DNA from: Halomonas meridiana
GTDB lineage: Bacteria > Pseudomonadota > Gammaproteobacteria > Pseudomonadales > Halomonadaceae
Direction: 5' to 3'
Assembly (NCBI RefSeq): GCF_009846525.1
Contig: NZ_CP024621.1
Coordinates: 1,054,001-1,118,000 of the forward strand
DNA: 64,000 nucleotides
The position numbers and the translations under genes were made by a program. Below, in pieces: positions 1-64,000 of the stretch (its first letter is position 1; every line of letters starts with the position of its first letter). The notes below the pieces were generated by a model. The model was not told the origin of the DNA. It ran no database searches and saw only the letters and a list, made by a program, of their open reading frames with translations.

Positions 1-2
1 TC

Positions 3-476
3 GGCTCCCGCGTGGATACCGGCACCAGCACCGTGCAGGCCTCGGCGACCTTTGCCAATCCCGATGGCGCGGTACTGCCCGGCCAATTCGTACGCGTGCG
101 CATCGAAGGTTTGAAACGCTTCGACGTACTGGCCGTGCCGGAAATTGCCGTGACCCAAGGTCTGATGGGCCCGCTGGTCTACGTGCTGGATGACGAGAAC
201 AAAGCTCGCGAACGCACCGTTCAGTTAGGCGAAGTCGCAGGCCCCTGGCAAATCATCCGCAATGGCTTGGAGCCAGGTGACCGCGTTGTCGTCGGCGATC
301 CGGCTGGCTTGGAGGCGGGCGTCGTGATCGACCCTCAGTCGTTTAGTGGCGACGCTGCTGACCTCGTGGAAGAGACCGAGCAAGAAGAAGCCCAGGAAGA
401 AGCGGAAGCCGCCGACGCGATGCAACAAGCCGACGGCGCACAACCCGCTGCTGAAGGGGAAGAGGGCGCGCAATAA
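3..476 (+). CDS. RND efflux membrane-fusion (periplasmic adaptor) protein, C-terminal part
   Basis: This is the 3' end of a gene that starts before the window; the frame is already open at base 3. The visible 158 residues match the membrane-proximal part of AcrA/MexA-type adaptors (a stretch like FANPDGAVLPGQFVRVRIEG, then a beta-barrel with GEVAGPWQIIRNGLEPGDRVV). The adaptor links the inner-membrane transporter encoded next to an outer-membrane channel. It ends in a long Glu/Ala/Gln-rich acidic tail of about 35 residues, longer than usual for the family and consistent with a halophilic periplasm. Its stop TAA shares one base with the transporter ATG, so the two are translationally coupled. 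Family call is firm; substrate is unknown. Confidence 0.9.
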   Translation, partial: GSRVDTGTSTVQASATFANPDGAVLPGQFVRVRIEGLKRFDVLAVPEIAVTQGLMGPLVYVLDDENKARERTVQLGEVAGPWQIIRNGLEPGDRVVVGDPAGLEAGVVIDPQSFSGDAADLVEETEQEEAQEEAEAADAMQQADGAQPAAEGEEGAQ

Positions 477-3400
477 TGAATTTCTCTAACTTCTTTATCA
501 GCCGCCCGATTTTTGCCACGGTACTGGCAATTATCGTCACGCTGGTAGGTGTGATGGCCATGCGAGTGCTGCCGATCGAGCAGTACCCTAGCGTGGTGCC
601 GCCCACGGTATCGGTTCAGGCCCAGTTCCCAGGGGCGGATGCCGAAACCGTGGCACAGACGGTCGCTGCGCCGCTGGCCGAGGCGATTAACGGCGTCGAG
701 GACATGCTCTACATGACCTCCAACAGCGCCGATAATGGCACCATGAGCCTGAGCGTGGCGTTCAACATCGGCACGGATGGCGACATCAATACGATCAACG
801 TCAATAACCGTGTTCAGGGGGCACTATCGCAGCTGCCCGAGGCCGTCCAGTCTCAGGGAGTGACCGTCGAGCTGCGGTCAGACTCGATCCTGATGCTGGT
901 GGCCTTGACCTCCCAGAGCGGTGATTATGACAAGATCTATATGCAGAACTACGCTACGCTCAATATTCTCGATGAGCTGCGCCAAGTGCCTGGGGTGGGT
1001 AACGCCGAGGTACTTGGCGGTGGCGAGTTTGCCATGCGTATCTGGATGGACCCTGACAAGCTAGCGCAGTACGACCTTACGCCTAGCGAAGTGGCCAGTG
1101 CCATTCGTGCTCAGAACACCGAAATCCCCGCCGGTAACTTGGCCGCGACGCCACAAAGCGAGCCGCGCGCCTATACCTATACGATTACCGCCGGTGGACG
1201 TCTCACGAGCACTGACGACTTCCGCGAAATCTTCCTGCGTACCAACCCCGATGGCTCATCGCTGCGTCTGGAAGACGTCGCACGGATCGAGCTGGGTGCC
1301 TCCTTTTATGGTGTCGATGCGCGTTTGAACGGCGATGCCATGACGCCGATCATTATCAACCAGCAGCCGGGGGCCAACGCGCTGGAAACCGCGGATGCGG
1401 TGCGCGCTACCATGGAGGAGTTGTCCGGGCGTTTCCCGCCGGGCCTGGAGTACGTAACTCCGTATGATACGACGCTGTTCATCGATGCCTCGGTCGAAAC
1501 GGTCATCAAGACGTTCATCGAAGCGTTCCTGATCGTTATCGTAATTCTGTTTATCTTCCTGCAGAACTGGCGCTTTACCGTCATCGCCATGTCGGTGGTG
1601 CCGGTATCGGTGATCGGTACCTTCGCAGGCTTCTATCTATTCGATTTCTCGATCAACCTGCTGACGCTATTCGCGTTGGTGTTGTCGATAGGTATCGTGG
1701 TGGATGACGCGATACTGGTGGTCGAAAACGTCGAGCGGGTCATTAGCGAAGAGGACGATATCAGCGTTCGTGACGCGACGATCCGCGCTATGAAGGAAGT
1801 GGGCGGGCCGGTTATCGCCACGTCACTGATCATGGCGGCGGTCTTCGTGCCGGTGGCTTTCCTGGGCGGGTTTACCGGGCAGATCTATCAGCAGTTTGCG
1901 ATCACCGTGGCCATTTCGGTAGCGCTGTCGGCGTTGATGGCGTTGACCTTTACCCCAGCCCTGTCGGCGATCTTCATCAAGCACAACTTGCACCATTCCA
2001 AGCAGTCGGCCTTTAGGCGTGCCATCAGCACGCCACTGCGTCTGTTCGACCGCTTCTTTGCCGGTTTTACCGCCGTGTACATGTGGTTCGTCAAGAAGCT
2101 GGTGCGCTTCTGGGTGCTGGCGTTGGCGCTCACCGTGGCAGTGGGCGCGGGCTCCTATTGGCTCTACGCCAACACGCCCTCGACACTGGTGCCCGAGACC
2201 GACCAGGGGATCGTGCTGGCGAGTATCTCCTTGCCGGATGCTGCCTCGCTGAGCCGTACCCAGGCATACATGGCGGAGCTGAGCGAGCAGATCGAAGCGA
2301 TTCCAGGGGTCGAGTACTCTTCTGCGGTGGCGGGCTATGACATTCTGTCCAGCGCGGTGAATACCGCACGCGGCATCATGTTCATCAACATGAAGCCATG
2401 GGCGGAGCGTGAGCTCACTGCCAATGAGCTGGTTGGCCGCATCATGCAGCTGGGTGCCAGTATCGATGGCGGTTCGGCGATGGCCTTCAACGTGCCGCCG
2501 ATCATGGGACTGTCTACCACCGGTGGTTTCACCGGTTACCTGCAGTCGTTCGACGGGGCGTCTACTCGGGAACTGTATGAAGCCTCGCTGCAAATCATGC
2601 AGGCCGCGAACCAGCACCCTGTATTGAACCGAGTGTTCACGACGTTCAACGTAAACGTGCCCTCGTACCGGGCGGAGATCGACCAGCAAAAAGCGCTCAG
2701 CTACGGCGTCGCGCTTGAGAATATCAATTCGGCGCTGGCGAACACCTTTGGTAACGGGTTCGTGAACTACTTCAGCTACCAAAACCGTAACTTCCAGGTG
2801 TACTTGCAGAACGAAGACGAGTTCCGTAAAACGCCGGAAGACGTCAACAACGTCTACGTGCGCGGCGGTAATGGCGAGCGTATCCCGCTCTCTGAGTTCG
2901 TCACCCTCGAACGCCAGACGGGGCCTGCGGTCGTGTCACGGTTTGGGGTCTACGCAGGGGCGCAGTTCCAGGGTAACCCGGCACCGGGCTACAGCTCGGC
3001 TCAGGCCATCGAAGCCATGGAAGAAGTGGTGCAGGAGACGCTGGGTGATAACTGGGGCATGGGCTGGACCGGTACGGCGTATCAGGAATCCAACCTGGGG
3101 AATACGGCAACGCTTGCGATCGTGTTCGGTATCCTGATGGTGTTCCTGATCCTAGCGGCTCAGTACGAAAGCTGGTCGTTGCCGCTGGCGGTACTGACCG
3201 CCACGCCTTTCGCATTCCTTGGCGGTATTGGGGGGATCGTGCTGCGTGGTTTGGATACCAGTGTCTACGTGCAGATCGGCATGCTAGTGGTGGTCGGTCT
3301 GGCGGCGAAGAACGCCATCCTGATCGTCGAGTTTGCCGAGCTGCAGCGTAAAGAGCTGGGTAAATCGATTCGCGAAGCGGCGATTACCGCAGCAGAACTG

Positions 3401-3664
3401 CGCTTCCGTCCGATCGTCATGACGTCGCTGGCGTTTGTCTTCGGTACTTTGCCCTTGGCCTTGGCGACCGGTGCCAGTGACGTAAGTAGTCACCACATCG
3501 GTACCACGGTCGCCGTGGGGATGGCATCCGTAGCGATTCTGGGGAGTCTGTTCATTCCCAGTTTCTACGCCATGATTGCTGCAGTATCGGATTGGCTCTA
3601 TCGCAAGCGCCATCCGAACCAGGAGCGTCAAGAGCAAGCGGAGCTCGGACACGATAAGGCGTAA
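476..3664 (+). CDS. RND multidrug efflux transporter (HAE1/AcrB family)
   Basis: Proton-driven inner-membrane exporter of hydrophobic compounds, working as a trimer with the adaptor encoded just upstream. The 1062 residues are the normal AcrB length. It begins with the typical NFFISRPIFATVLAIIVTLVG first helix, has paired periplasmic domains, and carries the TM4 proton-relay motif GIVVDDAILVVENVER near residue 405 and the matching GLAAKNAILIVEFAE near residue 945. Start overlaps the adaptor stop as TAATG. A strong terminator follows at 3686. A TetR-type regulator lies 1.9 kb downstream in opposite orientation instead of the common divergent position beside the adaptor gene. No TolC-type gene is in view. 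Confidence 0.95.
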   Translation: MNFSNFFISRPIFATVLAIIVTLVGVMAMRVLPIEQYPSVVPPTVSVQAQFPGADAETVAQTVAAPLAEAINGVEDMLYMTSNSADNGTMSLSVAFNIGTDGDINTINVNNRVQGALSQLPEAVQSQGVTVELRSDSILMLVALTSQSGDYDKIYMQNYATLNILDELRQVPGVGNAEVLGGGEFAMRIWMDPDKLAQYDLTPSEVASAIRAQNTEIPAGNLAATPQSEPRAYTYTITAGGRLTSTDDFREIFLRTNPDGSSLRLEDVARIELGASFYGVDARLNGDAMTPIIINQQPGANALETADAVRATMEELSGRFPPGLEYVTPYDTTLFIDASVETVIKTFIEAFLIVIVILFIFLQNWRFTVIAMSVVPVSVIGTFAGFYLFDFSINLLTLFALVLSIGIVVDDAILVVENVERVISEEDDISVRDATIRAMKEVGGPVIATSLIMAAVFVPVAFLGGFTGQIYQQFAITVAISVALSALMALTFTPALSAIFIKHNLHHSKQSAFRRAISTPLRLFDRFFAGFTAVYMWFVKKLVRFWVLALALTVAVGAGSYWLYANTPSTLVPETDQGIVLASISLPDAASLSRTQAYMAELSEQIEAIPGVEYSSAVAGYDILSSAVNTARGIMFINMKPWAERELTANELVGRIMQLGASIDGGSAMAFNVPPIMGLSTTGGFTGYLQSFDGASTRELYEASLQIMQAANQHPVLNRVFTTFNVNVPSYRAEIDQQKALSYGVALENINSALANTFGNGFVNYFSYQNRNFQVYLQNEDEFRKTPEDVNNVYVRGGNGERIPLSEFVTLERQTGPAVVSRFGVYAGAQFQGNPAPGYSSAQAIEAMEEVVQETLGDNWGMGWTGTAYQESNLGNTATLAIVFGILMVFLILAAQYESWSLPLAVLTATPFAFLGGIGGIVLRGLDTSVYVQIGMLVVVGLAAKNAILIVEFAELQRKELGKSIREAAITAAELRFRPIVMTSLAFVFGTLPLALATGASDVSSHHIGTTVAVGMASVAILGSLFIPSFYAMIAAVSDWLYRKRHPNQERQEQAELGHDKA

Positions 3665-3685
3665 CCTATCTGGCCAGGCCTACCA

Positions 3686-3717
3686 CGGGCGCCCCTTTAC
3701 GGGGCGCCCGTTTTTTT
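3686..3717 (+). terminator. Rho-independent terminator of the RND operon
   Basis: A perfect 10-bp stem (CGGGCGCCCC, loop TTTAC, GGGGCGCCCG) followed by seven T, 22 bases after the transporter stop codon. Confidence 0.95.
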
Positions 3718-3879
3718 GCCAGCGTTATGATGCGGGTCAAATCTGCCGCTTCATAAGCGATTAAGATGAGCTACGCTAGTAGTGACCACCGTTTTCAGCT
3801 TGTACTAATAAACGCCAATAAATAGAGCTTGGGTCAGGCGAAAACAAGACTGGGCAACGCGCTCAGAGGAGAACACGCC

Positions 3880-4554
3880 ATGCAAACGCTTATCTCTGCT
3901 GCTCTGCAGTTTCCTACCATCGTTTTTACCTTTTTATTAGCGCTCATTGCGCTCTATTGGCTGATGGTGCTCATTCGGCTAGCGCCGTTGGAGCTATTCG
4001 AACGCGACAGCTTGCGCGATGATCACATGGCCAGCACGCTCGTTTCGCTAGGGTTTGCTGGCGTGCCCGCCACGCTAGCGCTCAGCGTCTTAGTGCTCTT
4101 TGCTGGGGCGCTGTCGCTTGCCGTTGAGCTCCTGGCCCTGCGCTGGATGGCGCTGGGCATGCTTAGGGTGCCGGTGGGGGTACTGGTGGTGTGGGCTGCG
4201 CTCGCGGTGGCTTCTCCCATGGCCGCCGCTGTATGCCATGTGTTGCAGCGTGGGCTGCACCGTTATCAACCCTTCAAACGCCGCTGCCTGCTGGGCGCTA
4301 CCGTCGTGGTGGCAGAGCGCCAAAACGATGAATCTGCCAGCGCTACGCTGCTCAATGAGCCCAGCAGTACGGTCAAATTGCACTGCAAAGCCGGGGACTG
4401 CCCGCAGCCAGGGGAGCGCCGTGTGCTGGTGAAATATCTTGCTGAGGAGGGTGCGTACCGAAGCGTTTTAGAGCAGCACTACTTGGACACGCGCGTGCGT
4501 ATCAATAAGCTTCGTTTGCAGCACAAGCATCACCCTAACGGCTACTCTACCTGA
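3880..4554 (+). CDS. Membrane protein of unknown function (possibly YqiJ/NfeD-like)
   Basis: I do not recognise this 224-residue protein with certainty. It has hydrophobic segments at about residues 7-30, 55-80 and 85-112, then a soluble basic C-terminal domain with beta-rich character (GATVVVAERQ, GERRVLVKYL) that resembles the small OB-fold domain found in YqiJ/NfeD-like membrane proteins. The start was chosen at 3880 because AGAGGAG lies eight bases upstream; a longer frame begins at 3829 but has no such site. It stands alone between the RND terminator and a convergent hydrolase gene. Two-domain layout is seen; function is not known. Confidence 0.7.
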   Translation: MQTLISAALQFPTIVFTFLLALIALYWLMVLIRLAPLELFERDSLRDDHMASTLVSLGFAGVPATLALSVLVLFAGALSLAVELLALRWMALGMLRVPVGVLVVWAALAVASPMAAAVCHVLQRGLHRYQPFKRRCLLGATVVVAERQNDESASATLLNEPSSTVKLHCKAGDCPQPGERRVLVKYLAEEGAYRSVLEQHYLDTRVRINKLRLQHKHHPNGYST

Positions 4555-4566
4555 CTTCTGTTTGGG

Positions 4567-5493
4567 TTAATGAAACCAGCGCCGCCACTGCTTCGTCAGC
4601 CAACTCAGTAATGAGGACGAAACGGCGGTGCTGGGGGCCGCTGCGCGATGTGCACGTGCCGGTTCGTTGAGGAAGTGGCGAATGGGCGTAACCTGCTCAG
4701 GCGTATTGAGCATCGGCGCGTGACCACAGCCCGCTGCGGTCAACGTCGTCAACGTAGGCTGTGCCTCCGCCATCTTGGGAAGCGTCTCGGCGTCGAGCAG
4801 GGTCGATGTCTCCCCTCGAATCACCATGATCGGGCAGCGTATATTGGCCCAGTCCGCCCAGGTGTCCCTGGGCGTGTCGTGGATAAACTGCTCGCCGATG
4901 CGTGGGTCGAAGTGGTAGGTCCAACTGCCATCGGGCAGGCGGCGGGCACTATGAAGGGCAAGCTCTCGCCACTCCTCGGCGCGAGTAATGCCGAAGCTAG
5001 CGTAATGCTTGGTGAGTTCCGCTTTTAAGTCGGCAAAGTTGTTGAACCGATGCGTCACGCCAAAGTAGCTCGACAGAGCGATCAATCCCTCTTTGTTCAA
5101 TTCTGGCCCTACGTCGTTGAGGATCAACCGTGAAATACGCGCGCGATGCTGCTCGTTAGCCGCGATGAGTATCCCTAACAGGCCGCCCATCGACGTGCCG
5201 AGCCAGTCCACCTGTTCGAGCTGATAGTGATCCAGTAGTGCGATCGCGATGGTGAGGTAGTGACTGTAGAGATAGTCGTGAGCGGGAAACAGCGACCAGC
5301 TCGATAACCCTCGTCCGGGGGTATCGGGCGCGAGGATTCGCCATTCACTGCCCAGCTCTCTTGCCAGCGCAGCAAAGTCGCCGCCGTGACGGGCAAGCCC
5401 GTGCCAGGCGATCAACGTGCGTGGTGCATCTGGGTTCCAGATACGAACGGCAATGTCCAGTTCGCGCACGCGAACAAACTCTAACGCATCCAT
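4567..5493 (-). CDS. Alpha/beta-fold hydrolase
   Basis: A cytoplasmic serine hydrolase of 308 residues. The oxyanion HG motif (IAWHGLARHGGDF, residues 28-40), the nucleophile elbow GTSMGG with Ser101, and a C-terminal histidine in GCGHAPMLNTPEQV make the usual triad order; an acidic partner is likely in the strand before the His. The last 35 residues (Ala/Ser-rich, ending WLTKQWRRWFH) go beyond the fold and may contact membrane. Similar proteins act on esters, lactones or C-C bonds, so the substrate cannot be named. It converges with the upstream membrane-protein gene, and a 70-base gap separates its start from the TetR gene's 3' end; both run leftward. Confidence 0.9.
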   Translation of the reverse strand: MDALEFVRVRELDIAVRIWNPDAPRTLIAWHGLARHGGDFAALARELGSEWRILAPDTPGRGLSSWSLFPAHDYLYSHYLTIAIALLDHYQLEQVDWLGTSMGGLLGILIAANEQHRARISRLILNDVGPELNKEGLIALSSYFGVTHRFNNFADLKAELTKHYASFGITRAEEWRELALHSARRLPDGSWTYHFDPRIGEQFIHDTPRDTWADWANIRCPIMVIRGETSTLLDAETLPKMAEAQPTLTTLTAAGCGHAPMLNTPEQVTPIRHFLNEPARAHRAAAPSTAVSSSLLSWLTKQWRRWFH

Positions 5494-5563
5494 ACGGGGT
5501 ACCTGTCAAAACGGATACGCTCAGTATAGTCCGCTATGCTGCAGTGCAATAGGGAGAGTCAGC

Positions 5564-6175
5564 TCAGCGGTGTAGCATGGCCATCAGGGCATCGATCAAT
5601 TCGCCGCCTCGTTCGCGAAGCGAAAAGGCATCCGGGTTGCGCAGCCAGTCGTGGAACAGGCCGCCCAGCGTGGACTGCATGAGCCGCGTGGCCACCTCCG
5701 GCGTGACATCGTCGCGTAAAAGCTGTTGCTGTTGAGCGAGCTGAAACACCACGAGCATCTCGTCGAAGCACTCTTCCGCAATTTCGTCCTGCATTTCGAT
5801 GGGATTGATATCACTAAAGAATTCACAGCGATGCAGCAAAATGGAAAGAATGCGCTGGTGGGAGGGCTGCTCCAAACGGTTCAACCCCGCGTGGCAGGCA
5901 AGACGAATGGCATCGAGCGGCGATACGGTTGGGTCGGCGTTATTGACCTCTTCCATCAGCGACTGGAACGGCATGCGCACTCGCTGCACCAGGGCCATGA
6001 ACAGGTCGCCTTTGTTCTTGAAGTGCCAATAAACGGCGCCTCGGGTAAGGCCAGCATGGCGAGCGATTTGCTCTAACGACGTGCGTGCAACGCCTTTTGC
6101 GAAAAACACCTCTTCAGCAGCATCCAACAGCGCTTCGCGAGTTGCAGCAGCCTCCGCTTTGGTTTTTCTTGCCAT
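5564..6175 (-). CDS. TetR/AcrR-family transcriptional repressor
   Basis: 203 residues with an N-terminal helix-turn-helix (TSLEQIARHAGLTRGAVYWHFKNKGDLF, given here only by position, residues about 32-59) and an all-helical ligand-binding C-terminus. The HTH is very close in type to AcrR/TtgR/MtrR regulators, which repress RND pumps and are released by toxic substrates. The pump operon 1.9 kb away is therefore the natural target, though the gene is not in the usual divergent position next to the adaptor. The intergenic region upstream holds a 7-bp inverted repeat that could be its own operator. Regulatory target is inference. Confidence 0.9.
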   Translation of the reverse strand: MARKTKAEAAATREALLDAAEEVFFAKGVARTSLEQIARHAGLTRGAVYWHFKNKGDLFMALVQRVRMPFQSLMEEVNNADPTVSPLDAIRLACHAGLNRLEQPSHQRILSILLHRCEFFSDINPIEMQDEIAEECFDEMLVVFQLAQQQQLLRDDVTPEVATRLMQSTLGGLFHDWLRNPDAFSLRERGGELIDALMAMLHR

Positions 6176-6268
6176 GAAACCATTACCTCAATATCGACAC
6201 AGAATGGCGCTATTTTATCTGATGTGACGGCTTTTTTACATTCAAAACTGTATGGATAGCGGGTTAAG

Positions 6269-6288
6269 TTGATAATGTAGGTTATCAA
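6269..6288. promoter_or_regulatory. Inverted repeat between tetR-type gene and desuccinylase-family gene
   Basis: TTGATAA, spacer TGTAGG, TTATCAA: a perfect 7-bp dyad in the 230-base divergent intergenic region 6176-6406. Its size and place suit a TetR-type dimer operator controlling one or both genes. Binding is inference. Confidence 0.4.
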
Positions 6289-6406
6289 GCGCGTTACTTG
6301 ATGCTGAAAAGCGTATAAGATCGATTTAGAAACGCTGTTTTAAAACCCTGAGGCACCGTGTTTTGGCGTGTCAGGCTCTGTCTCAACGTACGTGTAAGGA
6401 ATGGCA

Positions 6407-7438
6407 ATGGCGCGAGCACCTTTCTCTCTAGCTGGGCATACTGTGATGCCTGGGCAACGTTTACAGATCGACGTGCCGGTGGCGCGCCTTTATACCCATA
6501 CGCCGCTGCATATTCCGGTCGAAGTGGTCCACGGCCGCAAAGAGGGGCCGGTGATGCTGGTCTGCGGCGGCATCCATGGCGATGAAATCAACGGTGTTGA
6601 AATTGTACGTCGTTTGCTGCGCTCGAAAGCGATCAATAGTCTGCGCGGTACGCTAATTGCGGTGCCGGTGGTCAACGTATTCGGCTTTTTACAGCAAACC
6701 CGCTACCTGCCAGATCGACGTGATTTAAACCGCTGCTTTCCGGGCAGTGAAAAGGGCTCGCTGGGTGGCCGAATTGCGGCGCTGTTCCGGGAGGAGATCG
6801 TCGATCATGCCACCCATATCATCGATTTGCATACGGGGGCCATTCACCGCACTAACTTGCCGCAAATCCGTGCACAGTTGAGTGCGGGCAGCGAAACCGA
6901 GCGTATGGCCGACGCTTTTGGCGCGCCGGTCATTTTGAACGCGGAACTGCGCGAAGGCAGCCTGCGCCACTACGCCCAAAGCCGCGGTATTCCGGTACTC
7001 ACCTATGAGGCTGGTGAAGCGTTGCGCTTCGATGAGTGGGCTATCGCCCCTGGCGTGCAGGGCGTTCTGCGCGTTATGCGCCGGTTGGGCATGCTGACAG
7101 GCGAGCAGCGCCGCCGAGCACCGGCCCCGGCGGAGCTGGCCAATGGCTCAAGCTGGGCGCGTGCGCCCATCGATGGCATCCTGCGCCCCAAAGTGCGCCT
7201 GGGGGCACGGGTGGCCAAGGGCGAAGTGCTGGGCAAGGTAGCGGACCCGTTCGGTAACGACGAAGATGAAGTACGTTCCATGGCCGATGGTATCGTCATC
7301 GGCATGAGCCGCTTGCCGCTTGCCAACGAAGGGGAAGCGCTCTACCACATCGCCCGCTTCGACGAAATCGAAGAGGCCGAAACGGCGATCGAGAGTTTTC
7401 AATCCAGCCTAACGCCTCCGCCAGACGCAATGTATTAA
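6407..7438 (+). CDS. Succinylglutamate desuccinylase/aspartoacylase family zinc hydrolase
   Basis: A 343-residue M14-like amidohydrolase. Zinc-binding GGIHGDEINGVE (about residues 56-67) supplies His and Glu, and IIDLHTGA supplies the second His; NRCFPGS carries substrate-binding residues. The C-terminal 90 residues form a small beta domain with a biotinyl/lipoyl-like look (PIDGILRPKVRLGARVAKGEVLGKV, described here by position about 250-275), typical of the stand-alone bacterial branch. These enzymes remove an acyl group from an N-acyl amino acid, but the exact substrate is unknown. The start at 6407 was chosen because AAGGA sits six bases before it; an ATG at 6401 abuts that site and is less likely. 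Confidence 0.88.
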   Translation: MARAPFSLAGHTVMPGQRLQIDVPVARLYTHTPLHIPVEVVHGRKEGPVMLVCGGIHGDEINGVEIVRRLLRSKAINSLRGTLIAVPVVNVFGFLQQTRYLPDRRDLNRCFPGSEKGSLGGRIAALFREEIVDHATHIIDLHTGAIHRTNLPQIRAQLSAGSETERMADAFGAPVILNAELREGSLRHYAQSRGIPVLTYEAGEALRFDEWAIAPGVQGVLRVMRRLGMLTGEQRRRAPAPAELANGSSWARAPIDGILRPKVRLGARVAKGEVLGKVADPFGNDEDEVRSMADGIVIGMSRLPLANEGEALYHIARFDEIEEAETAIESFQSSLTPPPDAMY

Positions 7439-7457
7439 TAAACTTCGATAGAAAAAT

Positions 7458-7500
7458 GCTATTAGGCTAATAGCCATGCAACCAGCGCCATGGATGGCGC
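7458..7500. other. Two small hairpins between desuccinylase-family gene and catalase
   Basis: GCTATTA/TAATAGC (7458-7474) and GCGCCAT/ATGGCGC (7485-7500) lie after the 7438 stop. Neither has a T tract, so they are weak terminator candidates. The rest of the 186-base gap holds the catalase promoter region, which I cannot resolve, and AAGGAGG at its end. Confidence 0.35.
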
Positions 7501-7624
7501 GATACCGCCTTGTTGACTATACCTGTGTGGGTGCCGCCTTAGCTTACGTTAAAAAAGCAGCAGCGAGCGGTGCTTTCCAGTGGTACATACCGTGCCATGT
7601 CGAGCGTGACAAGGAGGAAGAGTA

Positions 7625-9079
7625 ATGAGCAGTGGTAGCCAGCATCCCACCACCAATGAAGCAGGTATTCCGGTATCGAGCGATGAGCATTCGCTATCGG
7701 TAGGCGCGGATGGCCCGATCGTCATGCACGATCACTACCTGATGGAGCAAATGGCGGCGTTTAACCGGGAAATGATTCCCGACCGCCAGCCCCACGCCAA
7801 AGGCAGCGGCGCGTTTGGCCACTTCGAAGTCACTCACGACGTCAGCCAATACACCAAGGCGGCCTTCCTGCAGCCAGGCACAAAGACCGATGTGCTGATC
7901 CGTTTTTCCACCGTGGCAGGCGAGAGCGGTAGTCCGGATACGTGGCGCGACCCGCGCGGCTTCTCGATTAAGTTCTACACCGAAGAAGGCAACTTCGACA
8001 TGGTGGGTAACAATACCCCCGTGTTCTTCGTGCGCGATCCCATGAAGTTCCAGCACTTCATCCACTCCCAAAAGCGCCGCGCGGATAACGGCCTGCGGGA
8101 CCACGATATGCAGTGGGATTTCTGGACGTTGGTGCCCGAGTCTGCCCACCAAGTCGCGTGGTTAATGGGCGACCGCGGTGTGCCCGCCACGTGGCGACAT
8201 ATGAACGGCTACTCCAGCCACACCTATATGTGGGTGAACGAGGAAGGTGAGCGGTTTTGGGTGAAGTATCACTTTAAAACCGATCAGGGCATTAAGTGCA
8301 TGACCCAAGAGCAGGCCGACCAGATGGCCGGTAGCGATGCGGACTACCACCGCCGGGATCTGTTCGAGGCGATCAAGCGCGGCGACTACCCGACTTGGAC
8401 GCTGCACATGCAGATCATGCCGTTTGAGGATGCCAAGACCTACCGCGTTAACCCCTTCGACCTTACCAAAGTGTGGTCGCATAAGGATTATCCGCTGATC
8501 GAAGTGGGCAAGCTGACGCTAGACCGCAATCCCACGGATTTCCATAGCGAGATCGAGCAGGCCGCGTTCGAGCCCAACAATATGGTGCCGGGCACCGGGC
8601 TTTCGCCGGATAAAATGCTGTTAGCGCGCTCCATTTCCTACGCCGACGCTCACCGTGCGCGGTTGGGGGTGAACTACAAGCATATTCCGGTCAATACGCC
8701 CAAGTGCCCCGTGCATAGCTACGGTCAGGGTGGTGCGATGCGCATTCGTCATGCCACCGACCCTGTGTACACGCCCAATAGCAAAGGCGGCCCCAAGGCC
8801 GACGGACAGCGCTATCCGGAAGACGCGGTGTGGTCGACGGATGGGCAATTCGTGCGCGCCGCGTATACGCTGCGCAAAGACGACGATGACTGGAGCCAAG
8901 CGCACGCATTAGTGCGTGAGGTGATGGACGATGCCCAGCGCGACCGTTTGGTTTCCAACGTGGTGGGGCATCTTTCCGGTGGCGTGACGGAACCGGTCTT
9001 GGAACGCGCCTTTGAGTATTGGCGCAATATTGATCAAGAAGTGGGCGAACGTATTGAGCAAGGCGTTCGCGCGCAGTAG
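7625..9079 (+). CDS. katA: Haem catalase (small-subunit, monofunctional)
   Basis: Converts hydrogen peroxide to water and oxygen in the cytoplasm. At 484 residues it has the length of the small-subunit clade. The distal His lies in [19 protein letters not shown] (about residues 57-75), the core motif [20 protein letters not shown] follows, and the proximal haem tyrosine is in [15 protein letters not shown] near residue 340. AAGGAGG lies nine bases before the ATG. It is monocistronic, with a strong bidirectional terminator between it and dusA. No OxyR gene is near. The symbol denotes the family; a paralogue name cannot be chosen from sequence alone. Confidence 0.95.
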
Positions 9080-9092
9080 CCCCTCAAAAGAA

Positions 9093-9121
9093 AACGCCCA
9101 GCGATAGCATCGCTGGGCGTT
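9093..9121. terminator. Bidirectional terminator between catalase and dusA
   Basis: A perfect 13-bp stem (AACGCCCAGCGAT, loop AGC, and its complement) flanked by A-rich DNA on the left. It serves the two convergent genes ending at 9079 and 9147. Confidence 0.9.
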
Positions 9122-9146
9122 AGCTAAACCGTCAGCCCGTTAACCG

Positions 9147-10199
9147 TTAGGTTACGGGCTGGTTGGTCGTATTCTTCTCAAAAGCTTCCACTTCAAACTC
9201 AGGCTCGCGAACCAAGCCGAGCGCGTCATCAAACAAGCGTAAGCCCGCGCCCTCTTTATGTGCGTGCTCCGACAGGTGACGGCGGAACCGACGCCCGCCA
9301 GGGCAGCCCTGGAAAAGCCCTAGCAAGTGGCGAGTAATATGATTGAGCTTCGCCCCCTCATCTAGCCGCTGCTGAATGTACGGGCGAAACGCCGTGGCCG
9401 CTTCCAAGCGTGTACGGGCAGGGCCCTGCTCGCCAAAGAGCTGCTCATCCACACCCGCCAGTAGCCATGGGTTTTGGTACGCTTCACGACCCACCATCAC
9501 GCTATCCACCTGCGCAAGCTGCTCTTGGCACTCCGCCAGGGTTTTAATACCGCCATTGATACCAATATGCAGCTCAGGATGGCTCTGCTTTAGCCGATGT
9601 ACGCGGGGGTAATTCAGCGGCGGAATATCGCGATTCTCTTTCGGCGACAGCCCCTGCAGCCACGCCTTACGGGCGTGTACGGTAAATACTTCACAGCCTG
9701 CTGAGGCCACAATATCAATAAACCGCGCTAAATCGGTGTCTTCATCCTGGTCATCGATACCAATACGACACTTCACCGTGACCGGAATCGACACCGCCGC
9801 CTGCATGGCCTTCACCGCAGCGGCCACTTTGTCGGGGTGGCCCATGAGGCACGCGCCAATCATATTGTTCTGCACCCGGTCACTTGGGCAGCCAACGTTT
9901 AAGTTGACCTCATCATAGCCCCACGCCTGCGCAATCGCCGCGCACTCCGCCAGCTCACCCGCATCGCTGCCTCCCAACTGCAGAGCAATGGGATGCTCCA
10001 CTTCGCTATAGCCCAAAAAGCGCTCGCGGGGAGAACCATGTAGCACCGCCCCGGTGGTCACCATCTCGGTATACAGCAGCGCCCGCTTGGTGAGCGTGCG
10101 GGCGAAGGCGCGGTAGTCGCGGGTCGTCCAGTCCATCATGGGGGCAATAGAAAACAACCTACCCCTGTCAGCACTGCTATTTCTATTTAAATCAGTCAT
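9147..10199 (-). CDS. dusA: tRNA-dihydrouridine synthase A (prophage-restored 5' end)
   Basis: FMN/NADPH enzyme that reduces uridines in the tRNA D-loop. 350 residues; the flavin-binding SIAPMMDWTTRD (residues 17-28), catalytic Cys104 in NVGCPSDRVQ, and TVHARKAWLQGLSP are all present. The gene is a hybrid: the 14-bp phage attachment core covers codons 19-23, so residues 1-18 (MTDLNRNSSADRGRLFSI) and the whole promoter region come from the prophage, while the rest is chromosomal. The displaced original beginning, reading MTTQHPANAARRFSVAPMMD, is found at 46223-46140. Ribosome-binding site upstream of the present start is poor. DusA-targeted integrases that rebuild the gene are an established family. 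Confidence 0.95.
   Translation of the reverse strand: MTDLNRNSSADRGRLFSIAPMMDWTTRDYRAFARTLTKRALLYTEMVTTGAVLHGSPRERFLGYSEVEHPIALQLGGSDAGELAECAAIAQAWGYDEVNLNVGCPSDRVQNNMIGACLMGHPDKVAAAVKAMQAAVSIPVTVKCRIGIDDQDEDTDLARFIDIVASAGCEVFTVHARKAWLQGLSPKENRDIPPLNYPRVHRLKQSHPELHIGINGGIKTLAECQEQLAQVDSVMVGREAYQNPWLLAGVDEQLFGEQGPARTRLEAATAFRPYIQQRLDEGAKLNHITRHLLGLFQGCPGGRRFRRHLSEHAHKEGAGLRLFDDALGLVREPEFEVEAFEKNTTNQPVT
10132..10145. other. attL core (inside dusA)
   Basis: TCCATCATGGGGGC on the plus strand, the complement of dusA codons 19-23. It is identical to 46165-46178; the bases on both sides then diverge. Confidence 0.85.
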
Positions 10200-10267
10200 T
10201 TAAGAAATTCTGTAACTGTATGGATATACATTTCTAATACCACCTGATACCGTTAAAAACCGCCCTT

Positions 10268-10292
10268 AGTGTACCACCAGTGTACCAAGCGG
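10268..10292. repeat. 25-bp direct repeat, left copy (candidate integrase arm sites)
   Basis: A perfect 25-bp match to 46105-46129. It contains two copies of GTGTACCA 11 bp apart. A further copy in inverse orientation (TGGTACAC) lies at 10320, just before the integrase start. The repeat sits 123 bp inside the left core but only 36 bp inside the right core, so it is not the crossover site; integrase arm-type binding or autoregulation of int is the likely role. Confidence 0.7.
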
Positions 10293-10329
10293 CGGCAAAC
10301 TCCCAATTTCCAAAAATCTTGGTACACCA

Positions 10330-11352
10330 ATGGCTAGTTTTCAGAAGCGGCAAGGGGCTTGGCGGGCTATTGTACGGAAGAAAGGCCACCCCTCCCAGAG
10401 TAAAACGTTCAGCACCAAAGCCCGGGCCCAGAAGTGGGCGCGCCAGGTCGAAGGCCTCATCGAAGCGGGCCTGATAGGTGAGGGCAACATACCCACCATT
10501 GATGACCTATGCCGGTGGCACTTGGCTCACCTGGAAAGAACCTCCAACCGTGGCCGCAAAAACCAGACCGGAGCGAACAACATCAAGCGGGGCCTGGGTG
10601 CAGAAACGCTAATCACCGAGATCAATTATTTGAAGCTGCAGGTGTTCTGCGAGACGCGAATAAAGGTTGACGGTGTTAAGCCCTCTACCACGCTGCTGGA
10701 TGTCCTCTTTCTCTCGGGTGCCATCACCACCGCAGTGGTAGAAGGTCGCCTGCACTCTGATTATAAGACCAAAGTGAGTGGTTGGTTATCAGGCTTGAAG
10801 CGGGCAGGCTTAACAGGTAACCCGGAAGATCGGGAGCGGCGGCCGTCAAATGAAGAGCTAGAACTGCTGCTGGTTCATACCCAGCACAATCGGGCGCTTC
10901 GCACGATTCGCTATCACGACATTATCCGCTTTGCCGTGGATTCCTGCATGCGGCTTGATGAGATCTGCTCACTGCGCTGGTCAGACTTCGACGCTAAGAG
11001 CGGCACCATCGTGGTCAGGCTGCGCAAGCATCCGGTTAATAAAACCGATCAGGTCGTCCCGCTCATGGGGAAAAGCCAGGCCATTATCGAAGCCCAGCCA
11101 CGCGCCGGAGAGAAGATCTTTCCCTTCAACACGGATTCGGTTTCAAACGGCTTTCGTCGTGTGTGTAATCACTTAGGGATTGAGAACTTACACTTTCACG
11201 ATTTGCGGCATGAAGGTATTAGCAGGCTGTTTGAACGGGGGTATCAAATTCAGGAGGTGGCCATCGTTTCTGGCCACCGGGATTGGAAGAGTTTAAAACG
11301 GTATGTGAATCTCAAGCCCGGTGAGTTGGTGAAGAGGGAAAGGGCGGCTTAG
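10330..11352 (+). CDS. int: Tyrosine recombinase (dusA-type prophage integrase)
   Basis: Catalyses insertion and excision of the prophage. 340 residues: an N-terminal AP2-like arm-binding part (residues about 1-60, FQKRQGAWRAIVRKKG), a core-binding domain, and the catalytic domain with Arg208 (CMRLDEICSLRW), HDLR (His290, Arg293), His316 (SGHRDWK) and the nucleophile Tyr325 (KRYVNL). All active-site residues are present. It reads away from dusA, and the start is preceded by GTGTACCA-type repeats that may let the protein control its own promoter. Its 3' end overlaps the convergent PrtN-like gene by four bases. Insertion in the 5' end of dusA fits the known dusA integrase family. Confidence 0.95.
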   Translation: MASFQKRQGAWRAIVRKKGHPSQSKTFSTKARAQKWARQVEGLIEAGLIGEGNIPTIDDLCRWHLAHLERTSNRGRKNQTGANNIKRGLGAETLITEINYLKLQVFCETRIKVDGVKPSTTLLDVLFLSGAITTAVVEGRLHSDYKTKVSGWLSGLKRAGLTGNPEDRERRPSNEELELLLVHTQHNRALRTIRYHDIIRFAVDSCMRLDEICSLRWSDFDAKSGTIVVRLRKHPVNKTDQVVPLMGKSQAIIEAQPRAGEKIFPFNTDSVSNGFRRVCNHLGIENLHFHDLRHEGISRLFERGYQIQEVAIVSGHRDWKSLKRYVNLKPGELVKRERAA

Positions 11353-11567
11353 GCCGCCGTTTCGCGTTGGGCGTCAATGAATTTGGCGGCATCGGCAATA
11401 TGCACCATGGGTTGGCGGGCGGTGCGGGTGAGTGGCACCGGGAAAGTGCCTTGCGCGATCCGGTTGCGGGCGGTCTGTAGCGACACGCCCATAATGTCAG
11501 CGCAGAACACTTCCAGAGGTATCAGCGGCTTTTCGTAGCATGCCAGCAGCATGAACTCAGTTTTCAT
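11349..11567 (-). CDS. PrtN-like small DNA-binding protein (candidate excisionase/activator)
   Basis: 72 residues starting MKTEFMLLACYEKPLIPLE, with a winged-helix-like core (VFCADIMGVSLQTARNRIAQG) and a C-terminal IADAAKFIDAQRE helix, the layout of the pyocin activator PrtN family. Start 11567 is set by AAAGGAG ten bases upstream; a longer frame from 11639 lacks this. It is the last gene of the leftward early operon and converges with int. Members of this family next to integrases are plausible recombination directionality factors; PrtN itself activates pyocin genes. No separate Cox/Xis was found elsewhere in the prophage, which favours the excisionase reading. Confidence 0.75.
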   Translation of the reverse strand: MKTEFMLLACYEKPLIPLEVFCADIMGVSLQTARNRIAQGTFPVPLTRTARQPMVHIADAAKFIDAQRETAA

Positions 11568-11899
11568 TGTGGGCTTACTCCTTTCTGACGCGCCCGCCAG
11601 TGGTTGAATCGGTTGCGTATCATGCGAAACGTTTGGCACGCGGCTGGGTTGCTATCCAGCTCGGCGCGGCTGTTAATTTTGCAGGCGGCACACAGCCAGT
11701 CGCGTGCATCTTCGGCGGTATGGGTGCCGTCGGGTAACTGGCTTTCGTTTAGTTGGTGTTTGTACCGGCGGCGGCGATCCAGGTAGAGCTGAAACGCTTT
11801 GTCTTGGCACAGCATTGCTGCCTGGCGTGCGTAGGCACCACCTTTTGGTGGTGGCGGCGTTCTCGCTGGCGGAGTGTGGCTGTGTCTTGTATTTATCAT
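11564..11899 (-). CDS. Conserved phage protein of unknown function
   Basis: 111 residues. The body (residues 25-105) is basic and helical, with QDKAFQLYLDRRRR, LPDGTHTAEDARDWLCAAC and a C-terminal FRMIRNRFNHWRARQKG; similar short proteins occur in P2-like prophage early operons, but I cannot give a function. It overlaps the next gene by four bases, and its ATG overlaps the TGA of the alternative frame at 11896-12816 as ATGA, which bears on whether that frame is translated. AGTGAGG lies nine bases before the ATG. Confidence 0.75.
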   Translation of the reverse strand: MINTRHSHTPPARTPPPPKGGAYARQAAMLCQDKAFQLYLDRRRRYKHQLNESQLPDGTHTAEDARDWLCAACKINSRAELDSNPAACQTFRMIRNRFNHWRARQKGVSPQ

Positions 11900-12816
11900 G
11901 CTGCTACCTCACTCTTCGCTGAGCAGGGCGAATGCTGCCGCCGCCACTCGTGGAACTTGTCCATTTCCAAGGGCTTTAATTCTGTCCACCCGATTGGCCA
12001 CCCCATCAGCCACTCGACCCACGTCGGGTTCAGCCGGCCACCTTGACCACCCTCGGGAGCTACTGCTGTGCTCAGCCGAACCTGTTGACCTTTTTCCTTT
12101 CTCTCCAGAAGTGACTGATTGCTCCATTTGTTTGCATCCGAGGCATTTGGTGTGGGGTACATCTTTACTACATCCGCCAGTGACGGAGACCGCCGAGCCA
12201 TATCTCCCGGATAGCCATTTTTGTTCCAATCTGACGCCAGCGGCGTCGGGTACTTTTTTACTGCTGTTGCTAGTCCGTCCCCGCTTTTCGCACTTACCCC
12301 TTTCCGGTTGTTGTTCCCGCAGACTGTGGGAGTAGGCCACAATCCAGATTCTTTCCCTCTCATGGTGTGCACCAAGGTCGGCAGCGGATACGCAGCCCCA
12401 TGGTGCATCAAACCCCATTTCGGCCAGGTCTCCGAGAACCCTTCCGAGTCCGCGAGAAGTGAGCACTGGGCTGTTTTCCACGAAGACGTAGCTGGGCTGT
12501 ACTTCGCGAATGATCCGCGCCATTTGCTCCCATAATCCTGACCGCTGCCCCTCGATGCCGGCACCTTTTCCTGCAGCGGAGATGTCTTGGCAGGGAAAGC
12601 CGCCAGAAACGACGTCAACACGGCCTCGCCATGGCTTTCCGTCAAAACTGCACACGTCAGACCAAATTGGGAAAGGCGCGAGGGCTCCATCATTTTGTCG
12701 TTGCGCCAGAACTTGTGCGGCGTAGGCATCACGCTCAACGGCGCAGACGGTGCGCCACCCAAGCAGGTGGCCGCCGAGTATTCCGCCACCAGCGCCCGCG
12801 AAAAGAGCCAGCTCAT
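11896..12816 (-). CDS. Alternative full-length frame overlapping the methyltransferase (possible dual-coding gene)
   Basis: A 306-codon open frame, +1 relative to the methyltransferase, starting four bases after its GTG and stopping 13 bases after its stop. Its product has ordered motifs rather than random content: SSWKTAQCSLLADSEGFSET then WPKWGLMHHG, three W/YPTP-type repeats (LWPTPTVCGN, YPTPLASDWN, YPTPNASDAN), and NPTWVEWLMGWPIGW near the C-terminus. I recognise these motifs from many phage hypothetical proteins. The TGA at 11898-11896 overlaps the next ATG as ATGA, typical of a translated upstream gene. The caution is that such motifs may simply be the other-frame reading of conserved methyltransferase DNA. 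Confidence 0.4.
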   Translation of the reverse strand: MSWLFSRALVAEYSAATCLGGAPSAPLSVMPTPHKFWRNDKMMEPSRLSQFGLTCAVLTESHGEAVLTSFLAAFPAKTSPLQEKVPASRGSGQDYGSKWRGSFAKYSPATSSWKTAQCSLLADSEGFSETWPKWGLMHHGAAYPLPTLVHTMRGKESGLWPTPTVCGNNNRKGVSAKSGDGLATAVKKYPTPLASDWNKNGYPGDMARRSPSLADVVKMYPTPNASDANKWSNQSLLERKEKGQQVRLSTAVAPEGGQGGRLNPTWVEWLMGWPIGWTELKPLEMDKFHEWRRQHSPCSAKSEVAA

Positions 12817-12820
12817 TCAC
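11909..12820 (-). CDS. C5 cytosine DNA methyltransferase
   Basis: 303 residues from a GTG start at 12820, eight bases into the preceding gene's end. Motif I ALFAGAGGG, motif IV GGFPCQDIS with catalytic Cys77, motif VI ENS (115-117), motif VIII-like HHERERIWIVA, a variable target-recognition region (about 165-255), and motif X VGRVADGVANR...KALGNGQVP are all in order. It transfers a methyl group to cytosine in a sequence it defines; no restriction enzyme gene is adjacent, so a self-protection role against host restriction is likely. A second long reading frame runs through nearly the whole gene (see next entry). The target sequence cannot be predicted. Confidence 0.93.
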   Translation of the reverse strand: MNELALFAGAGGGILGGHLLGWRTVCAVERDAYAAQVLAQRQNDGALAPFPIWSDVCSFDGKPWRGRVDVVSGGFPCQDISAAGKGAGIEGQRSGLWEQMARIIREVQPSYVFVENSPVLTSRGLGRVLGDLAEMGFDAPWGCVSAADLGAHHERERIWIVAYSHSLREQQPERGKCEKRGRTSNSSKKVPDAAGVRLEQKWLSGRYGSAVSVTGGCSKDVPHTKCLGCKQMEQSVTSGEKGKRSTGSAEHSSSSRGWSRWPAEPDVGRVADGVANRVDRIKALGNGQVPRVAAAAFALLSEE

Positions 12821-13031
12821 GAAACCCCCGCGCCTTGTGCTCACGGATGCCTTGGCAACCGATGCAAGTAGTGGCCCAAGGCGCGGCCTGGCGGCGCGCG
12901 ACTGGGATCTCGTAGCCGCAATCGTCACACTCGGTGTTTGTGACGTGTCGGGCCAGCGCAGCACGGTTGGCCAGCGTGGCTTCCAGGCTTTGTTGGATGG
13001 TGACCGCGGCGCGGTCGACGTTATCGGCCAT
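12813..13031 (-). CDS. DksA/TraR-type C4 zinc-finger protein
   Basis: 72 residues: a helical N-terminus, then Cys35-x2-Cys38 (CDDCGYEIPVARR) and Cys56-x2-Cys59 (CIGCQ), the TraR/DksA finger. Small phage members bind the RNA polymerase secondary channel and shift promoter choice. The start at 13031 is set by GAAGGA eight bases before it; a GTG at 13052 is in frame but lies in the tail of the replication gene. It overlaps the methyltransferase GTG by eight bases, so the pair is translationally coupled. Confidence 0.88.
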   Translation of the reverse strand: MADNVDRAAVTIQQSLEATLANRAALARHVTNTECDDCGYEIPVARRQAAPWATTCIGCQGIREHKARGFRE

Positions 13032-13045
13032 CGTTTTTCCTTCGG

Positions 13046-15349
13046 TTAACACAATTCAGGCGGGAAGTACTCTTCCTGCAGGGTTGGGGGTGGCGGCGCG
13101 AAGAGGTTTCGCGCGGCTTCTCGGGCGGCGATGGCGTCTTCGTACTCGGCATCGCGCTCGACTCGGTAAATTTCTGAGCTCTGCCACGCCTTGAGGCGTT
13201 CGAGCTGGGCTTTTAGCTCTGCTGGTGATGGCTCGCGGGGCTGGATATCTGGCCCCTGCGTACAGTTAGTGACACGAGTCCAAGGGGACGCGGCTTCGCC
13301 GCCTCCCGAAACCCCCTGGTGGCGCTGCGCTTTACTGCGCACTTCCCACTTATAAAAGCGGGTCAGGTATTCGTGTTCGTTGCCTCGGCCGTCGGAGACG
13401 ACGATGCCGAAAGTGCCCAGTTTGTTTTCGCCGTGGCGGCCTTTGGCTTCGACGCCTTGGCGCACTTCGCCGGTGGCGTGGCTGAATTCGGCTTGTTGGA
13501 GATCCACGCGGGGCATCGTCCAGGGTTTGATGGGGCGCTGTTTGCGGGGCAGGTTAGGGCCGCCCATCAAACGTAAGAATTGGTCCCACTGGCCCGCGTT
13601 GGCGGCCTTGCGGATCTGGTGCAGGCGATCCGCCACGCGGCGCTCGGGGCGGGTGGCGGCTTCCCAGGCGGCCAGCTCATCGATGTGCTTTTCGTTCAGG
13701 CGGCGCACTTCACGCCACACGGTAACGCTAGGCAGGCCGACAAACTGAAACTGGCGAATGCCCCACACCGCCGCCCAGGATTCAATGCGCGGCGCCACAC
13801 TGTTCAGCTCATGGCCATAGCGGTCTTTATCGTCGTTGGCCACGCCTTCGCGGGTGAACTGCTCGCCGTTGATGTTTTTTGAGATGTACTTGGCCACGTA
13901 GCCAGCGGCGGTGCCTTTCGCGTAGTTGATGCGTTCCACCTTGAACCGCGCAGTGGTTTTGCGGCCACGGCGGTCGTAAAGCTCTTGGGGCGTGTCGGCT
14001 TCTGCGTGGCTCTGCATGATCTGGTTGATGCGCTTGATGTCTTCGCGCTTCATCCAGAGCAGTAGATGCCAGTGGGGCGTGCCATCGTGATTGGGTTCCG
14101 CCACGCGGATGCCGTAGATACTCAGGTTCTCGCGGGCCAACGCTGCGCGGATGCGTGCCCACACCTTCTGCAAATAGGCCTGCGCCTCGCGCGGGGTGCT
14201 GCCGTCGTACTTCGGATTGCGGGCACTATTGCTGAATAGCACTGGATGAAAGCGCGACGGCGCGGTGATGGTGTAGAACATGCCCACGTGGCCCATGCGG
14301 CGAGATTCCGCCTCGGTGTCGCTGATGCGCAGCATCAATTCAGCGCGGCGGTGGTCGGGGTTGGATAAGCCTAGCTCGGCCAGTTCGGCCAGCGTGTATA
14401 CCTGACCTTCCTGGTTGATGGCTTCCAGCGCTTCCAGCAGGGCGCGGGTACGGTTCTTTTGTGAACGGCGGCGGTCGAGCGTGAGGTTGCTGCAGTAAAT
14501 GCCTGCGCGTTTGTGCACACGGTGCGCTTCACGTTGCACCTGTTCTAACCGTCGACCACACAAACTTCGCAGCCGCCGACGCCACCAAAGATAGTCGGTT
14601 AGCTTGGCAAGTTGCACGCTGCTTTTCAGCTTGAGGCTAGGTGGGTTAAGGCCATGCAGGCGCGCGCGGTGGCGGGCCTTTTCGAGCGCCATTTCATTGA
14701 CGACAGCGAGGTTCATCACCGGGGTGCGATGCCACCGGAAAACAGCCATCAATGGAATGATGCCCAGAGGCGGGCTTAACGGGTTGCGTGAGGTGGCGAT
14801 TTGCAGCGCCACTTCAAGCGCTTGGCCGGAAAGGGTGCGCGCCTTAGGCGTTTTCAGGTTGAGCGGGGGCGGCAGCAAGCCCAAACGCAGGCGGCGGTTA
14901 TGCTCGGCGATGCCGCCGATCAGCTTGCTGCGCTCGCGTTCCAGCGCCGTGGCTTGGGCTTGGGCGTGGTTTGTCATCGCTTCATCGTCGTGGGTGGCAT
15001 TCAAGCCGTGCACCACTAAGCGATCCTGAACGCTGGTCAGCCACGCGCAGGCGGCTTTCAGGCCTTCGATAGTGGTGGAGGCTCGCTTCACCAGAGCGTT
15101 AAAGCCACGCTCTAAATCCTCGGCGATGGCCGAAAAGCGGCGGTAGATGCTGGCCGGGTCGATGAGATCTTGCGCGTTGCGGCGTAGCCAGAGGTTAGCC
15201 GCGGCGTGGCCATGCCGCTTGGACACATGCGCGTATCCCTCGGCCAGCTTCTGAGCCAACGACGGCAAGCGCTCGAAGTGCGCCTGCAAAAAGAGGTAGC
15301 AATCTTTGCTGCCAGAGCTGTGTTGAAAGGCTAGGGCTAACGCGCTCAC
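13046..15349 (-). CDS. A: Phage replication initiator, gpA-type HUH endonuclease
   Basis: Nicks the phage origin and starts rolling-circle replication. 767 residues, as expected for the P2 gpA family. The HUH metal site is HWH at 426-428 (DGTPHWHLLLW), and the tyrosine motif YVAKY (484-488) carries two Tyr four residues apart, the pair that alternate as nucleophiles in P2 gpA. The GTG start overlaps the previous stop as GTGA. In P2 the origin lies inside gene A itself, so the nick site may be within this sequence. It is the largest gene of the leftward early operon. Confidence 0.95.
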   Translation of the reverse strand: MSALALAFQHSSGSKDCYLFLQAHFERLPSLAQKLAEGYAHVSKRHGHAAANLWLRRNAQDLIDPASIYRRFSAIAEDLERGFNALVKRASTTIEGLKAACAWLTSVQDRLVVHGLNATHDDEAMTNHAQAQATALERERSKLIGGIAEHNRRLRLGLLPPPLNLKTPKARTLSGQALEVALQIATSRNPLSPPLGIIPLMAVFRWHRTPVMNLAVVNEMALEKARHRARLHGLNPPSLKLKSSVQLAKLTDYLWWRRRLRSLCGRRLEQVQREAHRVHKRAGIYCSNLTLDRRRSQKNRTRALLEALEAINQEGQVYTLAELAELGLSNPDHRRAELMLRISDTEAESRRMGHVGMFYTITAPSRFHPVLFSNSARNPKYDGSTPREAQAYLQKVWARIRAALARENLSIYGIRVAEPNHDGTPHWHLLLWMKREDIKRINQIMQSHAEADTPQELYDRRGRKTTARFKVERINYAKGTAAGYVAKYISKNINGEQFTREGVANDDKDRYGHELNSVAPRIESWAAVWGIRQFQFVGLPSVTVWREVRRLNEKHIDELAAWEAATRPERRVADRLHQIRKAANAGQWDQFLRLMGGPNLPRKQRPIKPWTMPRVDLQQAEFSHATGEVRQGVEAKGRHGENKLGTFGIVVSDGRGNEHEYLTRFYKWEVRSKAQRHQGVSGGGEAASPWTRVTNCTQGPDIQPREPSPAELKAQLERLKAWQSSEIYRVERDAEYEDAIAAREAARNLFAPPPPTLQEEYFPPELC

Positions 15350-15627
15350 GCGGTTACCTCTTGAACCACCGTGCGCTCGCTGCCCACGGCTGCCATGTCT
15401 ACCCCGATGAAGCGCGGCAGAGCAGGGGGAAGCTGAACGGCCGCAATGTCGATGCGGTAGTCCTCCAGCACGCTTTCAATTTGCGTGAGCTGGCAGCCGA
15501 AGTGATGCGCCTCGCGCTTTAGCTCCTCGGCGGCCATGCGGTGGCCCGCTTGTTCCAGCTGCTGGGCGAGGTAATCGAAACGCGCCTTTACGAGGTAAAG
15601 GCTGTGCATGGTGGTGTCCAGGTTCAT
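15346..15627 (-). CDS. Small early phage protein, unknown function
   Basis: 93 residues, with an amphipathic helical N-terminal half (YLVKARFDYLAQQLEQAGHR) that could form a coiled coil, and a beta-like C-terminus. I do not recognise the family. Its ATG overlaps the preceding stop as ATGA, and its own stop overlaps the replication gene GTG, so expression is tightly coupled to gpA. Confidence 0.75.
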   Translation of the reverse strand: MNLDTTMHSLYLVKARFDYLAQQLEQAGHRMAAEELKREAHHFGCQLTQIESVLEDYRIDIAAVQLPPALPRFIGVDMAAVGSERTVVQEVTA

Positions 15628-16025
15628 GCGACCCCCTTTTCGATCAAGCTGAGCCAGTGAAGCGCGGCCTTGGTGTTGCCTTCCGCGATGGCTTGGCGGG
15701 CGTGGCTGGCCAGTTCAGCACTCGGGTGCTTGCGGTTGCGCAGCTGGTCTTTCAGGCCGCTGGCGTACTCGCTCATGCGGTGGATGGCGGCGCGCACGGC
15801 GGTGCGTTCGGTTTTATCGAGCTGGCTGATAGCTAGCGTGGCATCCACGGCCACGCCTGCGCTTTTCAGCACCAGACGGCGCTCGGCAAAGGGGAGATCC
15901 GACCAGACGACGACCAGGTCTTGGTCGGAAGCGCGCTGGTGAAGCTCGGCGCGGAGTGCGCCGAAGCCCGCGCGGTCTTGCTGAACGCGGGGTGTTTGGC
16001 GAACGGGTAACGGAGTGACGTTCAT
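15624..16025 (-). CDS. Early phage protein, unknown function
   Basis: 133 residues. Region 30-65 (ASDQDLVVVWSDLPFAERRL) and a helical C-terminus (ASHARQAIAEGNTKAALHWL) are visible, but no catalytic motif is recognised. AAGGAG lies eight bases before the ATG, which overlaps the end of the Ogr-like gene by four bases. Confidence 0.75.
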   Translation of the reverse strand: MNVTPLPVRQTPRVQQDRAGFGALRAELHQRASDQDLVVVWSDLPFAERRLVLKSAGVAVDATLAISQLDKTERTAVRAAIHRMSEYASGLKDQLRNRKHPSAELASHARQAIAEGNTKAALHWLSLIEKGVA

Positions 16026-16351
16026 GCTGAGGCTCCTTTCTTCGGTGGCGATTCAAAACCCAGACGCATCTGGCCCTCGGCCTCTAGGCGAATTTGCCGT
16101 TTCAACCACGCACCAAATTTGATGTTCACGTCTGGGTTCGGGCGGTAGCTGGGCACGATGGTTTCGATGATTCCCAGGCTCGCTTTACAGCGGAACCCAC
16201 ACGCAAACTCACTGGTGCAGTTCAGGTACAGTTCGCGGTAGTCGGGTAGATGCGTCTTCGAAGTTCGCACCTTCATGTGGCTACCGCAGTGAGGGCAGTC
16301 GACCCTTAGCCGACTGACCTCGTGCATGGCGACTTCAGCGTCTTCAGCCAC
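16022..16351 (-). CDS. ogr: Ogr/Delta-like zinc-finger late transcription activator
   Basis: 109 residues with the Ogr/Delta finger: Cys19-x2-Cys22 (CPHCGSHMKVRTS) and Cys45-x5-Cys51 (LNCTSEFACGF), then a SLGIIETIVPS segment as in P2 Ogr. These proteins contact the RNA polymerase alpha subunit and switch on late promoters. GTG start with AAGGGGG five bases upstream. In P2 ogr lies after gene D; here it is in the early operon and the position after D is taken by hicAB. Early expression of the activator would time the late genes directly. Confidence 0.88.
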   Translation of the reverse strand: MAEDAEVAMHEVSRLRVDCPHCGSHMKVRTSKTHLPDYRELYLNCTSEFACGFRCKASLGIIETIVPSYRPNPDVNIKFGAWLKRQIRLEAEGQMRLGFESPPKKGASA

Positions 16352-16532
16352 TGCGCCCCCTTAATTCGTAAAGCGCACGGCCTCGGCCGGTGAGGTTGCC
16401 CACGCCCTTGCGCAAGCGGCGGCGGGCGAGCCATTCGGCGGCTTGGTCGATGGTTTCCAAGCCTTGTTGCAGCCTCACCGCCTCTAGCTGGCGTTCGAGT
16501 TCGTCATCCAGCACTAGGTGGTTCTGGGGCAT
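16344..16532 (-). CDS. Small ribbon-helix-helix-like early phage protein
   Basis: 62 residues starting MPQNHLVLDDELERQLEAVR; a short strand followed by two helices suggests a ribbon-helix-helix DNA-binding fold, with a basic tail (ARRRLRKGVGNLTGRGRALYEL). Start 16532 is preferred to a longer frame from 16592 because AGGAGC lies just upstream. It overlaps the Ogr-like gene by eight bases. Confidence 0.65.
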   Translation of the reverse strand: MPQNHLVLDDELERQLEAVRLQQGLETIDQAAEWLARRRLRKGVGNLTGRGRALYELRGRSG

Positions 16533-16569
16533 TTCAAGTGCTCCTTTTGGCCCTTTTAAGGACCTGGTT

Positions 16570-16773
16570 TTAGGATGCACGCTGGCCCACACTGGACCCC
16601 ACGATGTCGCTGACGCCGAGCGTTTCCAGGGCCTCTTTCAGCACCAACTGGCGCAGCAGGGTGGCTTTGGAAAGGCCGGTGTAATCGACCAGGGCATCAA
16701 TGACTTTGGCCTCGTAGTCATCCAGGTTGATGGCAGCGTAACGGTGGCGAATACGGCGAGAATCTTGGTGCAT
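16570..16773 (-). CDS. Small CopG-like early phage protein
   Basis: 67 residues starting MHQDSRRIRHRYAAINLDDY. The pattern strand-helix-turn-helix (YAAINLDDYEAKVIDALVDY, then LSKATLLRQLVLKEAL) is that of ribbon-helix-helix repressors. The start is set by CAGAAGGAAC upstream; a longer frame to 16842 runs into the neighbour. It may regulate early promoters; not shown. Confidence 0.65.
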   Translation of the reverse strand: MHQDSRRIRHRYAAINLDDYEAKVIDALVDYTGLSKATLLRQLVLKEALETLGVSDIVGSSVGQRAS

Positions 16774-16804
16774 GACGGTGTTCCTTCTGCAGCGGCACAC
16801 AGCG

Positions 16805-17011
16805 CTATTCGGCGGAGAGAGTGTCTTGGTCGTACTGTGCAATACCGCGCAGCATCAACATGCGGGCGGTGGCCGATTTGGAGCGCACTTCGAGCTGTTG
16901 AATCCTCTCCAGGTCGGCGCACTCGCTCTCGGTGAGGTAGGTCATCACGGGCTGTTGGCAGCCGCGCGGGGCGTAAATCGGCTTAGGGGGAATGGTGTTG
17001 GCGGTGTTCAT
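16805..17011 (-). CDS. Small ribbon-helix-helix-like early phage protein
   Basis: 68 residues. After a Pro-rich start (NTIPPKPIYAPRG), the segment VMTYLTESECADLERIQQLE and KSATARMLMLRGIAQY resembles a ribbon-helix-helix regulator. It is the second gene of the leftward early operon. Three RHH-like proteins in a row (16344-17011) look like a paralogous set. Confidence 0.65.
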   Translation of the reverse strand: MNTANTIPPKPIYAPRGCQQPVMTYLTESECADLERIQQLEVRSKSATARMLMLRGIAQYDQDTLSAE

Positions 17012-17052
17012 GGGTTAGGCTCCAAATGTGAAAGACAATGCTTTTTAACCGC

Positions 17053-17349
17053 TCAGCGTTCGTACAAACGCACGAGTTTGCGCTGTAGGAAGTGCTCATC
17101 CATGTGGGCGCGCAGTTCCGCCAGGGCGTCTTCGATATCCACGGCGGGGGTATGGCTGGCCAACATCGTGGCAGCGAGTTGGCCAACCGCGTTGGCCGTG
17201 GTGCTTTCTTCCAGGGCTTCGAGATCCGCCAGCGGGTTACCGCCGCCGATCTCGGCCGTGATGGCTTGGCGGGTGGCGGGCGAGCAGCGGTTCAGTTCGA
17301 CCTCGACACCGCGAAACAGCAGGATCGATTGAGGTGCAGGTGTGGCCAT
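17053..17349 (-). CDS. First gene of leftward early operon, unknown function
   Basis: 98 residues from the ATG at 17349 (MATPAPQSILLFRGVEVELN), with GGGAG upstream; a longer frame reaches across the operator region and is not credible. It is helical and acidic, with no recognised motif. The place, directly opposite the repressor, is where P2 has cox, but there is no clear helix-turn-helix. Confidence 0.7.
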   Translation of the reverse strand: MATPAPQSILLFRGVEVELNRCSPATRQAITAEIGGGNPLADLEALEESTTANAVGQLAATMLASHTPAVDIEDALAELRAHMDEHFLQRKLVRLYER

Positions 17350-17379
17350 GGCAGTGGCTCCCTTGTGCTTGTGTAATAA

Positions 17380-17415
17380 AGTAAAAGACTTCACTAGATT
17401 GGTGTAAATATTACA
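17380..17415 (-). promoter_or_regulatory. Early leftward promoter with repressor operator
   Basis: On the minus strand TTTACA (complement of 17403-17408), 17 bp, then TTTACT (17380-17385). The -35 is embedded in TGTAA-ATA-TTACA (17403-17415), a perfect 5-bp dyad whose last base is the A of the repressor ATG. Binding there would block the early promoter and the repressor's own start, as in P2-type switches. The -10 match is weak. Confidence 0.6.
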
Positions 17416-18071
17416 TGTCGTCAAGCGTAGATGTGGAAAAAATGCTGGCTCGACTGCGTGAAGCTATTCAAAACGCGGGTTACGAGACACTGGCTGATGC
17501 CTCGCGGGCTATTGGCGACGCGACCCCGCAAGGGCTGCGCGATGTAGTGACGGGGCGTAAAAGAGCATCTGTGGAATTTATGATGCGCCTGAGTGCTGCG
17601 GGTGTAGATATTACATACGTGATGGGTGGTAACGACGTTGCTATACCCGCTCAGGAGCAAACACCGATCAAGATGTACGACATTGAAGCCGCAGCGGGCG
17701 CTGGACGCAGCTTTGAAGGCGAACCAGTAAAAACCATCCTGCACTTTCCGAGCAGTGAGCTGGCCGAGCACGGACTAGACCCGGCTCAAGTGGTGGGCAT
17801 CAAAGTCCGTGGCGATTCGATGGACGGCACCCTGGCCGATGGTGACTGGGTGCTGGTGGATCGGAGTAACCGCGACCCTAAGCAGGAAGGGGTTTTTCTG
17901 CTGCTGGTGAGTGGGGAGCGGCGGATTAAGCGGGTGCAGCGCTTGGCGGGCGGGGCGCTGTATTTGATTAGCGATAACGAGCACTACCAGCCGGAAATGA
18001 TCAAACCGCAGGATATGCACGATGTGGAGATCCTTGGGCGGTGTGAGATTCGGATTGGGCGAGTTGTTTGA
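17415..18071 (+). CDS. Prophage repressor, S24 (CI/LexA-like) self-cleaving type
   Basis: Maintains lysogeny by repressing the early operon. 218 residues: an N-terminal DNA-binding domain (about 1-72), a linker with Ala-Gly pairs at 94-97 (EAAAGAG), and an S24 peptidase domain with Ser135 (VRGDSMDGT) and Lys172 (RRIKRV). Both catalytic residues are present, so RecA-stimulated cleavage during SOS is expected. P2's own repressor is short and not SOS-sensitive, so this phage has a lambda-like switch on a P2-like body. The start lies within an operator dyad, and a near copy of that operator lies at 17603 inside the gene. Confidence 0.92.
   Translation: MSSSVDVEKMLARLREAIQNAGYETLADASRAIGDATPQGLRDVVTGRKRASVEFMMRLSAAGVDITYVMGGNDVAIPAQEQTPIKMYDIEAAAGAGRSFEGEPVKTILHFPSSELAEHGLDPAQVVGIKVRGDSMDGTLADGDWVLVDRSNRDPKQEGVFLLLVSGERRIKRVQRLAGGALYLISDNEHYQPEMIKPQDMHDVEILGRCEIRIGRVV
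17603..17615. promoter_or_regulatory. Second operator-like dyad inside the repressor gene
   Basis: TGTAGATATTACA, exactly 200 bp downstream of TGTAAATATTACA (17403). The surrounding 16 bp (GGTGTAnATATTACAT) match at 15 positions. An intragenic auxiliary operator could permit looping or act as a roadblock; a chance match is unlikely but the role is inference. Confidence 0.5.
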
Positions 18072-18101
18072 GTTTAAATAATTAATGAGCAAGGGATAAG
18101 T

Positions 18102-19034
18102 ATGCATTCAGTTTCTCTGTATCACATGCGGGCATTTAATAAGCATAAAAAATATGATGACGGGTCAAATTACGCTCCTTTAGATGATGTGAATGGGAAA
18201 GATATTGTTGATATATTCAAGGCCTTTGCTGATGAATTAACAAAGGATGATTTTGAGGTTTCAGAAGAGGATAAGACTGTTATTTCTTTTCAACAGCCGA
18301 ATGTCTCTGCAGGGGGGAGGTGTATATGGGGTGTTATAAACACTGGTGAGTTTGGCAATAAAGGGAATATACAAGATTATAGAACTGGAAAGCTTAGCTA
18401 TGCAAAAAAGCCAAATGATGCTGATGTGAAAGAGATTTTTTATCTGCTTTTTTCTCCTGAGAAAAAGAATGAAGCAATTTTTGTTTTGCACAATATTAGT
18501 GGCAATGGCATTAAAACTATTCTGGATAAGAAGTTTGGGAATAGGTTTAAGGCTCAGACAAAATTGAATCTTCAGTTTAACCCAGTGGCTTATGAGAAAG
18601 CTGTTGAGCAATGGCTTCAAGGTCAGGTTAAAGAGATAAGGGCTATAAACTTTACCCCTTTTTCAGATAAAACTGACGCCCTTCCTGGGATGGGGCATAA
18701 ACAGGCAATTCTAGTTCTGAAGCCTGAGCGCAATAGAAGCTTTGGTAAATTTTTGAATTTTCGTAAGGGTGAAAGATCTGAAGCCATTGAGTTTTTAGAA
18801 ACAAACTGTAAAGACTTAAAAGCAGTTGTTGCAATTGATGGAAAAGAAAGAGTTTTCCGTATTGGAGGTAATAGGCAGAATCCTGTGTTTCGGCTAGACT
18901 TAGGCGAAGAAGTGACGGTAGAGCATGGTGTGCCTGACTTTAATGAAATGTATGAATGGGCTGTAGGTGTGGTTAATGATATTTGTGCTAAGGTTTATCC
19001 AGGCATGGGGGTTAAGTTATGTCTAGAAAAATAG
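18102..19034 (+). CDS. AT-rich cargo protein, unknown function (soluble)
   Basis: 310 residues, no membrane segment, no motif that I can name with confidence. It has a beta-rich middle (IFYLLFSPEKKNEAIFVLHN) and a repeated KAVVAIDGKERVFRIGG-type strand region near residue 245. Codon use is strongly AT-rich against the GC-rich phage on either side, a sign of separate acquisition. AAGGGA lies six bases before the ATG, 30 bases after the repressor stop on the same strand, so it should be expressed in the lysogen. It overlaps the following membrane-protein gene by 16 bases, which argues for joint function. Superinfection exclusion or another host-protection role is inference from position. Confidence 0.8.
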   Translation: MHSVSLYHMRAFNKHKKYDDGSNYAPLDDVNGKDIVDIFKAFADELTKDDFEVSEEDKTVISFQQPNVSAGGRCIWGVINTGEFGNKGNIQDYRTGKLSYAKKPNDADVKEIFYLLFSPEKKNEAIFVLHNISGNGIKTILDKKFGNRFKAQTKLNLQFNPVAYEKAVEQWLQGQVKEIRAINFTPFSDKTDALPGMGHKQAILVLKPERNRSFGKFLNFRKGERSEAIEFLETNCKDLKAVVAIDGKERVFRIGGNRQNPVFRLDLGEEVTVEHGVPDFNEMYEWAVGVVNDICAKVYPGMGVKLCLEK

Positions 19035-19558
19035 ATGTCTTTTTTATTCTTAAAAAGCATTGCCAAACATTAAATGTCTATAAAGATGGCGAGGAGAAAA
19101 TATCATTCATAGATGTTTTCTCATTTTTCTTGCTGCCAGCACTTCTTGGTGTTTTGGTTGCTTTTTTCTCACACGGTATAAGCGATAATATTCTTACTCT
19201 CACGGTGAATTTTGGTGCAATCTCGACAGCTCTTCTAATGAGTGTTTTGGTATTGGTTTATGACCAAGAAGCCAAAATAAAAGACGTTCAAGATAAAAGC
19301 CGTTTAGTAGGTGGAAGTGCTGATGACAAATTAATTCTTCTCAAAGAGCTTTATCAAAATATTTGTTACACTATTGTTGCATCTATTGTTTTAGTGATTT
19401 TTTCGGTGGCTGGCATGTCCATGATTGGAGAGAATCTTTCTTGTTTTAGACAGATAGGTTTACAAGTGACTTCAGGGTTAGTTGTTGCTGTTTTTGTAAA
19501 TATTGTACTTACTATGCTTATGGTTATTAAAAGGTTTCATGCGCTACTCACTAATTGA
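19019..19558 (+). CDS. AT-rich cargo membrane protein with four predicted helices
   Basis: 179 residues. Hydrophobic segments at about 29-50, 56-80, 113-137 and 146-170 form two hairpins, separated by a charged cytoplasmic stretch (DQEAKIKDVQDKSR and ADDKLILLKELY). The start lies inside the previous gene's 3' end in another frame, so the two are co-translated. The layout recalls small membrane effectors paired with a soluble sensor in prophage exclusion systems, but there is no sequence-level match I can name. Confidence 0.8.
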   Translation: MSRKIDVFFILKKHCQTLNVYKDGEEKISFIDVFSFFLLPALLGVLVAFFSHGISDNILTLTVNFGAISTALLMSVLVLVYDQEAKIKDVQDKSRLVGGSADDKLILLKELYQNICYTIVASIVLVIFSVAGMSMIGENLSCFRQIGLQVTSGLVVAVFVNIVLTMLMVIKRFHALLTN

Positions 19559-19574
19559 TCTTAGTTTATTTGTG

Positions 19575-20144
19575 CTAGAGGTGCTTTTTGATTTCAATCA
19601 AGGCATCCTGTGAAGTCCAGTCGTAGTCTACTTTTACTTTTCTTGGCATGTCATTTTGGTAATGTATAGCGTATTTTTTTCTTAATTCCGTCAAAGGGTT
19701 TTCAACTTCTTTTATTTCAAGGTGTTGCAGTATAAATGATAATCGGATTGTTTTTGTTTTGATGTTTTCTTCAAGCGCGATTATTTCCTTTTCAATGAAT
19801 GACTTTGTATCATCGTGTATGAATGCATAATTTTCAGACGTGTGTTCTCCGTCAATTCTGGCTGATATCACTGCGCCGTATTTTTCATCTATTTCATATT
19901 CTGCAAAGTTTGAAAACTGTGTGGCTACTCTTTTTTTGTAACGTTGCAGTCTTTCTATGTTGTTTTTTGTTTTTTCGTTTAAAAAGAAAATGTCTATTAG
20001 TTTCCATGCCGTTAAATCTCGAAGTACGAGTATTGAGGGCTTGAGTATAGAGGCTATTATTATTGCTAAACCTGCAGAAAACATAGTTATTAGTACTGTT
20101 TTAAAACTTAGCGCTAAAGTGATTTCTTTTGGTATCTCTTCCAC
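19575..20144 (-). CDS. AT-rich cargo protein with N-terminal membrane anchor, unknown function
   Basis: 189 residues from a GTG with AGAGAGG eight bases upstream. One long hydrophobic segment (about residues 12-38, FKTVLITMFSAGLAIIIASIL) is followed by a charged helical cytoplasmic part (LQRYKKRVATQFSNFAEYE; IIALEENIKTKTIRLSFIL) likely to be coiled coil. It converges on the four-helix protein gene with a 16-base gap. Base composition matches the two other cargo genes. No family recognised. Confidence 0.75.
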   Translation of the reverse strand: MEEIPKEITLALSFKTVLITMFSAGLAIIIASILKPSILVLRDLTAWKLIDIFFLNEKTKNNIERLQRYKKRVATQFSNFAEYEIDEKYGAVISARIDGEHTSENYAFIHDDTKSFIEKEIIALEENIKTKTIRLSFILQHLEIKEVENPLTELRKKYAIHYQNDMPRKVKVDYDWTSQDALIEIKKHL

Positions 20145-20339
20145 CTTGTAGCCTCTCTTTATTAACGTTTATAAATAATCATTAGTGTGAATTTTCCACA
20201 GTCCACAGATCAAATTATTCTGAACAGCTTGGGCTAATCCTACTGCGTAGGTAATAGAATTTTCCAGCTATTTGTTGAATTGTCTATCAGGCCTCTTTGT
20301 TATGGCCACAAGAATTAATTCCATAACCCTTGTTAAGTA

Positions 20340-20355
20340 CTGATAATTTTTACAG
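20340..20355. promoter_or_regulatory. LexA (SOS) box upstream of the UmuD-like gene
   Basis: CTGATAATTTTTACAG fits the CTGT-N8-ACAG consensus at seven of eight conserved positions. TATAAG follows immediately (20356-20361) as a possible -10, with TTAAGT 17 bp before it, so LexA would cover the promoter. The gene start is at 20417. The rest of the 272-base region 20145-20416 is AT-rich and shows no gene. Confidence 0.65.
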
Positions 20356-20416
20356 TATAAGACATTGGGACGCGGTGCAGTGCATCGCTCGTAATGGAGC
20401 CAACAGGGGAACGCGG

Positions 20417-20767
20417 ATGCGAGTGAACTACTTGGGGCCTGCCGTGGTGGGTGTGGAGCACCCTGCGGTAGCGGAGATGGACCGGCGGAAGTTTCCGCCG
20501 AGTTGTTTTCTGGTCGAGATCGGCGACGAAGTGCCCCCAGGTGGGCCATGGATGGAGGGCGATGTGCTGGTGGTGGACGAAGCCCGCTCATATGGTCACG
20601 CCGATCTGGTGGTGGCGGAGGTAGAGGGCGAGTTCCGATTATTCAAAACCCACCGCGTCGGCAGCCGCTGCCGCTTATTGCCACCTTCGGGTGGGGAAGG
20701 GTGCTTCATCACCGCGACGCAGTTTCGCGGGGTGGTGGTCAGGCAAGCGCGGTGTTGGGCGGTGTAG
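20417..20767 (+). CDS. UmuD-like S24-domain protein lacking the catalytic serine
   Basis: 116 residues starting MRVNYLGPAVVGVEHPAVAE, set by AGGGGA six bases upstream. The segment MEGDVLVVDEARSYGHADLV followed by VAEVEGEFRLFK aligns clearly by eye with UmuD (DGDLLIVDSAI, HGDIVIAAVDGEF, then the catalytic Lys). Where UmuD has GDSM, this protein has GDEVPPGGPW, so the Ser is missing while the Lys77 equivalent is kept; it cannot self-cleave. There is no DNA-binding domain. With a LexA box upstream it should be SOS-induced. Possible roles are an anti-repressor that pairs with the S24 domain of the phage repressor, or a UmuD'-like polymerase partner. The role is inference. Confidence 0.82.
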   Translation: MRVNYLGPAVVGVEHPAVAEMDRRKFPPSCFLVEIGDEVPPGGPWMEGDVLVVDEARSYGHADLVVAEVEGEFRLFKTHRVGSRCRLLPPSGGEGCFITATQFRGVVVRQARCWAV

Positions 20768-20786
20768 GCGTACTTCTGTCAGTAAA

Positions 20787-20819
20787 AAGCCCTTAGCCAT
20801 TGCCGATGACTAAGGGCTT
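20787..20819. terminator. Terminator shared by the UmuD-like gene and the 44-residue gene
   Basis: A perfect 10-bp stem (AAGCCCTTAG, 13-base loop, CTAAGGGCTT). On the minus strand it is followed by TTTTTA, making it a good terminator for the leftward small gene; it can also stop rightward transcription past 20767. Confidence 0.85.
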
Positions 20820-20826
20820 ATTTGTA

Positions 20827-20961
20827 TTAGCTTTTCTTGCCTTTTCCTCCACTCGGCTTGGTCACTGTCTGAACGAACGTGGTGCTGGGCTTTGCCTTCA
20901 CTTCTTTCGCGGAAACAAAGCGGCCAGTTTTCGCGCTCTTATTGACGGTCGTTTTGGTCAT
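20827..20961 (-). CDS. Small basic protein (44 residues)
   Basis: An ORF too short for most gene finders: MTKTTVNKSAKTGRFVSAKE, then VKAKPSTTFVQTVTK and a Gly/Lys tail. The VN(K/R)SAKTGRFVS pattern with a PSTT segment occurs in small conserved bacterial and prophage proteins, sometimes mislabelled as transporters. It has no hydrophobic segment. A terminator follows directly, and tandem inverted repeats lie upstream, so it looks like an independently regulated transcript. Confidence 0.75.
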   Translation of the reverse strand: MTKTTVNKSAKTGRFVSAKEVKAKPSTTFVQTVTKPSGGKGKKS

Positions 20962-20989
20962 GCCGAATGCCCTCAAGTGGCTATATATG

Positions 20990-21023
20990 GTACTCCACCA
21001 TAGAGTACTATACTTTATATAGT
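20990..21023. promoter_or_regulatory. Tandem inverted repeats upstream of the 44-residue gene
   Basis: GTACTC-N7-GAGTAC (20990-21008) and ACTATA-N5-TATAGT (21007-21023) overlap by two bases, 29-62 bases before the small gene's ATG, in an AT-rich stretch with TATA-like -10 options. They suggest a repressor-controlled promoter. Confidence 0.5.
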
Positions 21024-21086
21024 GAGGGTCGTAGCGTTGGTCAAGGTCGAATTTGGTAAAATTACGGGGCTTATCGACACGGGGGC

Positions 21087-21145
21087 GTAGGCGGATTGCT
21101 GAGCCGTGTAAGTGATCTCTTACACACGAATCAGCAATGGCCTAC
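21087..21145. other. Long interrupted dyad (59 bp), possible structured RNA or origin element
   Basis: Three nested perfect arms: GTAGG/CCTAC (21087-91/21141-45), ATTGCTGA/TCAGCAAT (21095-102/21131-38) and GTGTAAG/CTTACAC (21106-112/21119-125), with a six-base loop. No gene covers it. With the terminator at 21236 it could belong to a small RNA on the plus strand; as DNA it could extrude as a cruciform. The region 21024-21298 otherwise holds no ORF I can support. Confidence 0.6.
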
Positions 21146-21235
21146 AGATGTGCCGGTGTTTTTTTGAGACGATTCCTTCGTCGCTTGGAAGCACGCGGGA
21201 CGGATTCCGCCTCGCCAGAAGGATGCGGCACCCAC

Positions 21236-21267
21236 GCCCCCGGCCATGGATTGGTTGGGGGCTTTTT
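21236..21267 (+). terminator. Rightward terminator after the dyad
   Basis: GCCCCC, 15-base loop, GGGGGC, TTTTT. No plus-strand protein gene ends nearby, so it may close a noncoding transcript; it also faces the end of the leftward DUF2335 gene at 21299. Confidence 0.65.
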
Positions 21268-21298
21268 GTGAATAGCCTTAGGGTATTTTCTGATGTGC

Positions 21299-21883
21299 CT
21301 AGTCTTCGGCGCTGCGTCGACCATAGATAAAGGCCGCGACCATACCACCTATATCCATGGCTGTGATCATCGCAGCGACGCCTGCATGGTCTAAGTACAA
21401 AGCAAAAGCCGCTACGCTGAAACCTGCCAGTGCTACTGTTGCGGCTAGTAATTGGCCACGTAAATCACGAGTGGTCTCAGCACGTACAATCGTCGTTTCC
21501 GTACGGTGGCGGTGTTCGCGTTCGCTGTCAGCCCAGTCGATTATTTTGGCTGCCGAGCCAGGCACTATAGCCTCATAGCCGCTCAAAATACTGGGAGGGG
21601 GTAAAGGCCCTTGAAATGCCGAGGTAGTGCGTCGGCTGATGGCCACCGCAACGTCTGATTTGTGGCGCTGCAGTAGTTGAGTAAGTGCCTGCTGTTCTTC
21701 ATCTGAGAGATCGTCTTTGCTTAGCAGGGTGCCAAGTTCGGCGAGCTCTTGTTGATCCTCAGGCGAATCAGCTTCTTGATCCGCCCGAAGGTTTTGATGA
21801 TGTGGCGTATGCTCGTCGTGATCCGTTTGATCAGGCTTCTGCGACTCGCTGGCGGGCTGAGGGTTTGATGAAGGTTTGGTCAT
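21299..21883 (-). CDS. DUF2335-family membrane protein
   Basis: 194 residues starting MTKPSSNPQPASESQKPDQT. A long polar N-terminus is followed by the DUF2335 signature (FQGPLPPPSILSGYEAIVPG, residues about 89-108; DWADSEREHRHR) and two hydrophobic segments near the C-terminus (GQLLAATVALAGFSVAAFAL; VAAMITAMDIGGMVAAFIYG). The family is common in prophages and has no proven function. The gene overlaps the end of the preceding one by 53 bases, so the pair is coupled. Confidence 0.82.
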   Translation of the reverse strand: MTKPSSNPQPASESQKPDQTDHDEHTPHHQNLRADQEADSPEDQQELAELGTLLSKDDLSDEEQQALTQLLQRHKSDVAVAISRRTTSAFQGPLPPPSILSGYEAIVPGSAAKIIDWADSEREHRHRTETTIVRAETTRDLRGQLLAATVALAGFSVAAFALYLDHAGVAAMITAMDIGGMVAAFIYGRRSAED

Positions 21884-22058
21884 ATCGTTCGACAGCGCGG
21901 TCCATGTCTTTACCGATCTGTTCCCAGTCAGAGCTGAGTCGTTCAAGATCGGTTTTATGAGCGTCAATCAGATCACGATAACGAGTATTTGGCTGGATGT
22001 CGATAAGGCTACCGACGGCGCTCAGCAGACGCTGACGGCGTGAAGATGACATCTTCAT
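21831..22058 (-). CDS. Small helical protein paired with the DUF2335 gene
   Basis: 75 residues starting MKMSSSRRQRLLSAVGSLID; AAGGAGG eight bases before the ATG fixes this start over a longer frame from 22115. It is helical throughout (DLIDAHKTDLERLSSDWEQI; MDRAVERYDQTF) with likely coiled-coil character. I know no family. It always seems to be read together with the DUF2335 protein here, judged by the overlap. Confidence 0.72.
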   Translation of the reverse strand: MKMSSSRRQRLLSAVGSLIDIQPNTRYRDLIDAHKTDLERLSSDWEQIGKDMDRAVERYDQTFIKPSARQRVAEA

Positions 22059-22445
22059 GGTCTTGGCCTCCTTTGCAGCCTTTCTTACACATCGATTCAC
22101 GGAAAATTCCGCCATTTCTGATGTTCTGATGGGTATGTCAGTTACCTATAGTCTGACACTTTAAGTGTACAGCGCAAGAGCTATAGGGAAAAAATAGTAG
22201 CCTATAGCATTTATTAAGTGATGTAAGTTATTGATTTTGTATTAAAAATAAATTTAATTAGGCTGGTTTTTGAGCTGTTTTTGAAGACGCCCGTACCGGG
22301 GGCTTGACCGCAAATTAAAGGGGCCAATTCGGGCTTACAATGGCAGCTCAATGATGTGGCAGCCTGATGCAATTGTGTGTTGGCAGCCAGTATGAAATAG
22401 CCTGTTATCAAAAGCCCCGCTGAGTGCGGGGCTTTTGCGTGGGGG
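22059..22445. other. Intergenic region with operator-like dyad and terminator
   Basis: No gene is supported in these 387 bases. TGTCAG-N11-CTGACA (22136-22158) is an operator-like dyad upstream of the 75-residue gene. A terminator (AAAAGCCCCGC, loop TGAGT, GCGGGGCTTTT; 22410-22436) follows hicB and works in both directions. The middle part is AT-rich, without further structure that I see. Confidence 0.7.
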
Positions 22446-22865
22446 TTAGCTGGCTTGTTTGTTCCTGGCCAGTTCGGCCATGGCGACGCGGGAGAGAAAG
22501 CCGGAGCGGGTTTTGTCGCCGGGGTGACGGGCCACGAAGTCGTCGATCTGTTTGACCAGGAGGTCGGGCAGGGTGACGTTGATCTTGTGGCTTTTGCCCA
22601 GGTACGGGGTCACGTCGATATCGACAACGGCCCAGATCCAGCCGGTGAAGTCGGGGTTGTCCATGTGATGTTCGATGGACGTGGCTTCGGGGATGGGGTC
22701 GCCGTATTCAACGGCCACTTCCAGCCAGCCATCGATGGCTTCTTTGGCGTTGGCCAAGGCGTCTTCGAAGGTGTCGCCTGCGGAGTGGCAGCCGGGCAGG
22801 TCGGGCACCACGACGCCATAGGCGTGTTGTTCGTCGCCGCGTTCAATGGCAATGGGAAATAACAT
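22446..22865 (-). CDS. hicB: HicB-type antitoxin
   Basis: 139 residues. The N-terminal half is the degenerate RNase-H-like HicB fold (VVPDLPGCHSAGDTFEDALA, then AKEAIDGWLEVAVEYGDPIP), which covers the HicA active site; the C-terminal KINVTLPDLLVKQIDDFVAR is a ribbon-helix-helix DNA-binding domain that represses the operon. It lies 37 bases after hicA. A terminator follows at once. Confidence 0.93.
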   Translation of the reverse strand: MLFPIAIERGDEQHAYGVVVPDLPGCHSAGDTFEDALANAKEAIDGWLEVAVEYGDPIPEATSIEHHMDNPDFTGWIWAVVDIDVTPYLGKSHKINVTLPDLLVKQIDDFVARHPGDKTRSGFLSRVAMAELARNKQAS

Positions 22866-22902
22866 GGCTCACCTCTATCAGTGGGGGCAGCAGTGGCCAG
22901 CC

Positions 22903-23085
22903 TCATTCGAGGCCAGCGCTTTTCCTGATGGCTTTGACCAATCCCGTTTTCAGATCCTTTTTCGGATGTGGCACGGTGATGGTGCCGGGTTTGGTCGGGT
23001 GCCTGAAGTGGTGGTGGCTGCCTTTGACTCTGACTAGTGCCCATCCATCCGCTTCCAATTGCTTGATCAGTGCTCTGCTGTTCAC
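22903..23085 (-). CDS. hicA: HicA-type mRNA interferase toxin
   Basis: 60 residues from a GTG at 23085 (VNSRALIKQLEADGWALVRV), preceded by AAGGGG six bases upstream. The dsRBD-like fold and the catalytic histidine in KGSHHHFRHP (His24) are intact, as is the TVPHPKKDLKTGLVKAIRKS tail. It cleaves mRNA when not bound by HicB. It sits just after gene D, the usual site of ogr in P2, with its own promoter, so it is a classic addiction or defence moron expressed in the lysogen. Confidence 0.92.
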   Translation of the reverse strand: MNSRALIKQLEADGWALVRVKGSHHHFRHPTKPGTITVPHPKKDLKTGLVKAIRKSAGLE

Positions 23086-23110
23086 CTCCTGCCCCTTCGT
23101 CGTTGAATAT

Positions 23111-23146
23111 GGGGTTACTATAACCCCGTTTTGTGAGCCTGTCAAA
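23111..23146 (-). promoter_or_regulatory. hicAB promoter and operator
   Basis: On the minus strand TTGACA, 17 bp, TATAGT (complement of 23118-23146) is an almost ideal sigma-70 promoter. The dyad GGGGTTA-CTA-TAACCCC (23111-23127) covers the -10, and further GGGTTAT half-sites lie just upstream (23150-23168). HicB's RHH domain is the expected ligand. Confidence 0.85.
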
Positions 23147-23169
23147 ATTTATAACCCCAATAACCCTGT

Positions 23170-24156
23170 TTATAGTTCGGAGCGCTTTTCTAGCTGTAGC
23201 GCCGTGGTGTAGCTGGCATCGGTGAGGCTGTGGGTCACTTCGGTGATGATCCAGGGCGTGGCGTCGATCTGTGGTTTCCAGCCGATGCACCAGGCAGGCG
23301 TTTCGGGGAATAGTTCGGGGTTGCCTATTGCCTGGTTGATGCTGAAAAAGGCGGTGCCGCGTTGTATGCGTTGCCATTCGGCTTGGGCGGCCTCTAACGC
23401 TTCTTCCTCACTGGCGTAGGTGTGGCGTAGCTGCTGTGCGTTTTGTGGGTCGCCGACGGTGACGGCTTCGCGGGTGGCTTGGGCGGTGTTATTCCATAGC
23501 GCGGTCACGCCGGTGTACGCATCGCGTTCGGCTTTTAGGTAGCGGTGCTGGTCGCCGCTTTGGCGGCGCAGCTGAATGGGCGGAATCTCTAGCCCGGTGG
23601 CTGTTGTGGCTTGGCCAGCGGGTACAAAAATCAGGTGGCCGGTTTTGACGGTGGCCACCGCGTCGAATCTCTCTGCCAAGCGTGTGAGGAAGTGGAGGTC
23701 TGATTCGTCGGTTTGGTCGATGTGGGTGATGCGCACGCCTGCCAGCGTTGCGCCCACGCTGGCCACTAGGTCATGCCGCGCGGCGATGGTTTCGATAATG
23801 TCTCGCACCGTCACGCTATCCCAGCTTTGTGTCCGTTTCCCCGGCAGGCCTGCGCGCATGTTGGCACTGGATGCGCGGATGTTGAGGGTATCCGGTGCGC
23901 CGGTGTGCTCGATTTCGTCCACGATAAACGTGCCGCGCTCGGTGAGCGCTTGGCCTTTCCAGCCGATGGCCAGGGTAAGTTCCGCCCCGGTGGGGGGTAT
24001 ATCGAGCATGCCGTCGTCGTCGGTGAGGGTGATATCGAGCTGATCCGCTTGCATGCCGCGCCGATCATGCAGCGTGAGCGATGCCAGGCGCGCGCGGAAC
24101 TCGGGGCTGATGATTTGGCCCTGTAGGCTGATGCGGTAGTCGGGTTGCATGGTCAT
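23170..24156 (-). CDS. D: Tail protein gpD (late control D family)
   Basis: 328 residues, the baseplate hub/tail-tip protein of P2-like myoviruses, equivalent to T4 gp27 in fold. MTMQPDYRISLQGQIISPEF, then LDITLTDDDGMLDIPPTG and IHID-type strand ITHIDQTDESDLHFLTRLAE match the family. Its ATG overlaps the gpU stop as ATGA. It is the last gene of the leftward tail operon; hicAB follows. Confidence 0.93.
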   Translation of the reverse strand: MTMQPDYRISLQGQIISPEFRARLASLTLHDRRGMQADQLDITLTDDDGMLDIPPTGAELTLAIGWKGQALTERGTFIVDEIEHTGAPDTLNIRASSANMRAGLPGKRTQSWDSVTVRDIIETIAARHDLVASVGATLAGVRITHIDQTDESDLHFLTRLAERFDAVATVKTGHLIFVPAGQATTATGLEIPPIQLRRQSGDQHRYLKAERDAYTGVTALWNNTAQATREAVTVGDPQNAQQLRHTYASEEEALEAAQAEWQRIQRGTAFFSINQAIGNPELFPETPAWCIGWKPQIDATPWIITEVTHSLTDASYTTALQLEKRSEL

Positions 24157-24596
24157 GCCAGTGCTCCGGTAATAGCGCGTAGGGCGCTGCTTTCCAGGAT
24201 GCCGAGCAGTTCGGTTCGGCCTTCATCAATCCGTGTGAGTTTGATATCGAACTCGATTTGCTTGGCGGCGCCGTCTCTAAAGAACTCGCTTTTTCGCTCG
24301 GTGAGGCTTTCGATGGTGTACATGCCGTAGTAGGTGCCGGTGCCTTCGATCAGCGGCCATGCCCGGCCTTCATCGGCCAGGGCGCGGAGCATATCGAGAT
24401 TCTGTTGGCCGCCGGTGAACATGGGCAGCAGGGTGCCGGTGAGGTTGATGGTGTCGTCACCGGGGCCAAGGAACTGGTGCACCGGGCGAGCGTTGATGCG
24501 CGAGGTGCTGGCGTGCCGCCAGTTGGTTTGCCGCTGTAGCTCTTGGTAAGCGGCGGTGCTGAGGCCGAAGACGAATAATCCGTAAGTCATCATCAT
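24153..24596 (-). CDS. U: Tail protein gpU
   Basis: 147 residues starting MMMTYGLFVFGLSTAAYQEL, the first of three adjacent ATGs and closest to GAGGG. The Phage_P2_GpU pattern (LGPGDDTINLTGTLLPMFTG) is clear. It caps or completes the tail. Lies 10 bases after the tape measure gene. Confidence 0.92.
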   Translation of the reverse strand: MMMTYGLFVFGLSTAAYQELQRQTNWRHASTSRINARPVHQFLGPGDDTINLTGTLLPMFTGGQQNLDMLRALADEGRAWPLIEGTGTYYGMYTIESLTERKSEFFRDGAAKQIEFDIKLTRIDEGRTELLGILESSALRAITGALA

Positions 24597-24606
24597 GGGG
24601 TTGCCC

Positions 24607-27600
24607 TCAATCGTTATCGTGGAAGTTGCGGCGGCTGGCAGCGGCGGCGCGGCGCTCGGCATCTTGGAGGGCGCGTTGCACTTGCTCATTCACCATTCTG
24701 GCCAGCGCTTGCTCATCCATGCCGGGGGCAGCGTGTACTTCGATGTTGATGCCGCCATGAATCACTAGCCCGCCGCTGGGGGCTGCGCTGGCGTGGCTTT
24801 GCAGCGGTGGGCGGGCGTCGATCTGTACCGCGCTGGTGTCGATGTTGGCGGCGCTGGCGTTGGTGGCCAGCCCGGCACCGAGCATGAGCCCACCGGCGGC
24901 GTTACGCAGGTTGTTGGCAAGGCCGCGCACTTGCTTTATGGGGCTGTCGGCGTCGTCTTCGATACCGTTGGCCAGGCCTTGTGAGACGAAGTTGCCAATG
25001 GTGGCAAACACGCGGCTGGGGGAGTTGATGTCGAGCCAGTTACGCACGGTGCCAGTGACATCATTGGCGAGGTTAGCGGCGCTTTCGGTGGCACGGTTGG
25101 CACCGTCGCGGATGCCGTTGCCCATTCCGGCCGCTGTCTCCCGACCCCACTCCATGGCTCGGTTTGCCCCATCACCGATGGAGTCCCACGCGCTGGTCAT
25201 GGCTTCTTGTACCCAACCGGCGATGTTGCCCGCCATGCCCATGACTTGGTCGCGGAGAGCCCCGGCCATGCTGGCGATCCCGTTGATCATGCCTTCCACT
25301 ATGTTGATGCCGAAGCCTTCAAACACACGGCTGGGTGAGTTGATGCCCAGCACGTTTTTAAACCAAGTGGCCACGCTGCTGGCCATGCCGGTGACCCACT
25401 CGCGCAACGCGGCGAGTTTTGCCCCCATCCCGCTCAGCAATCCATCGATCACAAAGCCGCCTAGCGTGCGGAAGCCTTCGGGCACTGAGACGCCCAGCCG
25501 TTCTAACGTGCTGGTAAACGCGTTATAGATCAGCCCTAAGGGTGACCAGTTGATGAGTAGGCGCGCGACGCCGCCCACGCCTTCATCAAACGCAGCTTTC
25601 ACTTGCTGCCATAGGCCCACGAAAAACGCCTTGATGGGTTCCCAGTATTTGTAGATCAGGTAGGCGGCACCGGCGATGGCGGCAATGCCCCAGCCGATTG
25701 GCCCCATGGCGACTAATAGCCCCTTCAGCGCACCGGCCACCCAGGGGATGGCGGTTTTGGCGATCCAGCCTAATGCGGTGCCTAGGCCACCGACCTTGAT
25801 GCCCAGCGTGGTCATGGCGAACTTGGCGAACAGCAGCGGGGAGAGGATGCTGGCGAACGTCATTGTGACGGCACCGCCCACCGTGGCCAGGGCGATCATG
25901 CCCGCCGCCACCTTGGCGATGGTGCCCGCTAGCTCGGGGTTGGCTTTGATCCACTCGCCCACGCCGCGCGTGATGGTGGTGATGTTCTGTACAAGCTGAC
26001 GCAAGGGGCCGTCGTTGGTGTCGGTGATGCTGATGCCGACTTCTTCCCAGGCACTGCGCAGGCTCTTGAGGTCGCCGCCGAGGTTGTCGGCCATGACGCG
26101 GGCCATCTCGGCGTTTTCCCCGGCGTTGGTTTGCAGGGCGTTGATGAGGTCGTCCAGCATGCCTTCGGACATGCCGTTGACCAACTCGGTCATGCCGGAC
26201 CCGGCTTCGGCGCCGAAGATTTTGGAGAGCAGGGCGCGGCGCTCCACGTTGCCGAGATCCCGCGTGGCGTTGTTGATGTCGCGGAGAATGTCGGGCATGG
26301 CGCGCATGTTGCCACTGGCATCGGCCACTTCGAGGTTGAGCTGTTCCATAGCGTCGCGGCCTGCCTTCGCGGGGTCGGTCAGGCGGTTGGCCATGGCGCG
26401 CATGGCGGTACCGGCCATGCTGCCTTGAATGCCGATGTTACCCATCAAGCCCGCCATGGCGGCGGCTTGTTCCATGGTGAGGTCGAGATCTTCGGAGCCG
26501 CCCAGGTACTTCATGGTTTCGCCGAGCATTTCCAGATTGACGTTCGCGCGGCTGGCAGTACCGGAGAGGATGTCCGCGACGCGTGCCATTGCGCCGTCGG
26601 CTTCCATATCGATTTTGAAGGTGCCCGCGATGTTGGAGGCGATATCCGCCGCGCGGGCTAGCTCGGTGTTGTTTGCCAGGGCGAGATCGAGCACGTCGCG
26701 CATCGAGGCCTGAATGGCTTCCGCGCTCATCCCCGCGCGCAGCAGGAACTCTTGGCCGCCGCCGACTTCGGTGGCACTGAACGCGGTGGAGCCGCCTAGC
26801 TCGCGGGATTGTTCACGCAACGCCTGGTAGCGTTCATCGTCTGCCCCAAAGCGGCCGACCGCTTGTAGCGTGCTCATCTGTTCGCCCCAGGCGACGCCTG
26901 GCATTAGCAGGCGGCTGGCGGCGTAACCTTGCGCAATACCGGTGCCGAACATGCCCATACCCACGCCTTGGGCGCGGGCGACGTTGGCCATGCCGTTTTG
27001 GTAGCGGTCGCGGGCTTGGGTTAAGCGGCGCTGACGTTCGGCAACTTCGGAGAGGTGGCGTTTCTGTTCCTGCAGGGCGGTGTTGAGCCGTTCCTCTTTG
27101 GTGCGCAGCTCTCGGGCGCTTCGGCCCAGGTTGTCGGTGCTGATGCCCGCTTCATCCAGGCGCGTTTTTAGGCCACGGATGCGCTCGGTTTGCGTGGCGT
27201 GGTTTTGGGTGAGCCGTTTGACTTCTTCGCCTGCGTGGCGGGTTCGGTTGCGATATTCCCGCAGGGCGCGGGCGGAGCGATCGAACTCGCTTTGCTGGCC
27301 ATGCAGGCGCACGCGGGCGCGTTCTAGCGAGGCGGTGAGCTGGTCGCTGGGTTGTTTGGTGCGTAGTAGCTCGCGGGCGAGGCGGTCGTATTCGCGGCGG
27401 GCAACGGTGAGCCCTGATTTGACGTTGGCGTGGGCTTCGCGCTGCTGTTCGAGTGCTTGGGTGTATTGCTGGTTGCGTGCTCGAGCGTCGCGCATCGCCC
27501 GGGTGTTCTGCCGCATGGCGGCGTTGGCCTTGCGGTAGCTGGTGAGGTCGCTTTGGGTGTGCTGTAGCTCTTTGAGCTGGTCGCGGGTTTCGCGCATGGC

Positions 27601-27699
27601 CTGGCCGGTGTGGCCAGCGTTTTGGCGCATGCGTTTGAGTGGGCCGGTGACACGGTCCACGGCGTTGAGCATCACTTGCAGTCGTAGATTACGTGCCAT
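24607..27699 (-). CDS. T: Tail tape measure protein gpT
   Basis: 1030 residues. Region 1-235 is heavily charged coiled coil; the TP901-like core (GGSTAFSATEVGGGQEFLLR to about 560) follows; hydrophobic helices lie at about 590-680 (ELAGTIAKVAAGMIALATVG, LVAMGPIGWGIAAIAGAAYL). The C-terminus has three near repeats of NVLGINSPSRVFEGFG/WLDINSPSRVFATIG. It sets tail length; at about 1.5 angstrom per residue, the tail should be similar to or slightly longer than that of P2. Confidence 0.94.
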   Translation of the reverse strand: MARNLRLQVMLNAVDRVTGPLKRMRQNAGHTGQAMRETRDQLKELQHTQSDLTSYRKANAAMRQNTRAMRDARARNQQYTQALEQQREAHANVKSGLTVARREYDRLARELLRTKQPSDQLTASLERARVRLHGQQSEFDRSARALREYRNRTRHAGEEVKRLTQNHATQTERIRGLKTRLDEAGISTDNLGRSARELRTKEERLNTALQEQKRHLSEVAERQRRLTQARDRYQNGMANVARAQGVGMGMFGTGIAQGYAASRLLMPGVAWGEQMSTLQAVGRFGADDERYQALREQSRELGGSTAFSATEVGGGQEFLLRAGMSAEAIQASMRDVLDLALANNTELARAADIASNIAGTFKIDMEADGAMARVADILSGTASRANVNLEMLGETMKYLGGSEDLDLTMEQAAAMAGLMGNIGIQGSMAGTAMRAMANRLTDPAKAGRDAMEQLNLEVADASGNMRAMPDILRDINNATRDLGNVERRALLSKIFGAEAGSGMTELVNGMSEGMLDDLINALQTNAGENAEMARVMADNLGGDLKSLRSAWEEVGISITDTNDGPLRQLVQNITTITRGVGEWIKANPELAGTIAKVAAGMIALATVGGAVTMTFASILSPLLFAKFAMTTLGIKVGGLGTALGWIAKTAIPWVAGALKGLLVAMGPIGWGIAAIAGAAYLIYKYWEPIKAFFVGLWQQVKAAFDEGVGGVARLLINWSPLGLIYNAFTSTLERLGVSVPEGFRTLGGFVIDGLLSGMGAKLAALREWVTGMASSVATWFKNVLGINSPSRVFEGFGINIVEGMINGIASMAGALRDQVMGMAGNIAGWVQEAMTSAWDSIGDGANRAMEWGRETAAGMGNGIRDGANRATESAANLANDVTGTVRNWLDINSPSRVFATIGNFVSQGLANGIEDDADSPIKQVRGLANNLRNAAGGLMLGAGLATNASAANIDTSAVQIDARPPLQSHASAAPSGGLVIHGGINIEVHAAPGMDEQALARMVNEQVQRALQDAERRAAAASRRNFHDND

Positions 27700-27720
27700 C
27701 GGTTTTCCCTATTGGCTGCC

Positions 27721-27930
27721 TTACTTTTTGCCTTGCTTGCCACCTTTGGGCTTGGCGCCTTCGTGGCGTTTGCGGGCGCGTTCGCGCCATTCCATGAGTT
27801 CGTCGAGTTCCATGCCGTCCATGGCTTGTGGCTCCCAGTGGAACACCATGGCGAGATCCGCCATGGCGTCTTCGACAAACTCCGGAAGCGCTAGGCTTCG
27901 ATTTCCTTGAACTTCTTTGGGGTTAAAAAA
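27721..27930 (-). CDS. E': gpE' extension, translated by -1 frameshift from gpE
   Basis: From the slippery site the -1 frame stays open for about 69 codons: NPKEVQGNRSLALPEFVEDA, then MADLAMVFHWEPQAMDGMEL and a basic Lys/Gly tail ending at the TAA at 27723-27721. This second half matches the short GpE family (MADxAxVFHW...). An internal ATG at 27864 could also start it alone. It produces the longer E+E' tail chaperone as in P2. Confidence 0.85.
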   Translation of the reverse strand, partial: FFNPKEVQGNRSLALPEFVEDAMADLAMVFHWEPQAMDGMELDELMEWRERARKRHEGAKPKGGKQGKK

Positions 27931-28241
27931 CCGTTCAGCGCCGTGCCGAGTTGCACGAGATCCACGATGTCCATGGTTTTCAGCTCGGCTTCGGTGAGCG
28001 CGGGCGTGGTGATGCGGGGCATGACTTTGGTGAGGGCGGCTACGTCCAGGTTCATGATGTCCACCAAGCTGACGCCGCGCATGCCGCCACTCATCGGCTT
28101 GCGCACGGTGATCTCTTTCACCAGCGTTTTGCCACGCTGTAGCGGGGTTTCGAGCTCGACGGTTTCAGTGGGTACGCCGGGGGCAGTGGCGGGCTTGGCT
28201 TCGGTGGCTTCTACGGCTTGGGCTTCGGTGTTGTCGGTCAT
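27891..28241 (-). CDS. E: Tail assembly chaperone gpE
   Basis: 116 residues, starting MTDNTEAQAVEATEAKPATA; the folded part (VKEITVRKPMSGGMRGVSLV to the end) matches phage tail assembly chaperones. These bind the tape measure protein, here the next gene but one. The gene's last codons contain the slippery heptamer that yields gpE+E'. The acidic N-terminus is longer than in P2. Confidence 0.9.
   Translation of the reverse strand: MTDNTEAQAVEATEAKPATAPGVPTETVELETPLQRGKTLVKEITVRKPMSGGMRGVSLVDIMNLDVAALTKVMPRITTPALTEAELKTMDIVDLVQLGTALNGFLTPKKFKEIEA
27924..27930 (-). other. -1 programmed frameshift site (T TTT TTA)
   Basis: In the gpE frame the codons read GGT TTT TTA at codons 104-106, a perfect X XXY YYZ heptamer. 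The -1 frame downstream is open and encodes gpE'. Same position and logic as the P2 E/E+E' frameshift. Confidence 0.88.
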
Positions 28242-28300
28242 GGTGGTGCATTCCTATGGGGTGGGCCGCCGGAGCGACCTTGATGGTTGGTGAGGTTGAG

Positions 28301-28828
28301 TTATAGGCCGAGGGCGCGACGGCGCTGGGCGAGGCGATCTTCGCCGCGCACGTTGAACACGTAGCCGGGCACGTCGCGCTCGATCACGTCTTCGCCGTCC
28401 ACCGTGAGCTTGAAGTAGCTCAGCGTGGTGGTGACGCTGATTTGGTTGTTGTCGCCTTTGCTGGCATCGCCGAGGTTGATGGTTTTATGGCGGCCGCGCA
28501 TGACGATCTCGACCGGGATGATGCTGCCGTCTTCGTCGGATTCGTAAGAGCCTGTCATGCGGAGTAGGGCGGCGTCGTGAATGGGGCTGCCGTAGGTATC
28601 GAACAGACCGGCGACGGTCATGCCGCCGAGGGTCCATTCGAAGGTTTGCAGTTCGTTGCCGTGGTCGACTTCGATGGGGCCGTCCATACCGCCGCCTTCG
28701 TACTCGACCATGCGGCGGGCGAGTTCGGGCAGCGTTAGCTCGGGCACCATGCCCTGCCAGTTGTTGCCGTCGCCGAACAAGTTAAAGTCTTTGAGGATAT
28801 TGGGAAGCATGCTGATGGCTCCTGTCAT
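28301..28828 (-). CDS. FII: Major tail tube protein gpFII
   Basis: 175 residues; MLPNILKDFNLFGDGNNWQG near the start and GLFDTYGSPIHDAALLRMTG are typical of the P2 FII family. Polymerises into the inner tube of the contractile tail. The start at 28828 is a few residues longer than usual; MLPNIL at 28810 may be the real start. Confidence 0.93.
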   Translation of the reverse strand: MTGAISMLPNILKDFNLFGDGNNWQGMVPELTLPELARRMVEYEGGGMDGPIEVDHGNELQTFEWTLGGMTVAGLFDTYGSPIHDAALLRMTGSYESDEDGSIIPVEIVMRGRHKTINLGDASKGDNNQISVTTTLSYFKLTVDGEDVIERDVPGYVFNVRGEDRLAQRRRALGL

Positions 28829-28847
28829 GGCCTATGGCGGCGGCGGT

Positions 28848-30356
28848 TTATTCGCTGATGCGGGCGGCGAAGTCGACCAAGTAACGGTCGGTGATGCGCT
28901 GCTGGAAGGTGAGGTCTTCCAGGGGCGGTACCGGGGTGTAGTCGTAGTCGATGTAGAGCTTGCCGGACTTCAACACCTCGGGGCTGTTCAGCTCTTCATC
29001 AAACCAGGCGGAGCCGCCGAGGATGTAGCCGCTGCGGGTGAGTTCGCGGAACTTGGCGTTAACGCCTTCGATGATGTCGCGCACCAGGCTGGGGTGCATG
29101 GGTTTATCGACGGCCCAGAAATGGGCTTCGGCGATGGTATCCGCCAGCACTTGCGCGGTGCGGGTGTAGGACTCGAACGCGAAGAGCGGATCTGCTGAGC
29201 AGGTGCGAGAGCCCCAGAATCGGAAGCCTTCTTTGCGGATCAGCGTGGTGACGTCGGCGTCGTTCAGATAGCCCGCATCGGTGGCGGGGTTTTGCAGATC
29301 CCAGGAGACGTCTTTGCTAATGCCGGTGACGCCATTCACGGGCATGTTGGAAAGCGTCTTGTGCCAGCCGATCTGGTTATCCAGCTTGGCGCGGTGGCCG
29401 AGTGCTTTGGCGACGGCGGGCAGCGGGAGGGTTTCTTCGGCGTCGACATCGAACGCTTGCCAGTTGGGCCAGAGGATCATCACTTCGCGCTGGCCAAAAT
29501 TTTCCCGGTACATGCGGGCTTCTTCTTTGGTTTGGCAGCCGTGGGCGTAGGCGTACACGAAACCGCGTAGCTGCTGGGCGATGCCTGCGAGGGCGGCGGT
29601 GACGGCTTGGGTGTCGAGATCCGGCGCGCCGAAAATGCGCGGTTTTACGCCGAACTTGGTCTCGGCGGCTGTGAACGCTTGAATGCCGGTTTTCTGCCCA
29701 GTGGCTTGATCTACGCCGCCGATCACGTTGGCGGCGGTAGCTTGTTCGTCACTGCCTTTTTCGACGCGCACCACGACCACCACGGCTTTGGTTTCTTCCA
29801 CGATGGCCGTCAGCGCGCGGCGCAGCGTGCCGCCTGCCCCGGCGTTGGCGATGGCGGTGTACAGGTTGGTGAGCAGCACCGGTTCGTTCAGCGGGAAGGG
29901 TTCATTGATGCCGCCGGTGAGGCGCACGGCTTGGACAGTGGCCGGGGTGCCTTGGCCATCGCCGTTGATGGCCACGCTGACCAGCGCCGAGGCGGCGCTA
30001 TCCGCTGAAATGGCGGTGGCCACTTCATCGGCGGTGCTGAGGATCTCGCCTTCGGCATCGGTGGCGAGCGTAATGGTGACGTGTTTATCGGCTACTGCGA
30101 CGTTGATGGCGGTGGAGGGCTCGCCGGGGTCACGGTGGGTGATTCGGATGTTGTCACCATTCACACCGACATTGGCGGCGGTGTAGGTAAGGTTTCCGTT
30201 GGCCTCAAGGCCATCGATTACGACACTGGCGGCGACGCCGGGGCTGGCATTGGGCGCGGTGGCCACCAGCCCGATGACGGCGGTGGATACGGTTTTGATA
30301 GGGCGCGTGCCTTCGTTGATCTCGGTCACACGGACGCCGTGGAAGCGTTCGGTCAT
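28848..30356 (-). CDS. FI: Major tail sheath protein gpFI
   Basis: 502 residues, longer than P2 FI (396). The conserved N-terminus ([20 protein letters not shown]) and C-terminal part ([20 protein letters not shown]) match. An extra beta domain of about 110 residues ([20 protein letters not shown] through [14 protein letters not shown]) is inserted after residue 50; it probably decorates the sheath surface. First gene of the FI-D operon; the strong upstream terminator shows that it has its own late promoter. Confidence 0.94.
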
Positions 30357-30673
30357 GGGCTTGTCTCCTGCGCAGGTTCAAGCGGTACTGGGTTCGTTTG
30401 GCGGTGTTAGTGGTGCCATGGTGTGGGGGTTGCGCGCGGGAGGGTAGTGGCGGGCGTTGTGCGAAAAAAACGGCACAAAAAAGGGCACATTTGGGGAATG
30501 TGCCCCTTATCACTAGGGTAGCCATCATGGAATATTGTCATGCCCTATCTAGCCCTAGTGTTGAAACACCTCTGGAAACTCCTGAAATTTTGCATTCGTA
30601 TTTGGCAGCTATGGGAGGATAGCGAGTCCGAATCTGAGTAAACCACCATGCCCGCCAATACGGCGGGCATCGC
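30357..30673. other. Operon boundary between fibre and sheath genes
   Basis: Contains a strong leftward terminator at 30483-30505 (GGGCACATT, loop, AATGTGCCC, then TTTTTT on the minus strand), a second 9-bp hairpin just after the fibre-assembly stop (ATGCCCGCC/GGCGGGCAT, 30648-30670), and an 8-bp dyad CACTAGGG/CCCTAGTG (about 30510-30558). A 30-codon plus-strand ORF (30528-30620, MEYCHALSSPSVETPLETPE) is open but lacks a good ribosome site. The late promoter for gpFI must lie in 30357-30470; I cannot place it. Confidence 0.7.
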
Positions 30674-31345
30674 TTACCAGCTCAGAGAACTGATGGTGTC
30701 GCGGTCGCCGTTTTTTAGCGCCGCGGCGATCCGGTCTTCAAGGGCTTGGCGCTTTCCGATGACGTTGCCCGCTGCTTGTTGGTAGAGGTTAGATTTCTCC
30801 AGGATCCGGTCGATTAGCTCACTGAGTTCTAGGCCGCGTGCGTTGGCGATGGATTCGATCAACGGGCCACCACCCTCCAGCGCTTCACGCTCTTGACGCT
30901 CCCAGCTGAGCTGCTCGTAGTCGGGGTATTCGTTGCGCACTGCTGCTAATGCTTCGACTGATGCGGCGTTTATTTCACGGCGCTTTTGGTCGGCCAACTT
31001 GCCAAGCGTGACCGGCGGGCGGTCGACTAGGGAGGGGTAGCCGTCGTCGGCGGGTGCTAGCACTTTGCTGCCGTCGTTTTGCATTAGCGCCTGGTGCTGT
31101 GCCTCGGTGATTTCGACGGCGTCTTCAGGCAGGCGGCAATCGGGATTGGGGACGGTGATCATTGGCGGTTCGATGGTGTCATCGCGTACCTGGATTAATG
31201 GCGCGTCGTCTTCGCCCTGATGGTTAGGATCGGGCACCTCAACCATCGGCCATTCAAAGTCGGGGTCTATGATCGTGTGCGTGGGCTCGCCGAAGAGACG
31301 GGTGTCGTAGAAGCTGTTGGTAGCGGCGCTGTAGAACGTGGTCAT
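30674..31345 (-). CDS. G: Tail fibre assembly chaperone (gpG-like, DUF4376)
   Basis: 223 residues. The N-terminal MTTFYSAATNSFYDTRLFGE is a typical fibre-assembly start; the C-terminal 100 residues (LADQKRREINAASVEALAAV, LSELIDRILEKSNLYQQAAG) match DUF4376. Such proteins help fold or trimerise the fibre made by the gene just upstream; one base separates their frames. Confidence 0.88.
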   Translation of the reverse strand: MTTFYSAATNSFYDTRLFGEPTHTIIDPDFEWPMVEVPDPNHQGEDDAPLIQVRDDTIEPPMITVPNPDCRLPEDAVEITEAQHQALMQNDGSKVLAPADDGYPSLVDRPPVTLGKLADQKRREINAASVEALAAVRNEYPDYEQLSWERQEREALEGGGPLIESIANARGLELSELIDRILEKSNLYQQAAGNVIGKRQALEDRIAAALKNGDRDTISSLSW

Positions 31346-31346
31346 C

Positions 31347-33872
31347 TTAATAGCCCCTTACTGTAATGCTGAAGGTACGCGGCCCGCTGGTGGTGGAAGG
31401 CAGGTTAATAGTGATGCCAAAGCGTGTGAGCGTGGCGCCGATGATATCGGCAGGCCCGACGGCTGCCGACAAGCGTGAGGCGCTGTACTGCGATGCCCTG
31501 TTAGGAAATGTAGTTGGCCAAGGGGCATAGATCTCTGTTTGCCCACCGGGCAACGTGAGGTTCATGCCTTGCTCAATCCAGCCGTTCGGGAGTTCATGCC
31601 AGTAGGATTCGCCTTTGGATATGGGAAAGGCCTCTGAAAGATTACCTGTGTGGTAATAGGTTACCCAGCCAGACCAAGACCCAGTGCTGGAAGTTTTGCG
31701 ATTGACGTAAAGTGTGGGATTGGGAGAGTTACTGTATGCACTGGCGATCGCGAGAAGTGTTTCTCCACCCCCTTCTCGATGATAAAGAACAGCCCCATAG
31801 GCAGAGGATGGCCGATCAGTCACATTCGCATATCTATAAAAGCCTGTTTTCATGCCGGACGTATCTAGTAATGATGCGTTCGGCCAGGCAGGATCCCCGC
31901 CCCCTAAGCCGAATGCTCCGACCGTTAAGAGTTTTCCGATGGAATCGTCTGTATAGCTGTTTTGAACTTGGTTAGCTCTCAGTACACTGCTGTCGACACT
32001 AAGCGTTCGGTTACTCGATAAATTACCACCGCCTGTTAAGCCGCTTCCTGCTGTAATGGTTCTACTAGTACGAACGACACTGCTGTCAACGGATAGAGTT
32101 CTATTCGTTGCAAGACTTCCTCCTCCTTGGAGACCATCGCCGCTAATTACTTGTCTAGAGGTTTCGACGGGATTTAGATTGTCCCCGTGGTACATTTTTA
32201 CCCACGGTTGCCAAGCACTATTGGCGCGCCTTCGCATGTACATCGCGCTAGAGTGAGAGCTGACGAAAATGAGCGTCGTTGTATTACTGTTAATTCCCGA
32301 ACCCACATAGACAGTGCCTCGAGCGAGCTGACTATTTTGTACATCTATTGGCATGTTCAGCGTGTTTTCATCGCATTGATAAAACCCGCTAATGAGTGCT
32401 TTTTCTATGTCGTTATCGGGGGCTAGTACTCCTCCTTTCGAAACGCCGATTCCGAAAGCCCCCACCGCCATTATTTTTCCTGCTGTGTTATCCGTCGGTT
32501 CGGTTTGAATATCGCTTTTTCTTAATACGCTACTGTCCACGCTAATCGTACGGTTGCTTTCTAAGTTACCTCCCCCTTTCAAGCCATCACCGGTGCTAAT
32601 TTGCCTACTGACTTCTACTGGAGATAGGTTCCCAGAGTGGTATAGCTCGACCCATTCGCCCCACTCATTGCTTGCAAAGCTGCGTGTTAGTAACACCGAG
32701 TTAGTGGTGGCTCGTGGTACAGCGATTTGAGTAGCGTTATAAGCTCCTAGTACAAACACGATACCCAATGCCAGCTGCGGTGGCGCGCCTAATGTGCTTG
32801 TATCGAAACGATAAATACCTGTTACGAATAAATCATTTAAGTTGTTTTTGTAAGGAGCGACCCCGCTTCCGATGCCAAAAGCACCTACTTCCATTAGCCG
32901 GTTCGATGTGTTGTCAGTCGCGTTCTCTTGAACATCTCGCGCCGCTGCCGATCCCGTGTTAGTGAGTAATGGATACCGCCCATCGTGATCATCACTCTGA
33001 CGGTGGTCGTTCATCGCCTTGGCTTGCAGCACGGTAGCAGTGCTGCTGGAGGTGCGGCTTGCGGTGGTGCCCATGGTGGCGGAGGCACCGAGGCCTAAGT
33101 TGCTGCGCGCCTGGCTTGGGCTGGGCAGGTCGCTTAGGTTGTTGCCGCGCTGGGGGTAGCGGTTGTCGTGGTCGCCACTGGTGCGGTGGTCGTTCATTGC
33201 CGCCGCTTGTAGCAAAAGCGTGGTGCTGGTGGAGGTGCGTAGCGCAGTGTTTCCGAGCGTGGCCGATGCGCCCAGGCCAAGGTTAACTCGCGCCGTGGCG
33301 GCGCTGGTGAGGTCGGCGAGGTTCTGGCTTTTGGCTAGGCGTGTGTTGGCATTGTCGTTGGCCGACTTCACCGCGCGCGGCGTAGCGGCTTGGTGTTGGG
33401 CGGTGCTGTCGGTGGCATTGCTGAGGGTGACCACGCCAGGGGTGGTGAGGCTGGCGGGTGGGTTACTGAAGCTGATGTCGCCGAATTCCAGGCTGGCCGC
33501 GTCGATGTCGGCCAGCACGACATCGATGGTGAGCAGCATGGTGGAGCCGCTGGACTTTTCGATAATAGGGTCAGCTTGGCCATACACGGCGAACAGGGTG
33601 CCGGACCCGGTAAAAATCCCGAAGCCGCGGATGGTGTAGGTGTCTTGGCCTTCGTCTTTGGCGGTGACGCTGATGGTATCCGGCGCGACGATCTCGCCCG
33701 CGATGCTGCTGACCCGTTTGATTTCACTGGGCAACGCGGTGAGCCCGGCGTTGGGCGTGAACGCGGCGGCGGTAAACCCGATATGGGTGAGCGTGACGGG
33801 GGCGGTGCCGGTGTTGTTGGCGTTGATGATTTCAGCACGCCCAGCGTCGGTGATGGTGATGTTGAGCGCCAT
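31347..33872 (-). CDS. H: Tail fibre protein gpH
   Basis: 841 residues from the ATG at 33872 (GAGGAAT upstream; a longer frame to 33923 lies in gene I). The N-terminal 150 residues are the phage tail-collar/DUF3751 domain that attaches to gpI. Then come two NLGLGASAT(L/M)GxTAxRTS repeats, and three GDGL(K/Q)GGG-NRT(I/L)SVDSSV repeats spaced by globular segments with matching sequence (GAFGIG, FYxxD/N). The C-terminus is unique and should bind the host receptor. The 3' two thirds is less GC-rich than the 5' third, which suggests past exchange of the receptor-binding part. Confidence 0.9.
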   Translation of the reverse strand: MALNITITDAGRAEIINANNTGTAPVTLTHIGFTAAAFTPNAGLTALPSEIKRVSSIAGEIVAPDTISVTAKDEGQDTYTIRGFGIFTGSGTLFAVYGQADPIIEKSSGSTMLLTIDVVLADIDAASLEFGDISFSNPPASLTTPGVVTLSNATDSTAQHQAATPRAVKSANDNANTRLAKSQNLADLTSAATARVNLGLGASATLGNTALRTSTSTTLLLQAAAMNDHRTSGDHDNRYPQRGNNLSDLPSPSQARSNLGLGASATMGTTASRTSSSTATVLQAKAMNDHRQSDDHDGRYPLLTNTGSAAARDVQENATDNTSNRLMEVGAFGIGSGVAPYKNNLNDLFVTGIYRFDTSTLGAPPQLALGIVFVLGAYNATQIAVPRATTNSVLLTRSFASNEWGEWVELYHSGNLSPVEVSRQISTGDGLKGGGNLESNRTISVDSSVLRKSDIQTEPTDNTAGKIMAVGAFGIGVSKGGVLAPDNDIEKALISGFYQCDENTLNMPIDVQNSQLARGTVYVGSGINSNTTTLIFVSSHSSAMYMRRRANSAWQPWVKMYHGDNLNPVETSRQVISGDGLQGGGSLATNRTLSVDSSVVRTSRTITAGSGLTGGGNLSSNRTLSVDSSVLRANQVQNSYTDDSIGKLLTVGAFGLGGGDPAWPNASLLDTSGMKTGFYRYANVTDRPSSAYGAVLYHREGGGETLLAIASAYSNSPNPTLYVNRKTSSTGSWSGWVTYYHTGNLSEAFPISKGESYWHELPNGWIEQGMNLTLPGGQTEIYAPWPTTFPNRASQYSASRLSAAVGPADIIGATLTRFGITINLPSTTSGPRTFSITVRGY

Positions 33873-33873
33873 G

Positions 33874-34407
33874 TTATTCCTCGGTCTGTAAGCGTCGATA
33901 AAGGATGGGGCGGGCGGCGGCATACGTGCCGATGCCCCCTTCGGCGGCGATGCCTGCGATTAGGGTGAAGTGGCTGCGCACGGGTTTGACGCGGTGAACT
34001 TCTTGGATGATGTCGTCTTGTAGTTCGGCGGCGTTGTTGTCGGCGCGCACGGTGAGCACCAGTTCAAACGTGTGCGGTGTGCCTTTGGGCTCGGTTTGCC
34101 ACCATTCGCGGATTGCCACGCCCGCGCCGAAACTCTCGACTACGCGGCGCACCGATTGCGCGGTGCCCCGGCGGCGGTGGATCTCGACGGCTTGGCGGAT
34201 GCGTTCGCGCTTGATGCGCTCGGACCAGTAGGGCTTCCATGCGGCGACGCCGAGCGACCACGCGAGCCAGGGGAGTAGCTCGGTGGGGCAGTTATCCGGG
34301 TTCCATAGGTCGCGCAGCGGCGTGGGGACGTCTGACACGCGAGCGGTGGCTTCTGCGGCGCTCTTTTCTAACGCGGTGGCGTTGGCGGGTAGCAGGTGGT
34401 TACTCAT
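33874..34407 (-). CDS. I: Baseplate protein gpI
   Basis: 177 residues starting MSNHLLPANATALEKSAAEA, eight bases inside the gpJ 3' end. The family motif LWNPDNCPTELLPWLAWSLG is clear. It joins the fibre to the baseplate wedge. Confidence 0.92.
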   Translation of the reverse strand: MSNHLLPANATALEKSAAEATARVSDVPTPLRDLWNPDNCPTELLPWLAWSLGVAAWKPYWSERIKRERIRQAVEIHRRRGTAQSVRRVVESFGAGVAIREWWQTEPKGTPHTFELVLTVRADNNAAELQDDIIQEVHRVKPVRSHFTLIAGIAAEGGIGTYAAARPILYRRLQTEE

Positions 34408-35290
34408 GTACGCCCCCATCGGTGAGCGCGATAGCGGTGCAGTAGGCGGCTTGCTGTCGGTTGACGTTGATCGTGGCCGAAGGGCTTGCCAGCTCGACAC
34501 GCTGGACGCCTGCGCGGTGCAGGGCGGCGTAAACGCCTGACAGGGTGATGTCCATGCCTAGCCGGTGTTGGCGATCCGCGTAGCGTTGAGCTTCCGCTTG
34601 TGCTTCGGCGAGGACGACTTGGCTATCTGGCCCCGGCTGAAAGTAGAGCGTGGCGGCGATGGTGTAGGGCACGATCTCGGCCCCTTGCACCGTGACGTGA
34701 TCCGTCAGCGGGCGCACCGTTTCGGCGCTGACGGCTTGCTCCACAGCATCGAGCAGCTCGGGCGGTGCGGTGCCGTCGCCCTCACGGCCTAGCACGGTGA
34801 CGACGACATCACCGGGGGCGGGGCTGGTGGCACTGGCGTCTAATACGCTGCCGCTGGCGGAGAGGGCATGGAATATGTAGGCGCCTTCTGGCCCTGCGGT
34901 TGATAGCCCTTCGAGAGAAAGCAGAATCCGCCGGCGGAAGTCGGGGTTGGTTTCGTACTCCGGTGGTACCGGAGGAATAGCTGCGGGGTCGCCTGCGTAG
35001 GTTTGCAGCCGTTTGACGTTGAAGAGCGCGCCGAGGTTGTCGAGGTCTTCGTCTTCGGAGTAGGCCAGCATGACGGCGCGGGCGGCTTGGTTGACCCGCT
35101 GGCGAACCAACATTTCCCGATAGGCGGCGACTTCCAGCACTTTGTAGATGGGGTCGGACTCGGCGGGTACGTCAAATTCAGGGTAACGGCCGACCAGGTC
35201 AGCGAGCAGCTCTGCCAGAATCTCTTCGTAGTCGATGGTTTCGACCACGTTAGGCACGGGCAGTTGTGAAAGATCAATCGCAGTGCTCAT
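34400..35290 (-). CDS. J: Baseplate wedge protein gpJ
   Basis: 296 residues; T4 gp6-like/Baseplate_J family with LSQLPVPNVVETIDYEEILA and FRRRILLSLEGLSTAGPEGA. It builds the baseplate wedge with gpW. Its ATG overlaps the gpW stop as ATGA. Confidence 0.94.
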   Translation of the reverse strand: MSTAIDLSQLPVPNVVETIDYEEILAELLADLVGRYPEFDVPAESDPIYKVLEVAAYREMLVRQRVNQAARAVMLAYSEDEDLDNLGALFNVKRLQTYAGDPAAIPPVPPEYETNPDFRRRILLSLEGLSTAGPEGAYIFHALSASGSVLDASATSPAPGDVVVTVLGREGDGTAPPELLDAVEQAVSAETVRPLTDHVTVQGAEIVPYTIAATLYFQPGPDSQVVLAEAQAEAQRYADRQHRLGMDITLSGVYAALHRAGVQRVELASPSATINVNRQQAAYCTAIALTDGGVHE

Positions 35291-35625
35291 GCCAGGGGCA
35301 CTCCTACGTTCATGGCTTGGCCATCGGCAGTGCGGCCTTGCAGCTCGATCACCACGGCACCGTGTTGCTGGGTGTCGACGGTGCGGCGCGCGCCGGTGAT
35401 TTGAATGCGTGGTTCCCAGCGGGTGACGGCGATGATGGTGGCGGCGTAGACCTGCATGAGGAGGGCGTCATTCATGGGCATGTCGAGCAGCTCGGGCACA
35501 AGGCTGCCGTAGTCGCGGCGCATGACGCGGGAGCCGATGGGCGTGGTGATGATGTCGTCAACGCTTTGGCGGATGTGGTCGATGCCATCCAGCCGCTTGC
35601 CTGTTTGGACGTTCATGCCGGGCAT
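35287..35625 (-). CDS. W: Baseplate protein gpW (gp25-like)
   Basis: 112 residues with the gp25 lysozyme-like fold signature (DDIITTPIGSRVMRRDYGS; TIIAVTRWEPRIQI). Nucleates sheath assembly on the baseplate. One base is shared with the gpV stop (TAATG). Confidence 0.93.
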   Translation of the reverse strand: MPGMNVQTGKRLDGIDHIRQSVDDIITTPIGSRVMRRDYGSLVPELLDMPMNDALLMQVYAATIIAVTRWEPRIQITGARRTVDTQQHGAVVIELQGRTADGQAMNVGVPLA

Positions 35626-36194
35626 TAGATGGGCTCTCCTGTGTTCGCGGGGCCGGGTTGAATGCCGCCGTGCTTGTGGTCGCTACCGGTGTTTTTACCG
35701 TTGTGGGTATGGGTACCGCCCTGCTGGCTGTAGCTGCCTTCGCGCTGCATATCGCCTTTGTGCTGGATGCCGCCTACCCACTGCGTGCCGCCGGGGGCGG
35801 TGATTTCGATGGAGCCCGGCAGGTTGATGCGTAGCACGCTGTTGGCATGGTCGTATTCAAACAGGGCGCTATCGGGAAACGCGCGGCTGATTTTGCCGGG
35901 GTCATTGGTCGGTGGTTGGGCGCTGAATTGGAACAGGCTGGGCATGGCCACGCCGTTGGCGAGATCCCCGCCGGGAGAGAGGATCATTACCTGTTCGCCA
36001 ACGGTGGGCGGGTTCCAATCGCGGGTAGTGCCCGCGCGGCCACCGGCCCAGGGTAGCCAACCGGTGAGCAGATCCCCCGAGCGCACGCGCACGGTGGGCA
36101 GGCGTTCACCCGCCGCGCCGTGGTCCACCTCGGCGATGGCACCGAAGCGAATGAGGTTTTGAATCAGGCGGAGTAGTTCGGCGACGTTGTTCAT
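35625..36194 (-). CDS. V: Membrane-piercing baseplate spike gpV
   Basis: 189 residues. OB-fold N-terminus (RFGAIAEVDHGAAGERLPTV), then a beta-helix region (NSVLRINLPGSIEITAPGG) and the iron-binding tip with GTHTHNGKNTGSDHKHG. The HTH...HKH histidines match those that bind an iron ion in P2 gpV. The protein forms the trimeric needle that pierces the outer membrane. Confidence 0.94.
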   Translation of the reverse strand: MNNVAELLRLIQNLIRFGAIAEVDHGAAGERLPTVRVRSGDLLTGWLPWAGGRAGTTRDWNPPTVGEQVMILSPGGDLANGVAMPSLFQFSAQPPTNDPGKISRAFPDSALFEYDHANSVLRINLPGSIEITAPGGTQWVGGIQHKGDMQREGSYSQQGGTHTHNGKNTGSDHKHGGIQPGPANTGEPI

Positions 36195-36272
36195 GCCACC
36201 AATGGTGTGAGGCTTGCGCGCGTATGGGTAGCGGTTGGCGTTGTGCCAGCCTTGCAGGACAAGCGGCGGGGG

Positions 36273-36740
36273 CTAGCTGGGCGGCGACAGGTGGTTCAGG
36301 ACGCTTTCAGCGATGTGATCGGCGTCTTTGGCGGTGATGCCGATCAGCTCACGGCGAGCGTATTGGTGCTGTGGGCCGCCTTTCTCGACGCGGTCGCGCA
36401 GCCCGTAGTGATGCACGCGGGCGATGCGGGCGACGCGACCCAAAAAGCCCACGGCGGCTTCGTCGGCGGTGGTTTTGATCTTGAGGTATTTGGCCGTGCG
36501 CAGTCCCGTGAACATCACTTTGCGGCGGATGGCTCCGCTTCGGCCGCGTAGCTGTTTGCGTGGTTCAAACGGTGTGCCGTCGGGGTTGGTTTGAGCCTTG
36601 ATGCGCTCGCGATTGGCAATACGCAGATCCCGCGCCACTTCTCTGGCCAGCACGCGTCGCTCTTTGGCGCTTAGGCTTTCGATCAGCGGCGTTAGCCAGT
36701 TATCCAACTGCTGCAGCTCTTGTTCGAGGTCGGTACTCAT
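36273..36740 (-). CDS. S: Tail completion protein gpS
   Basis: 155 residues, Phage_tail_S/virion morphogenesis family: LDNWLTPLIESLSAKERRVL and ANRERIKAQTNPDGTPFEPR. Its start overlaps the gpR stop as ATGA. A 78-base gap separates it from gpV. Confidence 0.9.
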   Translation of the reverse strand: MSTDLEQELQQLDNWLTPLIESLSAKERRVLAREVARDLRIANRERIKAQTNPDGTPFEPRKQLRGRSGAIRRKVMFTGLRTAKYLKIKTTADEAAVGFLGRVARIARVHHYGLRDRVEKGGPQHQYARRELIGITAKDADHIAESVLNHLSPPS

Positions 36741-37222
36741 GCGGGGCTATCCCATTCCGCTACAAGATCATGCTCTGCATTTTCGGGGTGCTTGATATAG
36801 AGCTGCCAGTGTTTGGCGGGGCAGGCATCGGCGGGGTACTCGGGCATGCGGTGCTCGGCGTTGATGCGGCCGGTACTGCAATCCACTTTCGCCACGACGC
36901 GCTCGGTGAGGCGCACGGTCAGCGCGAGATCCCAGTGGGTGTTGCTGAGGATCTCGGCTTCAATCTGTACCGCCTCTTCTTCGATGAAATCCGGCTGGTA
37001 GGTGTTGAGCCACTGCAGTAGTGGGACCATGACCGTGTCGAGGCTGCCGCTGTAGTCGGTGATGATGATTTGAGCTTCGACGGTGTATTGGTGGGTCAGG
37101 TTTGTGCCGCGCGAAAACTTCACCTTGCCATCGTTCACGAAGGTGTGGAGCTGCTCGGGGTTTCGGCGCAGCTCTTCGACCGATGCGAGTAGGTGTTGGC
37201 GTAGGGATTGGAGTTTGATCAT
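36737..37222 (-). CDS. R: Tail completion protein gpR
   Basis: 161 residues of the P2 GpR family (LRQHLLASVEELRRNPEQLH; TYQPDFIEEEAVQIEAEILS). Needed at the head-proximal end of the tail. Overlaps the Rz1-like stop by four bases. Confidence 0.92.
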   Translation of the reverse strand: MIKLQSLRQHLLASVEELRRNPEQLHTFVNDGKVKFSRGTNLTHQYTVEAQIIITDYSGSLDTVMVPLLQWLNTYQPDFIEEEAVQIEAEILSNTHWDLALTVRLTERVVAKVDCSTGRINAEHRMPEYPADACPAKHWQLYIKHPENAEHDLVAEWDSPA

Positions 37223-37461
37223 TGGAGCGACTCGACTAGGCCGTTATGGCGGGTTGCGCAGCCGTGATATTCAGCTGCCCAGGCTGTCATCGTGAGCGTG
37301 ACATCGCTGCCGGTGCCGTCGGTGAGTGGCGGTAGGGTGTCAGGGCAGCGCTGCATCAAGTTCTGCTGTATCGGGCTGGGTTCCTGCGGCGGCGTGGTTG
37401 AGCAGGCGGATAACGTTAGGCTCAAGGCACACGCGCTGGTAAATCGGCTTTTGAATTTCAC
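37219..37461 (-). CDS. lysC: Rz1-like outer-membrane spanin lipoprotein (LysC)
   Basis: 80 residues from a GTG with AGGGGA seven bases upstream: VKFKSRFTSACALSLTLSAC, a lipoprotein signal with LSAC as the lipobox (Cys20), then a Pro-rich part (STTPPQEPSPIQQ) and a short C-terminus. It overlaps the end of the Rz-like gene by 122 bases in another frame, the usual nested spanin arrangement. Confidence 0.87.
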   Translation of the reverse strand: MKFKSRFTSACALSLTLSACSTTPPQEPSPIQQNLMQRCPDTLPPLTDGTGSDVTLTMTAWAAEYHGCATRHNGLVESLQ

Positions 37462-37690
37462 GAATGATTCCCCTATCGATGACCCGCTCATTGGCCTGCA
37501 GCTCTGCCAGGCGCGTTTCGACGTTGGCGGCGATCTCGGATTCGCGCGCCATGGCAGCGTTGATGGCTTGCTGGGCAGCGCGCTCGGCGGTGAGGGCGTG
37601 GCTGTCGTTTTGCCAGTTGGCGACTTGCCAGCCAGCGGCGAAGGTGGTGGCCAGCGCGGCGGCGCTGGCTAACAGGACTAGCTTGTTCAT
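37340..37690 (-). CDS. lysB: Rz-like inner-membrane spanin (LysB)
   Basis: 116 residues. One N-terminal membrane helix (KLVLLASAAALATTFAAGWQ) and a periplasmic coiled coil (ALTAERAAQQAINAAMARES). With the Rz1-like protein it fuses the two membranes at lysis. Overlaps the endolysin stop by four bases. Confidence 0.88.
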   Translation of the reverse strand: MNKLVLLASAAALATTFAAGWQVANWQNDSHALTAERAAQQAINAAMARESEIAANVETRLAELQANERVIDRGIIREIQKPIYQRVCLEPNVIRLLNHAAAGTQPDTAELDAALP

Positions 37691-38499
37691 GCGGCCAACC
37701 TCAAGCCTTGTGTGTGGCGGCGGTAGGCGGCGGCTAGCTTGGTGTCGTAGTCGTTGGCGGCGTAGTTGGGGCCGTTATAGCGGCTGGCGAAGTCTGCCCA
37801 ATCGTGGCGGCGCAGGGCGGCATGAATCGCCTTATCTTTTTCGATAAAGCGCACGAAGGCATCTAGCTGGTTGGCTTCGTTGATGGCCATGTCGGCGGCG
37901 TAGTTTTCTGCGGACTCATACCCCAGGCGTTTCCAGTGAAAGCCCATGATCTGGAACAGCCCCCAGCTTGCCGACTCAATCGACGCTGCACCGTGAATCT
38001 TGCCCGCGCGTTCGCGGCGGTTGTGCTCCCAGTGACCACCGAGATAACCGCCGGGACTGGCATTGACGATGTCGGGCATCGCGTGTTGATACGGCATGGG
38101 GTTAATCGCGTGATGCTGTAACTGACGGCGCATGATGTGGCGTTCAAACAGAATGACCGGCGCACCGTTGCGTGGCCCCCCAAAATGAAACCCGCTACCA
38201 CGACTCTCAACTTCATTCACTGCCATGACGGCCGCTAACTCCACGCCTAGCCGATCTGCTGCGTCGACGAGATCCACTTGTCGCAGCATTCGTTCATTTT
38301 TCTGGCCATGCAGCGCGGCGCGGGTTTTCGGCCCTGCGATGCCGTCAACGACTAGGCCTTGTGAGCGCTGGTAGCCGCGCACGGCTTGCTCGGTTTTCGG
38401 GCCGAAGTGGCCGTCGATGCTCAGCGGGTAACCGTTGGCTTTTAGCTCGCGCTGCAGCGCGGTGACACTGGGACCGATGGAGCCTTGGCGTAGCAACAT
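37687..38499 (-). CDS. Endolysin: peptidoglycan-binding domain plus N-acetylmuramidase
   Basis: 270 residues. PG_binding_1 repeat at residues 5-62 (GPSVTALQRELKANGYPLSI, GPKTEQAVRGYQRSQGL), then a DUF3380/muramidase domain (about 75-265) with NEVESRGSGF (likely catalytic Glu97) and SASWGLFQIMGFHW. It cuts the glycan backbone. P2's own endolysin LysK is unrelated in fold, so the lysis cassette is swapped. No signal peptide, so it depends on the holin next to it. Confidence 0.92.
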   Translation of the reverse strand: MLLRQGSIGPSVTALQRELKANGYPLSIDGHFGPKTEQAVRGYQRSQGLVVDGIAGPKTRAALHGQKNERMLRQVDLVDAADRLGVELAAVMAVNEVESRGSGFHFGGPRNGAPVILFERHIMRRQLQHHAINPMPYQHAMPDIVNASPGGYLGGHWEHNRRERAGKIHGAASIESASWGLFQIMGFHWKRLGYESAENYAADMAINEANQLDAFVRFIEKDKAIHAALRRHDWADFASRYNGPNYAANDYDTKLAAAYRRHTQGLRLAA

Positions 38500-38500
38500 G

Positions 38501-38773
38501 CTATTGCCTCCGTAGTGGGCGGATGAGGTGGGCGACGTTGCCGCCGGTGCGGATGAGGCCGATGGCCAGCGCTACTAGGGTGATAGCGATCACCCAGCGC
38601 ACGGCGTCATGGGATGGTGGCCCCATGACGGCTAGATACGTGGTGGCCACCACTAACAGCCATGACAGCAGGGCGATGCCAGGGCGATAGCGTGCAGTGC
38701 GGCGGCGAAAGGTGAGCAACCGCGCCAGGATCACGAGCGCAGCGGCTAATGTGATGGCATCAACGATGTTCAC
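38501..38773 (-). CDS. Holin-like membrane protein (90 residues)
   Basis: Three hydrophobic segments: VDAITLAAALVILARLLTF, IALLSWLLVVATTYLAVMG and RWVIAITLVALAIGLI. A basic C-terminus follows (RPLRRQ). It fits Phage_holin_3 superfamily and lies directly before the endolysin. One of two candidate holins; the other may be an antiholin. Confidence 0.8.
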   Translation of the reverse strand: MNIVDAITLAAALVILARLLTFRRRTARYRPGIALLSWLLVVATTYLAVMGPPSHDAVRWVIAITLVALAIGLIRTGGNVAHLIRPLRRQ

Positions 38774-39114
38774 TTACGGCCCCCAAGCCAGGCTTTCAGG
38801 TCGAGCGTTTTTACTCCTTCAATCGCTCTTAGCCCGGCGGTTACGGAAACGGCGGATGCAATGAACGCGGCTACGGCAGAGTGCTCGAGCATGCTGCCTA
38901 GCGTGGCAGGGCCGCCGAGGTACCCCACCCAAAAACTGATGAACAGGTAGGCCAGGCGCTCCAGAATGCCTAGCTCTTTGGCGCTGATGACGAATAGCGT
39001 GGCGCCGCAAAATGCGCCTACGACTGCATTGGCGTCGATGCCGGGCAGCATGCCGATCACCAACGCGGCGAGCGATGCGGTACCGGCGGCAGCGGCGGTT
39101 GATGGTTCGGCCAT
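38770..39114 (-). CDS. Putative phage holin (114 residues)
   Basis: Hydrophobic segments at about 14-34, 37-50, 58-75 and 80-95 with Ala-rich N-terminus (EPSTAAAAGTASLAALVIGM), typical of the putative phage holin family next to gpX. Overlaps the 90-residue holin-like gene as ATGA. Confidence 0.82.
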   Translation of the reverse strand: MAEPSTAAAAGTASLAALVIGMLPGIDANAVVGAFCGATLFVISAKELGILERLAYLFISFWVGYLGGPATLGSMLEHSAVAAFIASAVSVTAGLRAIEGVKTLDLKAWLGGRK

Positions 39115-39133
39115 GGGTTCCCCTTGTGTTCGT

Positions 39134-39349
39134 TCAGCTCCAGAGCTGGATTTTTGGCTTTTTGGTTTCGCGGGTGTCCGGTGGCGGCGGTAGCGTGACC
39201 GGCGTTCCCTCTTTGAGCAACGGGCCTTGCTCGGCCAGGTGCGGGTTTAGCTGCAGCGTTTGCTCAGTAATCGCTGCCGTTCTGCCGTACACGCGGTAGA
39301 GCAGGGCGTCTAACGTTTCGCCCTGGTGGGCGCGCACGATGCGGTTCAT
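39134..39349 (-). CDS. X: Tail protein gpX
   Basis: 71 residues starting MNRIVRAHQGETLDALLYRV, a LysM-like fold (GDTLDxL...) of the phage tail protein X family, as in P2. Overlaps gpL by four bases. A longer frame to 39400 lies within gpL and is not used. Confidence 0.9.
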   Translation of the reverse strand: MNRIVRAHQGETLDALLYRVYGRTAAITEQTLQLNPHLAEQGPLLKEGTPVTLPPPPDTRETKKPKIQLWS

Positions 39350-39816
39350 ATCAGCTCGACCGTGGTGTGGTTGATGCCGGTCAGCTCTGCGATGGCCCAA
39401 CGGGCATCGGCGCGGTAGTCGTCTGCCGCGAGGTCTTTGGCTTCGCCGCGTTCGTCGCCTTCGCCTGTTGCGGAAGCATCGCGGTAGCGTTCTAGGAGAT
39501 CCGCCTGTGCTTGTGCGTAGACGGCGCGGCGGTAGAGCAGCTGGAGATCGCCGGGGGTCTGCCAGTTTTCGACCGGTACTTCGTCAATCGTGGCGCGGCC
39601 GCTTTCCTGCTGTTCGGCTTGGTAGTCGGCCAACTGGCGGTTTACATCTGCCATGGCGGCGCGCAGCGATTGTGTTAGTCGCTTGGGCGTGACGCTGTGC
39701 ACGCGCTCTTCTTCACGGAAGTCGTTGGGGTTTATTTCTGGCCAAAAGCCGTTGTTGGCGATGGGCTCTAGCGTTGGGCTAGGCGGGTTAGTGCCGTGGG
39801 CGATCATGCTGGCCAC
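39346..39816 (-). CDS. L: Head completion/stabilisation protein gpL
   Basis: 156 residues of the P2 GpL family; WPEINPNDFREEERVHSVTP and the C-terminal RYRADARWAIAELTGINHTT-like part (DYRADARWAIAELTG) match. It finishes the head after DNA packaging. A 95-base gap, holding no gene, separates it from gpM. Confidence 0.92.
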   Translation of the reverse strand: MASMIAHGTNPPSPTLEPIANNGFWPEINPNDFREEERVHSVTPKRLTQSLRAAMADVNRQLADYQAEQQESGRATIDEVPVENWQTPGDLQLLYRRAVYAQAQADLLERYRDASATGEGDERGEAKDLAADDYRADARWAIAELTGINHTTVELI

Positions 39817-39911
39817 CTGTTAAGAAAGAAGGGGGTGGACCGCTTCGCGCGAGGCTGAAAGCCCTTGCTTGGCGGTGCCCCCTTGCCGTCGGGGTGCGAC
39901 TCGGTTGGGCG

Positions 39912-40592
39912 TTAGGCGTTGGCCTTTTCGCCTGCGTTCTTTAGCTGCCGTTCTAGCTGCTGCATGTCTTGCTTGACGCCAATTCGCTCATTGAGCGACA
40001 GCGCTTGCTTGAGCTGATCCAGCGCGCCTTCGGGATCTTCTGCGGCGCGTAGGGCGTAGCCGTAGTACTTATGCACCTTGGCTTTGATCTCATCGTGCAT
40101 ATCGGCATCACCGATGATGGCCACGGCGCGTGCCATGACGTTGGCTAGCGCGTCGGCGTCGGGATTTTCTTTTGCCAGTTGTAGCTTGACGCCTTCGGCG
40201 ATCTCTTCGGCCAGGATGCTGACAGTGTCGCGCTCATACTGGTCGGGCGTATCGATGCTGTGCTTCACGGCGTAGGCTCCAATTTCCAGCGCTTTTTCGA
40301 AGTCGCCCACGTCGATACACCAGACCATCATGGTCATGAGCACGTCGTCTTTTGCGCCGTTGCCTTCGCTCAGCACGCCGTTGATGTAGGGCATGAATTC
40401 GGGCAGCAATTCCCGCTTTTTCTCGATCTTCGCCTGAATCGACTTGATGGTTTTGAGGGTGCGGCGGGCCTCATACAGGGCGTGCGCGTGGAGTTCGTAT
40501 TGCTCGCCTCGTTGCTGCTCGCCTGGAGTGGCAGCGCCCGCCGCTTTCGCGGCGGTCACTTGCTCGTAGTGTTTACGGGCTGGGCTTTTCAT
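39912..40592 (-). CDS. M: Terminase endonuclease (small) subunit gpM
   Basis: 226 residues with SPARKHYEQVTAAKAAGAAT and YELHAHALYEARRTLKTIKS as in P2 gpM, then MVWCIDVGDFEKALEIGAYA. Cuts cos DNA with the ATPase gpP. Its ATG shares a base with the gpN stop. Confidence 0.94.
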   Translation of the reverse strand: MKSPARKHYEQVTAAKAAGAATPGEQQRGEQYELHAHALYEARRTLKTIKSIQAKIEKKRELLPEFMPYINGVLSEGNGAKDDVLMTMMVWCIDVGDFEKALEIGAYAVKHSIDTPDQYERDTVSILAEEIAEGVKLQLAKENPDADALANVMARAVAIIGDADMHDEIKAKVHKYYGYALRAAEDPEGALDQLKQALSLNERIGVKQDMQQLERQLKNAGEKANA

Positions 40593-41614
40593 TACGCACC
40601 CCCAGCGGCGACTTCAGTGATGTTCTCTACCAGGCAACCGAAGCCGTAATCTTCAATGACGTAGGCGTCATTGGAGCTTTCGTAGTTTTCGATGCGGTTG
40701 CGCTTGGGGTTGTCCATCACGTAACGGCGGCGGCTGCCGAGCTGCCAGTAAAGCGACAGGTTGGCCAGTGAGGTGATCATCACCGCACCGTCGGGCACGA
40801 ATGGGGCGCGCACGGCTTGCAGGCCACCGACGCGCTTTTGGCTGATGATCAGATCAAGCGCCCGGGCTTCGGTCGGGGTTTCTGCGTTGCCTTGAATCAG
40901 CGGGAAATACTTATCCGCCAACATTTTCCGGCCCATGATGGCCACCAGCGCGGTGTCTTCTCGGTACCAGGGGTCGATCATTTCGTTGACGGCATCGAAT
41001 ACCAGGGCATCGAGGTTTTCATAATCACCGCCAGCGCCTACGGTCACTTTTCCCGCCGTGGCTCCATCGGTGAGCACGCGGGCGGGCGCATGAGTGCGGT
41101 ACTTCTGCAGCCAGCCGATGTTCACATCCTGCAGCATTGGGTTTGCGGTGCGGTCGGTTTCCGTGGCGGCTGTGGTTCCGTTAAAGCCGATCATGATCCG
41201 GTCGAGCGCCTGACGCTGCAGGATGGCGTTGCGGATACGTGCTTGAAAGTCTGGGAAGCGTGACCAGGCATCCAGCTGCGCCCACTTGATATGGGTATCG
41301 AACTCGGTGCTGACCGCTTCGTAGCTGTTGTCGGTCAGCTCGGTGACGTCGCGGGTGGCGCGGTCTTTCTCTTCGGTGTTCGTGCGACCGGCGATGGGGC
41401 CGGTGACGCCGAGGCCCACTTTCTGCCCTTTGATCTCATCGACGCCGACCATGTTGATGCTGGACAGGAACTCGCTGGACTCCTGCATACGGGTTTCGAG
41501 CGTTTGCTGAACGCTGGGCGTGACGTTGAATTGTTCGCCCGCGCTCTCGACGCCGTTCAGCTTCGCTAGCTGATTTTTGAAGGCGTTAAAGGCTTTACGT
41601 GTATCGGTGCGCAT
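40592..41614 (-). CDS. N: Major capsid protein gpN
   Basis: 340 residues, P2 family: MRTDTRKAFNAFKNQLAKLN start, GLGVTGPIAGRTNTEEKDR, and a C-terminal RNRIENYESSNDAYVIEDYG. HK97-like fold expected. It is probably cleaved near its N-terminus by gpO, as in P2. Confidence 0.95.
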   Translation of the reverse strand: MRTDTRKAFNAFKNQLAKLNGVESAGEQFNVTPSVQQTLETRMQESSEFLSSINMVGVDEIKGQKVGLGVTGPIAGRTNTEEKDRATRDVTELTDNSYEAVSTEFDTHIKWAQLDAWSRFPDFQARIRNAILQRQALDRIMIGFNGTTAATETDRTANPMLQDVNIGWLQKYRTHAPARVLTDGATAGKVTVGAGGDYENLDALVFDAVNEMIDPWYREDTALVAIMGRKMLADKYFPLIQGNAETPTEARALDLIISQKRVGGLQAVRAPFVPDGAVMITSLANLSLYWQLGSRRRYVMDNPKRNRIENYESSNDAYVIEDYGFGCLVENITEVAAGGA

Positions 41615-41657
41615 GGTGTTTCCCTTGAATGATTGTGTTGGCGGCAGCTAGCGGGGC

Positions 41658-42470
41658 TTAGCAGTCGGTGAGTTGTTGGCCACCGCCTGTGGCGGGTGTG
41701 CGCGGCGGGGTGTCCGGGGTTCTGTCGATCTGGGCGTATAGCTCTTCGAAGCGTTTGTTCAGTTGGTTGTGGGCTGACTGCAACTGGCTGAACTGCTCGG
41801 CGGTGGGGCGGTTTTCCAGCTCATCGGCCAGAGCGTTGTAGTGCTCGGCGACCACTTCCAGCGTGCCTTCTAACTCGGTGCGGAAAGCTTCGAAGCCTTG
41901 GGTGGTTTTGGTGTCGTGGCGTTTGAACAAACTGGCGATCTTAGCTTTCAGGCCCTCGGCCGCCAGTGGCTTCTCTTCGCTGAAATCCAGCACGACTTCG
42001 ACCGCTTCGCTGAACAGGTTGCCTTCGTGCTGCTTGCGGCTGGCCAGCGGGGAGCCTTTGCCCGCTTCGCGGCTGAACTTGATCATCTCGGTGCCGAGCG
42101 ATGCGGGGGAGTCGGTGACGGCTAGGCCTTCCAGGTAGGCTTCGCCGGTGTCGCCAAACTTGGGGTTGACCTCGATGGAGCTGTAAACCTTTTGGCGCTT
42201 TTTGTTCATCGCCTTGAGTTCGTCGGTCGGGTCGATTTCGGCGAACAGGGCCAGCTTGCCGTCTTCCACTTCTCGGGCTTCTACCGAGAGCACGTCTCCG
42301 AGGGCGTTGAAGACGCTGTCGGCGGTCAGGCCGCGAATGTGTTCCATCCAGACGCGGGCACCGTACTTTTTGGGGTCGTAGTTAGCGGCCATTTGTTCGA
42401 TCCATTCGCGTTGGATCTCGCGGCCGTCGGTGGTTGCGCCTTCGGTGGCGACGCGGAATGACTTGGGCAT
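41658..42470 (-). CDS. O: Capsid scaffolding protein/protease gpO
   Basis: 270 residues. N-terminal serine protease part (RVATEGATTDGREIQREWIE; LEGLAVTDSPASLGTEMIKF with the likely nucleophile Ser) and a C-terminal coiled-coil scaffold (LENRPTAEQFSQLQSAHNQL). First gene of the leftward O-N-M-L operon. Confidence 0.94.
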   Translation of the reverse strand: MPKSFRVATEGATTDGREIQREWIEQMAANYDPKKYGARVWMEHIRGLTADSVFNALGDVLSVEAREVEDGKLALFAEIDPTDELKAMNKKRQKVYSSIEVNPKFGDTGEAYLEGLAVTDSPASLGTEMIKFSREAGKGSPLASRKQHEGNLFSEAVEVVLDFSEEKPLAAEGLKAKIASLFKRHDTKTTQGFEAFRTELEGTLEVVAEHYNALADELENRPTAEQFSQLQSAHNQLNKRFEELYAQIDRTPDTPPRTPATGGGQQLTDC

Positions 42471-42614
42471 GTTGGGCTTCCTGAGCGGGTGGCTGTTCGT
42501 GTGGGCTCAGGTTCCGCGTGTAGCGCGTTTGGCTCAACGCTTTGGCGTTGTGCGGGGTTGGTAAGACAAGCCACGGCAGGCGTGGGCTTCGCGCGCGGCG
42601 GGTACGCTGGCGGC
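42471..42614. promoter_or_regulatory. Divergent late promoter region between O and P
   Basis: These 144 bases separate the two divergent late operons and should carry the two Ogr-dependent promoters, as in P2. A small hairpin CAACGC/GCGTTG (about 42535-42550) and TTGT-N14-ACAA nearby are visible; no clear TGT-N12-ACA Ogr site was found. Confidence 0.5.
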
Positions 42615-44405
42615 ATGACGACGACAGCCCCCACCCCGATATTGAGCGCCGAGGAATCGCCGCGTATGACCGCCCGCCATTTGTACTGGCAGGGGTGGCG
42701 AGTCGCGCGCATTGCTGAGGTGATTAACGAAAAAGCCGCGACGGTGCATAGCTGGAAGGCGCGCGACCGTTGGGAAGATGCCACGCCCATCGAGCGAGTA
42801 GAACACTCGCTGGAGGCGCGAATGGTTCAATTGGTGGCCAAGCCGAAAAAAGAGCCGGGCGACTTTAAAGAGATTGATTTGCTTGGTCGCCAACTGGAGC
42901 GCCTGGCTAGGATTCGGAAGTATGACGAAACCGGGCGCGAGGGAGACTTAAACCCCAACATTGAGGCGCGCAACGCTGGGCCGAAGAAGAAGCCACGTCG
43001 AAACTCTTTGACTGAGGAGCTAATGGAGGCGTTGGAAGTCGCCTTCTTGGATTCTCTGTTCGAGTATCAAAAGGTGTGGTTAGAGGCGGGGCATAAGCAC
43101 CGCATTCGTAACATCCTCAAAAGCCGCCAGATTGGCGCAACGTGGTTTTTTGCGCGTGAAGCCATCGTGGATGCGTTCAAAACCGGGCGTAACAAGATCT
43201 TTCTTTCTGCCAGCCGTGCCCAGGCGCATATCTTCCGTAACTACATCGTCCAGTTCGTCAAAGAGGTGTGCGATGTCGAGCTGAAGGGCGACCCGATTGT
43301 TTTGGATAACGGCGCCGAGCTGCACTTCCTGGGCACCAACAGCAAAACCGCCCAGGGGTACCACGGTGACGTTTATCTGGATGAGTATTTCTGGATTCAT
43401 CGCTTTGCCGAGTTCCGCAAGGTCACCAGCGGCATGGCCATGCACAAGAAGTGGCGGCAGACGTATTTTTCGACGCCGTCGAGTGTTGGCCACGAGGGGT
43501 ACCCGTTCTGGAATGGGGATCTGTTCAACAAGCGCCGCAAGAAGAGCGAGCGCGCCGAGTTCGATGTCAGCCACGAAACATTGAAAAACGGCAAGCTGTG
43601 CCCGGATGGGCACTGGCGGCAGATCGTGACCGTGCTGGATGCGATGGAAGGCGGCTGCGATCTGTTCGACCTTGATCAGCTGCGCATGGAGTATTCGCCG
43701 GAAGAGTTCGACAACCTGCTGATGTGCGGGTTTGTCGATGATTCGCAAAGCGCCTTCCCGCTGGCCACGATGAAGGCCTGCATGGTGGATAGCTGGGAAG
43801 TGTGGGATGACTACCGACCGTTTGCGCCGCGCCCGGTGGGTGATCGGGAGGTGTGGATCGGTTACGACCCGACCGGGCAGGGCGAGGATGGCGACGGCGC
43901 GGGGCTGGTGGTGGTTCTTCCCGCGCGTACTCGCGAGGAAAAGCACCGGGTATTGGAGCGGCACCGGCTCAAAGGTCAGGACTACGAAGATCAAGCCGCG
44001 TTCATCGAGTCGTTCCGCGACAAATACACGATTGGCCATATCGGCATCGATACCACCGGCATTGGCGGCGCGGTGGCTGAGCATGTTGAGAAGTGGTTCC
44101 CGACCGTGGTTCGCTACCGTTACGACGTCGCGCTCAAAACCTCAATGGTGCTCCAGGCTCAGCAGATCATGCGCAAAGACCGCTTGGAGTTCGATGCCGG
44201 TTGGTCGGATCTCGCCGCGTCGTTCATGTGTATCAAAAAGGAGCTGACCGGCTCTGGCCGCCAATTCACCTATGTATCGGGTCGCAACAAGGCGACCGGC
44301 CACGCGGATCTCGCGTGGGCAACGATGCACGCCTTACATTTTGAGCCTATCGACGGCCCGGCCAACGAAGGCGCTGGGCAATCCCTAATGGAGATGTACG
44401 AATGA
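42615..44405 (+). CDS. P: Terminase large (ATPase) subunit gpP
   Basis: 596 residues from the ATG at 42615; a longer frame to 42489 would invade the promoter region. N-terminal HTH (ARIAEVINEKAATVHSWKAR, about 31-50), Walker A-like KSRQIGAT (169-176), Walker B YLDEYF (254-259), and a C-terminal nuclease-type fold with IGYDPTGQGEDGDG. It packs DNA into the prohead using ATP. Overlaps gpQ as ATGA. Confidence 0.94.
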   Translation: MTTTAPTPILSAEESPRMTARHLYWQGWRVARIAEVINEKAATVHSWKARDRWEDATPIERVEHSLEARMVQLVAKPKKEPGDFKEIDLLGRQLERLARIRKYDETGREGDLNPNIEARNAGPKKKPRRNSLTEELMEALEVAFLDSLFEYQKVWLEAGHKHRIRNILKSRQIGATWFFAREAIVDAFKTGRNKIFLSASRAQAHIFRNYIVQFVKEVCDVELKGDPIVLDNGAELHFLGTNSKTAQGYHGDVYLDEYFWIHRFAEFRKVTSGMAMHKKWRQTYFSTPSSVGHEGYPFWNGDLFNKRRKKSERAEFDVSHETLKNGKLCPDGHWRQIVTVLDAMEGGCDLFDLDQLRMEYSPEEFDNLLMCGFVDDSQSAFPLATMKACMVDSWEVWDDYRPFAPRPVGDREVWIGYDPTGQGEDGDGAGLVVVLPARTREEKHRVLERHRLKGQDYEDQAAFIESFRDKYTIGHIGIDTTGIGGAVAEHVEKWFPTVVRYRYDVALKTSMVLQAQQIMRKDRLEFDAGWSDLAASFMCIKKELTGSGRQFTYVSGRNKATGHADLAWATMHALHFEPIDGPANEGAGQSLMEMYE

Positions 44406-45463
44406 CAACGACCGCTGCGGCTAAGCCGCGTATTCGCGTGCCCGCCTATCAGACTGAAACGGCCGCCCCAGCGGTGGCCACTGACAACGGGCGGATGGAG
44501 GCGTTCACCTTTGGCGATCCTGAGCCGGTCACCAGCATGCGTGACGTTTGGTATGAAGGCGTCTGGTTGACGCCGGATGAGTGGTACGAGCCGCCGATCC
44601 CTTTGAGCATTCTAGCCAAGAGCTATCGTGCGACCCCACACCACGGCAGCGCCATGCAAGTGAAGCGGAACATCTTGCTAAAAACGTTTGTGCCTCACCC
44701 GCTGCTAAGCCGCCGCGACTTTAGCGCTTTGGCCCTTGATTATTTGGTGTTCGGCAACGGGTACTTGGAGGAGCTGAGAGGGCGGCTAGGGCGCTTACTG
44801 GGTTTACAACACCGTTCGTCAAAGTACATGAGACGCGGTGACAATGATCGGTACTGGTGGAACCCCAACTATATGGAGCGCGTGGAGCTGCCCAAGGGGC
44901 GAACCATCCATCTGTTGGAGCCCGATATCGATCAAAGCATTTACGGAGTGCCGGACTATATCGGCAGCCTGCAAAGCGCCTGGTTGAATGAGAGCGCGAC
45001 ACTGTTCCGGCGTCGGTACTATCTGAACGGTTCTCACGCGGGATTCATCATGTACGTGAACGACCCCGCCCACGATCAGAAAGACATCGACGCAATGCGT
45101 AAAGCGCTGAAAGAGAGCAAGGGGCCGGGCAACTTCCGGAACCTGTTTCTCTACTCGCCCAGAGGTAAGAAAGATGGCGTACAAATCATCCCGGTGTCAG
45201 AGGTGGCCGCCAAAGATGAGTTCTACAACATCAAGAACATCACCCGCGACGATCAGCTGGCTGGTCATCGCATACCGCCCCAGTTGATGGGCATCATCCC
45301 GCAAAACACTGGCGGGTTTGGCGACATCGAAAAGGCAGCGCGGGTGTTCGTAGCCAATGAACTGGAACCGCTGCAGGCGACGATGAGAGAGATCAACGAG
45401 CACGTTGGGGAAGAGGTGGTGAGGTTCGACCCTTACCGACTGGATGACCCGAACGCAGAGTGA
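44402..45463 (+). CDS. Q: Portal protein gpQ
   Basis: 353 residues; PBSX/P2 portal family with FTFGDPEPVTSMRDVWYEGV, FGNGYLEELRGRLGR and HRIPPQLMGIIPQNTGGFGD. Forms the dodecameric portal vertex. Last gene of the rightward P-Q operon, followed by a terminator. Confidence 0.95.
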   Translation: MTTTAAAKPRIRVPAYQTETAAPAVATDNGRMEAFTFGDPEPVTSMRDVWYEGVWLTPDEWYEPPIPLSILAKSYRATPHHGSAMQVKRNILLKTFVPHPLLSRRDFSALALDYLVFGNGYLEELRGRLGRLLGLQHRSSKYMRRGDNDRYWWNPNYMERVELPKGRTIHLLEPDIDQSIYGVPDYIGSLQSAWLNESATLFRRRYYLNGSHAGFIMYVNDPAHDQKDIDAMRKALKESKGPGNFRNLFLYSPRGKKDGVQIIPVSEVAAKDEFYNIKNITRDDQLAGHRIPPQLMGIIPQNTGGFGDIEKAARVFVANELEPLQATMREINEHVGEEVVRFDPYRLDDPNAE

Positions 45464-45481
45464 AACAAGCCACTGAACGCA

Positions 45482-45506
45482 GCCGCCCACTGGGGCGGCT
45501 TTTTTG
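45482..45506 (+). terminator. Terminator of the P-Q operon
   Basis: GCCGCCC, loop ACTG, GGGCGGC, then seven-base T tract; 18 bases after the portal stop. Confidence 0.93.
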
Positions 45507-45838
45507 TGCGCGCATACGTGAAGCTGTGTTTTGAATGAGTCGTATTAGTCTTATGATTAGCTCTATTATTCGCTACAAACGACGCAATTCTAAGCCTGTC
45601 CCGACCGTGCGCGAAGCGAGAACGTGCCTTGTGGTGGCTGTACGGCCCGCCCGCCCACCCACGGCGACGACCCACGCCGCGCCATCGGCACCCCGCCCCG
45701 CCCGCGCGCTAAATGTGGTGGTTTTTATGCACCCTTGCAGCAGCAGCTCAGGCCGCGCCACTACTGGGCGGCAAGGAGGTTTTAAAGGACTATTTTTTCA
45801 TGCGTTTTCATGCGCGTTTATGCACTTTTTGGCAGCGA
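45507..45838. other. Noncoding region, candidate cos/packaging site
   Basis: No gene in 330 bases. A very GC-rich block at about 45645-45710 reads on the minus strand GGGCGGGGCGGGGTGCC, which resembles the GC-rich cohesive ends of P2-type phages. Next to it are four copies of a TTT(T)-ATGC motif: TTTTTATGCAC (45722), TTTTCATGCG (45795), TTTTCATGCG (45805) and GTTTATGCAC (45816). Repeats beside cos are common terminase binding sites. The first 50 bases are AT-rich. Assignment is inference from position beside P-Q. Confidence 0.45.
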
Positions 45839-46102
45839 TTAGCGAGGTGGTGGGGTGAAGTGCGAAGCGAGCAGATTCAAGATGGCTTTGCGGTGAGCTT
45901 CCCAGGTGCGTTCATCCATCAAGTGGTCAATGACGTGGGGCATTTCGGCATAGGTTAGCCAGAGTTCAACTGTGTCGGAGGGAGTGAGGCCGATCTTAGC
46001 GCCTTGGAATTGATGGCGGATCTCAAAGACGATGGTCGGTTCGCCGGTGGGTGTATCGCGGAGGGAATAGCGGAATTTCTTAATTTTATGGGCGGCGCTC
46101 AT
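45839..46102 (-). CDS. Small phage protein at the right end, unknown function
   Basis: 87 residues, MSAAHKIKKFRYSLRDTPTG, with alternating beta pattern (PTIVFEIRHQFQGAKIGLTP) and a helical C-terminus. I do not recognise it. It lies 38 bases downstream of the truncated dusA remnant on the same strand, so the host dusA promoter may drive it in the lysogen. The ribosome-binding site is weak. Confidence 0.65.
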   Translation of the reverse strand: MSAAHKIKKFRYSLRDTPTGEPTIVFEIRHQFQGAKIGLTPSDTVELWLTYAEMPHVIDHLMDERTWEAHRKAILNLLASHFTPPPR

Positions 46103-46104
46103 GA

Positions 46105-46129
46105 GTGTACCACCAGTGTACCAAGCGGG
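46105..46129. repeat. 25-bp direct repeat, right copy
   Basis: Perfect match to 10268-10292; two GTGTACCA units 11 bp apart. It lies just inside attR and abuts the start of the 87-residue gene, so bound integrase could also affect that gene. Confidence 0.7.
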
Positions 46130-46139
46130 CTGGAAAGCC

Positions 46140-46223
46140 CTATTTTACTGGGCTTGTCGTCCCATCCATCATGGGGGCGACGGAAAATCGGCGGGCCGCG
46201 TTTGCTGGGTGTTGTGTCGTCAT
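46140..46223 (-). pseudogene. dusA: Displaced 5' fragment of the original dusA
   Basis: ATG at 46223 opens 27 codons reading MTTQHPANAARRFSVAPMMD then GTTSPVK and a TAG at 46142-46140. FSVAPMMD is the DusA N-terminal motif; the homology stops a few codons past the att core, exactly as expected where phage DNA begins. This is therefore the native start of dusA, cut off by the integration. The native promoter should lie in 46224-46300; TATAGA (complement of 46252-46257) is a possible -10. Confidence 0.88.
46165..46178. other. attR core (inside the dusA remnant)
   Basis: TCCATCATGGGGGC, identical to 10132-10145. To its right is chromosomal dusA 5' DNA; to its left is phage DNA. Confidence 0.85.
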
Positions 46224-46612
46224 ATCAATCACTTGCATCAGTAGGATGCTGTCTATATGTCTTGCTCGGAGGACCACTCATGTACCAATGTCAACGTTCT
46301 TGCCGTGTCACGAAAAGAGGTGGTACACCGTGGCTATGTAGTCGGAGGGGTATCGTTAGCGTGCAATTGTACGCAAGAAGGGCTGAACAGTACAAAGCTG
46401 GGCGTACCGCTCAAACGTTAATAGGGCAGTGTCGCCCGATGATGCGTGGCTTATCAAAGGGGGCGATGTGGAAAGGCTTGTATCAATAATGGCACAGCAG
46501 ATCGCTCTTCTTATAAACCCTTGCATCACTTTGCGTATTTTGCGGTCAAAAGCGGTATGGTGAGAGCTTGCGTTGTGCTGTCGTGGGCGGAACATTAACA
46601 AGAGGAGTCGTT
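46224..46612. other. Intergenic region, native dusA promoter region
   Basis: No supported gene in 389 bases. The left part should hold the original dusA promoter. GTACCA and TGGTACAC (about 46282 and 46321) resemble the integrase-arm motif but lie outside the phage. The right part leads to the lipoprotein gene, with AAGAGGAG before its ATG. Confidence 0.6.
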
Positions 46613-47191
46613 ATGGGGAAAACGCTCGGTAGTATTGGCGTGGCGCTGGTAGGCACCCTGCTATTGAACGGCTGCAGCGGGCCGGAAGAGGAGGTGGCCC
46701 AGACACAGCCGACCTCGGTTGCCGAGGAGCGTGCATCGGAGCCAGAGCAACCGACTGAGTCAATGGAGCCGCTGCAGGTCGCGATCTCTACCACGGCATC
46801 GTTAAGGCCGGATCGTCGCCTCATGGTGCAAGGAGAGACCAACTTGCCGGATAGCGCTCAAGTGCAGGTGATCGTCGAAAGAGAGCTTAGTCGTGTCCGC
46901 TGGCAGGCGCGGACGCGGGTTGACGGCGGCCGATTCGAAGCGGGGCCGTTTGGCTCGGGCAGCGGACTCCCGGATGGCGGCTACTTGGTTACGGTACAGC
47001 TAGGCGAAGCCACCGTTCAGCCGGAAAGCGTACAGGCACGCATTGGGCCGGAAGGCGAATATTTGGCGGGAGAGCTAGTGAGCCAATCCCGCCATGGGTT
47101 AGGACAGATAGCCACCTACTCGCGCCGTTTCTTGATTGGCAACGAACCAAGACGAACACGCGACCAGGTGGAGGTGATTGAGGACAACTAA
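46613..47191 (+). CDS. Lipoprotein of unknown function
   Basis: 192 residues. MGKTLGSIGVALVGTLLLNG-C: signal peptide with LNGC lipobox (Cys21), then an acidic linker (PEEEVAQTQPTSVAEERASE) and a beta-sandwich-like domain (VQVIVERELSRVRWQARTRV; YLVTVQLGEATVQPESVQAR). The second half resembles extracellular domains that bind ligands or other proteins, but no family is named. Asp/Glu at +2 is absent (Ser), so outer-membrane location is likely. Confidence 0.85.
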   Translation: MGKTLGSIGVALVGTLLLNGCSGPEEEVAQTQPTSVAEERASEPEQPTESMEPLQVAISTTASLRPDRRLMVQGETNLPDSAQVQVIVERELSRVRWQARTRVDGGRFEAGPFGSGSGLPDGGYLVTVQLGEATVQPESVQARIGPEGEYLAGELVSQSRHGLGQIATYSRRFLIGNEPRRTRDQVEVIEDN

Positions 47192-47212
47192 AGGGATGGG
47201 GAGGTAGTTGCT

Positions 47213-47737
47213 TTAGGCAGGACACCAGTGTGCCAACAGCACGGCATGGATAGAGGTGTCACTGGGGGCTTTCGCAAAGTGTTCGATCACGAAGCGGTCA
47301 TCACGTTGGACCAAGTAATGGCCTGCTTTGTGGAACACATGCGTCGGGCCGAGCAGGAGTAAATCACCGGATGCAAAGGGTGAAAAATCCGTGTCTTTGC
47401 CAGGAGTCGCCATCACGCAAGGCGCTTTCCAGTCGATCTTTAACGGCAGATGATGCGGTACGGTAATGGTCGTTGCCTGAACCTGTTCCCAGGGGAGGGG
47501 ACCCGTATGGCTCAGGGTTAACAGTTGTGGTGCACTGTCGCCTTCTAGCAGGGTAGCCAGCGAACAATCAAGGGCATCAGCCAGCGCGACCAAGCGCTCG
47601 TGGCCGATCTGTTTGATCGCCCCAGACTCCCAGTAAGAAATGGTGACATCTGACACGCCAACTTTACGTGCAAGGGCAGCTTTGTTGAGCTTGGCCCTAA
47701 GCCGCAGTTGCTTGATACGTGAGCCTAGCGATTCCAT
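47213..47737 (-). CDS. XRE-family regulator with degenerate S24-like C-terminus
   Basis: 174 residues from the ATG at 47737 (AGGA upstream). HTH at about 7-62 (IKQLRLRAKLNKAALARKVG, SDVTISYWESG), then a C-terminal part whose FASGDLLLLGPTHVFHKAGH matches the S24 fold, but the catalytic position reads TPGKDTDFSP without Ser-Met, and no catalytic Lys is clear. It thus looks like a chromosomal CI-like regulator unable to self-cleave, perhaps a ligand sensor or a domesticated phage repressor. Converges with the lipoprotein gene. Confidence 0.82.
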   Translation of the reverse strand: MESLGSRIKQLRLRAKLNKAALARKVGVSDVTISYWESGAIKQIGHERLVALADALDCSLATLLEGDSAPQLLTLSHTGPLPWEQVQATTITVPHHLPLKIDWKAPCVMATPGKDTDFSPFASGDLLLLGPTHVFHKAGHYLVQRDDRFVIEHFAKAPSDTSIHAVLLAHWCPA

Positions 47738-47974
47738 TTCATTTTCCTGTCGATGAGCCAAATCAGCTCGTTGAATGTACTTCCACCCGTAAGGTGGCGC
47801 TCTGATCATATCGAGAAAGGCGCAACTCTTTCTCATGTATGAACACGAATCATAGGTACTACGCCATACTAAGCGATTGTGCTTTAACGCGCATCTTCCT
47901 ATCGACGATCCTTGAGCATCCGATCAGACGCTTTTAAGTCGAACTCGTTCCCTTGCTAAGGCTGTTGGTTGTTC

Positions 47975-48023
47975 TAAGGGTGCGTATAATGGCGCCACGC
48001 TTCATTGCCAAAAGGATCCGTTT
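47975..48023 (+). promoter_or_regulatory. gltX promoter region
   Basis: TATAAT at about 47986-47991 is a perfect -10 some 30 bases before the ATG; a -35 (TGTTGG-like) is weak. AAAGGATCC lies just before the start. The rest of 47738-47974 holds no gene I can support. Confidence 0.6.
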
Positions 48024-49502
48024 ATGACCGTTCGCACTCGCATAGCGCCTTCTCCCACAGGAGATCCGCACGTAGGCACTGCTTATATTGCGCTGTTTAA
48101 CCTCTGCTTTGCTCGTCAGCATGGCGGCCAGTTCATTCTGCGTATCGAAGATACCGACCGGGTGCGTTCCACGCCTGAATCCGAGCAGATGATTCTGGAT
48201 TCCCTGCGCTGGCTGGGGTTGGAGTGGGACGAGGGTCCCGATGTTGGCGGCCCCCATGGCCCTTACCGTCAAAGCGAGCGGGGTGATATTTACGCAGTGC
48301 ACGCTCAACAGCTGCTAGACGCCGGACATGCGTTCAAGTGCTACCGCACGAGTGAAGAGCTGGACGAGCTGCGGGAGTCGCGTAAAGAAGCGGGGCTTCA
48401 TCTTGCGCTGAAGCCCGCCGATCTGGCCCTAGAGGCCGCCGAGCAGGCGCGCCGTGAGCAGGAAGGCTGGCCGTACGTGATACGTATGAACGTGCCCAGC
48501 GAGGGCGTATGCGTCGTGAATGATATGCTGCGCGGCACCATCGAGGTGGATTGGGCGCAGGTCGATGCGCAAATCCTCATGAAGTCTGACGGCATGCCAA
48601 CCTATCACCTGGCTAACGTGGTAGATGACCACTTGATGGGCATTACCCACGTGCTGCGCGGTGAAGAGTGGATCAACTCAGCGCCGAAGCACCAACTGCT
48701 ATACGAGTACTTTGGCTGGGACATGCCGCAGCTGTGTCACATGCCGTTGCTGCGTAATCCGGATAAGTCCAAGCTCTCCAAGCGTAAAAACCCCACGTCG
48801 ATCAACTACTATCGCCGCATGGGCTTTTTACCTCAGGCCGTGACCAATTACCTGGGCCGTATGGGTTGGTCGATGCCCGATGAGCGTGAAAAATTCAGCC
48901 TGTCCGAGATGATGGCGGAATTCGATATTCAGCGTGTCTCACTCGGTGGGCCCGTGTTCGATCTGGAGAAGTTGACGTGGCTGAACGGCGTCTATATTCG
49001 GGAAGACTTGGATGACGACGCACTGCTGCAGGCGCTCCGTGAATGGGCGTTCAACGATGCGTACGTGAAGCAGATTTTGCCGCAAGTACGTCCCCGAGTA
49101 GAGACGCTTTCCCAGGTCGTTCCGCTAGCGGGGCACTTCTTCTCGGGCTTACCGGCGCTTAGCGAAGATGACTTCGAGAGTGTCAAGCTCGAGAACGAGG
49201 AGCTCGTCAAGCTCCTGCAGTTCCTGGTATGGCGCTTTGAAGCCGTGCCTGCATGGCATAAAGAGGCGCTATTGGCCGAGGTGAAAGCATTGGCGGAGCA
49301 CTTCGATCTCAAGATGAAGGCTTTTTTGGCACCGGTGTTCATCGCCATCACAGGAAGCACGTCTAGTACGTCGGTCATGGACGCGATGGCCATCCTGGGC
49401 TCCGACGTGACGCGTGCTCGGCTGCGCAACGCCATCGAGGTGCTTGGGGGCGTGTCCAAAAAGCAGGCGAAGCGCTTTGAAAAAGAGTATCGCGACCTGT
49501 AA
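48024..49502 (+). CDS. gltX: Glutamyl-tRNA synthetase
   Basis: 492 residues, class I synthetase charging tRNA-Glu. HIGH-like [18 protein letters not shown] (residues 8-25), Glu recognition RIEDTDR, and KMSKS-like SKLSKRK (about 252-258) are intact. The C-terminal anticodon-binding domain ends [16 protein letters not shown]-like ([18 protein letters not shown]). The gene lies 256 bases before a tRNA-Glu gene. Confidence 0.97.
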
Positions 49503-49632
49503 TTGACCATCTTCCCTGCACACGAGGAGCGCCACGTGACCCCTAGTGAGAAAGCGTGGCGTTTTCTTCGATAAATACGCTTGACGAAGATCAGGCGAAT
49601 CAGTAATATACGCTCCGTCTTCACGACATGTG

Positions 49633-49707
49633 GGGCCTTAGCTCAGCTGGGAGAGCGCAACACTGGCAGTGTTGAGGTCAGCGGTTCGATCCCGCTAGGC
49701 TCCACCA
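49633..49707 (+). tRNA. tRNA-Ala (GGC anticodon)
   Basis: GGGGCCT acceptor pairs with AGGCTCC before ACCA; D-arm AGCTCAGCTGGGAGAGC; anticodon stem CAACA/TGTTG with loop CTGGCAG (anticodon GGC); T-arm GGTTCGATCC. CCA is encoded. Confidence 0.97.
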
Positions 49708-49758
49708 ACATCAATTTCCATTGGTGTTGTTTTGTCCAAGATATCTCAGGTCAGATAC

Positions 49759-49834
49759 GTCCCATTCGTCTAGTGGTCTAGGACACCGCCCTTTCACGGC
49801 GGGAACAGGGGTTCGAACCCCCTATGGGACGCCA
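49759..49834 (+). tRNA. tRNA-Glu (TTC anticodon)
   Basis: GTCCCAT/ATGGGAC acceptor, anticodon stem CCGCC/GGCGG with loop CTTTCAC (anticodon TTC), T-loop GTTCGAAC and encoded CCA. It is 51 bases after tRNA-Ala, so likely in one transcript. Confidence 0.97.
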
Positions 49835-50209
49835 CCTCGTTTATCTGCTTCTTCAAAACAGCCTAATTCGCAAATAGCAATGAGTCTTCTCACTTGCCTT
49901 TTTTGCATTCCCGCCGTTTAGAACTTGCGTCCATTTCACGCGTTTTTTGTCAATATTGTGCTTGACTTGTCCACTTTTGCGTCTCGATGAAACGGGTTGT
50001 GCACAACCGCATAAATATGACGCAAAAAATCAGCGATTTACCTTAAACCCTTTTAAATCAGTAACTTATGTTAGGTCAAAAAATAACCAATTTAAGGCTG
50101 GGTCACTGTTCATGGCGATTGTGGGACGTTTTCTAGTGGTTGTGAACAGGGTTATCCACAGATAGTGTGGAAAACCCTGTCCAGATTGGCAGTGCCCGAA
50201 AGTCAAGCG
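49835..50209. other. AT-rich intergenic region with DnaA-box-like sites and a hairpin
   Basis: No gene is supported in 375 bases. Seen are a perfect 14-bp palindrome GGTTGTGCACAACC (49995-50008), a long AT-rich stretch (about 50020-50095), a consensus DnaA box TTATCCACA (50152-50160), and a hairpin ACAGGGTT-a-TCCACA / TGTGGA-a-AACCCTGT (50146-50180) that includes it. The hairpin lies after the leftward dehydrogenase gene and may be its terminator, though no T tract follows. Confidence 0.55.
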
Positions 50210-51091
50210 TTATTCTGGCTTGCGCAGCCGTTTTAACAGCGAGGACGTGTCCCAGCGGCCACCGTCCATACGCTGTATGTCCGCATAGAATTGGTCGACC
50301 AGGGCGGTGACGGGGAGAGTGGCGTTCAGTCGTCGCGCCTGCTCTAGGCAAATGCCCAAATCCTTGCGCATCCAGTCCACCGCGAAGCCATGGTTGTACT
50401 CGTTGGCGATCATGGTGGTGTGGCGGTTCTCCATTTGCCAAGAGCCAGCGGCGCCTTTAGAGATGACGTCGATCACCTGGTGCTGATCAAGGCCGGCCTG
50501 TTCGGCAAAGTGCAGGCCTTCCGCCAAGCCTTGTACCAGTCCAGCGATACAGATCTGGTTCACCATTTTCGTGAGCTGACCGCTACTGGCAGGACCCATG
50601 AGCGTCACGGCACGTGCATAGTGGTTCAGGAGGGGGGCGACCGCATCGAAGTGAGCCTGCTCGCCACCGCACATGATGGTCAGGGCGCCGTTTTCCGCCC
50701 CTTGCTGCCCGCCTGAGACAGGGGCGTCGATGAATGCTACGCCGCGCTCCCGGCACGCAGCCTCTAGCTCCAGCGCTAAATCTGCTGATGCGGTGGTGTG
50801 ATCGACCAGGTAGCTTCCGCTGTCCATGGTGCTCAGGGCGCCGTCGCTGCCGGTAGTCACTTGGCGCACGTCGTCGTCGTTGCCCACGCAGACCAGCACT
50901 AGGTCGGCCCCTTTGGCGGCCTCGGCAGGCGTCGCGTGGGCTGTGCCTCCGAATGCGTTGGCCCATGCCTCCGCTTTGCTGGCGGTGCGGTTATAAACCC
51001 GTGTGGTGAGACCTTGCTTGGCGAGGTGGCCCGCCATGGGGTAGCCCATGACGCCAAGACCGATAAACGCAACGGTTTTGATAGATCGCAT
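50210..51091 (-). CDS. NAD(P)-dependent beta-hydroxyacid dehydrogenase (3-hydroxyisobutyrate dehydrogenase family)
   Basis: 293 residues from the ATG at 51091 (AAAGGTG upstream; a frame to 51130 lies in a terminator). Rossmann motif GLGVMGYPMAGHLA (about 11-24), substrate motif DAPVSGGQQGAENGALTIMC and catalytic Lys in SSGQLTKMVNQICIAG, about residue 171. The family includes 3-hydroxyisobutyrate, tartronate-semialdehyde and related oxidoreductases; substrate is open. Reads the same way as gltA but behind its terminator. Confidence 0.92.
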   Translation of the reverse strand: MRSIKTVAFIGLGVMGYPMAGHLAKQGLTTRVYNRTASKAEAWANAFGGTAHATPAEAAKGADLVLVCVGNDDDVRQVTTGSDGALSTMDSGSYLVDHTTASADLALELEAACRERGVAFIDAPVSGGQQGAENGALTIMCGGEQAHFDAVAPLLNHYARAVTLMGPASSGQLTKMVNQICIAGLVQGLAEGLHFAEQAGLDQHQVIDVISKGAAGSWQMENRHTTMIANEYNHGFAVDWMRKDLGICLEQARRLNATLPVTALVDQFYADIQRMDGGRWDTSSLLKRLRKPE

Positions 51092-51129
51092 AAAACACCT
51101 TTGTTGTTGGTAGAAGGTACGAGCAAACA

Positions 51130-51153
51130 AAAGGCCACCCTTGGGTGGCCTTT
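51130..51153 (-). terminator. Terminator of gltA
   Basis: AAAGGCCACCC / GGGTGGCCTTT, 11-bp stem with a very short loop, 38 bases after the gltA stop on the minus strand. Confidence 0.88.
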
Positions 51154-51190
51154 GTCATCCTATGCGTGCATTAGCGCGTTAGCCGCCAAA

Positions 51191-52477
51191 TCACTTGCTA
51201 GGATAGTCACGTTTTTCGTGACCGACGTACAGCTGGCGCGGGCGGCCGATTTTGTAGCTTTCACTGAGCATTTCGTGCCAGTGAGAGATCCAGCCAATGG
51301 TGCGCGACACCGCAAAGATTACGGTAAACATGTTGGTCGGGATGCCCATGGCTTTCAGGATGATGCCCGAGTAGAAATCGACGTTCGGGTACAGTTTACG
51401 TTCGATGAAGTACTCATCCTCGAGCGCGATCTGCTCCAGACGCTTGGCGATTTTGAGCTGCGGATCGTCGGCCATGCCGAGTTCGGCCAGCACTTCATCA
51501 CAGGTCTCTTTCATCACTTTGGCACGCGGATCGAAGTTACGATACACGCGGTGACCAAAGCCCATCAGCTTGAACGGGTCGTTCTTGTCTTTCGCTTTGT
51601 CGACGAAGCGCTGAATGTTCTCTTCTGAGTCGTCGCCGATCTCGTCGAGCATGTTCAGCACGGCCTCGTTCGCGCCGCCGTGGGCCGGACCCCACAGGGC
51701 GGCGATACCCGCGCTGATGCAGGCAAACGGGTTAGCGCCGGTGGAGCCCGCCAAACGAACGGTCGAAGTCGAAGCGTTTTGTTCGTGGTCCGCATGCAGC
51801 ATAAAGATGCGGTCCATGGCTTTCGCGTAGACCGGGTTGATTTTGTACTCTTCGCACGGATTGCTGAACATCATGTAGAGGAAGTTCTCTGCATAGCTCA
51901 GATCGTTACGCGGGTAGTTGAACGGCTGACCCACGTTGTACTTGTGCGACATGGCCGCCAGGGTCGGCATCTTGGCGATCAGGCGGATAGCGCTGATGAC
52001 CCGGTCTTCTTCTTGAGTGATGTCCATGTGGTCATGGTAGAAGGCCGCTAGGCCGCCTACGACACCACACAGAATCGACATCGGGTGCGCGTCGCGGCGG
52101 AACCCTTTGAAGAAGTTGTTGATCTGATCATGCACCATGGTGTGATTGCGAATGCGCGATTCGAAATCAGCGTACTGCTCGTCGTTGGGGAGTTCGCCAA
52201 ACAGCAGGGTGTAACAAACTTCTACAAAGTTCGACTCTTTCGCCAGTTGATCAATGGGGTAACCGCGGTGCAGCAGTACGCCCTTGCCGCCATCAATATA
52301 GGTGATTGCGGACTGGCAGGAAGAAGTGGCCATAAAGCCGGGGTCGTAGGTAAACAGGCCTTCAGCACCTAGGCCGCGCACGTCGATGACGTCGGGGCCA
52401 AGTGTGCCGGAATACATGGGCAGCTCGATCGTTTTATCAAGACCGTCTACCGTCAATGTCGCTTTCCTGTCAGCCAT
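51191..52477 (-). CDS. gltA: Citrate synthase (type II, hexameric)
   Basis: 428 residues. Condenses acetyl-CoA and oxaloacetate. The catalytic regions are seen: [35 protein letters not shown] with His, and [14 protein letters not shown] with His and the downstream Asp. The N-terminal 50-residue beta domain ([19 protein letters not shown]) is the mark of type II Gram-negative enzymes that are inhibited by NADH. Divergent from sdhCDAB across 476 bases, the same layout as in E. coli. Confidence 0.97.
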
Positions 52478-52953
52478 GCTGGCCTCCTTTCGAATTCGGT
52501 TTGGGACGTAAAGTCGTTGTTTCGCATACCGCGCCGGCGAAAAGGCTTGCCCACTATAGAAGTGTGCGACATTTTGTCAATTAGCCTAAGCGCTAGTAAC
52601 GCTTGTACAGACATTGTTGTTTTGAACAATTATTGTATATGATGAATAGGGTGTTCATAGTAGCGAAGTGCCAGAGGATTGACGATACGTTAACAGGCTT
52701 ATCAAACCATCAATCTGCTGTCACTATAACCATGCTGCATCGCAAAATCGACTCGGGTAGGCGGCATTTTTCTTGCACCATGGTCGAGTTAAGCCTGAGA
52801 TCGGTTTGTCAGCAGGGGCTAAGGTTCTTATAATCCACGGCGCGCGACCGGCAGGTAGGTGGTCGTGCCCGACTTGGCAACGGCCGAGCCCCTTCCAGCA
52901 ACCACTGCCCGCTCGGGCTATGCCCGACCTGTCGCAGAGCGGGCCAAGAGAGT
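52478..52953. promoter_or_regulatory. Divergent gltA-sdh promoter region
   Basis: 476 bases without a supported gene. An operator-like dyad ATTGTT-N6-AACAAT (52613-52630) precedes TATATGAT (about 52635-52643), a possible rightward -10. A GC-rich part (52840-52940) precedes sdhC. The spacing would allow a long untranslated leader to sdhC, as known in E. coli. Regulators cannot be named from this sequence. Confidence 0.55.
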
Positions 52954-53343
52954 GTGTATAACGCCGTGAATAGCAAACGACCCGTAAACCTAGACCTAAC
53001 CACGATACATTTCCCACTACCGGCGCTAACGTCGATTACACACCGTATCACGGGTGTCATCCTGTTCGTTGGCCTGATCTTCGCTTTTTGGGCGTTGGGT
53101 AAATCCCTGTCATCTCCGGCTGGCTTCGACGCTGTCAGCAGCGCCTTGGCTAACAATTTCTTCGCCAAGTTCGTTGCGTGGGGGCTGCTGTCTGCCTTGG
53201 CGTTCCACTTCGTCGCGGGCATCAAGCACCTGCTGATGGATGCCAACATTGGCGTGACATTAGAAGGTGGCGTGAAAAAAGCACAGGCGACCGTCGTAGT
53301 AAGCGCAGTTCTGATCATTCTGGCAGGAGTTTGGGTATGGTAA
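52954..53343 (+). CDS. sdhC: Succinate dehydrogenase cytochrome b556 subunit
   Basis: 129 residues with three membrane helices (about 30-52, 68-90, 108-128), the haem-ligand region (HRITGVILFVGL; AFHFVAGIKHLLMD with His). Anchor of complex II. Two GTG starts are possible: 52954, or 52966 giving VNSKRPVNLDL, which fits the family start better; AAGAGAG lies before both. Overlaps sdhD by seven bases. Confidence 0.93.
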   Translation: MYNAVNSKRPVNLDLTTIHFPLPALTSITHRITGVILFVGLIFAFWALGKSLSSPAGFDAVSSALANNFFAKFVAWGLLSALAFHFVAGIKHLLMDANIGVTLEGGVKKAQATVVVSAVLIILAGVWVW

Positions 53344-53684
53344 CCAACATCACAAGTTTTGGGCGCAGCGGGCTGTCTGACTGGCTAATGCAGCGTGTTT
53401 CTGCGGTCGTTCTGGCCCTTTACACCGTTTTCGTGGTCGCCTACCTGCTGCTCAATCCGAATCTGGATTACTACACCTGGAGCGGTCTGTTCGAGCAAAC
53501 CTGGATGCGCATTTTCTCGCTGCTGGCGTTTATCTCGATCGCCGCGCACGCCTGGATCGGTTTGTGGACAGTCACCACCGATTACCTCAAGTCCACTCGC
53601 CTGCGCGTGGGTGCCCAGACGCTGATCATTCTGGCCATCTTCGTGTACCTGGTGTGGGGCATTCAAATTCTGTGGGGAGCTTGA
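53337..53684 (+). CDS. sdhD: Succinate dehydrogenase membrane anchor subunit
   Basis: 115 residues starting MVTNITSFGRSGLSDWLMQR, three helices; RVSAVVLALYTVFVVAYLLL and AAHAWIGLWTVTTDYLK hold the quinone-site and haem-ligand residues. The start overlaps the sdhC end. Three bases precede the sdhA ATG. Confidence 0.94.
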   Translation: MVTNITSFGRSGLSDWLMQRVSAVVLALYTVFVVAYLLLNPNLDYYTWSGLFEQTWMRIFSLLAFISIAAHAWIGLWTVTTDYLKSTRLRVGAQTLIILAIFVYLVWGIQILWGA

Positions 53685-53687
53685 TAC

Positions 53688-55463
53688 ATGTCTAACCTTC
53701 GTAGCCTGACATTCGACGCCATTATCATCGGTGGCGGTGGCTCTGGCCTGCGTGCTGCGCTTGAACTGGCGAAATCCGGTAAGAAGACAGCCGTTCTGTC
53801 CAAAGTGTTCCCGACACGCTCTCACACGGTTTCCGCTCAAGGCGGCATCACTTGTGCCATCGCGTCTGCCGACCCGAACGACGACTGGCGCTGGCACATG
53901 TACGACACGGTCAAAGGCGGCGACTATATTGCTGACCAAGACGCCGCAGAATACATGTGTTCCGAAGGCCCCAAAGCGGTCTTCGAACTGGAGCACATGG
54001 GCCTACCGTTCTCGCGTTTCGATAACGGCCGTATCTACCAGCGCCCGTTTGGCGGTCAGTCGAAAAACTTTGGCGAAGGCGGCCAGGCGGCTCGCACCTG
54101 TGCGGCAGCCGACCGTACCGGCCATGCGCTGCTGCATACTCTGTACCAGAACAACCTCAAGAACAACACCACCTTCTTGAACGAGTGGTACGCGGTTGAC
54201 CTGGTCAAGAACGCCAGTGGTGATGTAGTAGGCTGTATCGCCATGTGCATCGAAACCGGTGAAGTGGTGCACGTCAAATCGAAAGCCACGGTTCTGGCCA
54301 CTGGCGGTGCGGGCCGTATTTACGCTTCTACCACCAACGCTCTGATCAATACCGGTGACGGCATTGGTATGGCGCTGCGCGCTGGCTTCCCGATGCAGGA
54401 CATGGAAATGTGGCAGTTCCACCCGACCGGTATTTACGGTGCGGGCACCCTGGTGACCGAAGGTTGCCGTGGTGAAGGCGGCTACCTGATCAATAAAGAC
54501 GGCGAGCGTTTCATGGAGCGCTATGCGCCCAACGCCAAAGACTTGGCAGGTCGTGACGTCGTGGCACGCTCCATGGTCATGGAAATCCTCGAAGGCCGCG
54601 GTTGTGGCGAGAAGGGCGACCACGTCTTCTTGAAACTCGATCACCTGGGTGAAGAAGTTCTTGGCAAGCGTCTGCCGGGTATCGTAGAGCTGTCTAAAAC
54701 CTTCGCTCACGTCGATCCGGCGAAAGACCCGATTCCGGTCGTGCCGACCTGCCACTATATGATGGGCGGTATTCCGACCAACATCCATGGCCAGGCCATC
54801 ACCCAAGACGACGACGGCAACGATCGTATCGTCAACGGCCTGTTCGCTTGTGGTGAAGCGGCGTGTGTATCCGTTCACGGTGCTAACCGCCTGGGCGGTA
54901 ACTCACTGCTTGACCTGGTGGTGTTCGGCCGTGCGGCGGGTATGTTCATCGAAGGCGCGCTGAACGAAGGTATCGAATACCTCGACGCTTCCGAGTCTGA
55001 CATCGAGTTCGCAATGAAGCGCATCACGCGCTGGAACGAATCCGAAGAGGGTGGCGAAAGCATTCCGGCGCTGAAAGCCGAGCTGCAAGACATCATGCAG
55101 AACTCTTTCGGTGTATTCCGTGAAGAGAAAAACATGCAAGAAGGTGTCAAAAAGCTGGCGGACCTGCGTGGCCGCATTGCCAATGCGCACCTGCCGGACA
55201 AATCCAACGCGTTCAACACGGCTCGTGTCGAAGCGCTGGAGCTGGACAACCTGATGGAAGTGGCAGAAGCAACGGCGATTGCTGCCCTCGAGCGTAAAGA
55301 GAGCCGTGGTGCCCACTCGCGCTACGACTACCCTGACCGTGATGATGTTAACTGGCTGAAACACTCGCTCTACTTCCCAGCCAGCAAAGAGCTGAAGAAG
55401 CGCGACGTCAACTTCAAGCCGAAAACCGTCGATACGTTCGAGCCCAAGGTTCGTACCTACTAA
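53688..55463 (+). CDS. sdhA: Succinate dehydrogenase flavoprotein subunit
   Basis: 591 residues. FAD-binding [15 protein letters not shown], covalent-FAD His in [10 protein letters not shown] (about residue 45), active-site [20 protein letters not shown] and [16 protein letters not shown]. Oxidises succinate to fumarate. Codon use is highly biased towards C-ending codons, as for strongly expressed genes. Confidence 0.97.
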
Positions 55464-55490
55464 TCTCCGCACCGACGAGAGGGAGTCACC

Positions 55491-56201
55491 ATGTCCAATC
55501 TTCAGGTATCCGTATACCGCTACAATCCGGAAACCGACTCCGCACCTTATATGCAGGAGTTTCAGGTCGATACCAAAGGCCGCGATCTGATGGTGCTGGA
55601 TGTTCTGCACTTGATGAAAGAGCAAGACAGCGGTCTGGCCTATCGCCGTAGCTGCCGTGAAGGCGTGTGCGGTTCCGATGGCATGAACATGAACGGCAAA
55701 AATGGCTTGGCGTGCATCACGCCGCTGTCAGACGTTGTGAAAAACAACAAGCTGACACTCCGCCCGCTGCCTGGCCTTCCGGTCATCCGCGATATGGTGG
55801 TCGATATGGGGCTGTTCTATAAGCAGTACGAGCGTATTCAGCCGTACCTGCAGAACGACACCCCGGCACCGGCCATCGAGCGCCTGCAGTCGCCGGAAGA
55901 GCGCGACAAGCTCGACGGCCTGTACGAGTGTATTCTCTGCGCGTGCTGCTCCACGTCGTGTCCGTCGTTCTGGTGGAATCCGGACAAGTTCGTAGGCCCA
56001 GCGGGTCTGCTGCAGTCCTACCGCTTCCTGGCCGACAGCCGCGATACTGCAACCCGTGAGCGCCTGACCAGCCTGGAAGATCCGTTCTCGGTCTTCCGCT
56101 GCCGTGGCATCATGAACTGCGTCGCCGTGTGTCCGAAAGGGCTCAACCCGACCCGTGCGATTGGTAAAATTCGTGAAATGTTGCTCGCGGACGCCACGTA
56201 A
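55491..56201 (+). CDS. sdhB: Succinate dehydrogenase iron-sulfur subunit
   Basis: 236 residues with the three cluster sites: [2Fe-2S] SCREGVCGSDGMNMNG...ACIT, [4Fe-4S] CILCACCSTSCPSFW, and [3Fe-4S] CRGIMNCVAVCPKGLNP. Carries electrons from SdhA to quinone. GAGGGAGT lies before the ATG. Confidence 0.97.
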   Translation: MSNLQVSVYRYNPETDSAPYMQEFQVDTKGRDLMVLDVLHLMKEQDSGLAYRRSCREGVCGSDGMNMNGKNGLACITPLSDVVKNNKLTLRPLPGLPVIRDMVVDMGLFYKQYERIQPYLQNDTPAPAIERLQSPEERDKLDGLYECILCACCSTSCPSFWWNPDKFVGPAGLLQSYRFLADSRDTATRERLTSLEDPFSVFRCRGIMNCVAVCPKGLNPTRAIGKIREMLLADAT

Positions 56202-56293
56202 CTACTTAATCCTATGAATAAAAAGCGTCTGCCACGTAAGTTGCAGCATAAAGCTACTTAAATCGTAGCGCTTCGCTTGTTATCATAGGGGCT

Positions 56294-56364
56294 GTCACGG
56301 TGCGGCGACGCGTCGCACCGTGACCAGTCAAGTTTAAAAGCCGGTGCTTTAAGTACCGGCTTTT
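56294..56364 (+). terminator. Two hairpins between sdhB and sucA
   Basis: First GTCACGGTGCG / CGCACCGTGAC (about 56294-56324), then AAAAGCCGGT / ACCGGCTTTT (about 56336-56364) ending in TTTT. The second is a good rho-independent terminator, so sucA likely has its own promoter or is reached by read-through. Confidence 0.75.
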
Positions 56365-56534
56365 GAGCATGAACTGAGTGAGAAACGCGTCGCAAATACG
56401 TGTATGAACAAGGGCTTCCGGCCTTCGGTCGGCGCCGCCGGCAAACGTCCCGCCCCGCCGGCAGGGCAATAGCGATGTCGTTGCGCGCATGCAGCGATGC
56501 CGATACCACCCCATCAGTGCAGGGTGACCGAGAG

Positions 56535-59369
56535 ATGCAACAAGGCATAATGGAGTTGATGTGGCGTTCCTCTCACGTTAGTGGTGGCAATGTCCACTAC
56601 GTGGAAGCGCTTTACGAGCAGTACCTCGCCGATCCTGATTCTGTCTCAGACGAGTGGCGCAGCTATTTTGACCAGCTGCCGCGTCCTGAGGGCAGTGCCT
56701 CCCACGATGTTCCACTAAGCCCCATTCGTGATCAGTTCTACCAACTGGGCCGTGAAAGCCGCCCGGGCCGGGTAGCCGCCGCCCCCGACAGCGGTGAGAA
56801 CAAAAAGCAGGTCAAAGTCCTGCAGCTGATCAACGCTTATCGCTTCCGTGGCCATCAGAAGGCCAATATCGACCCGCTTGGGCTGCGTAATCCCACCCCC
56901 GTTCCCGACCTCGACCTGTCGTTCCACCAGCTCTCTAAAGCTGATCTCGACACCGAGTTTCAAACCGGTTCTTTCTTCCTGGGTATTGATAAAGCGCCGC
57001 TGCGTGACATCGTCGACGCGCTGGAGCAGACCTACTGTCGCTCCATCGGTTGCGAAATCATGCACATCGTCGATACCGAAGAGAAGCGTTGGTTGCAGCG
57101 TCGTTTCGAGTCTGTCCGCAGTGCGCCCAAGTTCAGCGACGATGTGCGTAAGCACGTACTGGAGCGCTTGACCGCAGCGGAAGGTTTGGAAAACTACCTG
57201 GCGTCCAAGTACCCAGGCACCAAACGCTTCGGTCTTGAAGGTGGTGAGTCGTTCGTGCCAATGATGGACGAACTGATTCAGCGCGCCGGTGGCTACGGCA
57301 CCAAAGAAGTCGTCATTGGCATGGCTCACCGTGGCCGCTTGAACCTGCTGGTCAATATCCTGGGTAAAAACCCGGCGGATCTGATCGACGAGTTCGATGG
57401 CAAGAAAGTCATCGAGCGTGGCTCTGGCGATGTGAAATACCACCAGGGCTTTAGCTCGAACGTCATGTCACCGGGTGGGGAAGTCCACCTCGCCATGTCG
57501 TTCAACCCGTCGCACCTGGAGATCGTTGCGCCGGTGGTCGAAGGGTCCGTACGCGCCCGCCAGGATCGTCGTAACGACGATGAAGGCAGCAAAGTACTGC
57601 CCATCAACGTCCATGGTGATGCCGCTTTCGCCGGTCAGGGCGTGGTGATGGAGACATTCCAGATGTCTCAAACCCGTGCCTACAAAACGGGCGGCACGGT
57701 GCATATCGTCATCAATAACCAAGTGGGCTTCACCACCTCGAACCCCTTGGATGCGCGCTCTACGGAATACTGTACTGACATTGCCAAAATGGTTCAGGCG
57801 CCGATTTTCCATGTCAACGGCGATGACCCTGACGCAGTGATTCACGCCACCCAAGTGGCGCTGGATTATCGTCAGCAGTTTAAGAAAGACGTCGTGATCG
57901 ATCTGGTTTGCTACCGCCGCCGTGGTCACAACGAGGCGGATGAGCCGTCAGGCACTCAGCCGATGATGTACGCCAAGATCAAAGATCATCCCTCTTCGCG
58001 CACGCTTTACGCGCAGCGCTTGGTAGAGGAGGGCGTTATCTCGGAAGAGGACGCCAAAGCGATGGTGGAAACCTATCGCGATGATCTCGTGGCGGGTAAC
58101 CACGTGGCCAACGCCCTGGTGCAAGAGCCGAACACGTCACTGTTCGTGGATTGGGCGCCGTACCTTGGCCACGAGTGGACCGGCGATGCCGACACCACCT
58201 TCGATATGAAGCGCCTTCAGCAGCTAGCCGCGAAGATGTGCGACATTCCGGACGGTGTCGACGTTCAGCGCCAGGTTGCTAAGATCTATGAAGACCGTCG
58301 CAAAATGCAGGCGGGCGGCATGGGGCTCAACTGGGGCTTTGCAGAAACCCTGGCGTACGCCACGCTGCTGGACCAAGGCCATCCGATCCGTATCACCGGC
58401 CAGGACGTAGGTCGCGGGACGTTCTCCCACCGCCATGCGGTCGTGCACAACCAGAAAGATGGTTCGACCTACGTGCCGCTGCAAAACATGTCCGATGGTC
58501 AGCCGCGCTTCACCATTCACGACTCGTTCCTTTCGGAAGAGGCCGTGTTGGCGTTCGAATACGGTTACTCGACCACCGCCCCGAATGACCTGGTCATCTG
58601 GGAAGCGCAGTTCGGTGACTTCTTCAACGGCGCCCAGGTGGTGGTGGATCAGTTCATCTCCTCGGGTGAAACCAAGTGGGGCCGTCTGTGTGGTTTGACC
58701 ATGCTGCTGCCTCATGGCTATGAGGGGCAGGGGCCCGAGCACTCCTCAGCCCGTTTAGAGCGCTTCTTGCAGCTGTGCGCCGAGCACAACATGCAGGTGT
58801 GCGTACCGACGACGCCTGCGCAGATTTTCCATTTGCTGCGCCGCCAGGTGATTCGTCCGCTGCGCAAGCCGCTGGTGGTCATGTCGCCGAAGTCGCTGCT
58901 ACGCCACAAAGAAGCAGTGTCGAGCCTGGAAGATCTCGCCCACGGCAAGTTCCACATGGTACTGCCGGATCAAGCGAATCTCGACGCCGACAACGTCACC
59001 CGCGTCATCATGTGTGCCGGTAAGGTCTACTACGATTTGGCTAACTGGCGCGCTGAAAACGAGCGTGACGATACGGCGATCATTCGTCTAGAGCAGCTCT
59101 ACCCCTTCCCGAAAGAAGAGCTTCTGGAAGTGCTCCAGGCGTATGCCAATGTGGAAGACATCGTGTGGTGTCAGGAAGAGCCGCTGAACCAAGGCGCCTG
59201 GTACTCCAGTCAGCACCACATGCGTACCGTGGCCGATATGTTGAAAGACGGCCTTGGGCGTGAGTTGAAATTCGCAGGGCGTCCTGCCTCGGCTGCTCCG
59301 GCAGCGGGCTACATGTCCGTCCACACTGAACAGCAGCGCCAGCTGGTGGAAGACGCTTTTAATCTATAA
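56535..59369 (+). CDS. sucA: 2-oxoglutarate dehydrogenase E1 component
   Basis: 944 residues from the ATG at 56535 (MQQGIMELMWRSSHVSGGNV, the usual family start, after GAGAG). A longer frame to 56400 begins inside the terminator. Thiamine diphosphate site HGDAAFAGQGVVMETFQMSQ and NNQVGFTTSNP, and transketolase-like C-terminus (SEEAVLAFEYGYSTTAPNDL; EAQFGDFFNGAQVV) are present. Decarboxylates 2-oxoglutarate and passes the succinyl group to SucB. It lies 38 bases before sucB. Confidence 0.96.
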   Translation: MQQGIMELMWRSSHVSGGNVHYVEALYEQYLADPDSVSDEWRSYFDQLPRPEGSASHDVPLSPIRDQFYQLGRESRPGRVAAAPDSGENKKQVKVLQLINAYRFRGHQKANIDPLGLRNPTPVPDLDLSFHQLSKADLDTEFQTGSFFLGIDKAPLRDIVDALEQTYCRSIGCEIMHIVDTEEKRWLQRRFESVRSAPKFSDDVRKHVLERLTAAEGLENYLASKYPGTKRFGLEGGESFVPMMDELIQRAGGYGTKEVVIGMAHRGRLNLLVNILGKNPADLIDEFDGKKVIERGSGDVKYHQGFSSNVMSPGGEVHLAMSFNPSHLEIVAPVVEGSVRARQDRRNDDEGSKVLPINVHGDAAFAGQGVVMETFQMSQTRAYKTGGTVHIVINNQVGFTTSNPLDARSTEYCTDIAKMVQAPIFHVNGDDPDAVIHATQVALDYRQQFKKDVVIDLVCYRRRGHNEADEPSGTQPMMYAKIKDHPSSRTLYAQRLVEEGVISEEDAKAMVETYRDDLVAGNHVANALVQEPNTSLFVDWAPYLGHEWTGDADTTFDMKRLQQLAAKMCDIPDGVDVQRQVAKIYEDRRKMQAGGMGLNWGFAETLAYATLLDQGHPIRITGQDVGRGTFSHRHAVVHNQKDGSTYVPLQNMSDGQPRFTIHDSFLSEEAVLAFEYGYSTTAPNDLVIWEAQFGDFFNGAQVVVDQFISSGETKWGRLCGLTMLLPHGYEGQGPEHSSARLERFLQLCAEHNMQVCVPTTPAQIFHLLRRQVIRPLRKPLVVMSPKSLLRHKEAVSSLEDLAHGKFHMVLPDQANLDADNVTRVIMCAGKVYYDLANWRAENERDDTAIIRLEQLYPFPKEELLEVLQAYANVEDIVWCQEEPLNQGAWYSSQHHMRTVADMLKDGLGRELKFAGRPASAAPAAGYMSVHTEQQRQLVEDAFNL

Positions 59370-59407
59370 GCGCCCACCGGGTTTAGAGAACACATAAGGG
59401 AAACGAC

Positions 59408-60967
59408 ATGGCTACTGAGATCAAAGCGCCAACCTTTCCGGAATCCGTTGCCGAAGGCACTGTGGCCGCTTGGCATAAAAAGCCGGGTGACAGCGTCGAA
59501 CGCGACGAGCTGATTGTTGAAATCGAAACCGACAAAGTGGTGCTCGAAGTCGTCGCACCGGAAGCGGGTACCCTGACCGACGTAATGGCCGAAGAGGGCG
59601 ATACCGTCGAGTCTGAGCAAGTATTGGGCAAAATTGGCGAAGGCAGCGCGTCTGGCAGCAAAGAAGATAGTTCTTCTAAAGAGAGCGCTTCTAGCGATAG
59701 CAGCGCTGAAAAAACCGAATCAAAAGCAGAGTCTAAGCCTGCTGGCGGCGGTAAAAAGCACGATGTAAAAGCGCCTAGCTTCCCTGAGTCCATCCAGGAA
59801 GGCACCGTCGCCACGTGGCACAAGAAGGTCGGCGAAGCGGTCAAGCGTGACGAAGTACTCGCCGACATCGAAACCGACAAAGTCGTGCTGGAAGTCGTAG
59901 CACCGGCTGACGGCGCGCTGCAAGAGATCAAGGCCGAAGAGGGCAGCCAAGTAGAGTCCGAAGCGATTCTGGCGACCTTCGTTGAAGGTGGCGGTAGCGA
60001 TGAAGCTAGCGCACCGGCTTCTAACGACACTTCCAGCAGCGACGACGAAGGCGCTGACGAGAAAGTCGGCGATAAGATTCTCGCACCGGCGGCACGTAAA
60101 ATGGTGGCCGAGCACGATTTGGATGTGTCCAAGATCGAAGGCACCGGCAAAGGCGGCCGTATTCTGAAAGAAGACGTGCAGAAAGCCGTTAAAGATGGCT
60201 CGGCCAAGAAAGCGGCCAAATCCTCTGCACCTGCCAAAGCCGCTGCTGCGCCAGCGGTCGAGGGTGAGCGTGCCGAGAAGCGCGTGCCGATGAGCCGACT
60301 GCGTCAAACCATCGCCAAGCGTTTGGTTCAGGCTCAGCAGACCGCTGCCATGTTGACCACGTACAACGAAGTGGACATGGGCGCGGTAATGTCGCTTCGT
60401 GCCCAGTACAAAGATACCTTCCTGAAGGCCCACGACACCAAGCTCGGCTTCATGGGCTTCTTCGTGAAAGCCGCATCCGAAGCTCTCAAGCGCTTCCCAG
60501 ATGTCAACGCCTCCATCGACGGTACCGATATCGTTTACCACGGCTACCAGGATATCGGCGTGGCCGTATCGACGGATCGCGGCCTCGTGGTACCGGTTTT
60601 GCGTGATACCGACAGCATGAAAATCGCCGACGTCGAGAAGACGATCGTCGACTTTGGTAAGCGGGCGCGTGACGGTAAGCTGGGCATCGACGAAATGCAG
60701 GGCGGCACCTTCACCATTACCAATGGCGGTATCTTTGGCTCGCTGATGTCGACGCCGATCATCAACCCGCCGCAAACTGCGATCCTGGGCATGCACAAGA
60801 TCCAGGAGCGTCCGATGGCGGTCAATGGCAAGGTCGAGATTCGCCCGATGATGTATCTGGCACTCTCTTACGACCACCGCATGATCGACGGCAAAGACGC
60901 GGTACAATTCCTGGTTACGATTAAAGAGCTGTTGGAAGACCCGGCTCGTCTGCTGCTGGACGTATAA
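59408..60967 (+). CDS. sucB: Dihydrolipoyl succinyltransferase E2 with two lipoyl domains
   Basis: 519 residues, longer than the common 400. Two lipoyl domains: residues 1-78 (Lys43 in [13 protein letters not shown]) and 118-195 (Lys158 in the same motif), joined by a Ser/Lys/Glu linker; then an E3-binding domain (222-260, [20 protein letters not shown]) and the catalytic domain from about 290 ([20 protein letters not shown]) with the active-site [13 protein letters not shown]. Most SucB proteins have one lipoyl domain. The linker regions are acidic. Forms the core of the complex. Confidence 0.96.
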
Positions 60968-61010
60968 CGAAGCGCGCTGATCCGCCTTCGCTATTCATGA
61001 GCACGCTTAG

Positions 61011-62519
<1,509 letters not shown>

Positions 62520-62538
62520 TTCGCTAAGCAACAACCAA

Positions 62539-62558
62539 GCGCCACCGTCAGGTGGCGC
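62539..62558. terminator. Hairpin after lpdA
   Basis: GCGCCACC, loop GTCA, GGTGGCGC, 20 bases after the lpdA stop; no T tract follows, so it may act as an mRNA 3'-end stabiliser or a weak terminator. Confidence 0.5.
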
Positions 62559-62606
62559 AACACTTTCAGCCCTGCACGGTAACTGTTAGGGAATTGAAAG
62601 TACGGG

Positions 62607-62651
62607 GATGATCAGTGCTTTGCAGGTAGTCTGTCGAGCCAGCTGATCATC
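62607..62651. promoter_or_regulatory. Inverted repeat in the sucC leader
   Basis: GATGATCAG (62607-62615) and CTGATCATC (62643-62651), a perfect 9-bp dyad with a 27-base loop, 33 bases before the sucC ATG. It could be an operator or an RNA stem-loop affecting sucC expression. Confidence 0.5.
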
Positions 62652-62684
62652 GTTCGAGTCACATGCAACCAATGGCATGAATCG

Positions 62685-63851
62685 ATGAACCTTCACGAGT
62701 ATCAAGGCAAACAGCTGTTTGCTGATTATGGTCTGCCAGTGTCCAAAGGCTTTGCCGTGGACACTCCCGAAGAAGCAGTAGAAGCGTGCAAAAAAATCGG
62801 CGGTGACATGTGGGTGGTTAAAGCCCAGGTTCACGCTGGTGGCCGCGGTAAAGCGGGCGGCGTTAAGCTGATTAAAGACCCGGCAGAAGCTAAAACCTTC
62901 GCCGAGCAGTGGCTGGGTAAAAACCTGGTGACTTACCAGACTGACGAAAAAGGTCAGCCGGTTGCTAAAATTCTGGTAGAGACCTGCACCAACATCGCAG
63001 ACGAGCTCTACCTGGGTGCGGTTGTTGACCGTACTACCCGCCGTGTGGTCTTCATGGCCTCTACCGAAGGCGGTGTTGAGATTGAAACCGTCGCCGAAGA
63101 GACGCCGGAAAAGATCCTCAAAGCTGAAATCGATCCGCTGGTCGGCGCACAGCCCTACCAAGCTCGCGAGCTGGCCTTTGCGCTGGGCCTGGAAGGTGAT
63201 CAGGTGAAGCAGTTCACCAAGATTTTCCTGGGTCTGTCCAAGCTGTTCCACGACAAAGATCTGGCACTTCTTGAGATCAACCCGCTGGTCATCACTGACG
63301 AAGGCAACCTGCACTGCTTGGATGCCAAACTGGGCCTGGATAGCAACGCCCTGTACCGTCACCCGGACCTGCAGGCCATGCGCGATCCTTCCCAGGAAGA
63401 TCAGCGTGAAGCCGACGCGGCGAAGTGGGAACTTAACTACGTCGCCCTCGACGGTAACATTGGTTGCATGGTGAACGGCGCAGGCCTGGCCATGGGCACC
63501 ATGGACATCGTCAACCTGAGTGGCGGCAAACCCGCTAACTTCCTGGACGTTGGCGGCGGCGCGACCAAAGAGCGCGTCGCAGAAGCGTTCAAGATCATCC
63601 TGTCTGACGACAACGTGAAAGCCGTTCTGGTGAACATCTTCGGCGGCATCGTTCGTTGCGACATGATTGCTGAAGGCATCATCGGTGCCGTTGAGCAAGT
63701 GGGCGTTAACGTCCCGGTGGTCGTTCGTCTGGAAGGTAACAACGCTGAATTGGGCGCTGAAAAACTGGCGTCTAGCGGTCTGAACATCATCGCTGCTACC
63801 AGTCTGACCGACGCGGCTCAGCAGGTTGTAAAAGCAGCGGAGGGCAAGTAA
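62685..63851 (+). CDS. sucC: Succinyl-CoA synthetase, beta subunit
   Basis: 388 residues; ATP-grasp domain ([20 protein letters not shown] start; [20 protein letters not shown]) and C-terminal ligase part ([35 protein letters not shown]). Makes ATP or GTP from succinyl-CoA with SucD. Stop shares one base with the sucD ATG. Confidence 0.97.
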
Positions 63852-64000
63852 TGAGCATCCTGATCGATAAGAACACCAAGGTCATCTGCCAAGGTTTCAC
63901 CGGTGGCCAGGGCACGTTCCACTCCGAGCAGGCGATTGCCTATGGCACGCAAATGGTCGGTGGTGTTACGCCGGGCAAAGGCGGCCAGACGCACCTGGGC
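63851..64000 (+). CDS. sucD: Succinyl-CoA synthetase, alpha subunit (5' part)
   Basis: First 50 codons: [20 protein letters not shown], then [20 protein letters not shown], the CoA-binding start of SucD. The gene continues past the window. Coupled to sucC by TAATG. Confidence 0.96.

Follow-up and report, generated by a model that had tools for sequence, protein, structure and literature searches.

Islands and prophages specific for dusA supply the gene with a new 5' end, with replacement of the first beta strand of the protein (Farrugia 2015, PMC4482086). In the accessible part of that work the integrase adjoins dusA, the 5' end of the gene contains direct repeats, the original version of that end is found at the outer boundary and putative promoters are present in both states, as in the whole stretch of 64,000 nucleotides of Halomonas meridiana DNA analysed here (the window); unlike here, that part describes neither the retention of a head after loss of the integrase nor a promoter inside int. 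Integration of IMEVchUSA3 at dusA lowered dusA expression in E. coli (Durand 2021, PMC8409611), but this is a mobilizable island and not a P2-like phage as in the window, and the available text reports no fossil heads and does not state the promoter position. In Shewanella the deletion of the prophage SP1 lowered dusA transcription (PMC10845958). A P2-family prophage of 36,056 bp is known in dusA of Halomonas (PMC11131426); the accessible description of this element, Phm2 from a coral-associated strain, does not discuss the exchange of head or promoter.

The P2-like phage Smhb1 of Salinivibrio (PMC8537503) is likewise inserted in dusA and, as in the window, has a displaced 30-aa head at the far att site; direct repeats flank int and the head, and the DusA N-termini fall into two groups. 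The authors, in the text available, attribute the displaced head to a past infection of another strain, whereas here displaced host heads and phage-borne head classes are suggested. A promoter in a dead integrase gene that drives the host target, similar to what is proposed below, was described for SpyCIM5 at mutL in Streptococcus pyogenes Manfredo (PMC3430984), and the integrase-pseudogene promoter of SpyCI at mutL is, as far as the accessible part of that paper goes, the nearest precedent for a retained int promoter; unlike the present case, it is limited to a single strain and to another target gene, with no head replacement or recurrent turnover described there. Neither retained dusA heads nor a dusA promoter antisense to int were found in the open text of the literature on dusA integrases, prophages and remnants and on promoters of decayed elements. 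Until now head swapping at dusA had been described as a feature of live elements; what appears to be new here is the lasting retention and the repeated replacement of phage-type dusA heads in the genus Halomonas.

The H. meridiana genome consists of one contig of 3.86 Mb, in which a P2-like prophage of 36.03 kb occupies the 5' end of dusA (Table 1). The P2-like assignment is one of gene content: the genes between the cores include the integrase, a GPA-type replication protein (PF05840, E 2e-76), a terminase with a gpP-like domain (PF06056, E 8e-24), a portal (PF04860, E 4e-11), a tail tape measure and a tail fibre. The characters of dusA-specific prophages are also present, namely a phage-type tyrosine integrase that adjoins the dusA 5' end and starts divergently 130 bp upstream of it, direct repeats at both prophage ends within the dusA 5' end, a replaced 5' end with the original at the outer boundary, and an empty site in frame. 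The prtN homologue, a common but non-obligatory character found in 60 of 94 published dusA islands, is present as well. Overlapping ORFs at 11896-12964 on the minus strand contain, in one reading frame, PCQ and ENSPVL motifs that are presumably those of cytosine-5 DNA methyltransferases.

Table 1. Features of the two prophage ends and of the flanking dusA pieces, in positions of the window.
Feature	Position	Strand	Remarks
dusA, intact chimeric gene, 350 aa	9147-10199	-	Pfam Dus E 5e-85; NCBIfam DusA equivalog E 9e-153
Phage-supplied dusA head MTDLNRNSSADRGRLFSIAPMMD	10132..10199	-	similar head in phage contig L188
14-bp core TCCATCATGGGGGC, left copy, within dusA	10132-10145		
25-bp direct repeat, left copy, two tandem TGGTACACT units	10268..10292	-	probable integrase arm-type sites (inferred)
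TGGTACACCA adjoining integrase start	10320..10329		possible further arm-type site; match also in 17/100 shuffles
Tyrosine integrase P0001, 340 aa	10330..11352	+	Pfam Phage_integrase E 7e-20; PHROG integrase E 3e-43
Candidate -10 TACAAT of phage-borne dusA promoter	10369..10374	-	antisense to integrase codons 14-15
Weak candidate -35 region of phage-borne dusA promoter	near 10393-10398	-	
PrtN (PyocinActivator) homologue adjoining int	11349..11567	-	PF11112 E 1e-11
P0005, right-end phage ORF, 87 aa	45839..46102	-	no known family; downstream of displaced host head
25-bp direct repeat, right copy	46104..46128	-	present in other prophages too
Displaced host dusA head	46140..46223	-	20 host codons to core, then GTTSPVK and stop on the phage side
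14-bp core TCCATCATGGGGGC, right copy	46165-46178		
Weak integrase fossil M*SEGYR*RAIVRKKG*TVQS upstream of displaced head	46336..46390	+	score 43, shuffles <=40
TACAAT of displaced host dusA promoter (putative)	46366..46371	-	now faces P0005

The sequence-only reading had described the left-end dusA as intact with a start of its own, and the gene indeed opens with the phage-type head and runs through the full frame. The two copies of the core are direct, exact and separated by 36,033 bp; the published consensus of such repeats has a length of 21 bp. When the host flanks are joined in silico, a single open dusA frame of 347 aa results, beginning MTTQHPANAARRFSVAPMMDWTTRDYR..., and in the free phage contigs L188 and L193 the dusA head is closed by a stop immediately beyond the core, which is the circular-type junction of relatives. 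The 25-bp repeat, in which the tandem units are 11 bp apart, was considered as the crossover core and rejected, since both copies lie inside the prophage; probably it holds arm-type sites instead. At the right end the ORF 46223..46140 (-) translates to MTTQHPANAARRFSVAPMMDGTTSPVK followed by a stop, and consists of MTTQHPANAARRFSVAPMMD outside the right core and of seven phage codons. The 27-codon ORF and its stop outside the right core were thus correctly noticed, but the stop had been placed directly after MMD, where GTTSPVK intervenes. The 21-mer around the right core is unique in the window even when as many as 3 mismatches are allowed, with 0 further matches expected by chance, and a chance ORF is ruled out by the core, the flank and the empty site.

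The same reading had proposed that the prophage replaced the DusA N-terminus together with the upstream region, and had suggested a comparison with prophage-free relatives. In the congeneric (Halomonas-type) sample of 82 genomes, dusA and the neighbour gene P0003, which by eye looks like a lipoprotein gene, are present in 82 of 82. In the near relatives G033 and G004 no more than 390 and 389 bp separate this neighbour from dusA, and they are therefore without a prophage at this site; their heads, MNKQSPADMARRF and MKKQSPADMARRF respectively, resemble the displaced one. With each of them the displaced flank shares 258 of 329 aligned positions, whereas the left end of the phage shares 189 of 295, and heads like the displaced one are found where no integrase sits at dusA. 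Homologues of P0005 hold the equivalent position in the contigs L353, L354 and L356, where each is accompanied by a displaced head (class A, see below), the core, a stop and the arm repeat; the layout is absent from L355 and L358, which have a P0005 homologue and a readable upstream region, while L357 begins inside the gene. By these alignments and this shared layout, the displaced piece is the previous dusA start of the host. A prophage-free relative with a start of the left-end type had been named as the contrary observation. Such starts exist (MTNLxKENSADRGRLF, integrase-dead), but their upstream DNA is a recognisable decayed phage arm, so they are scars and no refutation, and the swap stands. 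At the level of DNA comparison, swap and in-frame empty site are demonstrated; the exchange of dusA heads by elements is already published biology, here confirmed.

Heads could be parsed in 78 of the 82 genomes (all except G001, G019, G022 and G053) and were divided by author-set motif patterns into class A (...PADAARxF, 32), class B (...SADRGRxF, 23) and class C (...LDRTF, 23); the head supplied by the prophage of the window is of the class B type. Next to the 46 heads of classes B and C the integrase is intact in 5 (G000, G006, G016, G048, G073), almost complete but broken in 3 (G008, G032, G047), reduced to a fragment in 12 and undetected by tblastn in 22, and 4 loci have too little sequence to decide (the integrase-status label 'contig ends' includes loci cut at the neighbour gene). 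An intact integrase was seen alongside none of the class A heads among the 78 parsed genomes, and with the window integrase as query 6 of 82 genomes gave a match at E 1e-30 or better. The distance from dusA to the neighbour gene, which could be measured within a single contig for 63 of the 82 genomes, is often 1-10 kb and not of prophage length. Upstream regions of class B align to the left arm of the window prophage as decayed copies with traces of the arm repeat, and arm-like sites are in part retained at integrase-dead class B loci, so retention there exceeds promoter and head. The integrase-dead class B heads differ pairwise by means of 0.147, 0.079 and 0.401 at codon positions 1, 2 and 3; the differences are mostly at the third position, as expected of a protein start in use. 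These comparisons demonstrate, as far as genome sequences can, that phage-type heads persist in relatives with a dead integrase, and their lasting retention in the Halomonas group is well supported. In G031 (L148), G074 (L180) and G008 (L132) the dusA matches stop early (E 3e-164 to 1e-96, frames of at most 284 aa), and the gene may be broken or misassembled in these genomes.

Among the 54 integrase-dead genomes of classes A and B, the octamer CGTACAAT is found at -340..-60 in 53 and at -680..-400 in 1. Another conserved block, xTGTgC, lies 17-18 bp upstream of it and the similarity beyond is background (0.28-0.30), in a profile that is anchored on the octamer, whose columns are conserved by construction, and from which near-identical rows were removed (53 to 48). 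TACAAT is conserved at the candidate -10 in integrase-dead relatives, the displaced head of the window has the same promoter-like element, and in class C the pair ATGCGA-N17-GAAACT behaves likewise at the 14 integrase-dead loci that hold the anchor. A consensus promoter was rejected, because a generic sigma-70 scan found none at either prophage end; the -35 of the window is weak. With moderate confidence the two-part element can be regarded as a putative dusA promoter lying antisense inside the first ~25 integrase codons. In G007 (L131; listed with L007) the octamer is tandemly duplicated upstream of dusA, with TACAAT at 233 and 215 bp.

Short N-terminal integrase fragments lie antisense to dusA at a near-constant distance from the head. 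These fossils were scored by aligning them locally with the N-terminal 50 residues of two integrases, and the maximum of 78 shuffles (40) is passed in 64 of the 78 genomes (class A 27/32, B 18/23, C 19/23) and not in the other 14, including G026, G065 and G072 of class C. A phage origin is not established throughout class C, and these three heads may be vertical. Class A heads bear fossils too, the longest of about 34 codons (G057 and G079), and this 'native' type is therefore probably phage-delivered as well. Older heads are seen farther out in G069 (class A beyond A), G047 (B beyond B) and G014 (A beyond C), and displaced heads also in G048 and G032. In the window, the fossil upstream of the displaced head scores barely above the maximum of 100 shuffles and is suggestive, not strong alone. 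As this head carries both the promoter-like element and the weak fossil, it may be an older scar; an older phage origin is weakly indicated, and the earlier view of the displaced head as the ancestral native start may not hold. If this reading holds, a head taken for the 'original' one at an att site is not necessarily ancestral, and DusA N-terminal variation can follow prophage history.

The explanation proposed here, to which a probability of about 0.7 is assigned, is that the phage carries a substitute promoter for dusA, antisense within int, and that head and promoter outlast the decay of the phage. A dusA-specific tyrosine integrase would direct integration at the conserved SVAPMMD codons with exchange of the front ends; the phage would contribute about 22 DusA codons, the start site and the upstream region, with its promoter antisense in the first 25 or so integrase codons, and the host head and promoter would be pushed to the right end, facing P0005. 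During prophage decay the promoter stretch and the head would be kept by selection because dusA needs that stretch, and would persist until the next element replaces both. If true, the swap usually outlasts the element in this group, and integrases donate a promoter and an N-terminus to a conserved tRNA-modification gene; coding DNA of phages would then repeatedly have served as a host promoter as well, with the integrase fossils as a record of successive integrations. The balance tilts slightly towards a wider formulation, in which the promoter and first codons of dusA, otherwise a conserved housekeeping gene, form in Halomonas and relatives a phage-derived module that is replaced time after time, dusA integrases carry the promoter of the host gene antisense in their N-terminal codons, a dying prophage leaves promoter and head behind, where selection on the host maintains them, and even the 'native' heads go back to earlier integrations as their fossils.

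The published model would be sufficient if the new head and promoter served only while the phage is integrated, with the old ones restored on excision, the promoter located in the arm between int and head and class A ancestral. The weakness of the fossil at the displaced head of the window agrees with it, as does the fact that no class A head was seen beside an intact integrase; however, the majority of class B and C heads are without an intact integrase, class A heads bear fossils in the proportion and length given above, one of them (G069) lies beyond another, and the arm between element and head is unconserved across classes, which makes this reading unlikely. Mixing of head classes on the tree is expected also if hosts had exchanged dusA front ends by homologous recombination and the integrase-dead heads were not left by local prophage decay. 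The residual gaps of 1-10 kb, the broken or truncated integrases and the double heads point to local decay in many cases, although single genomes are undecidable by this evidence, and recombination is considered an improbable explanation.

It is also doubtful that the two-part element is another site, for example that of a regulator, and that dusA is transcribed from elsewhere: the weak -35 of the window and the scan without a consensus promoter would fit, but the blocks are 17-18 bp apart, the second is -10-like, and they are conserved at loci with a dead integrase, in two types of sequence that are unrelated to each other. The sequence-only reading had further supposed that lysogeny alters the dose or activity of DusA and, in turn, tRNA dihydrouridine. 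Expression of dusA shifted with element status in two published cases, but in opposite directions; moreover, alignment to solved Dus structures starts at residue 16, most of the replaced residues precede the conserved fold, and in Acinetobacter the loss of dusA together with the island was described as leaving phenotype arrays unchanged, so that such an effect has little probability.

Turnover of the proposed phage-borne module is suggested by a quick tree of the dusA body minus the head (78 rows, one gene, one short search), which requires at least 20 head-class changes, against an average of 36.3 for shuffled labels. Single-label changes are 14 for class A, 8 for B and 17 for C, with 11, 7 and 14 respectively forced by well-supported branches, and sister rows can differ in class: G028 is of class C and G031 of class B. 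Simple vertical descent of the class B and C heads was rejected in view of this mixing and, in class B, of the upstream phage-arm DNA. Family outgroup loci were parsed in 37 of 40 (all except G089, G112 and G182): TACAAT is present in 10 of 10 outgroups with heads ending in ARRF, while short heads such as MTDLDRTF are mostly without both elements, with one element in 1 of 12, a set that includes the long class C head of G214 caught by the pattern and possibly responsible for that one. The short outgroup heads may represent the unhit form.

In Bradyrhizobium near-complete integrase N-termini are present at 15 of 26 scored loci and 4 more are above the shuffle maximum; the loci are the best 30 DusA matches of 60 genomes (L364, L382, L384 and L388 unscored), a sample biased by the choice of best matches and by a query with an integrase-linked head. 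Generality beyond the family was set aside because live integrases dominate this biased sample, and lasting retention may be a trait of the family of Halomonas. Among 80 named genome loci with related integrases, the dusA head lies 125-205 bp from the integrase start in 35 and was not found by the motif pattern in the other 45.

P0005 was rejected as a known gene, since it belongs to none of the families of PHROG, NCBIfam and Pfam and matched nothing among phage records; in contig L193 the corresponding position is held by an ORF of the HNH-endonuclease type. In the lysogen P0005 may be driven by the putative displaced host dusA promoter. Two genes beyond the right core, P0004 (47213-47836, minus strand) is a Cro/C1-type HTH regulator with phage-repressor-like PHROG hits.
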